IMG/VR virus record: IMGVR_UViG_3300018067_000007
Location: 1-51,276 of that record
DNA: 51,276 bases
Reading direction: 5' to 3' (one strand)
Origin: a virus
Of the stretch, positions 1-51,276 are shown one piece after another; positions within the stretch are counted from its first letter, which is position 1; each line of letters opens with the position of its first letter. The position numbers and the translations under genes are program-made. The notes below the pieces were generated by a model. It saw nothing but the letters and a program-made list of their open reading frames with translations, did not search any database and was not told where the DNA came from.

Positions 1-83
1 AGCTTCGCCATTTCAGCTTCGGCGACCTCGTCGGTGGCGACCAGGGCGTTAACCGGGTGGCCCTTGTCGGTGATGATGGTCAC
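1..83 (-). CDS. 5' part of a small unknown protein, cut by the window edge
   Basis: A GTG start at 83 overlaps the TGA of the HNH gene (80-82) in a GTGA arrangement, the usual coupling in this operon. Twenty-seven codons are read before the left edge, beginning MTIITDKGHPVNAL. If the window is circular, the frame continues at 51276 for eight more codons and stops at 51252, giving a 35-residue protein whose stop overlaps the ATG at 51255. I do not recognise the product. The coupling on both sides is the main support that it is translated. Confidence 0.6.
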   Translation of the reverse strand, partial: MTIITDKGHPVNALVATDEVAEAEMAK

Positions 84-448
84 GAATTTGCAAAAAGTTC
101 GCACGATTGCTCCCATAGATGGTCGGACACCGCGAGCAGATCGATGCCGTGGCGGAGGGCGAAGCCCTGATGCCCGAGGGCTTCAACACTCTCTCGCGGC
201 CCGTGTTGGATCAAATGGTGCGTTGGACATAATGGCACGATCCGCCAGTCGGATCGCATCAGCCGCCCCATCTTATCAGCATAGCCGGTCACATGATGAA
301 CGGTGGACGGCCTGCCACAGACCAGGCATCCCATCGCCGCGACCCGTTCCACGTGAAACCGCTCAAGCCTATTCTGGACCGGGTGCTTCTTGCGAAGCAG
401 CGTGACCTTGGGCTTCTTGTGGTCGCTCCACAGGCGCTTCTTGATCAT
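80..448 (-). CDS. HNH endonuclease, Ref/DUF968-like
   Basis: This 122-residue protein has the ββα-metal zinc/HNH pattern: Cys41 and Cys44 in a CLVC knuckle, the His51-His52 pair in VHHVTG, and Cys74 with His77-His78 in LCPTHH. The arrangement resembles phage P1 Ref and related DUF968 nucleases, which are RecA-dependent or general DNA-cutting enzymes. The first 35 residues are very basic, as expected for DNA binding. The start overlaps the upstream stop by ATGA at 445-448. In phages such genes act in recombination or packaging, or are free-standing homing-type nucleases; the sequence does not decide which. Family placement is by motif only. Confidence 0.75.
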   Translation of the reverse strand: MIKKRLWSDHKKPKVTLLRKKHPVQNRLERFHVERVAAMGCLVCGRPSTVHHVTGYADKMGRLMRSDWRIVPLCPTHHLIQHGPRESVEALGHQGFALRHGIDLLAVSDHLWEQSCELFANS

Positions 449-690
449 AGCGTCAGGTGCCGGATGGCGTCGGCGAGCTCCAACCGGGACCGCTCGGGTA
501 TATCGTCGTCGGGCCAGCCTTCGACAAACCGCGCACAGAGATCGACCGTGCTGGAAACCATTCCACGAAGCGTCCTCATGATGACATCGCGGCGGCTGGC
601 GAGGCGGATACGATCTGCCATGATGTCGAACACTTCCTGCCCGGTTCGCTGCTCGATGCCGATGATCGGGCGAAGCGGGTCGTCGCTCAT
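445..690 (-). CDS. Hypothetical protein, 81 aa
   Basis: An 81-residue soluble protein, starting MSDDPLRPIIG, with no signal peptide, membrane segment or motif that I recognise. It is coupled by 4-base overlaps to both neighbours (687-690 upstream, 445-448 downstream), so it is a genuine member of the leftward operon. Predicted mostly helical from composition. Confidence 0.65.
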   Translation of the reverse strand: MSDDPLRPIIGIEQRTGQEVFDIMADRIRLASRRDVIMRTLRGMVSSTVDLCARFVEGWPDDDIPERSRLELADAIRHLTL

Positions 691-971
691 TTGTCGGGTT
701 CCGAGTTCAGACGAATGGCGCGGGTGACGCCAGGCTCCTTCATCCGGTCCCCATGATCGCGGCGGAAGGCTTGGAATTCGTCGAAGCGGTCCGCTATCGC
801 CTGCTTGTGATGGTCGTCGGCTACCAGCGAATGATAGTAGCGCAGCACTTCCAGCGCGTGCTTGTCGCGGGCACGGAAGATGATGACCGGTTCGTCGTCG
901 GGGATGGCCTCGCCTGACAGGCGGTTGACGAAGCGCCCATCGACAAAGACGAACTTGCGATCTTCAGCCAT
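687..971 (-). CDS. Conserved-type phage hypothetical protein, 94 aa
   Basis: The frame is open further upstream, but ATG 971 (MAEDRKFVFVDG) is preferred because it overlaps the upstream stop at 964 by 8 bases, as in the rest of this operon; the extra N-terminal residues of the longer frame look like shadow coding (Pro/Ser/Arg rich). The body contains DDEPVIIFRARDK followed by a helical region and RMKEPG. This pattern is familiar from uncharacterised small proteins of alphaproteobacterial phages. Function unknown. Confidence 0.65.
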   Translation of the reverse strand: MAEDRKFVFVDGRFVNRLSGEAIPDDEPVIIFRARDKHALEVLRYYHSLVADDHHKQAIADRFDEFQAFRRDHGDRMKEPGVTRAIRLNSEPDK

Positions 972-1269
972 CGTCGGGCTCCTGCAAGGCGGCGATGACC
1001 GCGCGCACGCTGGCGCGGTAATCCTCGGCGGTGTCGGGCTCCTCGGCGACGACATTCTCCCAGCCGTGCGGCGGTGGACTGTGCCACTCGGAAAGCCACA
1101 GCGCCCGGGCAGCGCGTTCGATGGCGGCGTCGGCTAGGTCGGGCTGCGGGCGGGTGGCGAGGCGGTAGACATAGCCCTGCTCGGGATGTTCTCCGATATA
1201 GGTAGTCTGGTAGACCGGGTTATAGGTGATGACCGCCGGGCACTGCTCAACGGGCGGGTCAGTGGTCAT
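964..1269 (-). CDS. Hypothetical protein with the shared MTT-DP-PVEQ N-terminus, 101 aa
   Basis: The start is set at ATG 1269, which overlaps the upstream TGA (1266-1268) as ATGA. The first residues, MTTDPPVEQC, repeat the N-terminal peptide of the next two genes upstream (starts 1748 and 2101), and an internal YRLATRPQ matches HRLATRPQ of the middle gene. The rest is a helical, acidic protein of unknown function. The shared head suggests duplication followed by replacement of the C-terminal part. Confidence 0.6.
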   Translation of the reverse strand: MTTDPPVEQCPAVITYNPVYQTTYIGEHPEQGYVYRLATRPQPDLADAAIERAARALWLSEWHSPPPHGWENVVAEEPDTAEDYRASVRAVIAALQEPDDG

Positions 1270-1748
1270 GGCTGGGTTCCGATTTGTGTGAGCGTATGGC
1301 GGGCAAGCTGCCGAACCTCGGCGGGCGTGGTCTCCCAACGCTCGGGATAGCCCCATGCAGGCGCGGCTTCGATCTGTTGCAAAGCCTCCCTCGCTTCGGC
1401 AAGGCGACGCTCGGCTGTGTCGCGAGCCTCTTTCAGTTGCATGTTCTCAACAGCCATCGCCGCCCGGTCTAGGTTGAGATTGACCATCCCTTGCGATCTG
1501 TCGGCAGCCTCGCCTTTCCAGATGCGAACATCGTCACGGAGGCGCTCGATCTCGTCGTGCTGCGGTCGGGTGGCGAGACGGTGCTGTGCCATGGCGATAG
1601 CGAGGGGATGCTCACCCTTCCACAACTTGCCTTGACGGATATTGTCGAGCCAGCCCTTGGACGCGCGATCAGGATCATAGGTCGCGAAGAAGTCAGCCGC
1701 AGCATCCCGGTCGCACTGCTCGACCGGCAGCGGGTCAGTGGTGGTCAT
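1266..1748 (-). CDS. Coiled-coil hypothetical protein with the shared N-terminus, 160 aa
   Basis: It begins with MTTTDPLPVEQC, nearly identical to the upstream gene. Residues from about 60 to 130 are rich in Glu, Arg, Ala and Leu with heptad-like spacing, so a coiled coil is likely. It is joined to both neighbours by ATGA overlaps (1745-1748 and 1266-1269). No catalytic motif was seen. Confidence 0.6.
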   Translation of the reverse strand: MTTTDPLPVEQCDRDAAADFFATYDPDRASKGWLDNIRQGKLWKGEHPLAIAMAQHRLATRPQHDEIERLRDDVRIWKGEAADRSQGMVNLNLDRAAMAVENMQLKEARDTAERRLAEAREALQQIEAAPAWGYPERWETTPAEVRQLARHTLTQIGTQP

Positions 1749-2101
1749 GGCTTCACCTCATCTGCGTGCGGCGGGGCGAAGGCTTTGAGGATTATCCCCT
1801 CTATTTCCTCACAGTCCGCTTCGCATAGGCAATCGCTGTTTGCGTAATAGATAGCTTTGGCAGCGGCTTTCGCAGCGTCCCGCGCAGCCACATCCACAGC
1901 AGCGGGAGCGGTCAGGCGGGTGATCGCGGAACGAGCGTGACAGCGCCATTCTTCAGCGATCTCGCGCATAGGGGGCCACGGAGAAGGCATTCGACCCTCA
2001 TAGCGGCGGCGTTGCATGTCCTCGAACATGGAAGCAGCCACATCCTCAACCAGCTTCTCAGCCGCAAGCTGCTCGACCGGCAGCGGGTCAGTGGTGGTCA
2101 T
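1745..2101 (-). CDS. Hypothetical protein with the shared N-terminus, 118 aa
   Basis: First gene after the minus-strand terminator at 2116-2148. It starts MTTTDPLPVEQL and continues with an unrelated helical body containing a Cys pair in DCLCEADCEE. Only 14 bases separate the terminator T-run from the ATG, and no promoter is evident. Expression of this and the following genes therefore probably depends on read-through from upstream. Function unknown. Confidence 0.6.
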   Translation of the reverse strand: MTTTDPLPVEQLAAEKLVEDVAASMFEDMQRRRYEGRMPSPWPPMREIAEEWRCHARSAITRLTAPAAVDVAARDAAKAAAKAIYYANSDCLCEADCEEIEGIILKAFAPPHADEVKP

Positions 2102-2115
2102 GGCTGGCCCCCTTG

Positions 2116-2148
2116 AAAAAGAGGGGCAGGCCAGACGAGGCCTGCCCC
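2116..2148 (-). terminator. Intrinsic terminator of the PEP-CTERM gene block
   Basis: On the minus strand a perfect 10-bp GC-rich stem (2139-2148 with 2123-2132, loop 2133-2138) is followed by TCTTTTT (2122-2116). It starts eight bases after the stop of the PEP-CTERM gene at 2156. It is a textbook intrinsic terminator placed inside the leftward operon, so downstream genes need read-through or antitermination. Confidence 0.85.
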
Positions 2149-2155
2149 CAGGGTA

Positions 2156-2800
2156 TCAGGCGGCGATCAGCTTGGGAGCCCACTTGGCCTTGTTGCTGCG
2201 CCGCAGGCTTGCGCCCATCGCGCCGAAGCCGATGATCATCAGCGACCAGGTTGCAGGCTCCGGGACCGCCGAACTCGGTGCGAAAGTCACCGACCCGTTA
2301 TAGAAGGCATTGCCGTGGGCAAGGCCCGAGATCGTCAGCACGTTGCCCATGTTGGCGAGGATCGGCGCACCTTCCAGGTCACCGAGGTGACCGTTGCCGA
2401 GGATGGCAACGTCGAAGCTACCCGACCCCGTGCTGAACGTCACATCCCCGACGACGCCGCTGAACGTCAGCGACTGAAGGAGATTGACGGCGTTGGTGCT
2501 GAAAGCCAGCGAGCCAGTGCCGTCCCGCGTCGTGGTGAAGTCGAAGGTGTCGGTGAAGCTCTGGGTCGAGTTCGGATCGGACGAGAAGTTGAACCGATGG
2601 CGAAGCTCGGCGGTGATCGCCCCGTCATAGCCAATCGGGACCGGATCAGGGTCCACGATCTGGAAGGAAATGAGCCCTCCAGCACCATCCGAGTTGATCG
2701 TCCCCAAAGGTGCATCCGCCGTAATGACGGCATAGGACGGGGATGCGATAATCGCAGCAAGACCTACTGCTGCTGCGAGCAAGGTTTTCTTCGTATTCAT
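2156..2800 (-). CDS. Secreted PEPxxWA-CTERM-type sorting-domain protein
   Basis: Start ATG 2800 is preceded by GGAGTTAACA; residues in the longer open frame upstream are not protein-like. The 214-residue product has an N-terminal signal peptide (Lys-Lys, then LLAAAVGLAAIIA, cleavage near SYA), a Ser/Thr/Gly-rich beta-type body, and a C-terminal tail of VPEPATW, a hydrophobic segment (MIIGFGAMGASL) and RR. This is the PEP-CTERM tripartite signal, in which an exosortase cuts and anchors or secretes the protein through the envelope. The variant here has Ser after the Trp. Such proteins are typical of Sphingomonadales chromosomes; the phage would rely on the host exosortase. Possible roles are changing the host surface, superinfection exclusion or adhesion; these are inferences. 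Confidence 0.88.
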   Translation of the reverse strand: MNTKKTLLAAAVGLAAIIASPSYAVITADAPLGTINSDGAGGLISFQIVDPDPVPIGYDGAITAELRHRFNFSSDPNSTQSFTDTFDFTTTRDGTGSLAFSTNAVNLLQSLTFSGVVGDVTFSTGSGSFDVAILGNGHLGDLEGAPILANMGNVLTISGLAHGNAFYNGSVTFAPSSAVPEPATWSLMIIGFGAMGASLRRSNKAKWAPKLIAA

Positions 2801-2813
2801 TGTTAACTCCCTT

Positions 2814-2823
2814 GTACATGTAC
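2814..2823. repeat. 10-bp perfect palindrome GTACATGTAC upstream of the second PEP-CTERM gene
   Basis: It lies 13 bases upstream of ATG 2800, between the two PEP-CTERM genes. It overlaps the space just before the ribosome binding site and could be a regulator site or an mRNA hairpin. The short length makes chance occurrence possible. Confidence 0.3.
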
Positions 2824-2859
2824 TTGGCCTAAGCGTTACGCAACTTACACAAAAACAGG

Positions 2860-3555
2860 TTAGGCGAGGGCCAGGCGACGCGCCTGCTTCCTGCGGATCA
2901 CCGCACCCATCATGCCGAAGCCGATGATCATCATCGCCCAAGTCGAAGCCTCGGGGACGGGCGTCGGCGGATCGTCGTCATCATTAGGCGGGGGCGCGTT
3001 GCCGATGCCGCCAAGGCGAAGCTGCTTGAACTCGTCGATCCCGGCAGTCAGCGGGTTGGACCGGAAGGTTATGCCGGTGAACAGCTCGCCCGCCGTGCCG
3101 TAGATGCCGGTGTCGTTCTGGCCGCTGCCGCTGAGAGCGATGGTGGTGACGCCGACGTTGCCGCCCGGCCCGATCCAACTGATGTCGGCGAACGGTGCCT
3201 CGTTCGGATCATTCCCCTCCAACGGGAAGAGGTTGAACACAGCCGTTTCGAACACCTTGCCGGTCTGGATCGTGAAGGTAAGGCCATTGAGCAGACCATC
3301 GTCGGCGGTGACCTTGGCCTGGCCGTTGGCACCGCCGATCAGGAGCTCGTTGATCGGGGTCGGGCTCGTGAACCTCACCGAAGTGTTGGTCAGGTTGGTG
3401 CTGCCGAAGATGGTCGAGCTTGCGCTCTGCGCGTCGATCAGCACATTCTCATCGGTGACCACGCAGTTAGGCGTCTGGCACAGCACGACCACGGCATGTC
3501 CCGGTGCAGCGGTGACGGCTATTGCCGTGGCGGCAGCGAGCAGCATCTTCTTCAT
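2860..3555 (-). CDS. Secreted PEPxxWA-CTERM sorting-domain protein
   Basis: This 231-residue protein begins MKKMLLAAATAIAV with a signal peptide (cleavage near GHA), followed by a beta-rich Thr/Asn/Gly body, a linker of Pro and Asp (PPPNDDDDPPTP), and a tail of VPEASTWAMM, a hydrophobic stretch and RRK. The tail matches the PEPxxWA-CTERM exosortase signal except that the second Pro is Ala. Cys26 and Cys31 could form a disulfide outside the cell. A strong GGAGGAAACG precedes ATG 3555. The start lies inside the preceding HTH gene (overlap 3467-3555). It is paralogous in architecture, though not obviously in body sequence, to the next gene. Confidence 0.9.
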   Translation of the reverse strand: MKKMLLAAATAIAVTAAPGHAVVVLCQTPNCVVTDENVLIDAQSASSTIFGSTNLTNTSVRFTSPTPINELLIGGANGQAKVTADDGLLNGLTFTIQTGKVFETAVFNLFPLEGNDPNEAPFADISWIGPGGNVGVTTIALSGSGQNDTGIYGTAGELFTGITFRSNPLTAGIDEFKQLRLGGIGNAPPPNDDDDPPTPVPEASTWAMMIIGFGMMGAVIRRKQARRLALA

Positions 3556-3877
3556 CGTTTCCTCCTGTCAAAATGACTTGTTCCAGCTTCTCCACCTTGA
3601 TCGTCAGCCTCCTGTTCTTGGCCCTCATCGCGTTGATCGTCACGGCTTGAGCGGCAGCAACGGCCTGCCAATCGCGCTCCTTGGGCGGGCCCCTTTCGTA
3701 GCCAGCAATAGCCCTTCGGATGCGGTCGATAGTGCTGGGCCGCAGTCCGCATCTTGGTCGAAGCATCTGGCTAACCCGAGCATCGGTAACACCGAGCGCC
3801 GCTGCAAGCTCGCATTGTTTCATCCCGGCGGCACTCATCGAGATCAGGAGTTCGTCGATAATTTCGCTAGCCGTCAT
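3467..3877 (-). CDS. Helix-turn-helix protein with a coiled-coil region, 136 aa
   Basis: From ATG 3877 (MTASEIIDEL), chosen for the ATGA overlap with the upstream stop at 3874. Residues about 18 to 55 (KQCELAAALGVTDARVSQML) form an XRE/Cro-type helix-turn-helix, and residues 70 to 100 look like a coiled coil. The C-terminal 30 residues (Arg, Cys and His rich) overlap the signal peptide of the following PEP-CTERM gene in another frame by 89 bases, so the tail may be an accidental extension after a rearrangement. It is well placed to regulate the PEP-CTERM genes. Confidence 0.7.
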   Translation of the reverse strand: MTASEIIDELLISMSAAGMKQCELAAALGVTDARVSQMLRPRCGLRPSTIDRIRRAIAGYERGPPKERDWQAVAAAQAVTINAMRAKNRRLTIKVEKLEQVILTGGNDEEDAARCRHGNSRHRCTGTCRGRAVPDA

Positions 3878-4140
3878 GGCTGGGCCTCCAATGCCTTCCT
3901 TGCCTCGGCAAGTTCGCACTCGGCTTTCGCGGTTCGCTGGACCCAGATATCGGTCGCCCGCGACTGCAGGCGGTTCGCCACCCGCAACTGTTCGACTTCC
4001 TCGATCAGCCAGGGGAGCATCCGAAGAATAGCGGCGCGGGCGTCGGACTTGCCGCGAACGTCGGCGGTCTTGAAGACCGTGCGGGTCGCGGGGATAAGCA
4101 ACGCGCGGATCACCGCGAGATCGATCGGTTCGGTCATCAT
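3874..4140 (-). CDS. Hypothetical helical protein, 88 aa
   Basis: Two adjacent ATG codons (4140 and 4137) follow GGGAGAAACC; 4140 gives the usual ATGA overlap with the upstream stop (4137-4139). The C-terminal half (EEVEQLRVANRL, then AECELAEARKALEA) is predicted to be a coiled coil. No known domain was seen. Confidence 0.6.
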   Translation of the reverse strand: MMTEPIDLAVIRALLIPATRTVFKTADVRGKSDARAAILRMLPWLIEEVEQLRVANRLQSRATDIWVQRTAKAECELAEARKALEAQP

Positions 4141-4571
4141 GGTTTCTCCCGGCATAAGAAGCAGAGCCAATGGACGATCAGCGGTTCGGCATAGTCATGG
4201 AAGTGCGGGAATAGCCGCCCATCCCTACCGCAATTGGCGCAGTCGGTCGCGCGCTCGATCTTGCCGCGCGCCAGCGCCCGGTACATCGTCCGGAACGCCC
4301 GCACCCGTTCGGGGTGGGCAGCGCGCCACTCCCTGCTTTGGCGGGCGACCGTTTCACGGACACCAGGCCGCTCGATATAGAGGCGGCGGTAAGCGGCCAT
4401 GTCGCGCTTGTGGTCGTGCCCTATCTTGCGAAACCAGGCGGCAGCAGCGATGCGCCAATCGCGGCGCTCGCTCGATGTGCACCCCTTACACTGGCGGCTT
4501 CCCCGATAGAATTGGTCGAGCGGCTTCATGCTGTCGCAGGTGCGGCAATGGCGGGTCGTCGTCGTCAACAT
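4137..4571 (-). CDS. Zinc-binding HNH-like phage protein, 144 aa
   Basis: The N-terminus has CRTC and CKGC pairs (residues 9 to 31) of a treble-clef or rubredoxin-like knuckle. The C-terminus has CANC, then HFHDYAEPLIVHWLCFLC, which resembles the C-x2-C, H-H-D-Y, W-L-C-x2-C pattern of small phage HNH/zinc proteins. The middle is basic and helical, suited to DNA binding. GGAGGCGCGCGA precedes ATG 4571. It sits directly downstream of ssb in the recombination cluster. Nuclease activity is an inference; a non-catalytic zinc DNA-binding protein is the alternative. Confidence 0.65.
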   Translation of the reverse strand: MLTTTTRHCRTCDSMKPLDQFYRGSRQCKGCTSSERRDWRIAAAAWFRKIGHDHKRDMAAYRRLYIERPGVRETVARQSREWRAAHPERVRAFRTMYRALARGKIERATDCANCGRDGRLFPHFHDYAEPLIVHWLCFLCREKP

Positions 4572-4583
4572 TCGCGCGCCTCC

Positions 4584-5312
4584 TTAAAACGGGACATCGT
4601 CGTCGAGGTCATCGAACGGCAGCGGACCCTTGGTCTCGGGCTCCAACGCCGGTTCGTCGTCGCGGCCCCAATCGTCGCCGCGCGCTTCGGTCGAACGGTC
4701 ACGCCCGCCTGGATCGCGCCGCTCGTCGGTGTCCCACTGGCGGGTGCGGGTGTCGCCATAGGCCTGCCCCGAGCCGCGTCCGGTGTCCCGGCTGTCGTCG
4801 CGGTAGCCACGGCCATTATTGTTGTCGCGGTCCGAGTAGGAGCGCCCACCACGCCCGCCAGAGCGCCCGCCAGAGCCTCGGTCGTCGCGGCGGGTGTCGC
4901 GGCCCCGGTCGTCGCGTCCGCGCTCCTGACGGCCTCCGTAGCCGCCCCTGCGGTCGCTTCCGCCGTCACCTGGACCGTCGAGCATCACCATCTTGGCGTC
5001 GAAGCCGCGCAGCACGACCTCGGTCGAATAGCGGTCCTCGCCGTGGCTTTCATATTTGCGGGTTTGCAGCTGCCCCTCGATGTAGACCTTGGAGCCTTTG
5101 CGGAGGAAGCGGTCGATGACGTCGATCAGGCCTTCATTCCAGACCGTGATATTATGCCATTCGGTTTTTTCCTGGCGATTGCCGTCGCGGTCCTTCCAAT
5201 TCTCGCTGGTCGCCAGGCGCAGATTGCACATGCGATCACCCGAGGGCATGGACTTCACATCGGGATCGGCCCCTAGGTTGCCGATCAGACATACTTTATT
5301 GAGTGACGCCAT
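4584..5312 (-). CDS. ssb: Single-stranded DNA-binding protein with a long Arg/Gly/Asp-rich tail
   Basis: Start ATG 5312 (MASLNKVCLIGNLG) overlaps the TAA of the Rad52-like gene as TAATG, with AAGGAAGGA upstream. Residues 1 to about 112 form the SSB OB fold (LIGNLGADPDVK, then WHNITVWNEG and KGSKVYIEGQLQTRKY). The tail, about 130 residues, is rich in Arg, Gly and Asp and ends in the acidic tip DDDVPF that binds partner proteins. Total length of 242 residues exceeds the usual 150-180, the excess being all tail. It binds single strands during replication and recombination, next to its likely partner, the annealing protein. Confidence 0.95.
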   Translation of the reverse strand: MASLNKVCLIGNLGADPDVKSMPSGDRMCNLRLATSENWKDRDGNRQEKTEWHNITVWNEGLIDVIDRFLRKGSKVYIEGQLQTRKYESHGEDRYSTEVVLRGFDAKMVMLDGPGDGGSDRRGGYGGRQERGRDDRGRDTRRDDRGSGGRSGGRGGRSYSDRDNNNGRGYRDDSRDTGRGSGQAYGDTRTRQWDTDERRDPGGRDRSTEARGDDWGRDDEPALEPETKGPLPFDDLDDDVPF

Positions 5313-5995
5313 TAGTCGTTCCTTCCTTGTTGTCGTCTGATTTCCTCGCGGCGGCGGTCGAGCGCTTCCAAAACCTCTTTGCGATAATCGATTGGGATCG
5401 CCGCCCAATGGTCGCCGTGGAGGCGGCGCAGCGCGGGCACATCCTCGGCCCTGTCGATCAGCGACAGCATGAGTTCGACCGAGACCGGCTTGCCGGTGGT
5501 GCGCGCCCCCTTGAACCGCTTGAGCGCGGCGTCGATGTCGTGCTGGCCTCGCGGTGTCCAGGCCTTCCAGACCCATTTGCCTTTCGCCTGGTAGGCTTCG
5601 CAGTCCGCCCAGATCGCATCGACATCGTATAAATATCGGCCGATGCCCCATTTGACGGCGGCGCGCTTGAACGCTCCGGAAATGCCGCCCTTCTCGCCCT
5701 CGAAATTGCTGTCGCCCGAGCCGTCCTCCTTGGCGACCCATTCGCCGTCGATGCGGAGCGACAGGCGACACATCATCCGCCCGCCCTCATGCCGGTAGGT
5801 CTCCGACCAATTTTGCGGCCCGAGAACTTCATCGAGGCGGATCATCACCGACCTGGCATCGACATAGGCGAGCGCCAATGCCCGCCGCCCGCTCTTATCG
5901 ACATGGTTGGCGCGCCATTCGACGCAGTCGGCGGGGAACGGTTCAGCCAGCCGTTCGAAGATCGTCGGGCTTTCGATGATCGGTTCGGTGCCCAT
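5312..5995 (-). CDS. Rad52/22-family single-strand annealing protein
   Basis: This 227-residue protein carries the Rad52-type signature region: VEWRANHVDKSGRRALALAY near the N-terminus and, at about residues 94 to 123, EDGSGDSNFEGEKGG followed by GAFKRAAVKWGIGRYLY. Family members form rings that anneal complementary single strands. With the adjacent ssb and the coiled-coil gene upstream it forms a phage recombination cassette. Start ATG 5995 shares a base with the upstream stop (TGATG). The C-terminal 60 residues are helical and family-variable. Confidence 0.88.
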   Translation of the reverse strand: MGTEPIIESPTIFERLAEPFPADCVEWRANHVDKSGRRALALAYVDARSVMIRLDEVLGPQNWSETYRHEGGRMMCRLSLRIDGEWVAKEDGSGDSNFEGEKGGISGAFKRAAVKWGIGRYLYDVDAIWADCEAYQAKGKWVWKAWTPRGQHDIDAALKRFKGARTTGKPVSVELMLSLIDRAEDVPALRRLHGDHWAAIPIDYRKEVLEALDRRREEIRRQQGRND

Positions 5996-6735
5996 CAGAT
6001 CGCCCTCTGCTCGGAGGTGATCAAGCAGCCTTCCAGGAAGCGGGCCCCGGCGCGGACATCCTTTTGCGCGCGGTCGAGCAACAAGGCCTCGATCCAGTCG
6101 GGATCGGTGCGGAGATAGTGCATCAGCAAGGCGCGGCGGTCGGCGATGGTGACGTTCCAGATGGTCCGCAGGGTCGCTTTGGATCCATCCTCGCCTCGGA
6201 TCACCGAGGTCTCCTTCTCGGCGCGGCGCGCAGCCTTGGCGGCATCTTCGGCTTCGCGCTCGAGCTCCTCGCGGCGATCAACATCGCGCAGGTCGGACGA
6301 CTGTCGTTCGGCGGTCGCCGCCTCGCGCAACCGGCGTGCTGCCTCGTTGGCGGCTTCGCGCGCCTCGTCGGCCTTGCGTTTGTTCTCGGCAGCGACCGCT
6401 TCCAGCCACGGCGTCAGCGCGCGCTGCGCCACCTGGACGGCCTTGGTGGCCTTGTCGCCGATTGGCTTCCATGCGGCGTTGATGTCCTTCCAGGTGGCAT
6501 AGACCGGGTCGGCGACCTTCTTGCGCTCGGCGTCCACGGCCTTGACCGCTTCCTGCAGACGGCTCTTGAGGCGGGTCAGTTCAGCGGCCTGCTCGGCGGT
6601 CGATACCGGATCGCCGTCGAGCCAGTTCTGCGCCTCGAAATAGAGGTCGTTGACCGCCTCGGCCATGGTTTCGAGCGGTGTCGGTTCGGGTGGATTATTG
6701 TCGCCGATGGTCGGCGACAGGTCTGTTTCGGCCAT
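5995..6735 (-). CDS. Coiled-coil protein of the recombination cassette, 246 aa
   Basis: Residues 55 to 180 are dominated by Ala, Glu, Lys and Arg in long predicted helices, followed by a conserved-looking C-terminal part (RTIWNVTIADRRALLMHYLRT and DVRAGARFLEGC). Proteins of this build are commonly encoded next to annealing proteins in phages of alphaproteobacteria and have no assigned function. GAAGGGGAAAGC precedes ATG 6735. A nuclease-accessory or scaffolding role in recombination is plausible but not shown. Confidence 0.7.
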   Translation of the reverse strand: MAETDLSPTIGDNNPPEPTPLETMAEAVNDLYFEAQNWLDGDPVSTAEQAAELTRLKSRLQEAVKAVDAERKKVADPVYATWKDINAAWKPIGDKATKAVQVAQRALTPWLEAVAAENKRKADEAREAANEAARRLREAATAERQSSDLRDVDRREELEREAEDAAKAARRAEKETSVIRGEDGSKATLRTIWNVTIADRRALLMHYLRTDPDWIEALLLDRAQKDVRAGARFLEGCLITSEQRAI

Positions 6736-6767
6736 ATAGCTTTCCCCTTCCGTGCAATCTTACGTGT

Positions 6768-6807
6768 TTTTCGCGGGGCGTAAATCGGACTTTACGCCCC
6801 GCGAAAA
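6768..6807. repeat. Perfect 17-bp inverted repeat between the DUF932 gene and the coiled-coil gene
   Basis: Arms 6768-6784 and 6791-6807 are exactly complementary with a 6-base loop. The outer part reads TTTTCGC...GCGAAAA, the same half-sites as the phage operator described elsewhere, but farther apart. No T-run follows on either strand outside the stem, so this is not a standard terminator. It starts two bases beyond the DUF932 stop codon and could be a transcript-processing or stabilising hairpin, a weak terminator, or a regulator site. Confidence 0.7.
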
Positions 6808-6809
6808 TA

Positions 6810-7907
6810 TTACCCGACCAGGTCGAGCAGCTTGCCTGCGTCGCGTTCGACCTCGATCCGGTTCGACTGATATTCGACCCGGCGGGCGTAGGCGGTGATG
6901 CCGGTGACGGCATCCCAGATGGTTTCGATGGGCCGGTCCTCCTCGGAGATATGGACCAGCTTGATCGCCTCGGCCTGGGACGGGTTGAACCGCTTGGCGA
7001 GGAAATCGTGAACCGCGTCCTTGTCGCCGATCTTGGCCGACTGCGCCGAGGCGATGGCGTTGGTGATCGATGCCGACGACGACTGCGCGTAGACTTCCAG
7101 CGCGGGCGCCATTTCCTCGACCCAGCGATGCGGCGCTGCCGAGGTATGCCGCAGCCGGATTTCCTCATGTGCGGTCGCACCCCAGACGATCCGGTTCGAA
7201 CAGGTATAGTCGAACAGGAAAGTGGAAATGCCCAGGGTCGCAGCACCGACTTCGCTGTTCCAGAGGAAGAAGCCCCTGGCGAGCGAACCCGATTGGCCGT
7301 GGCGGCGGTTCGGGATGGTGATGCGGTTTTCCTCGTCGGCCAGGAAAACGAACATATCGCGGTCGGACCGGTACAGCGTCGTATTATTCTCGTCGATGAT
7401 CACCTTGCGGCCGAATTCTCCGGGGACGGTGAAGTCGCCGGTGACGCCGTCGCCGAAGCGGTCGATCAGCGCCGCGATGACGTCGTCGTTCCAGACCCTG
7501 CCGTAATTGGGGCCGGTCGCCGCCATCATCGTGCCCACCGAGGTCGGCGGGCTGTGGACGAGGGTGCCGATCTCGCTGACCTTGCGCTGCGAGAAAAGCC
7601 CGTAGTTGAGGCAGTCGGCGACCATCGGTGCGGGCAGCGTCCGGAGATAGCCAGCCGGGGCACCGATCAGGCCCGCCATCTGGTTGAAGGCGTGATGGGA
7701 AGGCCTGGACGGCACCCCGTTCATGATGACGGCGACCCCGTATTCTTCGCCCTCGATGGGCGCGGTGGTGATATCGCGGTTGGCGACGGTGCGGGTGACC
7801 GCCTCGCTACGGTATGTCTGCGACACCTGGTGCATGTCGGTCAGCGACTTGAAGCGTTCCTCGGGAGGGCGTTTCATCCATTCGTTCGACGCCTTTGTCA
7901 GTATCAT
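6810..7907 (-). CDS. DUF932 phage/plasmid-like protein, 365 aa
   Basis: This protein matches the DUF932 family (phage/plasmid-like protein) by its pattern: the RGFFLWNSEVGAATLGI segment at about residues 210-228 followed by FDYTCSNRIVWGA and an early GVPSRPSHHAF region. Members are widespread in phages and plasmids, often beside recombination genes, and their activity is unknown. GGCAGGAGTAAGCC precedes ATG 7907. It is the first large gene of the leftward operon driven from the promoter near 8140-8165. Confidence 0.85.
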   Translation of the reverse strand: MILTKASNEWMKRPPEERFKSLTDMHQVSQTYRSEAVTRTVANRDITTAPIEGEEYGVAVIMNGVPSRPSHHAFNQMAGLIGAPAGYLRTLPAPMVADCLNYGLFSQRKVSEIGTLVHSPPTSVGTMMAATGPNYGRVWNDDVIAALIDRFGDGVTGDFTVPGEFGRKVIIDENNTTLYRSDRDMFVFLADEENRITIPNRRHGQSGSLARGFFLWNSEVGAATLGISTFLFDYTCSNRIVWGATAHEEIRLRHTSAAPHRWVEEMAPALEVYAQSSSASITNAIASAQSAKIGDKDAVHDFLAKRFNPSQAEAIKLVHISEEDRPIETIWDAVTGITAYARRVEYQSNRIEVERDAGKLLDLVG

Positions 7908-7977
7908 GTTGGCTTACTCCTGCCGCCCCGCTCGGCGGTGTTCCTTCGGTGCAGCCAGGCGGGGTCTGGCAGCGAGC

Positions 7978-8094
7978 TCAATAGTCGTCGATGCGGTCGG
8001 TATATTCGATGATCGACAGGACGATGGTGACGAGGGCGACCGACCCGGCCATCGGGAAGGCGAGCCAGGTCAGTGCGTCGAGAAATCCGGCCAT
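7978..8094 (-). CDS. Small single-span membrane protein, 38 aa
   Basis: First gene of the leftward operon, starting MAGFLDALTWLAFP with one hydrophobic helix (ending near VLSII) and an acidic C-terminus (EYTDRIDDY). AAGGAT stands 7 bases before ATG 8094. The leader upstream carries the GGGGCACGGCCCC hairpin at 8114-8126. Function unknown; candidates are a holin-like or host-membrane-modifying peptide. Confidence 0.6.
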   Translation of the reverse strand: MAGFLDALTWLAFPMAGSVALVTIVLSIIEYTDRIDDY

Positions 8095-8113
8095 CGGTTC
8101 GATCCTTATCGGC

Positions 8114-8126
8114 GGGGCCGTGCCCC
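8114..8126 (-). promoter_or_regulatory. Leader hairpin GGGGCACGGCCCC
   Basis: A short GC hairpin located 12 to 24 nt after the -10 box of the leftward promoter and before the ribosome binding site of the membrane-protein gene. The identical 13-mer occurs at 50875-50887, and close variants occur in five other phage leaders. Likely an RNA element acting in mRNA stability, attenuation or antitermination (inference). Confidence 0.55.
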
Positions 8127-8137
8127 TGGAAAAAAAC

Positions 8138-8165
8138 ACCTTACATGGCGGATGCCAAGAGTAAA
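8138..8165 (-). promoter_or_regulatory. Leftward early promoter
   Basis: On the minus strand TTTACT (8165-8160), a 16-bp spacer and TAAGGT (8143-8138). The operator palindrome at 8173-8189 lies seven bases upstream of the -35. The same geometry occurs at 20358-20385, 20748-20775, 24321-24348 and (17-bp spacer) 50898-50926, which supports the call. It would drive the membrane protein, DUF932 and the recombination genes. Confidence 0.6.
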
Positions 8166-8172
8166 CACCCGA

Positions 8173-8189
8173 TTTCGCGCATTGCGAAA
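8173..8189. promoter_or_regulatory. Operator palindrome TTTCGC-GCATT-GCGAAA
   Basis: Perfect 6-bp arms with a 5-bp spacer. It lies between the divergent leftward and rightward blocks and 98 bases upstream of the HTH gene at 8287, a natural place for a master operator. Flanking sequence extends the symmetry loosely (CCCGATTTCG at 8168 and CGAAAATCGGG at 8206). Confidence 0.7.
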
Positions 8190-8286
8190 ATGCTTCGCGC
8201 CAGGCCGAAAATCGGGTAAGGCGCGGCTGTCCGTGGGATGTCTCGCGGAGTTCGCTATTGGAGGAACAGGTCTGAGGAAATGACAT

Positions 8287-8580
8287 ATGGCTGAGAAAAT
8301 CGTGATGAAATCGGTGGTCGAGAAAGCGCCGCCTGCGACCCAGCGATGGGCAGCACCTGGTGGGCATCGGCTGTCCGACTTCGCCGAGCAGGCTGGCATT
8401 TCGGTAAGCTATGCCAGCCAGCTTTTGTCGAACAATCACCATCGCCGCAATCCGACGATTGTTCTGGCGCTCGACATCTATCACAAGACCGGCGTGAAGC
8501 TGGGCCTGCTGGTCGGTGCCAGCCGCGCCGAGATCAACACGGTCGCCCGCATGGTGGAGCGGACCGGCCTCGCTAATTGA
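8287..8580 (+). CDS. Cro/CI-type helix-turn-helix regulator, 97 aa
   Basis: GAGGAAA precedes ATG 8287. Residues 34 to 60 (LSDFAEQAGISVSYASQLLS) form a helix-turn-helix, followed by a helical C-terminal part that could dimerise. It is the first gene rightward of the divergent control region holding the 8173-8189 operator, and it is followed by its own terminator. It is the best candidate for the protein that reads the repeated TTTCGC-N5-GCGAAA operators, but this is inferred from position only. It lacks the CI peptidase domain, so it would be a Cro-like or plain repressor. Confidence 0.75.
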   Translation: MAEKIVMKSVVEKAPPATQRWAAPGGHRLSDFAEQAGISVSYASQLLSNNHHRRNPTIVLALDIYHKTGVKLGLLVGASRAEINTVARMVERTGLAN

Positions 8581-8592
8581 GCTCACCAATCC

Positions 8593-8640
8593 CGACGCGC
8601 TCGACGGCCCTGAACCGGCTTTCGGGCGCGTCGTCGTTTT
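8593..8640 (+). terminator. Probable intrinsic terminator after the HTH regulator
   Basis: CGACGCGC (8593-8600) pairs with GCGCGTCG (8626-8633), followed by TCGTTTT (T-run 8637-8640). The loop is long (25 bases) but holds further partial pairing. It isolates the regulator from the replication genes. Confidence 0.5.
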
Positions 8641-8795
8641 CGGCTTTATGATCTGACGGGGATATTGTTTGATCGTTGACGCCCGACTTTCATGGGCGCA
8701 AAAAAACGGGAGCGCGTCCCGATCAAAGTCGCGCCCCCGTCGAAGGAACGTCCATTGGATATCCGACCCGACACCCTGACGCAAGCCCGGTTATC

Positions 8796-9545
8796 ATGAT
8801 GAACCGCATGGAGTGGGCGTGGACCGCAACGGCCCACCATTCCAGCGCCGCTCGCCTCGTCCTGCTCGCGTTGACCATGCGCGCGAACAGCAAAAGCCTG
8901 GAATGTTGGCCGTCGATGTCCCGGCTCGCCGCCGATGCGAATACGTCGATCAATACGGTCAAGAAAGGGCTTCGTGAACTTTCCGCCGCAGGATTGCTCG
9001 ACATCATCCCGCGCCCGTCCACCGATGGTGGTCGGGAGAAGTCACACCTCTACCGATTGCGGGTAGGGGATCAAAATCTGATGGGGTCAAATTTTGATGG
9101 GATCAATTCTGGACCCCCTACCCCGTCAAATTTTGACGGCATACCGGGTCAAAATTTGCCCCCTAACCCAAGGAAGAAGGAACCCAAGGAAGGAACCCAA
9201 GGAAGTGTGTCACACGCAAAGCCTGATCCGTTTCCATGTCCTGTCAATGTGGACGAGGGCACCTGGCGGGACTTCGTCGCCGTCAACCGCAAGAAGCACC
9301 CGCTGACGGAAACCGCCTACAAGGCCATCGTCAAAAAACTGGATGGCTGGGCAAGCGAAGGCTTGAGCCCTGCCGACATCGTTGAGGCGACGGTCGAGAA
9401 TGGCTGGCGAACGGTATGGCTCCCGAACGAACTTCAACACGAAGGAGGAACACGCAATGGATCGAGGAAGGGAAATAGCGCGTCGCTCGCACTCTGGCGA
9501 CACATCGACGAACAAGCGCGAGCGGATCGGGAAGATCGTCGCTGA
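8796..9545 (+). CDS. O-like replication initiator with a winged-helix N-terminus
   Basis: From ATG 8796 the 249-residue protein starts MMNRMEWAWTATAHH. Residues 10 to 75 (ARLVLLALTMRAN, WPSMSRLAADANTSINTVKKGLREL) match the winged-helix region of phage O-type initiators (helix_turn_helix_36-like). The middle (residues about 90-130) is low in structure and encoded by iteron-like DNA; the C-terminal domain (VDEGTWRDFVAVNRKKHPLTE) resembles the domain found at the end of DnaA/DnaD-like phage initiators. It would bind the origin and recruit the helicase loader encoded next. A 14-codon TTG-started leader ORF (8755-8799) with AAGGAAC upstream overlaps the ATG as ATGA. An upstream start is possible because the frame is open to 8676. 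Confidence 0.75.
   Translation: MMNRMEWAWTATAHHSSAARLVLLALTMRANSKSLECWPSMSRLAADANTSINTVKKGLRELSAAGLLDIIPRPSTDGGREKSHLYRLRVGDQNLMGSNFDGINSGPPTPSNFDGIPGQNLPPNPRKKEPKEGTQGSVSHAKPDPFPCPVNVDEGTWRDFVAVNRKKHPLTETAYKAIVKKLDGWASEGLSPADIVEATVENGWRTVWLPNELQHEGGTRNGSRKGNSASLALWRHIDEQARADREDRR
9069..9158. repeat. Iteron-like repeats, candidate replication origin
   Basis: Five copies of a GTCAAATTTTGAYGG-like unit lie within 90 bases inside the O-like gene: 9069-9084, 9086-9100, 9101-9112 (diverged), 9124-9139 and 9148-9158 (partial). Several are themselves near-palindromic around AAATTT. An A/G-rich stretch with a repeated GGAACCCAAGGAAG follows (about 9170-9205). Lambda and many relatives place the origin inside the initiator gene with such iterons followed by an easily melted region. 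Confidence 0.65.
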
Positions 9546-9912
9546 GTTAGGGATGCGATACGAACCGGCGACTGAGAAGGAAGCGTTCGCCGCCAAGCTG
9601 GCGCTGCTCGTCACCGATCTTGCCGAGCTCGATCCGGGGATGCTCGAAAGGGCGGTCCAGGGATGGGTGAAGCAAAACCCGTTCATGCCTCGGGCGTCGG
9701 ACTTGCGCGGGATGGTCGAGGACATCGGCAAGATGCAGACCGGAACGGGGCTGTCGCACATCAAACGGATGCAGATCATTGTCCGCGAGTGCAACGCGAA
9801 CCTAGTCAAATGGGGCCTCCTTGGCGTCGAATGGTATCTCGACGACAGCCTCTGCCTGAAATTGCGCGACATGCCCCGCCGCCGTCCCGAATGGTATGAT
9901 GACCCCGATTGA
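9457..9912 (+). CDS. Possible helicase loader (P-like position), 151 aa
   Basis: GGAGGAACACGCA precedes ATG 9457 (MDRGREIARRS). The gene overlaps the O-like gene by 89 bases. The part MLERAVQGWVKQNPFMPRASDLRGMVEDI (two short stretches) recalls the region of lambda P-like and other phage loaders in which a Pro-containing loop follows a Trp helix. Position directly after the initiator favours a replication role. No nucleotide-binding motif is present, so it is not a DnaC-type ATPase. Confidence 0.55.
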   Translation: MDRGREIARRSHSGDTSTNKRERIGKIVAELGMRYEPATEKEAFAAKLALLVTDLAELDPGMLERAVQGWVKQNPFMPRASDLRGMVEDIGKMQTGTGLSHIKRMQIIVRECNANLVKWGLLGVEWYLDDSLCLKLRDMPRRRPEWYDDPD

Positions 9913-9915
9913 CGG

Positions 9916-9932
9916 CTTTGCGATCAGCGAAA
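9916..9932. promoter_or_regulatory. Imperfect operator CTTTGC-GATCA-GCGAAA
   Basis: The right half and spacer match the phage operator (the spacer TATCA is seen at two perfect sites); the left half matches at four of six bases. It lies just upstream of the gene at 9987, followed by a GGGGCATATGCCCC palindrome in the leader. Confidence 0.4.
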
Positions 9933-9951
9933 ATTGTTGTACTTCGGCGAT

Positions 9952-9965
9952 GGGGCATATGCCCC
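9952..9965 (+). promoter_or_regulatory. Leader palindrome GGGGCATATGCCCC
   Basis: A perfect 14-bp palindrome 21 bases upstream of ATG 9987, of the same GGGGC-GCCCC class as the other phage leader hairpins. It may act as an RNA hairpin in the 5' untranslated region. Confidence 0.5.
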
Positions 9966-9986
9966 GCATTGACAGGAGTTTAGCAA

Positions 9987-10526
9987 ATGGAAGCTACGAC
10001 GAAAAAGCGCGTCACCCGCGCCGCCTATATGGCCGACGACACAAAGCAAGAGCTCATCGCCAAATTGACTGATGCTCATCAGCGCACCAAGGATAGCGAC
10101 GGCGGCGAGTTCTACGCCAGCCTGAGCAACTACTTTCGCCAATGGGGATCGCTGACCGAAAAGCAGGAGGTTGCTTTCCTCGACGCGCTGGAACGCGACC
10201 AGGTCGCATCCGAGCATGTCGGCAAGATCGGCGAGCGCCGCGAGTTCCGGCTCACCCTGGTCCGCTATTGGATCGGCACCGCCCATTATAACGGCGGCGA
10301 ATATCTCGGCTATATTTTCGAGGACGCCGAGGGCAACCGCTTTTCCTATCTCGGCAACCGGCTCGGGATGGAGGACGGCGACACCCGGACGATCAAGGCG
10401 ACGGTCAAGGCGCACGAAGAGCGCGAAGGGGTGAAGCAGACCCGGCTCAAGCGGCCCGTCATCATCGATGAGCCGTCTCTCGCACCCCGCTTCGTTGCCG
10501 GTGCGACGCCGATCAAACTCGCATGA
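9987..10526 (+). CDS. Hypothetical early protein, 179 aa
   Basis: GACAGGAGTTTAGCAA precedes ATG 9987. A segment at residues 45 to 65 (LSNYFRQWGSLTEKQEVAF) resembles a short helical motif seen in phage replication-associated proteins of unknown role; the centre (RLTLVRYWIGTAHYNGGEYLG) is beta-rich and might be an OB or similar fold. The leader has the operator half-site and GGGGC-GCCCC hairpin, so it is likely under the phage operator system. No firm assignment. Confidence 0.65.
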   Translation: MEATTKKRVTRAAYMADDTKQELIAKLTDAHQRTKDSDGGEFYASLSNYFRQWGSLTEKQEVAFLDALERDQVASEHVGKIGERREFRLTLVRYWIGTAHYNGGEYLGYIFEDAEGNRFSYLGNRLGMEDGDTRTIKATVKAHEEREGVKQTRLKRPVIIDEPSLAPRFVAGATPIKLA

Positions 10527-10774
10527 GGCATGCCTGGATACCGCTCATCGAGGTCACCCCGACCGGATCGAATTGGGTGACGATCATATGCGGCGGCAGG
10601 GTCGTCGCGACGATGCACGGCCCGAACCAATATGCCAACGCGCGGCGGATCGTCACCGCCGTCAACCAAGGAAGGAACACCGATGTCGAAACCCATCCCG
10701 GAAGTCCGCAAGGACCTCATCATGCAGGCGAGCCATTTGGAGCAGACGGCGATCCGCCTGCGCCACTCGATTGA
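10523..10774 (+). CDS. Hypothetical protein, 83 aa
   Basis: ATG 10523 overlaps the previous stop by ATGA. The first 52 residues (MRHAWIPLIEVTPTGSN, then NARRIVTAVNQGRN) look genuine; the last 30, which overlap the next gene by 92 bases, are Pro/Gly rich and look like shadow coding. The protein may recently have lost its original stop. Function unknown. Confidence 0.5.
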   Translation: MRHAWIPLIEVTPTGSNWVTIICGGRVVATMHGPNQYANARRIVTAVNQGRNTDVETHPGSPQGPHHAGEPFGADGDPPAPLD

Positions 10775-11048
10775 TGAGATCGAAAAGCAGGCCGAACTGC
10801 TCGACACGCTGGCCGAATATCTCCGCTATCTGGCCGAGGAAACCAAACGCGCCTCGCCCAATGGCCGCGCACCGATTGCATCGGCACCGATGACCACCAA
10901 GCTGGCGGGCAAGATCAAGGTTTACGCCAGGGCCTATCCCGATGCCTCGCACCAGGAAATCGCCGCGCTGTTCGATGTCAATCCAGGCCGGGTGTCCGAG
11001 GCGCTGGCGGGCAAGTATAATTTCCCGCGCGTCAAGGAGGGCGTATGA
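10683..11048 (+). CDS. Small HTH-type protein with a helical N-terminus, 121 aa
   Basis: AAGGAAGGAACACCG precedes ATG 10683 (MSKPIPEVRK). Residues 10 to 60 are predicted helices (coiled coil); residues 80 to 115 (AYPDASHQEIAALFDVNPGRVSEAL) form a helix-turn-helix of the kind found in small phage DNA-binding proteins. The stop overlaps the next start by ATGA. Confidence 0.65.
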   Translation: MSKPIPEVRKDLIMQASHLEQTAIRLRHSIDEIEKQAELLDTLAEYLRYLAEETKRASPNGRAPIASAPMTTKLAGKIKVYARAYPDASHQEIAALFDVNPGRVSEALAGKYNFPRVKEGV

Positions 11049-11209
11049 CCAGGCCATTCTACACCTCGGGCATCACCTGTCCCGACTGCGGCAGCAGGCA
11101 TTGGGACGTTCGACGGTCAACCGCCGAGTGTTGTTGCTGTGGTAACGTCCTGCTGCTCCGCACCGCGCCCGACGCCATCCCGAAAGACCGAACCCATGAG
11201 CGCCTATGA
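11045..11209 (+). CDS. Zinc-ribbon protein, 54 aa
   Basis: Too short for most gene callers. Starts MTRPFYTSGITC with ATGA overlap at 11045-11048. A CPDC knuckle at residues 12-15 and a run of Cys (AECCCCGN, residues 29-36) make a two-knuckle zinc ribbon. Its size and pattern are loosely like the Com-type zinc fingers that control mom translation in Mu, but it is far from the mom-like genes and the resemblance could be generic. Confidence 0.6.
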   Translation: MTRPFYTSGITCPDCGSRHWDVRRSTAECCCCGNVLLLRTAPDAIPKDRTHERL

Positions 11210-11474
11210 GCCCGAAGGCTTCGATGGGGATCTGAAGCAGGCCGGTCGGCGGATGAAAGCCATCCGCGAGAAGGTCGGGCTGGAAATCGAGGAGCTCGCC
11301 GAGCTGCTTCGGATCAGCGACACATCGGGGATGCGCCAGATGGAACGCGGCAAGCGCCGGATCAGCGGGCCGGTCCGCCTGGTGCTCGAAATGCTCGAGG
11401 ACGGGCGGCTTGATCCGGCGGACGAACTGGACGAGATTGTCGATGAATTGGAGGACGACGAGCAGCAGCGATGA
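11196..11474 (+). CDS. XRE-type helix-turn-helix protein, 92 aa
   Basis: From ATG 11196 (MSAYEPEGFDG). Residues 15 to 60 (RRMKAIREKVGLEIEELAELL, then RQMERGKRRIS) are an XRE-family DNA-binding domain, followed by an acidic tail (DELDEIVDELEDDEQQR). It overlaps both neighbours. A second candidate regulator of phage promoters besides the gene at 8287. Confidence 0.7.
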   Translation: MSAYEPEGFDGDLKQAGRRMKAIREKVGLEIEELAELLRISDTSGMRQMERGKRRISGPVRLVLEMLEDGRLDPADELDEIVDELEDDEQQR

Positions 11475-11665
11475 ACGTCACCACCGAGCAAATCGCGCTG
11501 GTCTATGCGGCATCGCTGCGGGCCTCGGGTAACGGCCTGATGGCCGATGAGCGGGCTTGCGAGGCGGTCAAGTCGTTCATCAACCTGACCGAGGAGCTAT
11601 CGGGCCAGCGGGCGACCTATGGCTATGGTCTGGCCGGAACCTTGAGCCATGAAAAGCGATCTTGA
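11471..11665 (+). CDS. Hypothetical protein, 64 aa
   Basis: ATGA overlap at 11471-11474 with the XRE gene. Starts MNVTTEQIALVYAASLRASG; predicted helical, no motif recognised. Confidence 0.55.
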   Translation: MNVTTEQIALVYAASLRASGNGLMADERACEAVKSFINLTEELSGQRATYGYGLAGTLSHEKRS

Positions 11666-11897
11666 ACCGCAGGCAGTGACGGCTCGGGAATATGCCCGAG
11701 CCGTCGGCATTTCCGAAGCCAAAGCCCATCACGATCTGGAAGCGATGACCGAGCGCGGGCTGTTCATGCGCGCCCCCGACGATAGCTATATCGTGACCGG
11801 GCTCGGCCTGTGGTGGGGCGAATTGGCGGGCGTGGTCAAGCCGTTCGACCCGGTCCACGGCTACCAGGCGCCGCCGATTTCGCGCAAAGCGAAATAA
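11649..11897 (+). CDS. Small winged-helix-like protein, 82 aa
   Basis: Starts MKSDLEPQAVTAREYARAVG. Residues 12 to 45 (AREYARAVGISEAKAHHDLEAMTERGLFMRA in part) read as a helix-turn-helix with a following wing. The last codons contain the perfect operator palindrome at 11878-11894 that serves the next transcription unit, so coding and control overlap here. Confidence 0.6.
   Translation: MKSDLEPQAVTAREYARAVGISEAKAHHDLEAMTERGLFMRAPDDSYIVTGLGLWWGELAGVVKPFDPVHGYQAPPISRKAK
11878..11894. promoter_or_regulatory. Operator palindrome TTTCGC-GCAAA-GCGAAA
   Basis: Perfect arms, located in the last codons of the winged-helix gene and just upstream of a promoter-like TTTCAT (11901-11906), 18-bp spacer and TATAAG (11925-11930). 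The sequence between operator and -35 (TAAGAG) is close to that at the 50934 site. Confidence 0.65.
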
Positions 11898-11900
11898 GAG

Positions 11901-11930
11901 TTTCATGGCCTGGTGCCGTCGTTGTATAAG
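11901..11930 (+). promoter_or_regulatory. Promoter of the 11954 transcription unit
   Basis: TTTCAT, 18-bp spacer, TATAAG, directly after the operator. It would start transcription about 15 to 20 bases upstream of ATG 11954. It lacks the GGGGC-GCCCC leader hairpin seen at other sites. Confidence 0.45.
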
Positions 11931-11953
11931 GGCCAAGCAACGGGGAAACGAGC

Positions 11954-12217
11954 ATGGAGCCGACCAAAGACGAACTCGCAGGCCACCTGTTCGATATCGA
12001 CGGCACCAGGTGGTACGCCCATATGCACGACGCCAACGGGATGATCACCGGCATCATGTCGCCCGAGGTGACGATCACGGTGCATAGCTTTTTCAGCCGT
12101 TCGCATTGGGCGCTGCGCGACATATCGGGTCACTATCTCCGTGTCCGTGGACGGGTGAAGTGCTTCAACGGGCCGCGCGCCGCCGCGACCGCTGCTGCGA
12201 CCTTCCCGCGATGCTAG
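11954..12217 (+). CDS. Hypothetical protein, 87 aa
   Basis: Starts MEPTKDELAGHLFDIDGTRW; CGGGGAAACGAGC precedes the ATG. A beta-rich centre (WYAHMHDANGMITGIMSPEVTI, two stretches) and an Arg/Ala-rich end that overlaps the next gene by 7 bases. First gene of an operator-controlled unit. Function unknown. Confidence 0.6.
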   Translation: MEPTKDELAGHLFDIDGTRWYAHMHDANGMITGIMSPEVTITVHSFFSRSHWALRDISGHYLRVRGRVKCFNGPRAAATAAATFPRC

Positions 12218-12447
12218 ATTTCCCGCTCACCAAGTTCCTCGCCCGCCTGCTGGCGATGACCGACCAGGAGCTCGCCGAGGCCGACCCGTTCCGCGCCGCG
12301 AGGACGTTCAAGATCAGGCTCGATTGGGCCGATGCCTATATCGCCGAGCAGCAGCTTTTGCGGGGCGTGGAGCCCGCCAAAGGGCCGCTGCACAAGCGAG
12401 CGCCAGGACCGTTCGCCGATCTGTTCGATGGGGAGGATGGGCCATGA
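12211..12447 (+). CDS. Hypothetical protein, 78 aa
   Basis: Starts MLDFPLTKFLARLLAMTDQE and is mostly helical. It overlaps its upstream and downstream neighbours (12211-12217, 12444-12447), supporting translation by coupling. No known motif. Confidence 0.55.
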   Translation: MLDFPLTKFLARLLAMTDQELAEADPFRAARTFKIRLDWADAYIAEQQLLRGVEPAKGPLHKRAPGPFADLFDGEDGP

Positions 12448-12647
12448 GACGCCCGCGACCTCCTGCCCGCGTTGTTGCCCGCACCATGTTCCTGGCAAGG
12501 TCAGCCAACCGGATCGAAAGGGCGCGCCAGATGAGCGCGGAAGGGCTGACCAAGGAGGATGCGGCAGACCATCTCGGGATGCACCTGGAAGCCTTCAACG
12601 CGATGCTTCGCGACCACCTTGGCAGCAAGAAATGGCCGATCACATAG
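12444..12647 (+). CDS. Small basic HTH-like protein, 67 aa
   Basis: GGGGAGGATGGGCC precedes ATG 12444. The first 25 residues are Arg-rich; residues 30 to 60 (MSAEGLTKEDAADHLGMHLEAFNAML, in two parts) look like a sigma-70 region 4 or resolvase-type helix-turn-helix. Possibly DNA binding. Confidence 0.55.
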   Translation: MRRPRPPARVVARTMFLARSANRIERARQMSAEGLTKEDAADHLGMHLEAFNAMLRDHLGSKKWPIT

Positions 12648-12655
12648 AGAGAAGA

Positions 12656-12850
12656 ATGATGGAGCCAGTCGTGCGTGCCTTCCCGAGCCCCGATGTCCGG
12701 GGAATGAGCTTGCGCGATTGGTTCGCAGGCCAGGCGCTGACCGCCATCGACGCGCCGCCCCTGTCCAACCGGGGCGTCGCGCTCTGGGCCTATGGTATTG
12801 CAGACGCGATGATGGCAGTCAGGGATGAGGCCCCTTCAACAGGAGAATGA
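12656..12850 (+). CDS. Small phage protein, copy 1 of a tandem family, 64 aa
   Basis: ATG 12656 or 12659. Contains SLRDWFAGQALTAI and, near the end, YGIADAMMAVR. The next two genes repeat this pattern: an R-D-W-F-A or R-E-Y-F-A box, a hydrophobic helix and an A-D-x-M helix. Proteins of this form are widespread among phages of Gram-negative hosts and have no known function. Confidence 0.6.
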   Translation: MMEPVVRAFPSPDVRGMSLRDWFAGQALTAIDAPPLSNRGVALWAYGIADAMMAVRDEAPSTGE

Positions 12851-12852
12851 CG

Positions 12853-13032
12853 ATGCCCGATGAAAAAGCACCTCCGGCGCTTGTCGAGACGATGACCCCG
12901 CGCGATTGGTTCGCCGCCGCCGTCCTGGTCGGCATCCTCATGCAGGACCGCAACGCCAAGCCCGAGGAATATGCCGACACGGCGTTCCGGGGAGCCGACC
13001 TGATGATGAGCTTCCGCGCCAGGCCCAAATGA
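12853..13032 (+). CDS. Small phage protein, copy 2 of a tandem family, 59 aa
   Basis: AGGAG lies seven bases before ATG 12853 and too close to the in-frame ATG 12847, so 12853 is preferred (59 residues rather than 61). Contains TPRDWFAAAVLVGILMQ and FRGADLMMSFR, the same layout as the preceding and following genes. Confidence 0.6.
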   Translation: MPDEKAPPALVETMTPRDWFAAAVLVGILMQDRNAKPEEYADTAFRGADLMMSFRARPK

Positions 13033-13044
13033 GAGGAACCGACC

Positions 13045-13278
13045 GTGACCGATGACAAGGCGATAGTCGATCCGCTGCCGGTCGATCCGGATGACGGGGC
13101 GAAAGCCTCGGGCCAGCCAGTTAATGCCCGCGAGTATTTCGCCGGGGTGATCCTCGGCGCGCTGATGTCGCAAAACCGCAACATGACGGCGGATGAAGCG
13201 ATGGCGACGGCCTGGCAATATGCCGACGAAATGCAGTTCATCGGGGTATGGGGACCGCCTGGCGGAAAAGACGAGTAG
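13045..13278 (+). CDS. Small phage protein, copy 3 of a tandem family, 77 aa
   Basis: GTG start at 13045 after GAGAGGAACCGACC. Contains NAREYFAGVILGALMSQNRN and WQYADEMQF, matching copies 1 and 2, with an extended N-terminus that includes DPLPV. Shared Asn/Asp-Arg-Asn segments with copy 2 (QDRNAKPEEYAD and QNRNMTADEA) indicate a recent duplication. Confidence 0.6.
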   Translation: MTDDKAIVDPLPVDPDDGAKASGQPVNAREYFAGVILGALMSQNRNMTADEAMATAWQYADEMQFIGVWGPPGGKDE

Positions 13279-13305
13279 CTAGCTTACAACAAAGGGACAA
13301 AGGGC

Positions 13306-13395
13306 ATGTGGATGATAAGGGGTGCGCTGGCGGTGCTGGCGATGGCGGGGATTTGGACGCTGATCTGGCAAGGCGTCGAATGGATGCTAGGATGA
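13306..13395 (+). CDS. Single-span mini membrane protein, 29 aa
   Basis: AAAGGGACAAAGGGC precedes ATG 13306. The peptide is one hydrophobic helix (ALAVLAMAGIWTLIW) between short charged ends. The stop overlaps ATG 13392 as ATGA. Such peptides in phages can be holin accessories or host-membrane modulators; this one cannot be assigned. Confidence 0.5.
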   Translation: MWMIRGALAVLAMAGIWTLIWQGVEWMLG

Positions 13396-13757
13396 TCCGG
13401 CTGCGCGAGCTCAACAAATGGCGCGACCGCCGATCCGAACGCGAATGGGCAGGGGGAGAAGGCGATGACACATGCGGCATCTTCCTCATGCCCCTGCCGG
13501 TCCGACCAGCGATCGTGCTCAAGTGCGTCGCCGCAACCGGAGATGGATGGGAGCATGTCTCGGTCAGCCCGAACCTGCCGCGTACCCCGACCTGGGGCGA
13601 GATGGAGTTCGTCAAGCGGACCTTCTTCAAACCCGACGAGGTCGCGATGCAGCTTCATGTCGGCACCGCCAACCATATCTCGGACCATCCCTATGTGCTG
13701 CACATCTGGCGACCCGAGAACGGGGTGATCCCGCTGCCACCGTCCTGGATGGTGTGA
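13392..13757 (+). CDS. DUF7694-like conserved phage protein, 121 aa
   Basis: ATGA overlap with the preceding mini gene fixes the start (MIRLRELNKW). The body includes EHVSVSPNLPRTPTWGEMEF and the end HIWRPENGVIPLPPSWMV, a pattern I associate with the DUF7694 group of phage proteins: a Trp-containing beta protein with a His-containing centre (QLHVGTANHISDHP). The role is unknown. The short N-terminal helix is Arg-rich. Confidence 0.65.
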   Translation: MIRLRELNKWRDRRSEREWAGGEGDDTCGIFLMPLPVRPAIVLKCVAATGDGWEHVSVSPNLPRTPTWGEMEFVKRTFFKPDEVAMQLHVGTANHISDHPYVLHIWRPENGVIPLPPSWMV

Positions 13758-13758
13758 C

Positions 13759-13923
13759 ATGAGGCCCGATGTCGAGGGGGTGACAGTTTTTGTCGCCCTG
13801 CTGGCGGGCATCGGGCTCATCTACGCCATCGTCGAATATCCGGTGGTCGGGATATTCCTCGGCGTCATCGTCCTGGTCGCGATGGCGGTCGGCGCCATCC
13901 TGGTCGTGGGCAATGACCGCTAG
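13759..13923 (+). CDS. Two-span small membrane protein, 54 aa
   Basis: Starts MRPDVEGVTVFVALLAG. Two hydrophobic helices (about residues 7-25 and 28-48) separated by VEYP. It ends tail to tail with the minus-strand membrane gene (overlap 13920-13923). Two-helix size and topology fit a class II holin, but nothing else in the window identifies a lysis cassette. Confidence 0.55.
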   Translation: MRPDVEGVTVFVALLAGIGLIYAIVEYPVVGIFLGVIVLVAMAVGAILVVGNDR

Positions 13924-14096
13924 ACGACGCGCGGGCCATCGAACACACCGAACCCCTCCACCAGCCACAGGATGACGAGGATCACCAGCACGACATAGGC
14001 GGCGGTCCTGAACGGCTCAGGGATCGGCAAGACCTGGATCAGATAGACGAGCAGCCCGATGATGATGATAGCGATCAGAAGCGAGATGAGGCTCAT
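13920..14096 (-). CDS. Thivi_2564-like small membrane protein, 58 aa
   Basis: AAGGAACCGTGCG precedes ATG 14096. The product (MSLISLLIAIIIIGLLVYL, then IPEPFRTAAYVVLVILVILW) has two long membrane helices and resembles the Thivi_2564 family of small bacterial membrane proteins. It is the only leftward gene in this stretch and has its own control region at 14176. With the preceding two-helix gene it could form a holin pair or a host-derived moron (inference). Confidence 0.6.
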   Translation of the reverse strand: MSLISLLIAIIIIGLLVYLIQVLPIPEPFRTAAYVVLVILVILWLVEGFGVFDGPRVV

Positions 14097-14175
14097 CGCA
14101 CGGTTCCTTGCCACGCCGCCAGACCGGGCGGCTCGCCACCATACACCGATCCGCCGACATGGCCGCATCGATTAA

Positions 14176-14192
14176 TTTCGCTAGTCGTGAAA
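14176..14192. promoter_or_regulatory. Near-perfect operator TTTCGC-TAGTC-GTGAAA
   Basis: One mismatch in the right arm. It lies between the leftward membrane-protein gene and a strong rightward promoter (14198-14225), so it could control both. The 327-base stretch 14097-14423 otherwise holds only control elements. Confidence 0.5.
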
Positions 14193-14197
14193 TGGTG

Positions 14198-14225
14198 TTG
14201 ACACGGCCAACCAGCAGGATAAATC
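14198..14225 (+). promoter_or_regulatory. Consensus-like promoter toward the packaging genes
   Basis: TTGACA (14198-14203), 16-bp spacer, TAAATC (14220-14225). This is the best sigma-70-type promoter seen in the window and sits six bases after the operator. A second -10-like TATGAT occurs at 14323-14328 preceded by TTCCAC 18 bp upstream. The transcript would have a leader of about 190 bases before ATG 14424. Confidence 0.6.
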
Positions 14226-14373
14226 GAGCACAGCCCGCTCGGCTTTCAGCCTCCACAGGACGGGTCAGCGAAGAAGGCTTACCCCGCCGATCTTTGCGTT
14301 CCACAGCACGTAGTAGCTTTGCTATGATCGCTAAACCAGCAACTCCCCCCGGGTAGCTGGAAACCGGAAGTGG

Positions 14374-14409
14374 GAGGGGGTCGGCTTCGCATAGGTCGGC
14401 CCCCTCTTT
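14374..14409 (+). terminator. Leader hairpin or attenuator before the packaging genes
   Basis: A 12-bp stem with two wobble pairs (14374-14385 with 14395-14406, loop of nine) followed by only three T. It lies between the promoter and ATG 14424 and touches the ribosome binding region (GAGGAAG at 14410). It could be an attenuator or conditional terminator rather than a full stop. Confidence 0.5.
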
Positions 14410-14423
14410 CGAGGAAGTCAGTC

Positions 14424-14738
14424 ATGGGCAACTGTCCGGATGGGGTCAATGCCAAGCAATGGCGCGAAGCACGGCTCAAAGCGTGCCACAAGCACCTTCG
14501 CAAGCATCGCACCAGGGCGATGGTCCGCAAGGCACCCGAGAAAATCCGCTATGCCTTCCTGCAAGGCTGGTGCGACGGCAGCGACAAGGTCATCAAGTTC
14601 CTCCACGGCCATGCCCGCTATTGCGGCCATTGCGGTGGTGTCGGCACCCTGATCGACAAGCCGAAGACGCCTTGCGTCCATTGCACGCCAGGCCGGAAAA
14701 AGCTCGACGCCATACCGGGCTTGCAAGAGCAGGCATAA
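14424..14738 (+). CDS. Zinc-finger-type hypothetical protein before TerS, 104 aa
   Basis: CGAGGAAG precedes ATG 14424. The N-terminal half is basic and helical (AKQWREARLKACHKHLRKHR). The C-terminal half has CGHCGGVGT and CVHC, a DnaJ-like CxxCxGxG plus CxxC zinc module. The position upstream of the small terminase suggests a DNA-binding packaging or regulatory role. Confidence 0.6.
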   Translation: MGNCPDGVNAKQWREARLKACHKHLRKHRTRAMVRKAPEKIRYAFLQGWCDGSDKVIKFLHGHARYCGHCGGVGTLIDKPKTPCVHCTPGRKKLDAIPGLQEQA

Positions 14739-14788
14739 AGCGGCAGGCTTTCGCATCGCGCCAAACTTCGACGGGTTTTTGCGTTCAG

Positions 14789-15289
14789 ATGCCATCCTCG
14801 ACCATCAGAATACGTGGCCCTCGCGTTCCTATCGAGCAGCAGGCAGGCACCTTGTTGAAGGCCAGGAAGGCCGCGAAACGTAACGGCAAACCGAAGATTA
14901 AGACACCGTGGGCACCCGACCCGAAGGACGTTAAGACGCTCGGCGGGCTGACCGTCAAGCAGAGCCAGGAGCAGGCCTGGTCGGACGCCAGGCAACTCGT
15001 CACCCATTATGTCGCCATCGGCTATAGCCAGGAGCTCATCGCCAAGCTGCTGCTCCCGCCGATCTCGGTGGACACGCTCGCCAAGCATTTCCGCCGCGAG
15101 CTGGACATCGGATCCGAACTGCAAAATGCTCGGGTCGCTGGCGTCGCCTACCGCATGGCGATGTCGGGCAACGATCCAGGCATGACCCGCTTCTGGCTGC
15201 GCTCGCGTGCCAAATGGCGTGACTTCGACGGCACCGGCGGCACCACGGCCATCCCGGTTCGGTCGATCCCCGGCGACGAAAGCATCTAG
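14789..15289 (+). CDS. terS: Terminase small subunit
   Basis: This 166-residue protein directly precedes TerL and ends in its start codon (TAGTG). The N-terminus is basic (KARKAAKRNGKPKIK); residues 75 to 110 (GYSQELIAKLLLPPISVDTLAKHF, two parts) are a helix-turn-helix, and the end (NDPGMTRFWLRSRAKWRD) is typical of small terminases that load the packaging motor onto concatemeric DNA. ATG 14789 has no clear ribosome site; the frame is open upstream, so the start is uncertain. Confidence 0.75.
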   Translation: MPSSTIRIRGPRVPIEQQAGTLLKARKAAKRNGKPKIKTPWAPDPKDVKTLGGLTVKQSQEQAWSDARQLVTHYVAIGYSQELIAKLLLPPISVDTLAKHFRRELDIGSELQNARVAGVAYRMAMSGNDPGMTRFWLRSRAKWRDFDGTGGTTAIPVRSIPGDESI

Positions 15290-16647
15290 TGGCAACGCTG
15301 ATCGACACCGGCTTCAAGCTGACCGAGAAGCAGGCCATCGCCTATAAGATGCTCGCGCGCGGCCATATGCACAGCCTGCTGCGCGGTGGCTCCCGGTCGG
15401 GCAAGACCTTCATCATCTGCCGAGCCATCGCCAAGCGGGCGATGATCGCCAGCGGGTCACGCCACGCGATCTGGCGGTTCCACTATAACCACGCCAAGAA
15501 CAGCATCGGCCTGGACACCTTTCCGAGGATGATGAAGCTGTGCTTTCCCGAAGTGGTCGAGCATATGGAAGGCGTTCGCTTCTCGCACGAAGGCATATTG
15601 GTGCTGCCGAACCGGTCCGAGATTTGGCTAGGCGGGCTCGACGACAAGGAGCGGGTCGAGAAGATTTTGGGCATGGAGTTCGTGTCGAACTTCTTCAACG
15701 AGGCGTCGCAGATACCGTGGCACGCGATTGAAATGGCGCATAGCCGCCTGGCGCAAAGCGTCATGATCGATGCCCGCGACGATGTCCGCCGAGGTCAGCC
15801 GCTGGGCTTGCGCAACTATTACGATATGAACCCGCCAGGCAAGCGCCACTGGTCGCACGACATCTTCATGAAGCATGTTCAACCAGGCACGCGCGAGCCG
15901 CTTCCCGACCCCGACGACTATCAGGAAATGCAGATCAACCCGGACGACAATCGGGAAAATCTGCCCGAAAGCTACTTCAAGCTGCTCGACGGGATGTCGA
16001 AGGCGAAGCGGGTCCGCTTCAAGCTGGGCGAATGGGCCAACGACGCCGAGGGCGTGCTGTGGACCGAGCCGATGCTCGACGACGCCAGGATAGGCGTCGT
16101 GCCAGCCGATACCCGCCTGGTCCGCGTCGTCATCGGCGTCGATCCATCGGGCTCCAAGGGCGAGCAGATATCGGGCAACCCAGCGCAGGCGAACGACATC
16201 GGCATCGTCGCCGTGGGCAAGGGCATGGATGGGGTCGCCTATGTCCTGGAAGACGGCACCGTGAACGCGCCGCCAGGCGAATGGGGCCAGCAAGTCGTCA
16301 AGCTCGCCGAGCGATGGGGTGCCGACCGGGTCATCGCCGAGAAGAACTATGGTGGCGAGATGGTCAACTTCGTGCTCAAGACGGCCAAGCCGACGCTGCC
16401 GGTCAAGATGGTGACCTCATCGCGGGGCAAGGCGCTGCGGGCCGAACCCGTCGCAGCACTCTACGAGGCAAACAAGAAGCTGGTGAAGCATGTCGGCTAT
16501 TTCGGCGAGCTCGAGGAGCAGATGACGGCGATGATGCCCCAGCCGAACGGCTTCCAGGGCGATGGCTCACCCGACCGGCTCGACGCGCTGGTGTTCGCTG
16601 TCACCGAATTGATGCTGGGGTCGACCTACGACCTGAGCAACCTGTGA
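15289..16647 (+). CDS. terL: Terminase large subunit
   Basis: GTG start in TAGTG coupling with TerS. The 452-residue protein has the Walker A motif GGSRSGKT at residues 33-40, a Walker B-type FVSNFFNEAS at 131-140, and the RNase H-fold nuclease with the acidic VVIGVDPSGS (Asp285) in the second half. It is the ATP-driven motor and nuclease that packages DNA and cuts concatemers. Length is normal for the family. Circular permutation of the window suits a headful enzyme. Confidence 0.95.
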   Translation: MATLIDTGFKLTEKQAIAYKMLARGHMHSLLRGGSRSGKTFIICRAIAKRAMIASGSRHAIWRFHYNHAKNSIGLDTFPRMMKLCFPEVVEHMEGVRFSHEGILVLPNRSEIWLGGLDDKERVEKILGMEFVSNFFNEASQIPWHAIEMAHSRLAQSVMIDARDDVRRGQPLGLRNYYDMNPPGKRHWSHDIFMKHVQPGTREPLPDPDDYQEMQINPDDNRENLPESYFKLLDGMSKAKRVRFKLGEWANDAEGVLWTEPMLDDARIGVVPADTRLVRVVIGVDPSGSKGEQISGNPAQANDIGIVAVGKGMDGVAYVLEDGTVNAPPGEWGQQVVKLAERWGADRVIAEKNYGGEMVNFVLKTAKPTLPVKMVTSSRGKALRAEPVAALYEANKKLVKHVGYFGELEEQMTAMMPQPNGFQGDGSPDRLDALVFAVTELMLGSTYDLSNL

Positions 16648-16669
16648 GGTGCCTCCGAAGGGCCGTCTC

Positions 16670-16921
16670 ATGCCCTATCGGCCAGTGCCGATGGACTTTC
16701 CGGCGACCTTCATCCGAGTGGGGTGGTTCGGGATCGAGAAAGAAATGCACGCCCATGCCAGGACCATCCGTCGATGGATGGAGATTTGTGGTAGGGAAGG
16801 CCTCATCAAGGCGCGGGCCGCTTATGTGGCCGAGCAGCGGCGGGAGATAGTCGATGGGAGTTGTAGCGAAGCTATTCGACGGCCTGTCCAATGTGATGAC
16901 CGGGTCGGGCACCTCGGTTGA
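16670..16921 (+). CDS. Small HTH-like phage protein between TerL and portal, 83 aa
   Basis: ATG 16670. Residues 15 to 60 (FIRVGWFGIEKEMHAHARTIRRW, two parts, then EGLIKARAAYV) match a short DNA-binding-type motif found in many phage genes beside terminases. The last 22 residues overlap the portal gene in another frame and may be accidental. It could be a packaging accessory. Confidence 0.55.
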   Translation: MPYRPVPMDFPATFIRVGWFGIEKEMHAHARTIRRWMEICGREGLIKARAAYVAEQRREIVDGSCSEAIRRPVQCDDRVGHLG

Positions 16922-18281
16922 CGGCTCGATGTATCGCCGCTGGCAGGAGCGGCAATATGGCGCCTACGATGTCGATGTCGCCTATCGCTCGTCCTGGTTG
17001 ATGCGCAAGATCATCGATGTGCCCGCCCAGGACGCCACCAGGGAATGGCGCGACTGGCAAGCCAAAGCCGACCAGATCGAATTGTTGGAAGCCGAGGAAC
17101 AGCGGCTGCGGGTGCGCGCGACGATCCGCGAAGGGCTGATCTACGGACGGCTCGGCGGCGGGATCGTCATCATGGGCGTCAATGTCGGTCAGCCCAATCT
17201 CCCCTTGCCCGACAATCTCCCGAAGGGGTGCCTGCGCTATCTGCGTGCCTATTCGCGCCAGCGGGTCCGCCTCGGGCCGTTGATCAGCGACCCGATGGAC
17301 GACGCCTTCGGCGAGCCCGAGAGCTTCGTTCTCAAGACCGACAAAGGCCAGAAGGAAATCCCCATCCACCGCTCGCGCGTCCTGGTGTTCAAAGGGCCGT
17401 TCGCCGGGAATATCACCACGACCACCAGCCACGGCGGCAGCGACCCTTATTGGGGCGGCAGCGTCGTCGCAGCGGTCAACGATGCGGTGATGAACGCGAC
17501 CAGCGCGCAGGACGAGATTGCAGGGCTCATCGAGGAAGCCAAGATCGATGTGTTCGGCATCCCCGATCTGCTGACCCTGGTCGGCGATCCGGAAAGCGAG
17601 AAGCGGGTGCTGCGCCGCCTTGAGCTCGCCAATTCGGGCAAGTCGAACCATCGCGCGGTGATCAAGGACGCGCTCGAAACATGGGAGCAGCGGCAGATCA
17701 CCTGGACGGGGATGCCCGAGGTCATCAACGTGTTCCTGGCGATGGCAGCAGGTGCATCCGATATCCCGGCGACCAGGCTGCTCGGCAAGGCGCCCGATGG
17801 CATGAACGCGACCGGCGAGGGCGACCAGAGCAACTACGACCAGATGGTGCGCGACATCCAGGAGAGCGACCTACGGCCTGCGCTGGGGACGCTCGACGCG
17901 GCGCTCATCCCGTCCGCGCTCGGCTCGGTCCCGCCCGAGGTCTATTACGAGTTCGCGCCGCTGTCGGTGCCGAACGAGACGCAGCGCGCCGCCATCGAGA
18001 AGCAGGAAGCCGACACCGTGACGGCGATCATCAACGCAGGCCTCATCCCCGACGAGGCGATGGCGCAGACGGTCGCCAACCGGATGATCGAAAGCGGGCG
18101 CTGGCCGGGGCTGGAAGCCGCGCTGGCGAACATCGGTGAGAAGTGGTGGGAGGTGATGGCCGAGGAAGCCCAGGCCGAGCAGGAAGCCGAAGCCGAAGCC
18201 GAGCTTGCCCGCATCGCCGCGAGCAAACCGCCTGTGGTGGTCAAGCCGAACGGTGGCCCGCCGCCGTCAAACAACGCCTGA
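16854..18281 (+). CDS. Portal protein, DUF1073 family
   Basis: GGGAGATAGTCG precedes ATG 16854. The 475-residue product has the DUF1073 (Acb1-like N-terminal) portal signature early on, YRSSWLMRKIIDVPAQDATREW in two parts, and GEGDQSNYDQMVRDIQE in the stem/wing region. The last 40 residues are acidic coiled coil followed by a Pro-rich end. Twelve copies form the ring through which DNA enters; the order TerS, TerL, portal, F-like protein is standard. DUF1073 has also been linked to anti-CBASS proteins, but position and length favour the portal. Confidence 0.9.
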   Translation: MGVVAKLFDGLSNVMTGSGTSVDGSMYRRWQERQYGAYDVDVAYRSSWLMRKIIDVPAQDATREWRDWQAKADQIELLEAEEQRLRVRATIREGLIYGRLGGGIVIMGVNVGQPNLPLPDNLPKGCLRYLRAYSRQRVRLGPLISDPMDDAFGEPESFVLKTDKGQKEIPIHRSRVLVFKGPFAGNITTTTSHGGSDPYWGGSVVAAVNDAVMNATSAQDEIAGLIEEAKIDVFGIPDLLTLVGDPESEKRVLRRLELANSGKSNHRAVIKDALETWEQRQITWTGMPEVINVFLAMAAGASDIPATRLLGKAPDGMNATGEGDQSNYDQMVRDIQESDLRPALGTLDAALIPSALGSVPPEVYYEFAPLSVPNETQRAAIEKQEADTVTAIINAGLIPDEAMAQTVANRMIESGRWPGLEAALANIGEKWWEVMAEEAQAEQEAEAEAELARIAASKPPVVVKPNGGPPPSNNA

Positions 18282-18293
18282 CAGGAGGCAGAC

Positions 18294-18428
18294 ATGCCGC
18301 TGAAGAAGGGCAAGTCGAAGAAGGTGATCTCGGACAATATCCGCACCGAGATGCACCACGGCAAGCCGCAGAAGCAGGCCATCGCCATCGCGATGAGCAA
18401 GGCCGGGAAGGCCAAGAAGAAGAAATGA
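18294..18428 (+). CDS. DUF6496-like small basic protein, 44 aa
   Basis: A strong ACAGGAGGCAGAC precedes ATG 18294. The protein is Lys-rich ([12 protein letters not shown], then [19 protein letters not shown]) and matches the DUF6496 pattern of small basic phage proteins often found between portal and head-morphogenesis genes. It may bind DNA or capsid parts. Its TGA overlaps ATG 18425. Confidence 0.7.
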
Positions 18429-19252
18429 GCTTCGACCTCGCAGCGATGGCCCAGCGCAAGGGCGTTCGTCGCAAGAAGGTCAAGATACGCCCGATCAAGC
18501 CGCGCCCTGCCGTGGTCCATGAATTGCAGTCGATCTACGTGGTCGTGCCCGACCTGTGGGAGGCCAACATTGTCCGGATTATGGAGCCATACAAACCGGT
18601 CTCGATAACGACGGATGCCCCGGAAGATATGGGTCGGGTGATCGATCTGGTCTATTTGGAAATCACGCGCGTGGCGGTGAATTTGGGCGTCAAGCTGCGT
18701 GCCTGGTCGAAAAAGGCCGAGCAGCTCCACCGCGAGATGTGGCGCGAAGGCGTGCTGGCGGCGACGAGCATAGACCTCGGCACGGTGCTGGGCGAAGGCG
18801 CGGTCCAGGAAACGGTCGCAGCCGTGCTGGAACGCAATGTCGGGCTCATCAAGGACATCAACGAGGACATCCACGCCAAGGTCACCGACATCGTCTTCCG
18901 TGGGGTGACAGCGAGGACGCCCGCGCGCGAGGTGGCGAAGGAGCTCCGCGAGCAAGTCGGGTTCAGCCGCACCCGCGCGATCAACGTCGCAGCCGACCAG
19001 ACCACCAAGCTCTATTCGGCGCTCGACCAGGCGCGCCAGGAAGAAGCCGGGATCGATCACTTCATTTGGATCCACAGCCGCAAGGCGAGGCCGCGCCAAA
19101 TCCATGTCGAGCGCAACGGCAAGATGTACAAATGGCAGAAGTCGGCACCCGATCCAGGGTTGGACCCGCCGCCCGACATGCCTGGCTATCTGCCGTGGTG
19201 CGGCTGCACGGCGCAGGCGGTGATGCTTGGCTTGGACGGCAAGCCGATGTGA
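18425..19252 (+). CDS. Head morphogenesis protein, Mu gpF / SPP1 gp7 family
   Basis: Starts [20 protein letters not shown]. The C-terminal part (residues about 165-265) has the family pattern: a helical region with [19 protein letters not shown], then [20 protein letters not shown] and the closing Pro-rich [18 protein letters not shown]. Minor capsid proteins of this family sit at the portal and help procapsid assembly or DNA exit. The gene is followed by a rightward terminator at 19301-19355, after which the head operon is interrupted by about 13 kb. Confidence 0.85.
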
Positions 19253-19288
19253 CCTATACTGGCGGCACGGCCATTCCACTGCCCTTTG

Positions 19289-19490
19289 CGGGATGGTCCA
19301 GGGCTGGCCGGTGGTCCCAGCGCATAAATCCCGCTCACCGGTCAGCCCGCTTTTTCGCTAGACGACAGGGCCTAGTGACTGGATGGCCGTCCACGGATAT
19401 ATTGGCGCCAGACCATCCCGCTATCACCCCGTGCGCGATGGTTGGGCTGGCCGGGCCGAAGCCCATCCCCGGCGTCCGGCCAGCCCACCT
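19289..19490. repeat. Nested inverted repeats in the 244-base gene-free junction 19253-19496
   Basis: Besides the terminator stem there is a long-range inverted repeat GCGGGATGGTC (19289-19299) with GACCATCCCGC (19411-19421), and a second stem TGGGCTGGCCGG (from 19443) with CCGGCCAGCCCA near 19477-19488. The second stem shares its GGGCTGGCCGG core with the terminator arm at 19301. No gene was seen here. It may be a bidirectional transcription barrier or the scar of a recombination event. Confidence 0.5.
19301..19355 (+). terminator. Terminator after the head morphogenesis gene
   Basis: A 13-bp stem with one wobble (19301-19313 with 19336-19348), 22-base loop, then GCTTTTT (T-run 19351-19355). 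It ends the packaging/portal transcript ahead of the accessory block. Confidence 0.65.
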
Positions 19491-19496
19491 TCGCTT

Positions 19497-19760
19497 TTAC
19501 GAAGTCGCTCCCATCGCCCGCGCGAGGGCCAGCCGCGCGTTTCGATTGCGGCGGTCGAAGTTGGTGACGACGCCGCAGCCCTGGACATCGACCTTGATGC
19601 CGGTGAAATGCGCGAGCGCAAGCCCGGTCGAGATCGCTGCTGCGACCGCCTCCGACCGGTGGCGGCACCTGGTGCGCGACGGCGGGCCTCCGGGGATATG
19701 GACGACGACCTCCCACAATGGAGGCGCGTCGGTGGTGACAGCCATTGCGACGGTGATCAT
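19497..19760 (-). CDS. Hypothetical protein, 87 aa
   Basis: AAAGGAACACCGA precedes ATG 19760. Starts MITVAMAVTTDAPPLWEVVV, with a Gly/Pro turn and RSEAVAAAISTGLALA helix, suggesting a small alpha/beta fold. It lies just after the terminator at 19777-19804, so it depends on read-through from 20313 or an unseen promoter. Function unknown. Confidence 0.55.
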   Translation of the reverse strand: MITVAMAVTTDAPPLWEVVVHIPGGPPSRTRCRHRSEAVAAAISTGLALAHFTGIKVDVQGCGVVTNFDRRNRNARLALARAMGATS

Positions 19761-19776
19761 TCGGTGTTCCTTTCGC

Positions 19777-19804
19777 AAAAAAAAGGGGGAGCCGAAGCCC
19801 CCCC
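19777..19804 (-). terminator. Intrinsic terminator after the 164-aa gene
   Basis: On the minus strand a G-rich arm (19804-19797) and its complement (19792-19785) close a CTTCGG-type loop and are followed by eight T (19784-19777). Strong U-tract terminator starting 15 bases after the stop at 19819. Confidence 0.85.
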
Positions 19805-19818
19805 TGGTTGGTGGTCGA

Positions 19819-20313
19819 TCAGTTGGCCCGATAAATGGCGAGGCCTTCGGCGACGGGCAGGTCGTTGAGAAAACAGGCGGTCGGGTATTTCGCGCGGAAA
19901 TGGACCAGGTCGGCTTCGACCGTCGAACCCTTGCGCGGGTTCGCTGCCCAGATGCCGGGGCTGTCGGGCCTGGTGAAGACGATCTTCTTGGTGATGACCT
20001 TCTTGAAATCCCGTTCGGCCAGGAAGTCGTTGACCAGGCCGACGCAGATCATTTCCAGGCTCTGCTCGACCATGAAACCGTGGGCTTCGATCAGCGGGAA
20101 GGTCGCTGCGATCCGCTGGTCGAGTTCCTGGATGTTGAACCGGGTGCGACCGTCGATGCCGTGGAAGTCGTCGCCTGCGCCGTAGCCCCGATTGGACAGG
20201 GTGCCCCACCGGATGCCGTCGACGTAGAGCGTTGCGGTGTAGCAGTGGGTTTCCTCGCTCATCGCTGCTACGTGCTTGATCGAGCGGAGCTCGATATAGG
20301 GCTTGGTCTGCAT
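19819..20313 (-). CDS. Hypothetical protein, 164 aa
   Basis: GGAGAATTTC precedes ATG 20313 (MQTKPYIELRSIKH). Mixed alpha/beta protein: an early beta hairpin (HCYTATLYVDGIRWGTLSN), a helix around NIQELDQRIAATFP and a late TKKIVFTRPDSPG strand. It stands alone with its own promoter, operator and terminator, which is typical of a phage accessory gene (moron). No family recognised. Confidence 0.65.
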   Translation of the reverse strand: MQTKPYIELRSIKHVAAMSEETHCYTATLYVDGIRWGTLSNRGYGAGDDFHGIDGRTRFNIQELDQRIAATFPLIEAHGFMVEQSLEMICVGLVNDFLAERDFKKVITKKIVFTRPDSPGIWAANPRKGSTVEADLVHFRAKYPTACFLNDLPVAEGLAIYRAN

Positions 20314-20331
20314 GAAATTCTCCTTGTTCCT

Positions 20332-20407
20332 GGGGCCTTGCCCCGTTGCGGTGATTTCTTTTATCACCTTCCCCATCCGGGTAAACATATTTTCGCTATT
20401 TGCGAAA
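20332..20407 (-). promoter_or_regulatory. Control module: operator, promoter, leader hairpin
   Basis: Reading leftward: operator TTTCGC-N5-GCGAAA (20391-20407, spacer TATTT on the plus strand), -35 TTTACC (20385-20380), 16-bp spacer, -10 TAAAAG (20363-20358), then the leader hairpin GGGGC-AAG-GCCCC (20344-20332) and the ribosome site of the gene starting at 20313. Confidence 0.65.
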
Positions 20408-20417
20408 TGCGCCAGGC

Positions 20418-20442
20418 AAAAAAAGGGAGGCCGAAGCCTCCC
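20418..20442 (-). terminator. Intrinsic terminator after the 68-aa gene
   Basis: Seven-bp stem GGGAGGC/GCCTCCC closed by a tetraloop, then seven T on the minus strand (20424-20418). It insulates the gene at 20459-20665 from the next module just downstream. Confidence 0.85.
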
Positions 20443-20458
20443 GAGGTGGGGATGGGGA

Positions 20459-20665
20459 TCAGACGGCGAACGCGGTCTTGATCTGGATGGCGAGCATCTG
20501 GTGGGCGGTGCGGCTGTTCGGGATGATGTCGCCCATGTCGTATTTGTCGCAGAATGCCACCGCGTCCAGTTCGGTCTGGAGGCGGGCAGCAGCGTTGGCG
20601 ACGGTGACGGTGGCGAACTGCTGCTGGACCCAGCGGACGGCCTGCTTGCGCGTGAAATCTTTCAT
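20459..20665 (-). CDS. Hypothetical protein, 68 aa
   Basis: GAAGGAACTCCCG precedes ATG 20665 (MKDFTRKQAVRWVQQQF). An in-frame GTG at 20701 with its own GAAGG could add 12 residues. Mostly helical with one Cys; contains YDMGDIIPNSRTAHQM. A single-gene unit between its own operator module and terminator. Function unknown. Confidence 0.6.
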   Translation of the reverse strand: MKDFTRKQAVRWVQQQFATVTVANAAARLQTELDAVAFCDKYDMGDIIPNSRTAHQMLAIQIKTAFAV

Positions 20666-20723
20666 CGGGAGTTCCTTCAGTTTGATGTTGAAAGTCTGCA
20701 CGGTGGCTTCCTTCGGTTGACCT

Positions 20724-20799
20724 GGGGCGGTGCCCCTTCGGTGATTTTCCATACCAAAACCAGGGGCAGAATAAACCTCTCATTTCGCAATGTGCGAAA
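20724..20799 (-). promoter_or_regulatory. Control module: operator, promoter, leader hairpin
   Basis: Operator TTTCGC-AATGT-GCGAAA (20783-20799), -35 TTTATT (20775-20770), 16-bp spacer, -10 TATGGA (20753-20748), leader hairpin GGGGCACCGCCCC (20736-20724). Operator-to-promoter spacing equals that at 8173. The same operator faces the rightward gene at 20880. Confidence 0.65.
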
Positions 20800-20849
20800 A
20801 TTAGTCGTTCCATCCACCAGGCGGATTTGGTAATGAAATTGCTCAACCA

Positions 20850-20862
20850 GGGGCACAGCCCC
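20850..20862 (+). promoter_or_regulatory. Leader hairpin GGGGCACAGCCCC
   Basis: It stands 17 bases before ATG 20880 in the rightward leader. A promoter with TTCCAT, 17-bp spacer and TAATGA lies upstream and resembles the one at 25939-25967. It is the rightward counterpart of the hairpins in leftward leaders. Confidence 0.5.
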
Positions 20863-20879
20863 GCAACCAGGAGCGACCG

Positions 20880-21077
20880 ATGAACAAACTCTTTCGGATC
20901 GAATTCGATTTCGTCCCCACCACCGCCAACGGCGCGATCCAAACCCGCCAGGTCGAGGTGAAGGCCTCCACCGCCGCCGCCGCCGAAAACACCGCCTGGA
21001 TGCAGCGCGGCACTTTTTGGGGTGCGTTCGGCACCGACAACGCGATCGATTGCCGCTGCACCGGGGAGGTTCGCTGA
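20880..21077 (+). CDS. Hypothetical protein, 65 aa
   Basis: CCAGGAGCGACCG precedes ATG 20880. Starts MNKLFRIEFDFVPTTANG, with a beta-strand start, an Ala-rich helix (STAAAAENTAW) and an end containing CRC. First of three small coupled genes. Function unknown. Confidence 0.6.
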   Translation: MNKLFRIEFDFVPTTANGAIQTRQVEVKASTAAAAENTAWMQRGTFWGAFGTDNAIDCRCTGEVR

Positions 21078-21078
21078 T

Positions 21079-21243
21079 ATGCGATACACCGTCACCTACG
21101 TCAGCCGCCACCAGACTGACGTTCACACCCGCACCTTTACGACGCGCGAGGCCGCCGAGGATTTCGTCACCGACCTCAACCGCCAGTATCTCGGAGCCCG
21201 CGCCCGCATCACCGAGGCACGGATTTGGGGGCTCGGTCGATGA
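21079..21243 (+). CDS. Hypothetical protein, 54 aa
   Basis: Starts one base after the previous stop (MRYTVTYVSRHQTDVHTRTF). The strand-helix layout (FTTREAAEDFVTDLNRQY) resembles the preceding protein, so the pair may be distant paralogues. The TGA overlaps ATG 21240. Confidence 0.6.
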   Translation: MRYTVTYVSRHQTDVHTRTFTTREAAEDFVTDLNRQYLGARARITEARIWGLGR

Positions 21244-21503
21244 AGATCGAGTTCATTTCCGGCAACGGCTCGTCACGCCGGTCCCTGATCGACGACCGCC
21301 TGGTGGTCATCCACGCGCTCCGCGAGGCACTCGCCCAGATGGGCAACATCGCCCCGCACGGTCGCGATTACGTCGGCGCACCCGAGGGCGCCTATGAAGC
21401 CGACCGCGACGAATACGCGCAGCGCCGCGAATTGATCGCCCATGTCGCCAACGCCATCGAGGCCGACGCCCTCGCTATCCACGAACTGCCGGGAAGGCCG
21501 TAG
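21240..21503 (+). CDS. Hypothetical protein, 87 aa
   Basis: ATGA overlap with the previous gene sets the start (MKIEFISGNGSSRRS). Helical, with RRELIAHVANAIEADALAIH near the end. Followed by a strong terminator. Function unknown. Confidence 0.6.
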   Translation: MKIEFISGNGSSRRSLIDDRLVVIHALREALAQMGNIAPHGRDYVGAPEGAYEADRDEYAQRRELIAHVANAIEADALAIHELPGRP

Positions 21504-21517
21504 CCAGCAGCAGGGAG

Positions 21518-21545
21518 CCCCCGGCGCTTCGGTGCCGGGGGTTTT
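21518..21545 (+). terminator. Intrinsic terminator
   Basis: Ten-bp stem CCCCCGGCGC with GTGCCGGGGG (one wobble), TTCG loop, then TTTT (21542-21545). It ends the three-gene unit 20880-21503 and separates it from the ParB/Mom block. Confidence 0.9.
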
Positions 21546-21576
21546 CAGTGTGACCGCCATGCTGTAGATCACGGAC

Positions 21577-22134
21577 ATGGCCGACATCGAGAGTGCCGAA
21601 CCCACCAAGCGACGGGCTCGCAAAGCCGACCCCGGCCTATCCATCGTCTATCGGTCGCCCGCCGATCTGACCGCCTACGGACAGAACGCCCGCACCCATA
21701 CGCCCGAGCAGATCGAAGCCATTCGCGCGTCGATCAAGGAGTTCGGCTTCACCAATCCGATCCTCCTGAAAAGCGACGGGGTGACCATCGGCGCAGGCCA
21801 TGCCCGCCACCAGGCCGCGCTCGCCGAAGGGCTCGAGACCGTTCCGACGATCACCCTTCACGGCCTCACCGATGTCCAGTGGCGAGCTTATGTGATCGCC
21901 GACAATCAGCTTGCCATCCAGGGGTCGGGGTGGGACACCGAAATGCTCGCCTCCGAATTGACGCTGCTCAACGAGGAAGGCTTCAACCTTAGCATCGTCG
22001 GCTTCAATGACGACGATCTGGCCGACATGATTAGGGCGCTCGATTTCGAGCCTGTCCCGATTGACCACCAGGGGCGGCTGGACGAGAAGAACCCGGTCAT
22101 CTGCCCCAACTGCAAGCATGTCTTCCACCCCTAA
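21577..22134 (+). CDS. ParB/sulfiredoxin-fold protein at the head of the Mom block
   Basis: The 185-residue protein has a ParB-like N-terminal domain (residues about 25-110): the strand DLTAYGQNARTHTPEQIEAI, then the box GVTIGAGHARHQAALAEGL, corresponding to the ParB GxxR..A motif (here GHARHQAA), followed by a short helical part. In phages this domain often accompanies DNA-modifying enzymes or acts as a nuclease or NTPase. The C-terminus (ICPNCKHVFHP) looks like half a zinc ribbon, CxxC plus a terminal His. Its last 17 bases overlap the first mom-like gene, so the two are co-translated. No ribosome site is clear before ATG 21577. Confidence 0.8.
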   Translation: MADIESAEPTKRRARKADPGLSIVYRSPADLTAYGQNARTHTPEQIEAIRASIKEFGFTNPILLKSDGVTIGAGHARHQAALAEGLETVPTITLHGLTDVQWRAYVIADNQLAIQGSGWDTEMLASELTLLNEEGFNLSIVGFNDDDLADMIRALDFEPVPIDHQGRLDEKNPVICPNCKHVFHP

Positions 22135-22768
22135 GCTACGCCTCGATTGGGCGAGTTCGGAAGCCGCCCGCTTTGCGTGCAAGCGATGGCATTACACCGG
22201 CACCGTCCCGGTCGCCCTGGTCAAGATCGGCATATGGGAAGACGACAAGTTCGCAGGCGTCATCCTGTTCGGTCCTGGTGCAGGCACCTCGACCAGCGGC
22301 ATCCGCTACGGCCTGCGCGAACGCTATGACATGGCCGAGCTCGTCCGCGTGGCGATGGCGCCGTGGCATAAAACACCGGTGTCGCGCTGCATCGCGATAG
22401 CGACCAGGATGCTCTGCAAGCAGTCGCCGAACCTTAGGATGCTGATCTCGTTCGCCGACACCAAACAAGGCCATCATGGCGGGATTTATCAGGCCTGCGG
22501 CTGGACCTATCTCGGTCAGACCGATGGCAATCCGGTGTTCATCATCCACGGCAAGCAGCGCCACAACAAGACGATCACCAAAATCCATGAGGGGAGCCGC
22601 CTGAAATGGCTGCACACCTTCGTGGATCCAAACGCGAAGAAGGTCCGGTTGCCGGTCAAACACCGCTATGTGCTACCGCTGGATGAGGAAATGCGGCAGG
22701 CAATCTTGCCCCTGGCACAGCCTTATCCGAAGCGGGTGGAGGAAAGCCATGCCCTCCAAGCTTCCTAA
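22118..22768 (+). CDS. Mom-like DNA modification protein, copy 1
   Basis: From ATG 22118 (MSSTPKLRLDW), 216 residues. It carries the Mom/GNAT-type pattern: ACKRWHYTGTVP near the start, GVILFGPGAG, then AELVRVAMAPWH, SRCIAIATRML and the hallmark ISFADTKQGHHGGIYQACGW. Phage Mu Mom converts adenine to N6-methylcarbamoyl-adenine and shields DNA from restriction. The C-terminal part (KHRYVLPLDEEMRQAI) is shared by all three copies. It overlaps the ParB-like gene by 17 bases and the second copy by 20, so one message encodes all four proteins. All conserved boxes are present, so the copy looks active. Confidence 0.85.
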   Translation: MSSTPKLRLDWASSEAARFACKRWHYTGTVPVALVKIGIWEDDKFAGVILFGPGAGTSTSGIRYGLRERYDMAELVRVAMAPWHKTPVSRCIAIATRMLCKQSPNLRMLISFADTKQGHHGGIYQACGWTYLGQTDGNPVFIIHGKQRHNKTITKIHEGSRLKWLHTFVDPNAKKVRLPVKHRYVLPLDEEMRQAILPLAQPYPKRVEESHALQAS

Positions 22769-23429
22769 GCTGCGGCTCGATTGGGTGGATGGCGAAGCCG
22801 CCAGGTTCGCTTGCAAGCGGTGGCACTATACCAGGACGATGCCTGTCGCTCCGGTCAAGATCGGGATATGGGAGGATGAGAAGTTCGCCGGGGTGATCTT
22901 GTTCGGGGTCGGGTCGGGCCGCGCCACGCATGGCGGTCGCTTTGGGCTGAAGAAGCACCACGACATCGCCGAGCTTTGCCGGATCGCAATGGCGCCCTGG
23001 CACCAAACGCCCGTCTCGCGCTGCCTGGCGATTGCGACCAGGATGCTCAAGAAGCAGTCCCCCAATCTGCGGATGCTGATATCCTTCGCCGACATTGCCC
23101 AAGGCCACCACGGAGGCATCTACCAGGCGAACGGATGGCTCTATCTCGGCGTCACCGAAAGCGATCTGGCGTTCATCGTCAACGGGAAGCGCAAGCACAA
23201 CAAGACGATCCGCATTGCGGTTGCGAACACCAGGCGGGACAGGCCGCTTGCCGAACGGCGAAAGCCCGCCATCGATTGGCTGCACGAGCATATCGATCCG
23301 AACGCCAGGCGGGTCGAGCTCCCCGGCAAGCATCGCTATGTTTTGCCGCTCGACGATGAAATGCGGAGCCGCCTATTACCGATGGTGCTGCCCTATCCGA
23401 AGCGCGAGAAGGTGTTGGTCGATGCCTAG
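22749..23429 (+). CDS. Mom-like DNA modification protein, copy 2
   Basis: GGAGGAAAGCC precedes ATG 22749; 226 residues. Same boxes as copy 1: FACKRWHYTRTMP, GVILFGVGSG, AELCRIAMAPWH, ISFADIAQGHHGGIYQANGW, ending in KHRYVLPLDDEMRSRL. It differs by an insert around RRDRPLAERRKPAIDWL and by the variable loop after GVGSG. The divergence from copies 1 and 3 is spread over the whole length, so this is an old duplication rather than a recent one. Overlaps both neighbours. Confidence 0.85.
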   Translation: MPSKLPKLRLDWVDGEAARFACKRWHYTRTMPVAPVKIGIWEDEKFAGVILFGVGSGRATHGGRFGLKKHHDIAELCRIAMAPWHQTPVSRCLAIATRMLKKQSPNLRMLISFADIAQGHHGGIYQANGWLYLGVTESDLAFIVNGKRKHNKTIRIAVANTRRDRPLAERRKPAIDWLHEHIDPNARRVELPGKHRYVLPLDDEMRSRLLPMVLPYPKREKVLVDA

Positions 23430-24102
23430 CCTGCGGCTCGATTGGGTCGGTGCCGACGCTGCGCGCTTCGCCTGCAAGCGATGGCACTACACCCGCACGA
23501 CCTCGGTCGCCTCGGTCAAGATCGGGGTGTGGGAGGACGGCCATTTCATCGGCGTGATCCTGTTCGGCCTCGGAGCAGGCAATGCGACCAGCGGCATCCG
23601 ATTTGGCTTGCGGCACCATCACGACATCGCCGAGCTGGTCCGCATCGCGCTTGCGCCCTGGCACAAGACGCCGGTTTCCAGGTGCGTCGCCATCGCCATC
23701 AAGATGCTGCGGAAGCAATCGCCTGGGCTGCGGATGGTGATCTCGTTCGCCGACACCGGCCAGGGACACCACGGCGGCATCTACCAGGCAGGCGGCTGGA
23801 CCTATCTCGGCATGTCCACCGGGGAGGTCGCCTACATCGTCAACGGGAAGCGCAAGCACAGCAAGACGATAGCCGATATGGGGCTGGGCGACCGGATGAA
23901 GGGGCTACGCGAGCATTTGGATCCGAACGCGAAGCGGGTCAGATTGCCTGGAAAGCATCGCTACGTCTTGCCCCTGGACGACGAGATTAGGGCGCGTATA
24001 TTGCCGCTGGCACAAGCCTACCCCAAGCGTGCGAAAGATCAGGACGCCGGATACCCTTCGGCGCTGGGCGGTGAAACTCCGACCCGCACGCTCCAACTTT
24101 AG
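23422..24102 (+). CDS. Mom-like DNA modification protein, copy 3
   Basis: ATG 23422 lies inside the end of copy 2; 226 residues. Conserved boxes: FACKRWHYTRTTS, GVILFGLGAG, AELVRIALAPWH, ISFADTGQGHHGGIYQAGGW, KHRYVLPLDDEIRARI. It has a unique 20-residue C-terminal extension after AYPKR. It ends convergently with the leftward gene at 24099, the two stop codons overlapping. Specific activity could differ from copies 1 and 2 in target sequence or partner; that is not visible from sequence. Confidence 0.85.
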   Translation: MPSLRLDWVGADAARFACKRWHYTRTTSVASVKIGVWEDGHFIGVILFGLGAGNATSGIRFGLRHHHDIAELVRIALAPWHKTPVSRCVAIAIKMLRKQSPGLRMVISFADTGQGHHGGIYQAGGWTYLGMSTGEVAYIVNGKRKHSKTIADMGLGDRMKGLREHLDPNAKRVRLPGKHRYVLPLDDEIRARILPLAQAYPKRAKDQDAGYPSALGGETPTRTLQL

Positions 24103-24314
24103 ATGGCTTCGATCCGAATGGACCAGTCGTCGCCGTCGTCGGCGACCAGGCAGGGCTTGCCTGCTTCGACCTGGCGGCGGGCGATATCGGCAGGCCAGTC
24201 GCCGTCCTTGACCAGGACGGTGATGGCGTGATCGACCGCTGCTGCCCTGGTCGGGAAGTCGCGGATGATGGTGTCGAAGGAAAGGCTGGTTTCGATGGTG
24301 CGGTGCTTGGTCAT
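24099..24314 (-). CDS. Hypothetical protein, 71 aa
   Basis: Starts MTKHRTIETSLSFDTIIRDF; helix FPTRAAAVDHAITVLVKDG, then a beta end (CLVADDGDDWSIRI). The -10 box lies only about seven bases upstream of ATG 24314, so the message may be nearly leaderless. The stop overlaps the stop of mom-like copy 3. Function unknown. Confidence 0.6.
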   Translation of the reverse strand: MTKHRTIETSLSFDTIIRDFPTRAAAVDHAITVLVKDGDWPADIARRQVEAGKPCLVADDGDDWSIRIEAI

Positions 24315-24320
24315 GAATTG

Positions 24321-24370
24321 TCCATACAAGCCTGGGTGGTCAAGTAAACATATTTTCGCTATCAGCGAAA
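24321..24370 (-). promoter_or_regulatory. Control module: operator and promoter, near-leaderless
   Basis: Operator TTTCGC-TATCA-GCGAAA (24354-24370), -35 TTTACT (24348-24343), 16-bp spacer, -10 TATGGA (24326-24321). Unlike most modules there is no GGGGC-GCCCC hairpin, because the start codon follows almost at once. Confidence 0.65.
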
Positions 24371-24790
24371 TCAATCGATGCCGGAATACATCGTTTGCAA
24401 GATTTTGCGCCCGAGCGTCGGCATCCCGCTCACCCGGAAAGCCTGCCAAAATGGCCGAGCGATGAGCCGACCAGGCAGCGCCTTGAGGCCGAGGCGACCC
24501 GCGACGACGTAGCGATGGCTTCCATCGACGAGCGTGTGGGTGCCGTCGCCCATCTCGATCAGCAAGATCGGCTCGTTGAGCTCACGCCAGCCGATGCGCG
24601 CCAGGCGATGCGGCTCGACGCTGTTCTCGCGGGCGAAGATTTCGGCCTGGTCGGGGTCGATGTTGATGCCGATGACATCGACCCGACCGAGCGCCCAGGT
24701 CGTGAGCATATCGACGGCGATGGTATATTCGCCGCCTCCCGCAGGCGCGAAGGTGAAGACGTTGCCGAGTACCTTGTCGATGGGGATCAT
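24371..24790 (-). CDS. ParB-like-fold hypothetical protein, 139 aa
   Basis: GGAGGAACGA precedes ATG 24790. The pattern LIEMGDGTHTLVDGSHRYVVAG (two parts, residues 77-98) is the ParB/Srx-type core in which DGSHR replaces the usual GxxR box. It is thus a second, shorter ParB-fold protein close to the Mom block, but on the opposite strand. Nuclease or NTPase activity is not established for this subgroup. Confidence 0.65.
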   Translation of the reverse strand: MIPIDKVLGNVFTFAPAGGGEYTIAVDMLTTWALGRVDVIGINIDPDQAEIFARENSVEPHRLARIGWRELNEPILLIEMGDGTHTLVDGSHRYVVAGRLGLKALPGRLIARPFWQAFRVSGMPTLGRKILQTMYSGID

Positions 24791-24800
24791 TCGTTCCTCC

Positions 24801-24884
24801 TTATCGTGATGTGATGCCGAAGATGAGGGCGATGGTGCAGCCGACCATCGCAGCGATGAGAATGAAGAACTGGCCGTCGCTCAT
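24801..24884 (-). CDS. Mini membrane protein, 27 aa
   Basis: AAGGATGAAAAC precedes ATG 24884. The peptide MSDGQFFILIAAMVG then CTIALIFGITSR is one membrane helix. It lies between two coupled genes and its stop is followed directly by the GGAGGAACGA site of the next gene, so it is likely translated. Role unknown. Confidence 0.5.
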   Translation of the reverse strand: MSDGQFFILIAAMVGCTIALIFGITSR

Positions 24885-24898
24885 GTTTTCATCCTTGT

Positions 24899-25390
24899 TC
24901 AGCCGGTCCCCCACAGGGACCAATAGCCGTAGACGCAGCGATCATATTCCTTGCGATAGGGCACCCCGTCCTTGACGCCGGTCTCGATGCTGTGGCGCTG
25001 CGGGTCGTGGGTGTCGTGGATCACCCCGTCGATCACGGCGGTGTAGTGCCCGCTGACGGCGACGACGAGGCGACCTGGCGGCAGTTCGTCCTCGACCAGG
25101 TGGACCTTGCAGCCCTGCCCGATGAGCATGGTCGGCTCCCAGACAAAGCCGAGCCCGACCATATAGTCCTTGAACCACTTGCGGCTGGTGGCGATGCCGT
25201 TGCGCGCCGACCTGGACTTCTTGCCCGAGCGTTTGGTCACGCGTTGCGAGCCTCGCCCGGTGGCGAGCGCATCATAGACCTCGCGGTAAGGCCGCTTGGC
25301 GGCGATGGCGATGGCGCGGGCGACACAGTCCCCCGCGCTGCCCTTGAAGCCCGCTGCGGCGCGGCCTCCGTCGTCGATGACGAACTTCAT
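24899..25390 (-). CDS. C39/papain-like cysteine-protease-fold phage protein, 163 aa
   Basis: ATGA overlap with the upstream gene fixes ATG 25390 (MKFVIDDGGRAAAG). GDCVARAIAIAAKRPYREVYD has a Cys at the start of a helix (Cys42 of the usual nucleophile arrangement is represented here by Cys in GDC), and SGHYTAVIDGVIHDTHDP supplies a His and an Asp in the order expected for a C39/papain-like fold. Such genes are common in phages, without known substrate. It may process proteins or be an inactive structural relative. It is not recognisably an endolysin. Confidence 0.6.
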   Translation of the reverse strand: MKFVIDDGGRAAAGFKGSAGDCVARAIAIAAKRPYREVYDALATGRGSQRVTKRSGKKSRSARNGIATSRKWFKDYMVGLGFVWEPTMLIGQGCKVHLVEDELPPGRLVVAVSGHYTAVIDGVIHDTHDPQRHSIETGVKDGVPYRKEYDRCVYGYWSLWGTG

Positions 25391-25557
25391 CCCACCAGCA
25401 GCCGGACGATGTAGGCGTCCAGGTCGGTGTCGTATTGATAGACATGGGTTTTGCCCGTCGTCCTGGTCAGGCGGTTGGCCTCCCATCGGGCCTTGTTGAC
25501 GGCTTCCGAGCGGGATATCTCGCCGCGAAAGCGGTAGGTCTTGATCGGTTTGGTCAT
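25387..25557 (-). CDS. Hypothetical basic protein, 56 aa
   Basis: Too short for most callers. GGAGGAACGAC precedes ATG 25557 (MTKPIKTYRFRGEISRSEAV), and its TGA overlaps ATG 25390. A strand, an Arg-rich helix (NKARWEANRLTRTTG) and a final strand suggest a compact alpha/beta fold. Function unknown. Confidence 0.55.
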   Translation of the reverse strand: MTKPIKTYRFRGEISRSEAVNKARWEANRLTRTTGKTHVYQYDTDLDAYIVRLLVG

Positions 25558-25574
25558 GTCGTTCCTCCGTGGAT

Positions 25575-25757
25575 TTAGGACAGCCCGCGAAACTGCGAGC
25601 GGCCCCAGGCCTGCGGCCCGTCACGAAACCAGCCCTTCGCGAACAGTTCGGCGTCGCTGTGGAAACCGAGTTTGAATTTTCGGACGACACGGCCCCGGTA
25701 AAGGAGGCTGAGCGTCCCGTCCGCGTTGTAGCGGCGGACGAGCGTCTTGGGCTTCAT
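25575..25757 (-). CDS. Hypothetical basic protein, 60 aa
   Basis: ATG 25757 overlaps the stop of the upstream gene as ATGA. Starts MKPKTLVRRYNADGTLSLLY and ends QAWGRSQFRGLS; strongly basic and rich in beta-type residues. Function unknown. Confidence 0.55.
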   Translation of the reverse strand: MKPKTLVRRYNADGTLSLLYRGRVVRKFKLGFHSDAELFAKGWFRDGPQAWGRSQFRGLS

Positions 25758-25897
25758 CAGTCGCGGCCGGGGATGAAGATCGAGACAGCGTAATCGCTGT
25801 TGCCGAGAACCCAGGAAGTCCAGCCGCCCTCGACCTTGACGGTCTCGTTGAGGATGACTTTCTTCCCGGAGCGGGTCAGAGCAGTCCGTGTCTTCAT
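25757..25897 (-). CDS. Hypothetical protein, 46 aa
   Basis: First gene of the leftward unit 25897-24371. GAAGGGACATCAAC precedes ATG 25897. Starts MKTRTALTRSGKKVILNE; small beta-type protein (VEGGWTSWVLGNSDYAVSIF). The leader ahead contains the GGGGC-GCCCC hairpin. Function unknown. Confidence 0.55.
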   Translation of the reverse strand: MKTRTALTRSGKKVILNETVKVEGGWTSWVLGNSDYAVSIFIPGRD

Positions 25898-25917
25898 GTT
25901 GATGTCCCTTCGTAGAT

Positions 25918-25991
25918 GGGGCGGTGCCCCGTCTGATTTTCATACATGCGTCCCCCGCCGAATGGAACAATTTATTTCGCAATTTGCGAAA
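25918..25991 (-). promoter_or_regulatory. Control module: operator, promoter, leader hairpin
   Basis: Operator TTTCGC-AATTT-GCGAAA (25975-25991), a -35-like TTCCAT (25967-25962), 17-bp spacer, -10 TATGAA (25944-25939), leader hairpin GGGGCACCGCCCC (25930-25918). The operator also faces the rightward gene at 26048. Confidence 0.6.
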
Positions 25992-26019
25992 ATTGCGTTA
26001 TGGAGGCCGCGCGGGCGAC

Positions 26020-26031
26020 CGCTCTTTGACA
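26020..26031 (+). promoter_or_regulatory. boxA-like antitermination element CGCTCTTTGACA
   Basis: It lies 16 bases before the TTG start at 26048. The same 12 bases recur at 26547-26558 before the next gene. The element matches the boxA of rRNA operons (TGCTCTTTAACA in E. coli; Alphaproteobacteria often have TTTGACA), bound by NusB and S10 during antitermination. Confidence 0.6.
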
Positions 26032-26047
26032 ATCGAAAGGAACAGAA

Positions 26048-26410
26048 TTGACACACCACATCTCGGTCCGAGCCCTCGACGACGGCAAGTTCATGGGCGA
26101 AATCTATGACGAGGAAGATAGGCGGGTCGGCTTCACGCACGTTTATGCGAGCAAGGCTCCCGCCAGGCTTTTCGCGGGCAAGGTCAAATGGAGGATCGAA
26201 AACCGACCTGGTGAACCTATCCCCTTCTGGCTCGGCTGCTCGGAGGTCGTGCCTCCCGAACCGCGCCAGTTCGACGGCACCAAGGTCATGGAAGCTATCG
26301 CCGCCATCGGCGCGGTGCTGGCGACCACGCCGGGGACCAAGAAGCATCGCCGCGCGAGGCACCGCCTTGCTGACCTGATCGAGGCACTCGAGCCCGAAAC
26401 CGTCAACTGA
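26048..26410 (+). CDS. Hypothetical protein with TTG start, 120 aa
   Basis: AAAGGAACAGA precedes TTG 26048 (MTHHISVRALDDGKF); no ATG fits as well. The N-terminal half is beta-rich, while the C-terminal half (MEAIAAIGAVLATTPGTKKH) is helical and basic. A single-gene unit with operator, boxA-like leader and terminator. Function unknown. Confidence 0.6.
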   Translation: MTHHISVRALDDGKFMGEIYDEEDRRVGFTHVYASKAPARLFAGKVKWRIENRPGEPIPFWLGCSEVVPPEPRQFDGTKVMEAIAAIGAVLATTPGTKKHRRARHRLADLIEALEPETVN

Positions 26411-26444
26411 CCAACCACCGTCCTGGACGATCCGAACCCTCGCT

Positions 26445-26467
26445 AGCCCCCGGCTGGCGGGGGTTTT
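26445..26467 (+). terminator. Intrinsic terminator
   Basis: Stem CCCCCG with CGGGGG (26447-26452 with 26458-26463), five-base loop, TTTT (26464-26467). Ends the unit 26048-26410. Confidence 0.8.
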
Positions 26468-26483
26468 GGTTGGAAGCCGCTCA

Positions 26484-26521
26484 TTTCGCAGCTTTCGAAA
26501 AAGTTCAAACTGTGGTACAAT
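26484..26521 (+). promoter_or_regulatory. Imperfect operator overlapping a rightward promoter
   Basis: TTTCGC-AGCTT-TCGAAA (26484-26500; one mismatch) overlaps a -35-like TTTCGA (26493-26498) that is 17 bp from TACAAT (26516-26521). Here a bound regulator would cover the -35 box, so repression is the simplest reading. The leader continues with GGGGCAATGCCC (26533-26544). Confidence 0.5.
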
Positions 26522-26546
26522 CGCCCTGCGACGGGGCAATGCCCTG

Positions 26547-26558
26547 CGCTCTTTGACA
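26547..26558 (+). promoter_or_regulatory. boxA-like antitermination element CGCTCTTTGACA, second copy
   Basis: Identical to 26020-26031 over 12 bases, in the leader of the gene starting at 26576 and just after the short GGGGC hairpin. A hairpin followed by boxA is reminiscent of nut-site layout (boxB and boxA), although the order is reversed. Confidence 0.6.
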
Positions 26559-26575
26559 TCATGAAGGAACACAAG

Positions 26576-26860
26576 ATGAGCGATTGGACGAGCGACTATG
26601 CACGCGGGCGTTGGAAGACGTTGACCGACCGCACCTGGTCACCGATGCCGGAAGTGAAGGCGCAGGCCTCCGAGGCCCGAACCTGCTTCGCCATATCATG
26701 GTACACGGACGAGGCCGACGCCAAGAAGGTCGCCGACTACGTCAACCTGAAAGGCTTCACCTACAATGGTGGCTGGTATCACGGGATGGAGTGCGGGCGC
26801 GAAGCCAGGTTCGATTTCATCGGAGCCGATGGCAAGCTCTACTACGCCGTGACGCATTAA
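26576..26860 (+). CDS. Hypothetical protein, 94 aa
   Basis: GAAGGA stands 7 to 8 bases before ATG 26576 (MSDWTSDYARGRWKTL); the in-frame ATG 26561 is less well placed. Aromatic-rich with an alpha/beta pattern: WYTDEADAKKVADYVN helix, then GGWYHGMECGREARFDF. A single-gene unit bracketed by promoter and terminator. Function unknown. Confidence 0.6.
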   Translation: MSDWTSDYARGRWKTLTDRTWSPMPEVKAQASEARTCFAISWYTDEADAKKVADYVNLKGFTYNGGWYHGMECGREARFDFIGADGKLYYAVTH

Positions 26861-26864
26861 CATC

Positions 26865-26898
26865 AACCCCCGCTGGCTTCGGCTGGCGGGGGTTGTTA
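26865..26898 (+). terminator. Intrinsic terminator
   Basis: AACCCCCGC (26865-26873) with GCGGGGGTT (26886-26894), inner wobble-containing stem closed by TTCG, then TTGTTAT. Ends the unit 26576-26860. Confidence 0.75.
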
Positions 26899-26908
26899 TG
26901 CCCGCGTG

Positions 26909-27019
26909 ATGGATGACGAGCCCAACAGGACCACCGACCTGATCTTGGGCTTCATGGTCTGCTCGATCCTCGCCACCGTCCTGATCTACGCCATTTACAC
27001 CTGGTGGGGCCGATACTGA
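26909..27019 (+). CDS. Single-span small membrane protein, 36 aa
   Basis: ATG 26909 (or GTG 26906). MDDEPNRTTDLILGFMV, then CSILATVLIYAIYTWWGRY: an acidic N-terminus and one membrane helix ending in aromatic residues. Its TGA overlaps the promoter-like element of the next block. Short and without a clear ribosome site, so moderate support only. Confidence 0.4.
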   Translation: MDDEPNRTTDLILGFMVCSILATVLIYAIYTWWGRY

Positions 27020-27055
27020 TGGCGGTAGGTCTGTCCGAACCTCGCCGCTATAAGG
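27018..27055 (+). promoter_or_regulatory. Late-type promoter element, copy A
   Basis: GATGGCGGTAG (27018-27028), 18 bases, GCTATAAGG (27047-27055). The same two blocks recur at 32370-32408 and 37329-37367, each time just upstream of a structural gene block. Confidence 0.6.
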
Positions 27056-27085
27056 ACGTCTGACCCAAGCCGGGGAGACAGACCT

Positions 27086-27493
27086 GTGACCATCCAGCTA
27101 TCCGATACCGTTCGAAACGCCAGGCTCGACGCCATCGAAACCGCGATTGGCGTTTCGGCAGTCCTCAAAATCCGAACCGGAGCCCAGCCCGCCAATGTCG
27201 CAGCTGCCGACAGCGGCACGGTGCTGGCGACGATCACCTTGCCAGCCGACTGGATGCTGGCGGCGTCGGCTGGCGTCAAGGCGATGTCGGGCACCTGGTC
27301 CGATGCTTCCGCCGACGCAGGCGGGACCGCAGGCCATTATCGCATCTATGCGAGCAACGGCACGACCCAGCATCTCCAAGGCTCGGTGACCGCGCTTGCG
27401 GGCGGCGGCGACATGGAGCTCGACAATATCGTCCTCAACGCGGGCCAGGCTTTCAGCGTCACGACCTATCAGCTTACCGACGGCAATGCCTAA
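27086..27493 (+). CDS. Hypothetical structural-type protein, 135 aa
   Basis: GTG 27086 follows GGGGAGACAGACC. Starts MTIQLSDTVRNARLDAIETA. The rest is small-residue-rich and beta-type (SGTVLATITLPADWMLAA, then GGTAGHYRIYASNGTTQHLQ), like small virion proteins placed next to adhesin genes. It precedes the glycine-rich gene in the same transcript, so it may attach to or accompany it on the particle. Confidence 0.6.
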   Translation: MTIQLSDTVRNARLDAIETAIGVSAVLKIRTGAQPANVAAADSGTVLATITLPADWMLAASAGVKAMSGTWSDASADAGGTAGHYRIYASNGTTQHLQGSVTALAGGGDMELDNIVLNAGQAFSVTTYQLTDGNA

Positions 27494-27501
27494 GCTAGGC
27501 T

Positions 27502-30500
27502 GTGGTCACCAATGTCGTCTTCCTGACAGCGACGGGGGCCGGGACTTCTAGCTTCCCGGTTGACTGGGGTGCGCCCTGGACGATCGAGATTATCGGGGCG
27601 GGTGGCGGTGGCGGCAAGTCGGCCAACGGCTCGGGCTGCGGCGGCGGTGGTGGCGCTTATGCGAAGTCCACCGATGCGACGTTCACGGCGACGCCAGGGG
27701 CGACTTTCTTCTACAATATCGCGGCGGGAGGGGCTGGCGCTACCACAGGCGGCAATGCTGGCACGACCGCTGGCGATACGTGGCTCAATATCGCCTCCAA
27801 TGTCAGCCCCGGCCTGCCCAGCGCTGGCGTCATGGCGAAGGGCGGTGTGGGCGGCAGCGCAACGTCGACCGGCGGCGCTGGTGGTGATCGCCTCACCTGC
27901 ACTGGCACGACCCTCAATTCCGGGGGCGCAGGCGGCGCGGGCACCAACGCCGCCAACAGTCGCGGCGGCGCGGGCGGCGGCGGTGCGGGCGGCAGGCGCG
28001 GCAATGGCGGCGTTGGTGCAGCGGCGGCGGGGAGCAATAACCGGGGCGGTGGCGGCGGCGGCGGCTCGGGCGGGGGCACTTCGGGGACGGTCGGCGGGGC
28101 AGGCACGACAGCCGCATCGGCGACGGGTGGAGCTGGCGGCAACAATGCCTCGGGCGTCGGTAGCGGGGCCGGATCGGCTTCGGGCGTCGGCAATGGCGGG
28201 CTGTCGGGCGGCGGCGGTGGCGGCAGTTTCACATCATCGACATCGACGACCTATGTAGGCAGCGCGGGCGGCAATGGCGGCGACTATATCGCGACCGCTG
28301 GCGGGACTGCCGGGGCGGGCGGCGGTGCTGGCGGTGCGGGCTCGACCCAGCTTACCACGGGGGCACCGGTCGGTGGTGCCGGGGCAACCGGAGGCCTTTA
28401 CGGCGGTGGAGGTTCAGGCGGCGGTGGCGGCAATGCCAGCGGCACAGCAGGCAATGGCGGCAATGGTGCCCAAGGCATCATCGTTCTCACTTATACCGTC
28501 ACCGCTGTCGGTGTCGTCGGCACCGCCAACAAGACCCTGGCGGCGCTGACCGGCACCTCGACGGCGGTGGCCCCGGTTGCGGCAACCGCGAGCAAGACGC
28601 TCGCAGCCTTGACCGGGACATCGACAGCGGTCGCGCCGGTCGCTGCCATCGCCAGCAAGACGCTTGAGGCGATGACCGGGACGGCGACCGGGGCAGGACC
28701 GCCGACGACCGTGACCGGCACGGCCAGCAAGACCCTCGCGCCGCTCGTCCCATCATCAAAGGCAGGCCTGCCGCGCTACGCGGCGATGCAGACCAAGACG
28801 ATCCTCGTCACGGCGACCGGAGCCTCATCGCGTACCGTCCCAGCCGATTGGGGAGCGCCCTGGACCATCGAGCTCGTCGGCGGTGGCGGTGGCGCTCGCA
28901 AGGGGGCAGACGGTACCAACAGCGGTGCGCGCGGCGGCTCGGGTGGTGCCTTTTCAAAGATCACCAGCGCCGATGCCACGATCAATCCGGGCGGCACTCT
29001 CTACATGTCGGTCGGCGCAGGCGGCGCTGGCGCAACTTCCAGCGCAGGCCAGGATGGTGGCGCTGGCGGCGATACATGGCTGAACGCCGCCAGCAATGCA
29101 GCACCGACGCTGGTGACGCAGGGCGCTCTTGCCAAGGGCGGGCTCGGCGGTTCGACCAGCGGCACCCAGGCGGGCGGCGCTTCGGCGAGCGGGGTCGGCT
29201 CGACCAGGACCGGTGGCGGCAGCAACAGCTCGAGCTTTGGCGGCGGCGGTGGCGGTGCTGGTGGGCATCGCGGCGCTGGTGGTGCAGCTGGTGCCGGTAG
29301 CACCACGACTGCCGGTGGCGGCGGCGGCGGTTCCGGCGAAGGCGTCTTCGGTTCGGTCGGCGGGGCCGGGACGAGCGGATCGGCAACCACAGGCGGCACT
29401 GGCGGCACCAGTGCCGGTGGCAGCCTCGGCGGCGCTGGCGGGATCGGTGCCAACCCGGGCAATGCGGCAGGGCTTGGCGCAGGCGGCGGCGGCGGCGGCA
29501 TCGGATCGGGGGCCTTTACCGGCGGCGATGGCGGCGATGGCGTCTTCTACCTCGACACCAATAGCAATGTGAGGGCCGGTGCGGGCGGTGGCGGTGGTGG
29601 TGGCTCGACCAATACCGATGCAGGTGGGACCGGCGGCGTCGGCGGCGATGGCGGCTATGGCGGCGGCGGCGGATCGGGCGGCGCTGGGCTCGCGGTCAAC
29701 GGCAATGGCGGCAATGGCGGGCAGGGCTTCATCGCCATCACCTACACGGTCACCAATCTCAAGACCGTTCTCATCACCACGGTCGGAGCCTCGTCGGGCA
29801 CCTTCCCTTCCGATTGGGGAGCGCCGTGGACAATCGAGGTGATTGGCGCGGGCTCGGGCGCTGGCATGTCGGCCAATGGCGCTGGCGCGGGCGGTGGCGG
29901 TGGCGCCTATTCTCGGATCACCGATCTCGATCTGTCGATTTCGGCTGGTGCGACGTATTGGGCCAGCGTCGGCGATGGTGGTGCTGGCGCAACGGTGGCG
30001 GGCAATGGCGGCGGCGGTGGCGGTCAGACCTGGTTGAATATCGCCAGCAATGCGGCTCCGACGCTGATCTCGCAGGGCGTCAAGGCCCTGGCGGGCACTG
30101 GCGGCTCGGCGACGACCAGCGGCGGGACGGGCGGCTTTGCGTTCAGCGGGGTTGGCTCGGTCAAATATGGCGGTGGCGGTGGTGGCAACGGCCTGTCAAC
30201 CGGCAACGCGCGCGGCGGCGGCGGTGGCGGTGGCGCAGCAGGCCAGAAAGGCACTGGCGGGATCGGTGGCGCTACCCCATCGAGCAACAGCCGGGGCGGC
30301 GGAGGCGGTGGCGGATCGGGTGCGGGTTTCATCGGCACGAATGGCGGGCCGGGGCTCGCCGCAGCATCGGCGACCGGAGCCTTTGGTGGGCATAACGCAT
30401 CGGGCAGCGGAGCCGGTGCGGGCAATAGTACGGGCAGCGGCGCGACCGGCCTGAATGGTGGCGGCGGCGCTGGCGCGTGGCATAACACCGCCTCGATCAC

Positions 30501-31776
30501 GACCTATCCCGGAACGGTGGGCGGGTTCGGCACCGAGTGGACGCAGACCTCGGACAGCACGCCTGCGGGCGCTGGCGGTGGTGCGGGCGGCGGCGCCTCG
30601 ACATCGACGACGACCGGGGCTCCGGTCGGTGGCGCGGGTGCCACCGGCGGGCTTTACGGCGGCGGTGGATCGGGCGGTGCTGGTGGCAATAGTTCGGGCT
30701 CGGCGGGCGTCGGCGGGAATGGCGCGCAGGGCATCATTGTCCTCACCTATACGCCGACCGTCGTTTCGGGCGGGCCTGTCACCGGCACGGCATCGAAGAC
30801 GCTCGGCGCGCTGACCGGAACGGCGCTCGGCAAGGTCGCGGTCAAGGGGGCGACGACCTACACGCTCGCGCCGCTGATCGGGCTGTCGCACGGTGGTGCG
30901 CCTGGCGGCGTCGGCATTGCCGTCAAGACCCTCGCTCCGCTGACATCGACTGCCTCGGGCAAGCTGCTCGTCCAGGGTGCGACGACCAGGACGCTCGCGC
31001 CGTTGAGCTCGACCGCGACAGGCAAGGTGGCGGTCGCGGGAACGACGAGCAAGACCCTAGCACCGCTGACCGGGACTTCCCACGGCGGCGCGCCCAGCAC
31101 GGTTGGCATCGCCAGCAAGACGCTCGCCCCGCTGACTTCGACATCGACCGCCAAGGCTGCGGTGCGGGCGCAGGCGAGCAAGACCCTCGGCACGCTGACA
31201 TCGACCGCGCTCGGCAAGACGCCGGTTGTTGCGACCGCATCGAAGGCGCTCGCCCCGCTGACCGGGCTTTCGCATGGCGGCGCACCAGGCGGCGTCGGTA
31301 TTGCTACCAAGACACTCGCAGCGCTGACGGGCGCGGCCTCGGGCAAGGTCGCAGTCAAAGCGATAGCGACCAAGACGCTTGGCACCCTGGTCCCCTTCGC
31401 GCGGGCGGGGGCACCGCCTGGTGTCGGCATCGCCAGCAAGACGCTCGCGCCATTGGGTCGCTTCGCCAGGGGCGGGGCACCACAGGCCACCGGCATCGCC
31501 AGCAAGACCCTCGCGCCGCTTGGCAGATCGGCCATCGGCAAGGTCGCAGTCAAAGGTACGACGGCGAAGACACTGGCGCTGCTGACTAGCACCGGGCTTG
31601 GCCGGTTGGCGGTGAAGGGCACCGCGACCAGGACGCTCGCACCGCTGACCAGCATCGCATCATCGATCATTCCGATCGGCACCCCACCAGAACGCATTGC
31701 CTATACCAAGGGCGGGCTGAAGGATGGACGCCAGGCATCACCGGCAGTAAGCAGCCGGATAGCGGAGGCAAACTGA
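27502..31776 (+). CDS. Giant glycine-rich repeat protein, probable adhesin or virion fibre, 1424 aa
   Basis: GTG 27502. Three modules each begin with an ATGA-S-S-F-P-x-D-W-G-A-P-W-T-I-E type box (residues about 8, 434 and 754) and run on for 250-330 residues of GGG-rich sequence ending in GGLYGGGGSGG...GAQGIIVLTYT-like strands. Linkers (about 337-425) and the C-terminal third (about 1090-1405) consist of a degenerate 17-20 residue repeat around SKTLAPLTGTA and KVAVKG, with HGGAPGGVGIA variants. Polyglycine sheets are known in phage S16 gp38-type adhesins. Modules this long without Cys or signal peptide fit a virion-attached fibre. Placement beside head genes rather than tail genes is unusual, and its true location is unknown. 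Confidence 0.75.
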   Translation: MVTNVVFLTATGAGTSSFPVDWGAPWTIEIIGAGGGGGKSANGSGCGGGGGAYAKSTDATFTATPGATFFYNIAAGGAGATTGGNAGTTAGDTWLNIASNVSPGLPSAGVMAKGGVGGSATSTGGAGGDRLTCTGTTLNSGGAGGAGTNAANSRGGAGGGGAGGRRGNGGVGAAAAGSNNRGGGGGGGSGGGTSGTVGGAGTTAASATGGAGGNNASGVGSGAGSASGVGNGGLSGGGGGGSFTSSTSTTYVGSAGGNGGDYIATAGGTAGAGGGAGGAGSTQLTTGAPVGGAGATGGLYGGGGSGGGGGNASGTAGNGGNGAQGIIVLTYTVTAVGVVGTANKTLAALTGTSTAVAPVAATASKTLAALTGTSTAVAPVAAIASKTLEAMTGTATGAGPPTTVTGTASKTLAPLVPSSKAGLPRYAAMQTKTILVTATGASSRTVPADWGAPWTIELVGGGGGARKGADGTNSGARGGSGGAFSKITSADATINPGGTLYMSVGAGGAGATSSAGQDGGAGGDTWLNAASNAAPTLVTQGALAKGGLGGSTSGTQAGGASASGVGSTRTGGGSNSSSFGGGGGGAGGHRGAGGAAGAGSTTTAGGGGGGSGEGVFGSVGGAGTSGSATTGGTGGTSAGGSLGGAGGIGANPGNAAGLGAGGGGGGIGSGAFTGGDGGDGVFYLDTNSNVRAGAGGGGGGGSTNTDAGGTGGVGGDGGYGGGGGSGGAGLAVNGNGGNGGQGFIAITYTVTNLKTVLITTVGASSGTFPSDWGAPWTIEVIGAGSGAGMSANGAGAGGGGGAYSRITDLDLSISAGATYWASVGDGGAGATVAGNGGGGGGQTWLNIASNAAPTLISQGVKALAGTGGSATTSGGTGGFAFSGVGSVKYGGGGGGNGLSTGNARGGGGGGGAAGQKGTGGIGGATPSSNSRGGGGGGGSGAGFIGTNGGPGLAAASATGAFGGHNASGSGAGAGNSTGSGATGLNGGGGAGAWHNTASITTYPGTVGGFGTEWTQTSDSTPAGAGGGAGGGASTSTTTGAPVGGAGATGGLYGGGGSGGAGGNSSGSAGVGGNGAQGIIVLTYTPTVVSGGPVTGTASKTLGALTGTALGKVAVKGATTYTLAPLIGLSHGGAPGGVGIAVKTLAPLTSTASGKLLVQGATTRTLAPLSSTATGKVAVAGTTSKTLAPLTGTSHGGAPSTVGIASKTLAPLTSTSTAKAAVRAQASKTLGTLTSTALGKTPVVATASKALAPLTGLSHGGAPGGVGIATKTLAALTGAASGKVAVKAIATKTLGTLVPFARAGAPPGVGIASKTLAPLGRFARGGAPQATGIASKTLAPLGRSAIGKVAVKGTTAKTLALLTSTGLGRLAVKGTATRTLAPLTSIASSIIPIGTPPERIAYTKGGLKDGRQASPAVSSRIAEAN

Positions 31777-32147
31777 TGTCAATTCCGATCACCGCTGCCG
31801 TCTGGCTCCAAGCAATGGATCCGACCGACCAGATCGATTATGTCGCCGACTTCATGGGCGCGACGCCGCTGCTCGATGTCGGCGAGACCATCGCGGGCTT
31901 CACCGTCGCGCTGATGCCCGAGGCGGTCCTGCTCGGGGTGATGATCTCATCGGGGTCGGGGCGCGACCCGGTCCTCATCGCCGGGACCGCGATCAAGATT
32001 TGGCTGGAAGTCCAAACCGCAGATCGCGAGGACCCCGAGTTCACCGGCAAAGGCGTGGTGGTCGGCGTCGTCTTCACGATCACCACCACCTCATCGCCAT
32101 CCAGGCGACGGCAACGAACCTTCGCGTTATCGGTGGCCCAGCTATGA
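31776..32147 (+). CDS. Hypothetical protein, 123 aa
   Basis: GGAGGCAAACTG precedes ATG 31776, which overlaps the stop of the glycine-rich gene by one base. Starts MSIPITAAVWLQAMDPTDQI. A beta-rich centre (AGFTVALMPEAVLLGVMI, AGTAIKIWLEVQ) and an Arg-rich end. Possibly a small virion or accessory protein of the preceding adhesin; not recognised. Confidence 0.6.
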   Translation: MSIPITAAVWLQAMDPTDQIDYVADFMGATPLLDVGETIAGFTVALMPEAVLLGVMISSGSGRDPVLIAGTAIKIWLEVQTADREDPEFTGKGVVVGVVFTITTTSSPSRRRQRTFALSVAQL

Positions 32148-32371
32148 ACGCCCGCATCAACAACGGTCAGCGCCTGCTGGTCTCCGTCAAGGGGATCAGC
32201 TATCCGGGGGCGATTACCTGCATCGATGGGGTGTGGATGATCGCGGTGCGGGGGACGACCTTCAAGACCGGCGACATCATCCTGATCGGCGACGACCAGT
32301 GGCGGATCACCCGCAAGAACATTTCGACGATCCGAAGCATCGACAGCGCGACGATGGTCAAGTGTGGATGA
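32144..32371 (+). CDS. Hypothetical protein, 75 aa
   Basis: ATGA overlap with the previous gene (32144-32147). Starts MNARINNGQRLLVSVKGISY; a beta-type small protein (IDGVWMIAVRGTTFKTGD). Its stop overlaps the late promoter element at 32370. Confidence 0.55.
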   Translation: MNARINNGQRLLVSVKGISYPGAITCIDGVWMIAVRGTTFKTGDIILIGDDQWRITRKNISTIRSIDSATMVKCG

Positions 32372-32408
32372 TGGCGGTAGCCCGGGCGCGCGTCGCTGGG
32401 CTATGACA
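32370..32408 (+). promoter_or_regulatory. Late-type promoter element, copy B
   Basis: GATGGCGGTAG (32370-32380), 19 bases, GCTATGACA (32400-32408). ATG 32414 follows six bases later, with no ribosome site, so the head transcript may be leaderless. Confidence 0.6.
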
Positions 32409-32413
32409 CGCGC

Positions 32414-33529
32414 ATGGCCGAAACCATGATCTTCGACAAGCTGCCGCTGACCGGCCTCCACCGGGACAGCGCAGGCAATGTCATCGGGGTCGCACGGGCC
32501 GCGCGCACCGGCATCCAGGTCTATGCAGGCTATGAAGTCGGCAAGCCTGAGCTTCGGCAAGTCCGCCTCTATCGTCCTGAAAGCGAAGTATTTTCGCGCG
32601 ACAGTATGCGGACTTTTGCCGGGTGCCCGGTGACTATCGAGCATCCAGGTCAGAGCATCACGCCCGACAATTGGAAAGATCACGCTGTCGGCGAAACCGA
32701 AAGCGACGGGATTGTCCGCGACGGCGAGGTGGTCAAGGTACCGTTCATCGTCCGGGACGCTGGCGCTATCGCCGCCATCGAGGATGGCAAGCACGAAGTT
32801 TCGATGGGCTATGGCTCGGTGCTGGACTTCACCGCTGGTCAAACCCCGGACGGCGAGGCATATGATGCCGTTCAGCGTGTTATCCGCATCAATCACCTGG
32901 CAATCGTGGACAAGGCGCGCGGTGGGCCGACGCTCCGCATCGCTGACAGTCAACAGGAGACGAAAGTGGCAACCAAGATCGTCATCGTGGACGGGCTTTC
33001 GGTCGAGACGACCGATGCCGGTGAAACCGCCATCGTCAAGCTGATCCGCGAACGCGACGAGGCCAGGGCCAAGATCGCCGACGCCGAGGGCAAGGCCGGG
33101 ACACTCACCGCCGACATCGCCACGCGGGATGGTGAGATCGTCGCGCTCAAAGCGCAGCTTGCCGATGCTTCGTCTCCAGCGAAGCTCGCTGCTGCCGCCC
33201 AGGCTCGGGCGACCTTGTGCGATGCTGCCAAGCGGATCATCCCGGCCATCGTCACCGATGGCAAGGACGACGCGACCATCAAGCGCGAGGTGATCAACGC
33301 CAAGCTGGGGGATGCTGGCAAGGCGCTCCCCGATGGTCCTGCCGTTGATGGCGCGTTCTCGGCGCTCGCAGTCGCAGCACCCGCACAGCAGCAGCGGAGC
33401 TCGCTCGACACCTTTGTCGGCAGTCACGACGGCATGAGCATCACCGATGCGGTTGCCGAACGCGACAAGGCGCGCGATGCGCGGCGCTTCCGCAACCAGA
33501 ACTACGGCAAGGAACCGGCCCAGGCCTGA
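32414..33529 (+). CDS. DUF2213 prohead protease fused to a scaffold domain
   Basis: The 371-residue protein begins with a DUF2213 domain (residues 1-185): an N-terminal YAGYEVGKPELRQVRLYRPE region, then the EHPGQSI box with the likely catalytic His, VSMGYGS with the likely Ser, and RINHLAIVDKARGG. Residues 200-290 form a coiled coil (RERDEARAKIADAEGK) typical of scaffolds. The protease would cut the scaffold and capsid protein in procapsids, and here both are in one chain. No ribosome site precedes ATG 32414, which lies six bases after the -10-like GCTATGACA. Confidence 0.85.
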   Translation: MAETMIFDKLPLTGLHRDSAGNVIGVARAARTGIQVYAGYEVGKPELRQVRLYRPESEVFSRDSMRTFAGCPVTIEHPGQSITPDNWKDHAVGETESDGIVRDGEVVKVPFIVRDAGAIAAIEDGKHEVSMGYGSVLDFTAGQTPDGEAYDAVQRVIRINHLAIVDKARGGPTLRIADSQQETKVATKIVIVDGLSVETTDAGETAIVKLIRERDEARAKIADAEGKAGTLTADIATRDGEIVALKAQLADASSPAKLAAAAQARATLCDAAKRIIPAIVTDGKDDATIKREVINAKLGDAGKALPDGPAVDGAFSALAVAAPAQQQRSSLDTFVGSHDGMSITDAVAERDKARDARRFRNQNYGKEPAQA

Positions 33530-33552
33530 GCCTCAATTGGGAGTAGATTGAA

Positions 33553-34032
33553 ATGCCCATCGTTCAGGACCTCTTTCCTACCGACTATGCGCTCGGCTTT
33601 CCCGGCATGGTCGCCAATGGCGAGATTGCGAACCGGATCACCCGGAGCATCGAGGATGCCGCTGGCATCGGCTTCGGCGTGCCGGTGTTCCTCGGTGCCG
33701 CCGCGCATGGCTGCATCAAGGCGGTCGCCGGTGGCCCGACCAAGTTCCTCGGCATCACCATCGTCGACCACGGCCAGGTGATCCTCCCTGGCGGTACGGC
33801 CGATGCCTATCCGCAATATCACAACGTCCCGATCTTGCAGCGCGGCAGCGTGTGGGTGCTGGTCGGGACGACACCGGTGGCTCGCGGCGACCAGGTCTAT
33901 GCGCTCAACGCCGACAGCACCTATGTCAATGTCGCGACCTCCGCGACGCTGCTGCCTGGTTGGACTTTCGATGACGCTGGTGCAGCCGGGGCGATGGTCC
34001 GCATCACGAATAACCGGCACATGCCGGTCTGA
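33553..34032 (+). CDS. Capsid cement/decoration protein, Gp24-like
   Basis: GGGAGTAGATTGAA precedes ATG 33553. The 159-residue, beta-rich protein (MPIVQDLFPTDYALGFPG; GIGFGVPVFLG; GTTPVARGDQVYALN) matches the structural cement family that includes DUF2190-like and Gp24 proteins, placed between protease and major capsid gene. It would bind the capsid lattice and stabilise it. Confidence 0.75.
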   Translation: MPIVQDLFPTDYALGFPGMVANGEIANRITRSIEDAAGIGFGVPVFLGAAAHGCIKAVAGGPTKFLGITIVDHGQVILPGGTADAYPQYHNVPILQRGSVWVLVGTTPVARGDQVYALNADSTYVNVATSATLLPGWTFDDAGAAGAMVRITNNRHMPV

Positions 34033-34044
34033 GGGAGAGCGAAC

Positions 34045-34968
34045 GTGCGTGAAATCGACTTCAACGACGCGCAGCAGGCGCTGGCTTTCCTGACCCCGCA
34101 ACTGCTCCGCATCGAGACCACGGTCTACCAGACCCGCTATCCGTCATTCGAATATGGCGACATCATCTTTGAAAATGATGAAGGCGATATGTGGGATGCG
34201 GGGATCGTGTTCTACAGCGGCGACATCGCGGGCAAGGCCGAGTTCTTCTCGGCGCGGGCCTTCGATATGCCCTATGCCGACATCTCGACCACGCAGTTCA
34301 TGCAGGCGACCCACATGGCCGGGATCGGCTATGAATGGTCGCGCGGCGAACTTGAGCGGTCGGCCAGGATGGGCCGCAACCTGACCGCCGAGAAGGCGCT
34401 GGCAGCGAGCCGGATCGCGCAGCGCTTCCTCTACGGCATCGCCATCCAGGGTTCGACCGAGAAGAACTGGAAGGGGATCATCAACTTCACCACGGTGCCT
34501 GCGTCCAACGCGCCGCAGACCTTTACGGCGGGCACGCCCGACCAAGTCCTCGCCATCGTCAACGGCGCGATTGCAGCACCGTCAATTGCGACCAACGGGG
34601 CCTATAACACCAACATGGTGCTGATGCCGATCACGGCCATCCGCGACCTGGCTTCGCGGGTGCTGACCAACACCACGACAACGATGCTGAGCTTCATCCA
34701 GCAGAACAACAGCCTCACGCAGACGACCGGCCAGGCGCTCAACGTCCGTGGCATGATCGAGCTCGAGACGGCTGGCACTGGCGTGACCCGCCGCATGGTG
34801 ACGGGCGAGCAAAGCCGCGATGTCGCGCAATTCTATCTGCCAGGCCCGCATGAGTTTGTGGATCCATTCCGCAAATCGTCGCTGTCGTGGGAGGTGGCGG
34901 GCATCCTCAACACCGGCGGTACCGATGTCCGCGTGCCCAAGGCGATGAAGTACACAGACGCAATCTGA
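34045..34968 (+). CDS. Major capsid protein, DUF2184 family
   Basis: GAGGGAGAGCGAAC precedes GTG 34045; 307 residues. The pattern FSARAFDMPYADISTTQF and GYEWSRGELERSARMG (spine helix) with RIAQRFLYGIAIQGS, and a C-terminal DPFRKSSLSWEVAGIL, fit the DUF2184 family of HK97-fold major capsid proteins. It assembles the head shell around the scaffold. Length is normal for the family, with no delta domain, the scaffold being separate. Confidence 0.9.
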   Translation: MREIDFNDAQQALAFLTPQLLRIETTVYQTRYPSFEYGDIIFENDEGDMWDAGIVFYSGDIAGKAEFFSARAFDMPYADISTTQFMQATHMAGIGYEWSRGELERSARMGRNLTAEKALAASRIAQRFLYGIAIQGSTEKNWKGIINFTTVPASNAPQTFTAGTPDQVLAIVNGAIAAPSIATNGAYNTNMVLMPITAIRDLASRVLTNTTTTMLSFIQQNNSLTQTTGQALNVRGMIELETAGTGVTRRMVTGEQSRDVAQFYLPGPHEFVDPFRKSSLSWEVAGILNTGGTDVRVPKAMKYTDAI

Positions 34969-35007
34969 GGCCGGGTCTAGTGGTGGCGCTGGCGCGTTCC
35001 TCGGTCT

Positions 35008-35028
35008 AAAGCGGAGCGTTCGCTTTTT
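35008..35028 (+). terminator. Weak hairpin with T-run after the major capsid gene
   Basis: AAAGCG (35008-35013) with CGCTTT (35021-35026), then TT (T-run to 35028). Weak on its own, but phages often put an attenuating terminator after the capsid gene to lower downstream transcription. Confidence 0.3.
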
Positions 35029-35044
35029 CGACAGGAGGAAATAG

Positions 35045-35530
35045 ATGGCCGATACCAAACCGACCCCGCCCGCTACGCCCGATCAGGGGCTTCCCCCGGA
35101 AGGCACGACCAAGCCGGTCGATCCGAACGCCCCGCCCACGACCGACCAGAGCTTGCCCGAAGGTGAACGCCCGACCGATCCGAACTATGGCAGGCCAGGC
35201 GGCGGTGGCCGTCCCGGTCAGGACTTGCCATCGGGCGAGCATCCAACCGATCCGCGCTATGGCAGGCCCGCTGGTGGTGAAGGACGCCCCAACCAGGACC
35301 TCCCCAGCTACGGCAGCGGCCCCGGCCAGATCAAGCCCGAGGACGGTGACTATGTGATCGAGAATGTCGAGGATGGCCCGCGCGGCTTCCACGCCAATAA
35401 TGTCGAGATCATGCTCGATGTCGGCGAGCGGGCAAGCGTGACGCTGACTGCCGACGAGCTTACTCGGGTCGCCGATTATGGCTTCAAGGTCACCAAGGCC
35501 GGGGAAGAGGCCAAGCCGAAGGGCAAATGA
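35045..35530 (+). CDS. Proline/glycine-rich repeat protein with a C-terminal domain, 161 aa
   Basis: ACAGGAGGAAATAG precedes ATG 35045. Residues 1-95 have three imperfect copies of a unit around DQxLPxGExPTDPxYGRPxGG, probably an extended Pro/Gly rod. Residues 100-160 form a compact domain (GDYVIENVEDGPRGFHANN, ERASVTLTADELTRVADYG). Position after the capsid gene suggests a small head protein, perhaps a fibre on the capsid. Confidence 0.65.
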   Translation: MADTKPTPPATPDQGLPPEGTTKPVDPNAPPTTDQSLPEGERPTDPNYGRPGGGGRPGQDLPSGEHPTDPRYGRPAGGEGRPNQDLPSYGSGPGQIKPEDGDYVIENVEDGPRGFHANNVEIMLDVGERASVTLTADELTRVADYGFKVTKAGEEAKPKGK

Positions 35531-35531
35531 C

Positions 35532-35942
35532 ATGACCGCAACCGTCGCCCTGTTCCGTGAACTTCTCCCGAACTTCACGGCCGTTCCCGACGAGACCATC
35601 CAGACCTATCTGGACCTCGCCGAAAACGTCATGGGCGGCGGTTGGGGTGATACTGCCGACGAGGCACAGTGCTTCCTGGCGGCGCATATGATGTCGATGG
35701 TCGGGATCGGTCCATCAGCACAATCGGGCCAGCTTGCCGGGTTCACCAACATCAAGGCGGGCTCGGTATCGCTGACCAGGTCGGACGCCGCCTCGATGGG
35801 CGGCTATGGCGGCTCGGCCTACGGCCAGATTTACTATGGCATGCTCAAGGGCCGCACGGCGGCGAACGGCACCGGCATCATGGTCACCGGTACTGGCTGC
35901 GCCCTGCCCGACGATATGAGATACGTGCATGGGGCTGCTTGA
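35532..35942 (+). CDS. DUF4054-type head-tail connector protein
   Basis: Starts MTATVALFRELLPNFTAVPD two bases after the previous stop; 136 residues. LDLAENVMGGGWGDTADEAQ and CFLAAHMMSMVG followed by GSVSLTRSD match the DUF4054 family, which forms head-completion (adaptor) rings beneath the portal. It overlaps the next gene by 14 bases. Confidence 0.75.
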   Translation: MTATVALFRELLPNFTAVPDETIQTYLDLAENVMGGGWGDTADEAQCFLAAHMMSMVGIGPSAQSGQLAGFTNIKAGSVSLTRSDAASMGGYGGSAYGQIYYGMLKGRTAANGTGIMVTGTGCALPDDMRYVHGAA

Positions 35943-36282
35943 CGGCGGTCTGACGCCCATCATCGGCAACGCCTTCAACTGGCTGATGATCGACGGCGTG
36001 CTGATCCGGCGCAGCTTCACCGACAATGGCAAGGGCGGGCTGACCGCCGTCGAAGCAGCACCCGTTCCGGTCAAGGGGATGATCGATCCGGCCAACCAGG
36101 TGATGCGCGACATCGAAGGCTTCCGCGAGGATGATGTGTCGATCTTCCTGACGGCGATGAACGTGCCGCTGCCAAGGCTCGACGACCATATCATCATGCG
36201 CGGCACCAGGTGGCACATCCTGCCGCCTATCATGATGGATGCCGCGATGACGCATTACATCTTCCGGGGAAGGGCGGTCTGA
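35929..36282 (+). CDS. Neck/head-closure-position protein, 117 aa
   Basis: ATG 35929 lies inside the end of the previous gene. The protein (MGLLDGGLTPIIGNAFNWLM; APVPVKGMIDPANQVMRDIE; HIIMRGTRWHILPPIMMDAA) is beta-rich and sits where head-closure (stopper) proteins occur, between the adaptor and the HK97 gp10-like protein. The assignment rests on position. Confidence 0.6.
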   Translation: MGLLDGGLTPIIGNAFNWLMIDGVLIRRSFTDNGKGGLTAVEAAPVPVKGMIDPANQVMRDIEGFREDDVSIFLTAMNVPLPRLDDHIIMRGTRWHILPPIMMDAAMTHYIFRGRAV

Positions 36283-36689
36283 TGCCGATCCAGGGCGCCA
36301 AGGAACATGCCGCACGGCTCAAGGCGATCCGCTCCCCGACCGTCCAGCGGCAGATCGGGCGGGCGATGTTCACCGTCGCGGTCGAAATCCAGAAGGAAGC
36401 CAGGCTGTTAATCACGACGGGGTCGATGGGCGGCAAGGACCATGTTCCGTCGCGGCCTGGCGAGCCTCCGAACGAGGACCTTGGTGGCCTCAACCGCAAC
36501 ATCGAGGCGGTGCGAACCGGCCCGCTGACCTCGCAAGTCGAAAGCCGTGCGCGCTATGCGGCGTGGCTCGAGCTAGGGACGAGCCGGATGGCCGCGCGCC
36601 CCTATATGCGACCGGCGACGGCCAAGAAGAAAACCAGGGCGGTGGAGCTCGTCGAAGCGGTCATCGAGCAAGCGATAAGGACAGGTTGA
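36282..36689 (+). CDS. HK97 gp10-like tail completion/neck protein
   Basis: ATGA-type overlap fixes ATG 36282 (MPIQGAKEHAARLKAIRSPT), 135 residues. SMGGKDHVPSRPGEPPN and YAAWLELGTSRMAARPYMRPA are the hallmarks of the HK97 gp10 family, which joins head and tail. Good match over the whole length. Confidence 0.85.
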   Translation: MPIQGAKEHAARLKAIRSPTVQRQIGRAMFTVAVEIQKEARLLITTGSMGGKDHVPSRPGEPPNEDLGGLNRNIEAVRTGPLTSQVESRARYAAWLELGTSRMAARPYMRPATAKKKTRAVELVEAVIEQAIRTG

Positions 36690-36690
36690 A

Positions 36691-36915
36691 ATGGCAAAGT
36701 GGATCGAGTTCACCCGCGACTATGACCATCGGTGGGAGAGCGGTGCCGTCACCGCCTACAAGAAGGGCATGATCGTCTTTGCCAAGCAAAGCGTCGTCGA
36801 TGTGGTAGGCGATGCGGCCAAGCCGACGACCAAGCCCAAGGCCGATGATCCAGACGACGACGACGGGGATGACGACGAGGACGAACATCTCACCGAGGTT
36901 GAGAAGGACAGCTAG
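36691..36915 (+). CDS. Small acidic protein of the head-tail region, 74 aa
   Basis: Starts MAKWIEFTRDYDHRWESGAV. A beta-type N-terminal half and a strongly acidic tail (DDPDDDDGDDDEDEHL). Tails of this kind are common on small connector-region proteins. Function unknown. Confidence 0.6.
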   Translation: MAKWIEFTRDYDHRWESGAVTAYKKGMIVFAKQSVVDVVGDAAKPTTKPKADDPDDDDGDDDEDEHLTEVEKDS

Positions 36916-36920
36916 AGGAA

Positions 36921-37325
36921 ATGACCGATCTCACCCTGGCAATCCGGGAAGCGGTGGTTGCCAGGATGCGCGCGACCCCGGCGCTGACAGCGCTGGTGCC
37001 AGCCGCGAGCATCTATGGTGAGCGGGTGCCCGACAATCGCAGCTTTCCCTTCATCCGAACCGGCGAGCAGACCGTGACCAGCTTCCCGCTCGGCTGTGCT
37101 GATGACGGCGCTTACGACATCACCATCCACGGCTTTGCTACAGCGCCGTCGAGCGACGATGCGATGAAGATCGGTGCTGCGATCAACGATGCCTTTGCCG
37201 GTGCTAATGCGGTGCTGGTGCTGGCGACCGCCAAGGTGGTGATGGTGTGGGGGGCAAGCGGCATCATCCGTGACCCGGAAGAGCCCGACACCTGGCATTG
37301 CTACGTCGACTACAGCATCGCTTAG
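36921..37325 (+). CDS. Tail terminator-type protein, DUF3168-like
   Basis: AGAGGAA precedes ATG 36921; 134 residues. The layout (a helix MTDLTLAIREAVVARMRATP, then PFIRTGEQTVTSFPLG and CADDGAYDITIHGFATAPSS) fits the DUF3168/gpU-like fold that caps the tail tube. It directly precedes the tail-tube genes, as expected for a tail-completion protein. Confidence 0.75.
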   Translation: MTDLTLAIREAVVARMRATPALTALVPAASIYGERVPDNRSFPFIRTGEQTVTSFPLGCADDGAYDITIHGFATAPSSDDAMKIGAAINDAFAGANAVLVLATAKVVMVWGASGIIRDPEEPDTWHCYVDYSIA

Positions 37326-37328
37326 GAT

Positions 37329-37367
37329 GATGGCGGTAGCCCGCGCCGGTCCCGACCAGCTATAGCC
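37329..37367 (+). promoter_or_regulatory. Late-type promoter element, copy C
   Basis: GATGGCGGTAG (37329-37339), 19 bases, GCTATAGCC (37359-37367), 22 bases upstream of the first tail-tube gene, a normal leader length. It includes the ribosome site AGCAGGAGACACCG of that gene farther down. Confidence 0.6.
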
Positions 37368-37389
37368 CAGGGGAAGCAGGAGACACCGA

Positions 37390-37836
37390 ATGGCGCGTCC
37401 AGCAATCCTCCGTGGCACCTATGTCAACATATTGATGGGTGACGGCGGTGGCCCCGAAGTCTTCACGCCGATCTGCGGTGTGACGACCCGAGACCTCACT
37501 GACCAGATCAACACCTCGGACGCGTTCGTGCGCGATTGCGCGATTGCCACCGACGTCCCGACCCGCAGCGTCATCGCGACCGGTCGCCAATGGGATTTGA
37601 CCGCCTCGGGCTGGCTCAACCGCTCGCAGCTTGCGACGATCAACAGCGCGATGGGGGCGGTCAAGAACTACCGGTTCGAGCTCACCGAGCCTGCCACCAA
37701 CAAGGTCTATGCGGGCTATTATTCGGGTGCGGCGATGCTGACCCAATTGAAGATTACCGGCGAGGACGCTGACTTCGTGAAGATCGACCTCACGATGGCA
37801 TCCGATGGGCCGTGGACCTTCACGGTTGTTCCATAG
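37390..37836 (+). CDS. Major tail tube protein, copy 1
   Basis: AGCAGGAGACACCG precedes ATG 37390; 148 residues. The N-terminus MARPAILRGTYVNILMGDG and TRDLTDQINTSDAFVRDCAI, with RQWDLTASGWLNRSQL and EDADFVKIDLTMASDGPW, are typical of tail tube proteins of siphophages. The next gene is a close paralogue. The late promoter element lies directly upstream, which fits the high copy number of this protein in virions. Confidence 0.85.
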   Translation: MARPAILRGTYVNILMGDGGGPEVFTPICGVTTRDLTDQINTSDAFVRDCAIATDVPTRSVIATGRQWDLTASGWLNRSQLATINSAMGAVKNYRFELTEPATNKVYAGYYSGAAMLTQLKITGEDADFVKIDLTMASDGPWTFTVVP

Positions 37837-37846
37837 GAGATAGCCC

Positions 37847-38290
37847 GTGGCGCGTCCCAAGATACTCCGTGGCACTTACGTCAACATATTGATGAGCGAT
37901 GCCGCGACGCCAGCGACCTTCTATCCGATTTGCGGGCTGACGACGCGCGACTTCACCGACCAGATCAACACCAGCGATGCCTTCGTCCGCGACTGTGCGC
38001 TGCCGACCGATGTCCCGACCAGGAGCGTCATCGGTACCGGGCGGCAATGGGATGTCACCGGCAGCGGCTGGATGAACCGCACGCTGTTGAGCAAGATCGA
38101 TGCCGTGGTGGGCGTGCTCAACCTCTATCGTTTCGAACTAGCGCAACCGGCGGGCGACCTGGTCTATGGCGGCTATTATGCTGGCAGCGGCATCATGACG
38201 CAGAAGAAAATCACCGGCGAAGATGCCGATTTCGTCAAGATCGACCTGACCATCGCAGGCGACGGACCGTGGACCTTCACCGCCGTTTGA
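37847..38290 (+). CDS. Major tail tube protein, copy 2
   Basis: GTG 37847, ten bases after copy 1; 147 residues with the same segments: MARPKILRGTYVNILMSDA, TRDFTDQINTSDAFVRDCAL, GRQWDVTGSGWMNRTLL. Similarity runs over the whole length, so this is a tandem duplication with divergence, and both copies keep an intact frame. A tube made of two alternating or regionally different subunits is possible. Confidence 0.85.
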   Translation: MARPKILRGTYVNILMSDAATPATFYPICGLTTRDFTDQINTSDAFVRDCALPTDVPTRSVIGTGRQWDVTGSGWMNRTLLSKIDAVVGVLNLYRFELAQPAGDLVYGGYYAGSGIMTQKKITGEDADFVKIDLTIAGDGPWTFTAV

Positions 38291-38305
38291 TGCTAATCGG
38301 CCTGG

Positions 38306-38779
38306 ATGCAGACCGAGATCAATCTGCCCTTCGCTGATGGCGTCTATCTGTTCAGACTGCCGCTGACGATGATCTATGAAATCCAGCGCAAGACCAACAG
38401 CCCGATCGGGGCGGTGTTCGCGCGTGTCCTCAAGGGACGCTACCTCATCGGCGAGGAGAGCTTCGGGATGCCGACCGAGGGGGAATATCGGGTCGAGGAT
38501 TTGATGGAGACAATGCGCTGTGGGCTGATCGGCGGGGGACAAGGCCTGGTCGGCGGCGAGACGATCCAGGTGGGACCGCCGCTCGTGCTCGAGTTGATGA
38601 ACAATTATGCCTATCCGGCTGTGCCGCTCAAGAAGATGTGGGAGATGGCGGCAGCGGTCCTGATGGCGTGCGTCGAAGGCTATGATGACCCAGATCAAAA
38701 AAAAAGCCCGGAGGCGACGGATGGTTTGACTATGCCGACGCCCTTGGAAACCTCGCCATCTGCGGGTGCAGCCCCCTAG
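38306..38779 (+). CDS. Tail assembly chaperone, unshifted product
   Basis: This 157-residue protein (MQTEINLPFADGVYLFRLP) has the GTA gp10-type chaperone layout: an early beta part, LTMIYEIQRKTNSPIGAVFA, and IRCGLIGGGQ-like MRCGLIGGGQGLVGGE. It sits between the tail tube and tape measure genes, where chaperones are always found. A run of nine A near the 3' end leads to an alternative longer product (next entry). It helps tape-measure folding and tube assembly. Confidence 0.8.
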   Translation: MQTEINLPFADGVYLFRLPLTMIYEIQRKTNSPIGAVFARVLKGRYLIGEESFGMPTEGEYRVEDLMETMRCGLIGGGQGLVGGETIQVGPPLVLELMNNYAYPAVPLKKMWEMAAAVLMACVEGYDDPDQKKSPEATDGLTMPTPLETSPSAGAAP

Positions 38780-38934
38780 ATGCGAGGACCATGTCGCTCG
38801 CCGAATATGACGCGCTGGTGATCGGCTGGAACCGGGTGCATGAAAAAGAGGGTGACAAGCCCGAGGCGCCCGACCTCGATTTCGTCCGCTCCGAAATGCA
38901 ACGATTGCAGGGAAGCGCCGCCTATACGCACTAA
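38306..38934 (+). CDS. Tail assembly chaperone, -1 frameshift product
   Basis: At 38697-38705 nine A include the slippery heptamer A-AAA-AAA (38698-38704, zero frame CAA AAA AAA AGC). A -1 slip gives AAG CCC GGA and opens a frame to the TAA at 38932-38934, adding about 76 residues, with GGDGWFDYADALGNLA, then SLAEYDALVIGWNRVHEKEG. That tail is typical of the second part of tail chaperones, so the shift is almost certainly real. The shifted part also holds an internal ATG at 38791, but no ribosome site. It is the same strategy as lambda gpG-GT. Confidence 0.85.
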
Positions 38935-38973
38935 CCCCGGTTATGATAGACCGCGCCCAATGGGAGCAGGCAC

Positions 38974-41379
38974 ATGGCGATCACTGTCGATAAGGTCATC
39001 GTCACGCTTGAAGCGAAGATCGCGGCCTATCAGGCCAACGTCCGCCAAGCCGAAAGCCAGTTCACCAAGGCGATGGGCACCATCGAGAAAAGCGCCCAGG
39101 CCACCAGGAACACGCTCAACAATGTCTTCAAGCTGGCCGGTGTATCGGTCGGTGTCGCTGGTGCGCTGGCGCTGGGCAAGGCCTTCATCGGTGTCGCTGA
39201 TGCGTCGAAGCAACTCAACGCGCAGTTGAAGCTGGCGACCGCGCAGAGCGGCAGCTACGCGAAGGCACAAGAAGATGTCCGCGACATCGCTGTTGCCACG
39301 CGCAGCGATGTCGAAAGCGTCGCCAAGCTGTACGGCAATTTCATGCGCAACGCGCGCGACCTCGGCATCAGCCAGGAGGACGCAGCCCGCGCGACCAAGA
39401 CGGTTGCATCGGCGTTCATCATCAGCGGCGCCGGTGCCGACGAAGCATCGAACGCGATCCGCCAATTGATCCAGGGGTTGCAGTCGGGAGTACTGCGCGG
39501 CGACGAGTTCAACTCGATGATGGAGAATGCTCCACGCCTCGCAAAGCTGCTCGCCGACAGCCTCGGGGTGCCGATCGGCGCGCTCCGCAAGATGGCGGAA
39601 GCAGGCCAGTTGACCGCCGACAAGCTGACCAAGGCGCTGACCGACGCCAGGTTCACCGATGCGCTCGACGCCGAGCTAAAGCAGATACCCGTCACCTTCG
39701 ACCAGGCCATGGCGCAGGTCCATAACGCCGCCATCGCGACCTTCGGCGCGTTCGACCAGGGCGGCGAATTCTCGACGATGATTTCCAATTTCGTGACCGG
39801 CGGGGCCGAGGACTTCAAGGATTTGGAGAAGGCGGCGGAAGAGCTCGGCATGAACGTGCGGGCGACCATCGAAGGGCTTGGCAGCGCGTTCGAACCTTTC
39901 GCCGAAGCAGCCAAGGCAGCGTTTGAGAGCGCCGGGTTCAGCCTCGAAAAATTCTCGATGGATGGGCAGAAGCAGATCAGCGACCTTCTCACCATCGCCG
40001 ACCAGCTTCTCAACATCGGTCCAGCGATTGCCGAGTTCTTCGGTGCGACTGGCAATTATCGCAGCCACTTGGCAGCTGACTTCAATGCCAGGCGGGAAGA
40101 GGTCAAACGCGACCTCAAGATGAACAGCCAGCTTCGCATCCTCGCAGGTGCTGCGGACAAGGGCGGCGGCGACGCATCGACCAAGGTCACGCCACCGGGC
40201 AAGACGACCAAGAAGAAGAAGGCGAGCGGGCCAACCGCCGAGGAAATCGCCGAGAAGGCCGCGCAGGACGCCGCCAAGATCGACATCGCCATCTTGCGGG
40301 AGAAAGCCCGCCAGGCCGACACGGCGGAAGAGGTTGCCGATTTCGAGACCGCCCAGCTTAACCGCGATGTCGCTGCTGCCATCGAGGCGAACAACGCCGA
40401 CAAGCACATGACCAAGGCGCAGAAGGATGCGCTCAACGCCAGGGAGCGTGAGCTCGCCGACATCAAGTTTGCGGGCATCGAGCGCGAGAAGCAGGCCAGG
40501 CTGATCGAGGAAGCCGCCGACGTTCAGCAGGGGGTGATCGACCGGCAGAAGGAGGCTTTGGACCATCAGCTTGCGATGGCGAAGACCGAGGCCGAACGCC
40601 GCGCGATCCAGCTTCAATTGCTCGACCTCGACATCCAGCAGCGCGACGCGGCGCTAGCGAAAATCCAGGCGACCGGCACGCCTGCTCAAGCTGCTCTGGC
40701 GGGTGCTGCCCGCGCCGGGTTGGCAGGCGAGAAGGCAGGCAAGACATCCGAGATCATGAAGGACACGCAAGGGCCGTTTCAGGATTGGCTCGACAGCGCG
40801 GACGATATGAACAGCGCCCTGGAAACCATCGCCGTCGATGGGCTGGAGCAGCTCAACAGCGGCATCACCGACGCGATCATGAACTTCGACAATATGGGCA
40901 AGGTGTTCCAACAGGTCGGCAAGTCGATCATTGCCATGCTCATCCAGATGATCGTCAAGCAGATGATATTCAACGCGCTGTCGGCGGCGTTCAGCGCGTT
41001 CGGTGGCGGCGGCAGCATCAGCAGCTTTGGCGGCGGTGCCGGGACCAACAAGACCATCGCCGGGATTGGCGCTAGCTTCAAGGCAGGCGGCGGGCCGGTG
41101 CTGGGCGGCAAGCCCTATGTGGTCGGCGAGAATGGCCCCGAGATGTTCGTGCCGCAGAGCGCAGGCCGCATCATCCCCAACGGGCAGATGGCGGCGAACG
41201 ACCGGGGAGGCCGAGCCCCGGTAGTCCAGGTCCATGTCACCAGCGGCGAAATGTTCGATGCTCGGGTTGCCAGGATTAGCGGCGAGGTCAGCGTGGCGGT
41301 GGTGCAGCAGACCGCGCCGACGCTGATCAACGGAGCTGTGGCCGAAACCAGCCGCCAGATGTCGCGGTCGAGGATGTAG
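38974..41379 (+). CDS. Tape measure protein
   Basis: GGGAGCAGGCAC precedes ATG 38974; 801 residues. The N-terminal part (MAITVDKVIVTLEAKIAAYQ; DLGISQEDAARATKTVASAF; GLQSGVLRGDEFNSMMENAP; GVPIGALRKMAEAGQLTADK) matches the tape-measure N-terminal domain TIGR02675. The middle is long helical coiled coil with Lys/Ala/Glu, and the C-terminus (GENGPEMFVPQSAGRIIPNG) is the usual end region. The length sets tail length; by the usual 1.5 angstrom per residue it implies a tail of roughly 100-120 nm. Confidence 0.93.
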   Translation: MAITVDKVIVTLEAKIAAYQANVRQAESQFTKAMGTIEKSAQATRNTLNNVFKLAGVSVGVAGALALGKAFIGVADASKQLNAQLKLATAQSGSYAKAQEDVRDIAVATRSDVESVAKLYGNFMRNARDLGISQEDAARATKTVASAFIISGAGADEASNAIRQLIQGLQSGVLRGDEFNSMMENAPRLAKLLADSLGVPIGALRKMAEAGQLTADKLTKALTDARFTDALDAELKQIPVTFDQAMAQVHNAAIATFGAFDQGGEFSTMISNFVTGGAEDFKDLEKAAEELGMNVRATIEGLGSAFEPFAEAAKAAFESAGFSLEKFSMDGQKQISDLLTIADQLLNIGPAIAEFFGATGNYRSHLAADFNARREEVKRDLKMNSQLRILAGAADKGGGDASTKVTPPGKTTKKKKASGPTAEEIAEKAAQDAAKIDIAILREKARQADTAEEVADFETAQLNRDVAAAIEANNADKHMTKAQKDALNARERELADIKFAGIEREKQARLIEEAADVQQGVIDRQKEALDHQLAMAKTEAERRAIQLQLLDLDIQQRDAALAKIQATGTPAQAALAGAARAGLAGEKAGKTSEIMKDTQGPFQDWLDSADDMNSALETIAVDGLEQLNSGITDAIMNFDNMGKVFQQVGKSIIAMLIQMIVKQMIFNALSAAFSAFGGGGSISSFGGGAGTNKTIAGIGASFKAGGGPVLGGKPYVVGENGPEMFVPQSAGRIIPNGQMAANDRGGRAPVVQVHVTSGEMFDARVARISGEVSVAVVQQTAPTLINGAVAETSRQMSRSRM

Positions 41380-41381
41380 TC

Positions 41382-41957
41382 ATGGCCCTTGTCACCTTCC
41401 CGACCAACGCCAAGGTCATCAGCCGCAAGTGGACGCTGCAAGTGCCGCAGCAGATCAACCGGTCGAGCTTCACCGGGCGGCGCAAGGTGATCGGCTTGCC
41501 TGGGGCCGAAATCTGGTTGCTCCAGGCGACTATCGAGCCGCTCGCCAGGGAAGTCCAGGCACGGTCCTGGCGGGCCTTCACGGCGTCCCTGAGAGGTGCG
41601 GAGAACTTCTTCCGCTTCCCGGCGCTGCCAACGCCGCAGACCGGTTTCGCCAATCCGAAGGTGGCGGCGGTGGTCGCAGGCAATCGCGCGGTGGCGCTGA
41701 CGACAGCAGCAGGCGTCGTGCCAGGCATGCACATGACGATCACGCAGGTCGATGGCTACCAGCGGCTCGTCGTGGTGGTCGGCGTGGTCGGCGCGCAAGT
41801 CAGTTTCGAACCCTATCTCTATCTCGACCCGCTGGTGACAAGCGATGTCGAAATCCAGAACCCGTGGGGGGTGATGGCGCTGTCGGGCGGCAATGCCGGA
41901 TGGGATGACAGCAACGGCCTGGTCGGCTTCACCATCGACGCGCAGGAAGCGCTGTGA
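41382..41957 (+). CDS. Tail protein after the tape measure, 191 aa
   Basis: Starts three bases after the tape-measure stop (MALVTFPTNAKVISRKWTLQ). The sequence is beta-rich with RGAENFFRFPALPTPQTG and AGVVPGMHMTITQVDGYQR, in the position of the distal tail protein that forms the hub of the tail tip. The next genes are typical of the DUF2163 and DUF6950 tail-tip pair. The assignment is mainly by synteny. Confidence 0.7.
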   Translation: MALVTFPTNAKVISRKWTLQVPQQINRSSFTGRRKVIGLPGAEIWLLQATIEPLAREVQARSWRAFTASLRGAENFFRFPALPTPQTGFANPKVAAVVAGNRAVALTTAAGVVPGMHMTITQVDGYQRLVVVVGVVGAQVSFEPYLYLDPLVTSDVEIQNPWGVMALSGGNAGWDDSNGLVGFTIDAQEAL

Positions 41958-42616
41958 GCCTGCCCGACAGCATAGCCGCAGCGGCGCTCGACAAGGAAGT
42001 CATCAAGCCGGTCTGGTTCGTCTATATGGATTTCCTCGGCGATCCGGCGCGGGCCAATTCGAGCGGCTTCAATGTCACGGTCAGCGGTTCGGGGGACAGT
42101 GAGCTTGACGGCATCTACATCGGCATCGATGCGCGCTTCGTCAGCGTCGGCGAGGTCCGCTCATCGTCGGGTGGCGGCGACACCGTGACATGCAAGCTGT
42201 CGGGGATCAGGGGGCTCGACGACGAGGATCGGCTGATGCTCGGTGATCCGGCCAACTGGCAGGGTCGGACCGCCAGGCTGTGGCGAATGATCCGCGACGA
42301 GTTCAACGTCCAGCAAGGCGCGATCCAGGCCTACTACACCGGCTATATGCAGACATTGGGGCATATGGGCAGCGGCGAGGAGCTGACCTTGGAGCTGTCC
42401 ATCGAAGGCTATCTGGCAGCGTTCTCCGACCCGTCCAACCGAACCTATATGAGCCAGGAGCTATTCGATCCAGGCGACCATTCGGCGCAGGCGGCAATCG
42501 CCACCGCCAACGGGCAGACCAGCACGACGATGCTGACGGCCCCGCCGAGCATCCAATCGACCAACCCCTTCGGGCCAGGCTTCGACCCGACGATGGGCGG
42601 GACATGGTCGCCATGA
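41954..42616 (+). CDS. Tail hub/baseplate protein, DUF2163-like, 220 aa
   Basis: GTG 41954 overlaps the previous stop (GTGA). SLPDSIAAAALDKEVIKPVW, then RDEFNVQQGAIQAYYTGYMQ and GSGEELTLELSIEGYLAAF. The layout of strands followed by a loop with RMIRDEF fits DUF2163-type hub proteins. The C-terminal tail is Pro/Gly-rich. Joined to the next gene by ATGA. Confidence 0.65.
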   Translation: MSLPDSIAAAALDKEVIKPVWFVYMDFLGDPARANSSGFNVTVSGSGDSELDGIYIGIDARFVSVGEVRSSSGGGDTVTCKLSGIRGLDDEDRLMLGDPANWQGRTARLWRMIRDEFNVQQGAIQAYYTGYMQTLGHMGSGEELTLELSIEGYLAAFSDPSNRTYMSQELFDPGDHSAQAAIATANGQTSTTMLTAPPSIQSTNPFGPGFDPTMGGTWSP

Positions 42617-43095
42617 AGCGGGTCGGCGATTGGGAGCTTGCGCTCTATAATTATGTCGTCAGCGTCGATGGCGAGCCGTTCGAATATGGCGAGCTCGACT
42701 GCGTCATGTTCGCAGCAGGTGCCGTCGATGCGATGACCGGCGAAGACCCGGTGGCGAACCATCGCAACAGCTACAAGAACGAGATCGGCGCGTCCAAGCT
42801 GCTCCACAAGCTCGCCGATGGAACGGTCGAAGGGCTGCTCGATCTGCACTTGCCGACCATCCCCATCGGCTTTGCCAGGCGCGGCGACCTTGCCTTGTTC
42901 GAAGGCTCGGTCGGGATCGTGATGGGCGGCTTCGCGATCTTCATCGGCGAACTCGAGCCCGAAGAGCCGCCCGAAGAACCGGACGAGGATGCCCCGGTGC
43001 CGATCCGGGTGCCGGTCGAACCCGAGGAACCCGTCATCCCGGCACTGGTCCGCAAGCCGCGCGAACTCTGGGAGAAGGCCTGGGCGGTTGGGTAA
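42613..43095 (+). CDS. DUF6950 tail-tip protein (NlpC/P60-like fold), 160 aa
   Basis: ATGA overlap gives ATG 42613 (MKRVGDWELALYNYVVSVDG). YGELDCVMFAAGAVDAMTGE contains the Cys of the NlpC/P60-type fold, and RRGDLALFEGSVGIVM is a typical second strand pair. The His partner is not evident, so activity is uncertain. In tails this gene often precedes the host-specificity protein and is a candidate peptidoglycan hydrolase for DNA entry. A Glu/Pro-rich stretch follows the fold. Confidence 0.75.
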   Translation: MKRVGDWELALYNYVVSVDGEPFEYGELDCVMFAAGAVDAMTGEDPVANHRNSYKNEIGASKLLHKLADGTVEGLLDLHLPTIPIGFARRGDLALFEGSVGIVMGGFAIFIGELEPEEPPEEPDEDAPVPIRVPVEPEEPVIPALVRKPRELWEKAWAVG

Positions 43096-46000
43096 GACCC
43101 TCGGCAAGATCGCGATAGCCGTCGCCGTCGTCGCGCTGGTCGCAACCGGGGTCGGTGCGGCGGTCGGCGCGGGGCTGATCGCCGCCACCGCGACCACCGC
43201 TGCCATCGCCACCGTTGCCACCTATGCCTCGCTGGCGGCGGTGGCGCTGTCGATTGGCGCGTCGTTGCTCGCGCCCAAGCCCAAGGCTCCCAAGCAGAGC
43301 CCATCGACGATGGACCGGCTCAACGTCAGCATGAGCCTGCGCGCGCCGCGCACGCTGGTGTTCGGCAAGACGGCGATGGCGACCGACCTGCGCGACCAGG
43401 AAGTGATCGGAGCCGACAAGGACTATATTCACCGCTTCCTCGTCATCGCCGCGCACCAGGTCGAGAACGTCCAGGAGATATGGTTCGACGACAAGAAGGC
43501 CTGGGATTGGGTCGCAGGCGGCACCGTCTATGGCGACTATGTCGGCTATCTGACGATCAACGTCCGAACGGTCGGGACGCCTGCCAACGCGATCAACATC
43601 AGCGGGCGGATGGGCGCCAACCGGCGCTATACCGGCTGCGCCTATGTCCACATGGTGTTCAAGGCGACCGGCAACAGCAAGAAAACCGAGAGCCCGTTTT
43701 CGGCGTCCATCCCTGGTCGGATCACGATCATCGGCGAGGGGCTGCGATGCTATGATCCGCGCCAGGACAGCACTCAGCCTGGTGGTGCCGGGGCGATGCG
43801 CGCCGACAATCAGGGGAGCTGGACCTACGGCCCGCACGCGCGCAATCCCGCCTGCCAGCTTGCCACCTATTTGCTCGGCTGGCGCATCCAGAACCCGACG
43901 ACGCTCGCCTGGAAGCTCTCGGTCGGCAAGGGCATCCCGCCCAAGCGGATCAACTGGCGGTCGTTCATCGACAGCGCCAACTTCTGCGATGAGCCGATCC
44001 TGCTCGCGGGCGGCGGCTATGACCCACGCTACCGGTCGGACGGCATCTTCAGCGAGGCCGACCAGACGCTCAACGTGACCGATATCTTCAAGTCATCGAT
44101 GAACGCCGACCTCGATGACCAGGACGGCTTTCTTAGGCTGACGGTGTTCCACAATGACCTGGCGACCCCCGACGCAACGCTGACCGAGCATGATGTCCTC
44201 GACAATTTCCAGTGGATCCAAACCCAGCCGTTGAGCGACGGCTTCAACATCGTGCGGGGCAACTTCACCTATCCGACTGCGCTCTACCAGCCTGCCGAAT
44301 ATCGCGAGGCAGCGCTGCCGTCGCGCGACGGCATCGACCGCATGTTCAGCGTAGATTTCCTCACCGTGCAAAACCAGGGGCAGGCCGAACGGCTCGCCAA
44401 GCAGCGGCTGCAACGCCAGCAGTTCGGCGGCACCTTCGTCGCCAATTTCAACGCCGCCGCGTGGAAGGTCCAGAAGGGCAGCGTCATCAAGTTCAGCTTC
44501 AAGCCCGAGGGGTTTGTCGAGAAGCTGTTCCGGGTGGTCGAGACCGCGATCCGGTTCGACGGCGTGGTGCCGATGACGCTGCGCGAGGAACATCCGGCGA
44601 TCTACCAGTGGGACCGCGAGGAAAGCCCTGCGGTGATCATAGCACCGCCGATCATCTATCTCCCCGGCAACACCCCGATTGGGCAGTTCCTCGGCACCGT
44701 CCAGGAAGGCGCCGATGTCACGGCGCTGAACACAGCAGCAGGCATCGAAGGCCAGGGCGACCTTGCGACCTCGGACCTGACCGAGGCCGACATCAACAAC
44801 AGCTTGGTGCCTGCGGACAACGTCAACCACATCTTCATGTCCGAGATGGAGGGAGGCCTTGCCAATTGGGGCGCAGGCAATGTCAGCGCAGCGAGCGCGG
44901 TTGGCGAGGCCGGGACCGCGCAGGGCACCCGCTACATCAAGACGGTGGGCCAGGCGTCGGGGATCGGGCAGTTCATCTACATCAACAGCCGCAAGTTCCG
45001 GGTCAATCCGGGGCAACGGCTTGCCTTGCAGACCGGTATCGAGACGCAGAACTGCACAGCCCAACTCAACATCGCCTTCTATGATGCTGGCAACGCCCAG
45101 ATCGTGCCGACCGTGCTGTGGGCGACTGCGCCCAATTCAACCTATTATGGCACGCTGCGTCAGGGTTTCGTCACCGCCCCGGCAGGAGCTCATACCGCGC
45201 TGCTCCAAGGCATCTTCGTCAGCGTTGCCGGATCGGGGATGTTCTCGGGGGCCTTCACCAAGCCGATGGTCACCGGGGCGAGCGGTGGGCAAAACACCTT
45301 CCCGGAATATTCACCAGGCCCGAACAGCTTCGATGCTGCCGATGTCACGCTCAACAATACGGCGGCAGGCATCACCGGACAGAGCCCGATCGCGTCGGGC
45401 AACGCGCTGACCGTCGTCCAGGTGCAGAACAGCCTCGTCGCCGCCGCCGGTGACAACAGGATTTTCATGTCGCTGTTCGAAGCGGGGGTCGGCGAATGGC
45501 GCTATACGACCAACGGGCCAAGCGTCGTCCTGGTCAGCGGTGTCTATCAGGGACGGCCCTACATCAATGCCTATCCGGTCCCGAACGGCACCGCAGGCGT
45601 CCACCAATGGTCGATCTGTAGCCAGTATTTCCGGGTGACGGCGGGCGAGCAGCTTTCGGTGCAAGCGCAGGTCGAGGCCTATGGCTGTAACGCCGACTGC
45701 TATGTCTGGTATTTCGACCAGGCTGGCTCGACGATCACCAACAGCTATTGCTTCACCGCTGGCAACGGCACCGGCTTCGGGACGCTCAAGCAGGCGATGG
45801 CGACCGTCCCGCCAGGGGCGATGACGGCGTTCTTCCAGCTTTATTTCAACTGCACGGTGACGGGCAATTTCGGCGGCTCGCTGGCGCTGCCCTATGTCGC
45901 CGGGGTGCCGACCGGGCAGATCACGCATCCGGCCTTCAATCCAGGCCCGAACAGCTTCAACGCCGCCGATGTGACGCTGACCCATACCGCCGCCAACATC

Positions 46001-47815
46001 ACCGGCCAGGGCGCGCTGGCGACCTCGACGCTGACCGCACTGGAAGTCGCCAACGCCTATGCGGCGACGGGCCGCAATATGGTGATCTTTTCCAACCTTT
46101 CCCAAGGGCTCAAGGGATGGGTGCCGAGCGGGCCGGTCAGCCATGCGATCACGCCGGTCAACGGCACCGCCTGCACCGGCACCTTCAGCTATAATCTCGG
46201 CGGCTGGTCGGGGATGCGCAACGTCCTGTTCGCCAATCTGAGCCAATACCCCTTTGGCGTGGGGCAATATTTCGACGCCTTCGCAACCGCTCAGCCGTGG
46301 GTCGCAGGCGGCGTTGCCTGGCAATCTTCCGTCCCCGATTATGAGCGCGCCAAGAAATATATGATGCCGGTCAAGGCTGGCGACCGGGTCTATGTGCGGG
46401 CGCTGGTCGCGCACCATCGCTGCGATGTTCAAGTCTACCTGTTGCTCTACGACAGCGCGGGCGGGATGTATGAAGCCTATCCATTTTCCGGTGGGCGTGA
46501 GGGTGGCGGGCAGGGCGGCAATCCGGCCAACTTCGACCTGGTCGGCGGCATCATCACGGTCGCTAATCCCGTTAGCGCCTATGCGGGTCTGATGATCCGC
46601 ATGTTGGGCAATGGCGGCGGCGACCCGTACATCTTCGTCACCGAGCCCGCGATGGGGATCGTGCCCGTAGGTCAGACGGTGATGCCGCCCTACACCGATG
46701 GGCCGAACGACCCGTGGGCCGACACGACGATCCTCAACACCGCAGGCGGCGTCACCGGCCAGGGGGCATGGGCGACGACGACCTATCCGATCGCCACGGT
46801 GATCGGAGCTCCGGCCAACGTTCTCTACAATGGCGGCTTCACCCTCCAGTTTGACGGGTGGATCAATTATGGCGGCTGGGGCTGGTCGTCGGGGAGCATC
46901 GAAGGCCCGTTCGCCTACTGCCAGACACCCGGCACCAATGTCATGCAGAGCAGGAAATTCTATACTTTCTACGGGGCCAATTATTGCCTCCAAGCCGAGA
47001 TGTACGCGGCGCTGGCGGGTGGCTTGGTCAGCATCGACATCGCCTGGTATGACAGCGGCGGCAATGGGCTGGGGACATCGGGGCGGATCGATCTCGGCAA
47101 TAATGGCGGGCAATGGGTCAGCATGTCGCGGGCAACCCTGATCGCTCCGCCAGGTGCCTATCAAGGGTCGGTGCGGGTTTTCACCGAGGGGGCGTCGGGC
47201 GGCGTCAATGTCGGGGTTCGGCGGATCAAGGTGGCGGCATCTTCCATCCCGACCCTGTTCAGCGACGAGGCAACTTCGGGCGCGCTCTATGGCGATTATC
47301 TGCCAATCGATAATCTTCGGCCAGGCGAATATGGCGCGAACGTCACCGAGGGCCGCAACAGCGCGGGCTTCAACGGCCAAGGCGCGCTGGCGACGCAAAG
47401 CCTCGTCACGACCAACTATATCGAGACCTATGGCGTCACCAAGACGCTCACCGGCTCGCTGGGGACGACGCTCCGCATCCCGCCCGGTCCAGGCGATTAC
47501 AACATCGTGGGCATGTGGTTCGACAAGCTCAACGGCTCGATCCTCAAATTTGAAAGCACTTTCCTGATCTATTCGAGCGGCAGGCTCGACGGCTATCTGC
47601 AAATCCGCGACGGGCCATTGAGCTTCCAATTCGGCTTCCCGATCTCGCTGAACGGAAGCGGCACCTATCTCCCGGCTCCGCAGTTCACCCTCCACACCGC
47701 GCTGCCAGGCGGCAACCGCGACTATTATATGCAGTTCCACCGCAACGGCGCGGATGGCAACACCATCGATATTCTCGTTGGGAGCCAGTTTTCGATCCGG
47801 GAGGAAAAACGGTGA
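43088..47815 (+). CDS. Tail tip / host-specificity (J-like) protein with four lectin-like modules, 1575 aa
   Basis: Start is uncertain; TTG 43088 is the best (overlaps the previous stop by eight bases), with a possible GGGAGAAGG further up. Residues 1-70 hold Ala/Gly hydrophobic helices, likely a membrane-fusion or attachment region. Residues 75-520 form the J-like hub part (SEADQTLNVTDIFKSSMNAD; PLSDGFNIVRGNFTYPTALY; REEHPAIYQWDREE). After about residue 540 an NTAAGITGQG-LATS type linker recurs (near 540, 747, 956, 1207, 1414) with intervening 200-250 residue beta modules ending in PPGAxxA-type strands, like galactose-binding domains. It probably carries the receptor-binding parts at the tail tip. 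Confidence 0.85.
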   Translation: MGKTLGKIAIAVAVVALVATGVGAAVGAGLIAATATTAAIATVATYASLAAVALSIGASLLAPKPKAPKQSPSTMDRLNVSMSLRAPRTLVFGKTAMATDLRDQEVIGADKDYIHRFLVIAAHQVENVQEIWFDDKKAWDWVAGGTVYGDYVGYLTINVRTVGTPANAINISGRMGANRRYTGCAYVHMVFKATGNSKKTESPFSASIPGRITIIGEGLRCYDPRQDSTQPGGAGAMRADNQGSWTYGPHARNPACQLATYLLGWRIQNPTTLAWKLSVGKGIPPKRINWRSFIDSANFCDEPILLAGGGYDPRYRSDGIFSEADQTLNVTDIFKSSMNADLDDQDGFLRLTVFHNDLATPDATLTEHDVLDNFQWIQTQPLSDGFNIVRGNFTYPTALYQPAEYREAALPSRDGIDRMFSVDFLTVQNQGQAERLAKQRLQRQQFGGTFVANFNAAAWKVQKGSVIKFSFKPEGFVEKLFRVVETAIRFDGVVPMTLREEHPAIYQWDREESPAVIIAPPIIYLPGNTPIGQFLGTVQEGADVTALNTAAGIEGQGDLATSDLTEADINNSLVPADNVNHIFMSEMEGGLANWGAGNVSAASAVGEAGTAQGTRYIKTVGQASGIGQFIYINSRKFRVNPGQRLALQTGIETQNCTAQLNIAFYDAGNAQIVPTVLWATAPNSTYYGTLRQGFVTAPAGAHTALLQGIFVSVAGSGMFSGAFTKPMVTGASGGQNTFPEYSPGPNSFDAADVTLNNTAAGITGQSPIASGNALTVVQVQNSLVAAAGDNRIFMSLFEAGVGEWRYTTNGPSVVLVSGVYQGRPYINAYPVPNGTAGVHQWSICSQYFRVTAGEQLSVQAQVEAYGCNADCYVWYFDQAGSTITNSYCFTAGNGTGFGTLKQAMATVPPGAMTAFFQLYFNCTVTGNFGGSLALPYVAGVPTGQITHPAFNPGPNSFNAADVTLTHTAANITGQGALATSTLTALEVANAYAATGRNMVIFSNLSQGLKGWVPSGPVSHAITPVNGTACTGTFSYNLGGWSGMRNVLFANLSQYPFGVGQYFDAFATAQPWVAGGVAWQSSVPDYERAKKYMMPVKAGDRVYVRALVAHHRCDVQVYLLLYDSAGGMYEAYPFSGGREGGGQGGNPANFDLVGGIITVANPVSAYAGLMIRMLGNGGGDPYIFVTEPAMGIVPVGQTVMPPYTDGPNDPWADTTILNTAGGVTGQGAWATTTYPIATVIGAPANVLYNGGFTLQFDGWINYGGWGWSSGSIEGPFAYCQTPGTNVMQSRKFYTFYGANYCLQAEMYAALAGGLVSIDIAWYDSGGNGLGTSGRIDLGNNGGQWVSMSRATLIAPPGAYQGSVRVFTEGASGGVNVGVRRIKVAASSIPTLFSDEATSGALYGDYLPIDNLRPGEYGANVTEGRNSAGFNGQGALATQSLVTTNYIETYGVTKTLTGSLGTTLRIPPGPGDYNIVGMWFDKLNGSILKFESTFLIYSSGRLDGYLQIRDGPLSFQFGFPISLNGSGTYLPAPQFTLHTALPGGNRDYYMQFHRNGADGNTIDILVGSQFSIREEKR

Positions 47816-48231
47816 CGATGGTAGGCTTCTGCACCTATGACCGGGCGAGCGGCACCATCCTGATGTACGGGTCGGGGCCGATGGACACGGTGCTGTTGCA
47901 GGACACCGACACCATCGGCGTCTCGCTGCTCGAAGAAGTCGTACCGGTGCCAGGCGCGCTGTACTATGTCGTCAACGGCGAGGTGAAGGAACGTCCGCCC
48001 TCGCCGATCCGGCGCAACGGGATGCGCTTCGCCAAAATCCCGCCAGGCGCCACGATGACGGTTGCAGCGAGGCCCGAGGTGCCGCTGCGCCCCGACCAGC
48101 CGCTCGACGGCACGCGCTATGATCTGACCGACAGCGTGGTGGAATTGGTGATCGGCGTGCCAGGTGCTTATCTCGTCGAGTTCGAATGCTTCCCATTCCA
48201 GGCGGTCCGGTTCGAGGTCAACATCCGATGA
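47812..48231 (+). CDS. Hypothetical tail-associated protein, 139 aa
   Basis: GTG 47812 overlaps the previous stop by four bases (or ATG 47818). Starts MTMVGFCTYDRASGTILM. A short beta-rich N-terminal part, then PGALYYVVNGEVKERPP and PGAYLVEFECFPFQAVRFEV. The pattern of an Asp-Gly-type start and PPGATMTV strands recalls the C-terminal modules of the tip protein. Possibly a tip cap or receptor-contact subunit. Confidence 0.65.
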   Translation: MTMVGFCTYDRASGTILMYGSGPMDTVLLQDTDTIGVSLLEEVVPVPGALYYVVNGEVKERPPSPIRRNGMRFAKIPPGATMTVAARPEVPLRPDQPLDGTRYDLTDSVVELVIGVPGAYLVEFECFPFQAVRFEVNIR

Positions 48232-48383
48232 AGATCGTCCACCAGCCGAACCACATAGAGGCCAGGCGGAAGGCCTATCCCTCGGTCGAGGACCAGCTTG
48301 ACATGATGTTTCATGACCCGGAGAAATGGCGCGCGAAGATCGCAGCGATCAAGGCGCGCTATCCGAAGCCGAAGGACGAGTGA
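48228..48383 (+). CDS. Small protein of the tail-fibre region, 51 aa
   Basis: ATGA overlap with the previous gene gives ATG 48228. MKIVHQPNHIEARRKAYPSV, then EDQLDMMFHDPEKWRAKIAA: this matches a widespread small phage protein encoded beside tail-fibre genes, in which YPSxEEQLDxxYHD is the core. A fibre chaperone or tail subunit, not established. Confidence 0.7.
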   Translation: MKIVHQPNHIEARRKAYPSVEDQLDMMFHDPEKWRAKIAAIKARYPKPKDE

Positions 48384-48384
48384 G

Positions 48385-48882
48385 ATGGCACGCCGGAAAA
48401 CGACCAGGCCAACCCCGAAGGCCAATCTGTCGAGCATCAGTGACCCCATCCCGCACCGGGTCGCGCCAAAGGAGGGCGAAGTGGAAACATTGCCGAGCAT
48501 TTCCGACGCGATTGCGCTGCTGCGGACCTATGAGCGCGACCATGTCACCGAGCTCCCGACCAAGGCGGGCGAAGGCCTGTCGGCGGCGGTGGTGATGATC
48601 TCGTCGGTCGATGCGATGGTCAATGGCGGCGAGGCGCTCTATGCCGCGCACAAGCAGGGGCTTTTGCCGCAGGACGGCATGATCGTCTGCGGCCAGGAAA
48701 TCAGCTACTGCACCGACAATGGCTGGCACGGCCTTGCCAACGGGCGCGGGCAGGGCATCGTCGCTGCGCTGCGGCGCGACATCGGCGAGGCTCCGACCGG
48801 CCCAGCTTGGCCGCTCCCCGAGAATGACCCTATCCCGCTCGAGCAATATATGGAGCCGCCGCCGCCGCCGGTCATTCCCTAG
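48385..48882 (+). CDS. Hypothetical protein at the end of the tail operon, 165 aa
   Basis: GACGAGTGAG precedes ATG 48385 (MARRKTTRPTPKANLSSISD). The first 40 residues are basic and disordered; then helices (AIALLRTYERDHVTELP) and MIVCGQEISYCTDNGWHGLA with two Cys. A Pro-rich end (EPPPPPVIP). It is the last rightward gene, overlapping the leftward block by four bases. A lysis function is a possibility by position, but no catalytic motif supports it. Confidence 0.55.
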   Translation: MARRKTTRPTPKANLSSISDPIPHRVAPKEGEVETLPSISDAIALLRTYERDHVTELPTKAGEGLSAAVVMISSVDAMVNGGEALYAAHKQGLLPQDGMIVCGQEISYCTDNGWHGLANGRGQGIVAALRRDIGEAPTGPAWPLPENDPIPLEQYMEPPPPPVIP

Positions 48883-49169
48883 TTGATTGTCGAATTACCC
48901 GGCAGGATGATTTCGTCGCGCTCCTCGGTCTGCTCCATGTCCCCGGCATCGAACTTGTCGGCGAGCTCACGCAGCATCGTCGGGATCGCTGCCGGATCGA
49001 TGTTGCAGATCATGCTCGCCTCGTTGTCGTCGCCGGTGGCATAGGTGGCGACGAGCAGATAGACGACCTTGCGCGCACCCTTGTTGAGCAGCGAGTTCAT
49101 CATCGCGCCTATCAGGGTGATCTTGTCGTCGAGCGGTAGGGTGTTCGGATCCAAAACCAGGTCAGCCAT
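48879..49169 (-). CDS. Hypothetical protein, 96 aa
   Basis: GGGGAGAAAGCTA precedes ATG 49169 (MADLVLDPNTLPLDDKITL). The body is helical with an acidic end (GDMEQTEERDEIILPGNST). The stop overlaps the tail operon stop (48879-48882). It is the last gene of the leftward operon if the genome is circular. Function unknown. Confidence 0.6.
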   Translation of the reverse strand: MADLVLDPNTLPLDDKITLIGAMMNSLLNKGARKVVYLLVATYATGDDNEASMICNIDPAAIPTMLRELADKFDAGDMEQTEERDEIILPGNSTIN

Positions 49170-49422
49170 TAGCTTTCTCCCCAGGCCAAAGCTTGAGCGT
49201 GCCCTTGGCCCGGTTGGCGAGGCGCGCGTTACGCTGGGCATTGTTCTCGACCTGGACCACGCCATCGACCCGAAACACCTGCTTGTCGATATCGGCACGC
49301 AGGATGGTGCCGATGGCTTCGCGCGCGATGCTGGCCTCGGTGCCGGTGCGGTCGAGATTGTCGAACAGCCCGCCGCGCCCGACATGCTTGGCGCGGATCG
49401 TGAACAGATATTGCCGCTTCAT
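49162..49422 (-). CDS. Hypothetical protein, 86 aa
   Basis: ATGA overlap with the upstream stop at 49419 fixes ATG 49422 (MKRQYLFTIRAKHVGRGGLF). It looks like a small alpha/beta protein with RTGTEASIAREAIGTILRAD and a final NARLANRAKGTLKLW. It overlaps the next gene by eight bases. Function unknown. Confidence 0.6.
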   Translation of the reverse strand: MKRQYLFTIRAKHVGRGGLFDNLDRTGTEASIAREAIGTILRADIDKQVFRVDGVVQVENNAQRNARLANRAKGTLKLWPGEKANG

Positions 49423-49715
49423 TCGATCTCGGCCAATTTGACGACGAGTGCTGCTTCGACATAGCCGGTCGGGATGCGCTGACCGGTGTCGTAGACATAG
49501 CCATGCTCGACGAGCGCCTGCAGGACGCCTTCGTTCTCGCTCCAATCCTTGACGTAGAGGCACCCCGGCGGCGGCGGTCCTGCGTCTTCCAGCATGACGG
49601 TCAGGGTGGCGATAGGCTCGCCGTCCTCGGTCTGGAATATCCATGCCTCGCTGTTGTCGTGCCGGTAGCTTGATGCCTGGATGGTGCCCGTCCAGTTCTT
49701 CCATTTGAACTTCAT
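49419..49715 (-). CDS. Hypothetical protein, 98 aa
   Basis: AAAGGGGAAAC precedes ATG 49715 (MKFKWKNWTGTIQASSYRHD). Beta-rich with Trp residues; WIFQTEDGEPIATLTVMLED and VKDWSENEGVLQALVEHGYV. Resembles small regulatory or inhibitor proteins of early phage operons, unassigned. Confidence 0.6.
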   Translation of the reverse strand: MKFKWKNWTGTIQASSYRHDNSEAWIFQTEDGEPIATLTVMLEDAGPPPPGCLYVKDWSENEGVLQALVEHGYVYDTGQRIPTGYVEAALVVKLAEIE

Positions 49716-49725
49716 GTTTCCCCTT

Positions 49726-50097
49726 TCAGTCTTCGATGCGGTCGTGGATGTTGACGGCGCCCGACCAGCACTCGACGCCGAGCAGTTTGGCGACGGCCTG
49801 GTTGAAACGGCTGTCCGAGGTGGAGGCAAGGTTGCCGCCGTGCATCGTCCAGCGTGTCTCGGGCACCCAGCCGAGGGTGAGGTCGGGGGTCGCCGGGACG
49901 ACCTTGACCAGCGGGCGGTGGTCGCCGAAGACGTTGTTGTGGACGAGCATCGCAGCGGGGACGGCATCGCTGGGTTCGTTGGGGCCTTCGACGTTGACAA
50001 GGCAAAGCTGCCCGGTTTTGGCGCGACCTGGTGATGAGATGCCGTTCGCTGAGCAATCGCCCAACGACCAGCGAAAAACGTAGACATTCAATCCCAT
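49726..50097 (-). CDS. Hypothetical protein, 123 aa
   Basis: GGAGGAACATC precedes ATG 50097 (MGLNVYVFRWSLGDCSANGI). Alpha/beta layout with GQLCLVNVEGPNEPSDAVPA and LGWVPETRWTMHGGN, ending FNQAVAKLLGVECWSGAVNI. No family recognised. Confidence 0.6.
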   Translation of the reverse strand: MGLNVYVFRWSLGDCSANGISSPGRAKTGQLCLVNVEGPNEPSDAVPAAMLVHNNVFGDHRPLVKVVPATPDLTLGWVPETRWTMHGGNLASTSDSRFNQAVAKLLGVECWSGAVNIHDRIED

Positions 50098-50123
50098 GAT
50101 GTTCCTCCATGTTGGCAGGGTGG

Positions 50124-50369
50124 TCACTCGTTGAGTTGGCTGAGGGCAACCTCCTTGATCTGGCTTTGCAGGCTCTCGATTTGCCCGGACAGGTAGAGCA
50201 TCGACACGACGAAGGCGTGCAGCCGCCAGCCGTCCGGGGCGGCGTCGATGACCCGGACAAGCGCCTGCATCGCCTCGGTAGCAGCGTGCTTGCCAAGGTC
50301 CTCGATCTGGCTGGCATCGCTTGGCGAAACCCCGGCCTTGACCAGCGTGGTGTAGATTGGCGAGCGCAT
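50124..50369 (-). CDS. Hypothetical helical protein, 81 aa
   Basis: ATG 50369 (MRSPIYTTLVKAGVSPSDAS); an in-frame GTG lies three bases upstream and also overlaps the previous stop. A helical protein with VVSMLYLSGQIESLQSQIKE, perhaps a coiled-coil end. Function unknown. Confidence 0.6.
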   Translation of the reverse strand: MRSPIYTTLVKAGVSPSDASQIEDLGKHAATEAMQALVRVIDAAPDGWRLHAFVVSMLYLSGQIESLQSQIKEVALSQLNE

Positions 50370-50593
50370 CACAGCATGTCGCTTTCGTTCTCGGGCAGGT
50401 GCCGGAAATCGTAGATGTAGACCAGATTGCCGCCGAACCCCGCCGCGCCGCGATAGAGCGCGACCGAGATGACGCCAGGCTTGCGGAGCTCCTCGAAGAC
50501 GAACTTCTCGGCGATGGGCAGGATGGTGCCGAGGTGGTAGCCGTGCGGCGTCACCCCGTCAGCGGTTTCGATTGCCATATTGTAGGTGGTCAT
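50369..50593 (-). CDS. Hypothetical protein, 74 aa
   Basis: CGGAGGGACCA precedes ATG 50593 (MTTYNMAIETADGVTPHGYH). Beta-type with GVISVALYRGAAGFGGNLVY and an acidic end. Coupled to the next gene. Function unknown. Confidence 0.6.
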   Translation of the reverse strand: MTTYNMAIETADGVTPHGYHLGTILPIAEKFVFEELRKPGVISVALYRGAAGFGGNLVYIYDFRHLPENESDML

Positions 50594-50614
50594 TGGTCCC
50601 TCCGAAATTCATGG

Positions 50615-50637
50615 CCGACCCGGCAGAACCGGGTCGG
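50615..50637. repeat. Perfect 9-bp inverted repeat between two leftward genes
   Basis: CCGACCCGG (50615-50623) with CCGGGTCGG (50629-50637), five-base loop, no T-run. It could be a weak terminator or an mRNA-stabilising hairpin between the 67-residue gene and the gene at 50593. Confidence 0.4.
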
Positions 50638-50650
50638 AGCAGAATGGAGG

Positions 50651-50854
50651 CTATCGAGCCCGAAGCGTATCGTAGTCGGCCATGCACTCGGCCACGGCCT
50701 GCTCGATCTCGTCGGCCTGCTTGGCCCAGAAGGCCCGATAGCCCTCGACGAACTCGGCCAGGCGATAGGGCGGGAAATCCTTCCGCTGACCGTTGCCGAG
50801 CATTTCGTCGCGCTCGGCAGCGACCCAACCGTTGTTGAATTCTTCGTTGGTCAT
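50651..50854 (-). CDS. Hypothetical protein, 67 aa
   Basis: GAAGGGATATCAAA precedes ATG 50854 (MTNEEFNNGWVAAERDEMLG). Helical with aromatic residues (RAFWAKQADEIEQAVAECMA). It is the first gene of the unit driven by the operator module at 50875-50950. Function unknown. Confidence 0.6.
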   Translation of the reverse strand: MTNEEFNNGWVAAERDEMLGNGQRKDFPPYRLAEFVEGYRAFWAKQADEIEQAVAECMADYDTLRAR

Positions 50855-50874
50855 TTTGATATCCCTTCGTAGGC

Positions 50875-50950
50875 GGGGCCGTGCCCCAGAGGCCTTTCTT
50901 ATAACGAGGCTCCCCACGAACATAAACCTCTTTTTTCGCTATCAGCGAAA
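50875..50950 (-). promoter_or_regulatory. Control module: operator, promoter, leader hairpin
   Basis: Operator TTTCGC-TATCA-GCGAAA (50934-50950), -35 TTTATG (50926-50921), 17-bp spacer, -10 TATAAG (50903-50898), leader hairpin GGGGCACGGCCCC (50887-50875), identical to that at 8114-8126. It is the best-formed copy of the module. Confidence 0.7.
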
Positions 50951-50957
50951 ATGAGTG

Positions 50958-50985
50958 ACCCCGGCGGTGAGCCAGCCGCCGGGGT
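50958..50985 (-). terminator. Probable terminator hairpin after the last window gene
   Basis: ACCCCGGCGG (50958-50967) with CCGCCGGGGT (50976-50985), a perfect 10-bp stem with an eight-base loop, 37 bases past the stop of the 51022 gene. It has no strong T-run (CACTCATTTT follows) but would halt or slow transcription ahead of the operator at 50934. Confidence 0.5.
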
Positions 50986-51021
50986 CGTTGCCGCCTGCCG
51001 CGAAAGGGAAACGCGGCGGCG

Positions 51022-51255
51022 TCAAACCGGATCGTGGCTCGGTCCTGGCATCTGGTCGAGCGCCATGTTGAGCATGTCGATCACCTGTTCCAACCGGTAG
51101 CGATTGATCGCCATGAAGCTGCCCGCCATGATCGACCTATGGCCGAGGCCGATGATCGCTTCGTGCAGCCCGCACTCGCAGCGCGAAACGGTGACGGTGA
51201 AGATTTCGGCCTTATGCGAGACAATCGGATGGCCGTCCTCGTCGAACAGCATCAT
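51022..51255 (-). CDS. Hypothetical protein with CxC, 77 aa
   Basis: ATG 51255 (MMLFDEDGHPIVSHKAEIFT), then RCECGLHEAIIGLGHRS. The start codon is preceded by no ribosome site but forms an ATGA overlap with the frame that enters from position 1 if the genome is circular. The frame is open to the window end, so a longer form is possible if it is not. Function unknown. Confidence 0.6.
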   Translation of the reverse strand: MMLFDEDGHPIVSHKAEIFTVTVSRCECGLHEAIIGLGHRSIMAGSFMAINRYRLEQVIDMLNMALDQMPGPSHDPV

Positions 51256-51276
51256 GGTGTCATCGACATGGCTTTC
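51252..51276 (-). CDS. 3' end of the gene begun at complement(1..83)
   Basis: On joining 51276 to 1, the frame from GTG 83 passes through CTG, AAA, GCC, ATG, TCG, ATG, ACA, CCA and ends at TGA 51254-51252, overlapping ATG 51255. Only if the window is a circular or circularly permuted unit. Confidence 0.5.

Follow-up and report, generated by a model that had tools for sequence, protein, structure and literature searches.

Why does a phage carry three genes for the DNA modification enzyme Mom in a row, directly behind a ParB-like gene, and what would these enzymes work with? The locus lies in IMGVR_UViG_3300018067_000007, which was analysed over its whole length of 51,276 bases (the window); the record holds terminase, portal, capsid, tape-measure and tail genes and comes from a tailed siphovirus-like phage. 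An earlier note, made from the sequence alone, had described a ParB-fold gene followed by three intact tandem Mom paralogues, and the open reading frames at 21577-24102 confirmed this arrangement. The locus reads as follows.

21518..21545, + strand: terminator-like hairpin and T run 5' of parB (sequence reading)
21577..22134, + strand: parB, 185 aa, ParB/Srx fold without an HTH domain (PHROG 620, E 2e-42; AF2 pLDDT 89; PDB matches to ParB/Noc CTPase N-domains, E ~1e-6)
22063..22131, + strand: C-terminal tail of ParB, DHQGRLDEKNPVICPNCKHVFHP, with a CPxC knuckle (motif in 96/97 mom-adjacent ParBs)
22118..22768, + strand: mom1, 216 aa, 17-nt overlap with parB (PF25680, E 8e-40); 3' end without a tRNA element
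22749..23429, + strand: mom2, 226 aa, 20-nt overlap with mom1 (PF25680, E 5e-40); without an intact tRNA element, a faint remnant at most
23422..24102, + strand: mom3, 226 aa, 8-nt overlap with mom2 (PF25680, E 1e-42; AF2 pLDDT 91)
24027..24095, + strand: tRNA-Gly-like RNA, 69 nt, within the 3' end of mom3 (covariance model R2, E 4e-10; covariation on alignment A4)

The hairpin directly 5' of parB suggests that the operon putatively starts at parB. The overlaps of 17, 20 and 8 nt agree with the overlapping starts reported earlier, and they make the translational coupling that had been claimed along with them plausible.

All three proteins scored 137-146 bits with the Pfam family model PF25680 (Mom), whose curated cut-off is 27 bits, and also matched PHROG 1384 'Mom-like DNA modification protein' (E < 1e-43); no other Mom domain was found in the 51,276-base record. 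Their pairwise protein identity is 67-68%, they have in common the ISFAD..QGHHGGIYQA box pointed out earlier, and they keep every family-invariant Mom residue as well as the equivalents of Mu Mom Y49, R101, S114, D139 and Y149 (231-residue numbering). In crystal structure 8bv8, the chain described as 'inactive mutant S124A' has an alanine in the position that corresponds to S114 (231-residue numbering). The loss of active-site residues that the earlier note had held out against its own reading was not seen, since mom1-3 retain the serine that, when mutated, leaves Mu Mom inactive. Structure prediction against Mu Mom, proposed in the note as a check, gave mom3 a GNAT-like Mom fold (pLDDT 91) with Mu Mom as the top PDB match (8bv8, E 1e-11, TM 0.66-0.73) and CoA-binding GNAT enzymes as the next neighbours; mom1 and mom2 are 67-70% identical to mom3. 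We conclude that mom1-3 are, on the modelled fold, intact GNAT-fold Mom enzymes with predicted adenine-modifying activity. In Mom fold, active-site residues, top match to 8bv8 and probable anti-restriction adenine modification, the system resembles Com-Mom of Mu, which differs in having one mom, the zinc-finger translational activator Com, no ParB and no tRNA-like element.

The earlier note had also argued that the copies are no assembly artefact. An artefact is excluded by dS ~1.0-1.25 and dN/dS 0.20-0.24 in every mom pair and by the lack of identical tracts. With dS near 1 and dN/dS ~0.2 in all pairs, the copies must be old and all retained, and by these substitution ratios mom1-3 are under purifying selection. 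Compared with 81 other Moms they form a single clade (tree support 99), indicating duplication within this lineage. Three explanations had been offered for the copies. Different side-chain chemistry appears unlikely because the copies share their catalytic residues and a single glycine-tRNA-like element, while different target sequences or a hetero-oligomer are possible. The three Moms could also serve dosage or redundancy on the same targets, as would suit identical catalytic residues and a local duplication in one clade. Protein divergence of ~33% and dN/dS of ~0.2 in every pair, however, indicate that all three have long been retained, for which dosage alone would hardly account, and we regard dosage, which is an alternative only to a division of targets among the copies, as possible but doubtful.

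We gathered more than 200 distinct mom loci, and statements on rarity apply to that sample. A search for the four-gene order in other phages, which the note had recommended, had a divided outcome: the pairing of ParB and Mom genes is common in phages, among them those of Enterococcus, Microbacterium and Arthrobacter, but the only ParB-linked mom triple in the sample is that of the window. ParB-linked pairs of moms were found at three loci (L059, L227 and L247), where the two copies are not sisters, and arrays without ParB at four (L230, L265, L282 and L241). Four further candidates for two-mom loci (L005, L090, L275 and L281) were rejected because each holds one mom that a frame change divides. 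Mom was rare among 398 bacterial genomes of one phylum: five had a Mom over the cut-off and none a tandem array. The jumbo phage PA5oct has been reported to have five momylating enzymes (PMC7824862), which we did not reproduce, the Pfam Mom model giving one sub-threshold match only; unlike the window, PA5oct has no tandem ParB-linked array.

In the first survey, ParB lay immediately 5' of mom in 80/80 viral loci. The tail of the window ParB contains CPNCKHVFH, in keeping with the CxxC..H ending described earlier, and the tail motif QGxLDEKx..CPxC was present in 96/97 mom-adjacent ParBs and absent from ParBs fused to a DNA methyltransferase. Such fusions are frequent among ParB relatives without mom (N6/N4 DNA methyltransferase, N6_N4_Mtase). 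They resemble ParB-Mom in that a closely related ParB domain is joined to a DNA-modifying enzyme, and they differ in that the enzyme is a methyltransferase and that both the CPxC tail and the mom-type tRNA element are missing. Although the Pfam ParB_N match of the window protein fell just below the cut-off, its AF2 model shows a ParB/Noc-like nucleotide-binding domain, with PDB matches that include nucleotide-bound ParB and Noc, and the tail forms a small ordered hairpin. The HTH centromere-binding and dimerisation domains are absent from the 185-aa protein, which consists of ParB_N and the tail only. The lack of an HTH domain, the Mom-specific tail and the linkage argue that this ParB is part of the module rather than a partition protein. 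The suggestion that it acts as partner of Mom has thus gained ground: from the 80/80 adjacency and the tail motif, ParB is very probably a dedicated Mom partner. As to its exact task within the module, we infer that ParB, likely a nucleotide-dependent DNA clamp, would recruit Mom to DNA. As the earlier note had stated, no Com-like gene was found; the gene 5' of mom1 encodes the ParB fold with a single CPxC knuckle, and the likeness between ParB and Com, for which ParB might conceivably stand in, consists only of the CPxC pattern.

The most revealing feature of the locus is an RNA element near its 3' end. There mom3 has the sequence GCGTGCG ... CGCACGC T CCA, in which the acceptor stem pairs 24027-24033 with 24085-24091, the anticodon ACC lies at 24053-24055, U73 at 24092 and an encoded CCA at 24093-24095. 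There is no D arm, the T stem has a bulged A, and U33 is kept. ARAGORN and Rfam both miss the element, Rfam giving chance matches only at this site. When we searched the 51-kb window with covariance model R2, which was trained on 76-nt members only with the window left out, the 69-nt element was the single match (E 4e-10). The RNA encodes residues ~201 to 226 of mom3, which are predicted to be disordered (AF2 pLDDT 51-66). We do not claim a decayed copy in mom2, whose alignment with the element was weak and was equalled by 15/300 shuffles. The first reading of this DNA had overlooked the tRNA-Gly-like element at 24027-24095 in mom3.

An element of this kind was present at the mom 3' end in 153/175 ParB-mom loci, compared to 4/26 mom loci without ParB (Fisher p ~1e-13, a nominal value because the loci are related and the counts are not independent events). 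A strict search of mom 3' ends required a perfect 7-bp stem and NCCA and left base identity free. It matched 119/212 mom ends; N73 was T in 119/119 and the stem began with GCG in 117/119, over 43 distinct stem sequences. At the ends of control ORFs the same search matched 7/2394, none with the combination of T73 and GCG. The elements fall into two size classes, 66-71 nt and 74-78 nt, and covariation was computed on one ungapped alignment per class (A4 and A5) against shuffled and slid controls. In A4, 98.7% of cells were paired, with 83 double changes compared to 23 +- 4 after shuffling; in A5, 97.8% were paired, with 158 double changes compared to 41 +- 5. The slid controls, too, lay far lower in double changes. 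Double changes occurred at 10/10 pairs of helix 2 in A4 and, in A5, at 5/5 pairs of the anticodon stem, 3/4 of the D stem and 3/5 of the T stem. Pairing was part of the criterion by which the acceptor stem was chosen, so that unbiased structural evidence comes only from the helices of the D, anticodon and T arms and from the R2 matches. R2 gave 84 matches in 98 mom loci that were not used for training, 82 of them immediately 3' of mom, while 44 ParB loci without mom yielded one canonical tRNA-Thr and one marginal match only.

The anticodon is NCC in 103/105 elements, and the bulged T-stem A is present in 141/145. The D arm is confined to the 76-nt class and missing in the short class, about half of the elements. 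U33 is not conserved family-wide, some long-class members keeping it, and neither is the TPsiC loop, the T loop being rarely TTC. None of 12 tested sources reached the Rfam tRNA threshold. Some near-canonical elements (L237, L243 and L310) were called by ARAGORN, and every tRNA that ARAGORN found within 100 bp of mom, over all loci, was a tRNA-Gly. The mom gene crosses the element in all three reading frames, differing between phages; together with the disordered tail that it encodes, this indicates that selection acts on the RNA and not on the protein. Arrays of several moms carry one element, after the last mom (0/6 non-last moms have one). In Microbacterium phage Appa a tRNA-Gly lies antisense directly after mom, and at one further locus (L299) it lies upstream of mom. 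A single element per array and these two placements are best accounted for by a shared, trans-acting RNA. No element was found near mom in Mu, Listeria LP-026, Proteus P2-71, Bacillus Riggi and Pseudomonas JD024, all without ParB, or in phiEf11, which has ParB. We conclude that mom3 contains, at its 3' end, a non-canonical tRNA-Gly-like RNA that is conserved and shows covariation.

While other positions of the element covary, U73, G1-C72, C2-G71 and G3-C70 are fixed. Together with C35 and C36, which are also kept, they form what we take to be the bacterial glycine identity set of glycyl-tRNA synthetase (GlyRS). The fold has the 7-bp acceptor, anticodon arm, T arm and CCA of a tRNA; of the features associated with translation, U33, the TPsiC loop, the D arm and a regular T stem are not maintained (the window copy has U33). 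Staphylococci have a non-proteinogenic tRNA-Gly with an altered T arm, which feeds GNAT-fold Fem enzymes in cell-wall synthesis, and the Fem and Aat families are GNAT-fold enzymes that use aminoacyl-tRNA. The likeness lies in a dedicated tRNA-Gly, an altered T arm and a GNAT-fold transferase taking its glycine; the acceptor differs, being a cell-wall precursor in staphylococci and, as we propose, DNA adenine in the phage module.

A related element has been described once before. In 16 Dehalococcoides ssrA islands, McMurdie et al. (2011) reported a 76-bp tRNA-Gly-like sequence with anticodon DCC that lies within a mom homologue next to parB; it was usually annotated as a pseudo-tRNA, and no function was proposed (PMC3146451). 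We found no other report of a tRNA-Gly-like element at mom in the open-licence literature. The Dehalococcoides islands are bacterial and have a single mom, in contrast to the phages of many hosts, the short form without a D arm and the three moms seen here. The phage distribution, the three moms and the covariation and identity-element evidence are new with respect to that report.

Our preferred reading, which we hold with somewhat better than even confidence, is that the locus is a ParB-Mom(x3)-tRNA-Gly module for adenine hypermodification in which the RNA serves as the glycine donor. According to Swinton (1983), as cited in PMC3146451, Mu Mom produces a deoxyadenosine glycinamide, and since this is an adenine-N6-glycinamide, we propose glycylated RNA as the source of the glycine. 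The RNA would be excised from the operon transcript and charged by the host glycyl-tRNA synthetase. The odd T arm, the lack of a conserved U33 and the frequent absence of the D arm would, by analogy, bar it from translation and leave it as a dedicated glycine donor. Mom would then transfer glycine from the RNA to adenine N6, and on paper the N6-glycyl adduct could be converted to N6-CH2-CO-NH2, the known product of Mu Mom, by an intramolecular Smiles-type rearrangement through a five-membered ring. The three Moms would have one ParB and one donor RNA in common, and the most likely difference between them is the sequence that flanks the target adenine; with different target contexts, they could jointly block more restriction enzymes than one Mom. 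Under this model, phages without the element, such as Mu, would need host glycyl-tRNA as donor. That a tRNA encoded inside its enzyme's gene acts as a dedicated aminoacyl donor for DNA base modification has, in our estimate, slightly more in its favour than against it. To our knowledge, no DNA modification has so far been demonstrated to use aminoacyl-tRNA. Published donor proposals favour acyl-CoA, e.g., glycyl-CoA (PMC7824862), and no report of a tRNA donor for Mom was found in the open-licence literature, although a published link may exist elsewhere.

The element might instead be a cis signal in the mom transcript, where binding of GlyRS, RNase P or the CCA-adding enzyme would control translation, processing or stability, with a different donor for Mom. 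It does lie within the mom frame, last in the operon, where excision would clip the mRNA, and mom of Mu is post-transcriptionally controlled by Com binding to the mRNA (PMC6483171). A cis signal, however, would need neither an encoded CCA nor the full GlyRS identity set nor an NCC anticodon, and the antisense tRNA-Gly of Appa and the upstream copy of L299 fit trans action only; we therefore think a purely cis role unlikely. It is also conceivable that Mom uses glycyl- or acetyl-CoA and that the RNA guides or recruits Mom or meets another glycine need. The GNAT fold and the CoA-binding PDB neighbours would agree with such a donor, but the use of aminoacyl-tRNA by the GNAT-fold Fem and Aat families is well known. 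The constant glycine specificity of the linked RNA would go unexplained, and although glycyl-CoA has been suggested (PMC7824862), we judge an acyl-CoA donor to be quite unlikely.

An ordinary phage tRNA for glycine codons could look like the near-canonical elements that ARAGORN called. It would not be expected to lack a conserved U33 and TPsiC loop, to have a fixed T-stem bulge, to be without a D arm in about half of its members or to miss the Rfam threshold in all 12 tested sources, nor to be always glycine and nearly always adjacent to mom, which makes this reading very improbable. The 3' ends of tRNA genes are common attachment sites of phages and islands. An attachment-site relic from integration into a tRNA gene is nevertheless the least credible reading of all: integrative as the element-bearing Dehalococcoides islands are, they use ssrA and not tRNA-Gly (PMC3146451), covariation spans the entire cloverleaf rather than the 3' half alone, and the element lies within mom, not next to an integrase.

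That Mu Mom makes an adenine glycinamide has been known since 1983, we found no settled donor in the open-licence literature, and the element, present in mom genes of many phages, points to glycyl-tRNA. The element would also add an RNA family that is missing from Rfam, and mom1-3 would provide a set of three enzymes for work on how Mom chooses its target sequence. Phages in culture that would allow a test of the proposed donor are Arthrobacter Martha and Wyborn, Microbacterium Appa and Salinibacter B2_17. If true, the glycyl-tRNA donor would explain how a GNAT-fold enzyme synthesises adenine glycinamide and would link the charged tRNAs of translation to DNA modification.

Tandem Mom pairs were not confined to loci with a ParB-fold partner encoded directly before mom; they were also found in a second, very divergent Mom lineage that lacks ParB. 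Two of the loci listed below (L265 and L282) carry a third mom copy a few kb from the pair, and L230 has a tRNA-Gly ~1.2 kb downstream. Extra, very divergent Mom genes also occur elsewhere on two contigs that carry a ParB-mom pair.

L265 1394-6064, ParB-less lineage
L282 1107-5777, ParB-less lineage
L230 9081-10362, ParB-less lineage
L036 2391-2999 (-), extra Mom
L195 444-995, extra Mom

The tail QGxLDEKx..CPxC (window 22063-22131) is a marker of mom-linked ParBs. Since Mu Com, the translational activator of mom, is likewise a zinc-finger protein, an RNA- or Mom-binding role common to Com and the ParB tail would be worth testing.

Three unrelated loci have a mom gene split by a frame change at a near-identical site (HMM positions about 123-135). 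Programmed frameshifting or an error in sequencing might account for the split; two of the three loci retain an intact tRNA-Gly-like element.

L090 3004-3602, split mom
L275 6697-7300, split mom
L281 1410-2020, split mom

At the 3' end of the window mom2 (23401-23475), we observed a faint alignment to the tRNA element, beginning at the position expected for its start and equalled by 15 of 300 shuffles; this may perhaps be a decayed copy left over from duplication. Two other window ORFs had no PHROG match. By eye, the DGSHRYVVAGRLG stretch of the shorter one looks ParB/Srx-like.

24371-24790 (-), 139-aa ORF with the DGSHRYVVAGRLG stretch
27502-31776, 1424-aa ORF, flanked by the mom operon on one side and the capsid genes on the other

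A tRNA-Gly-like element (TCC) also sits at the mom 3' end in Martha and Wyborn, two Arthrobacter phages whose records leave it unannotated.

L091 3598-3671, tRNA-Gly-like element
L310 2101-2174, tRNA-Gly-like element

Both phages are good laboratory systems.
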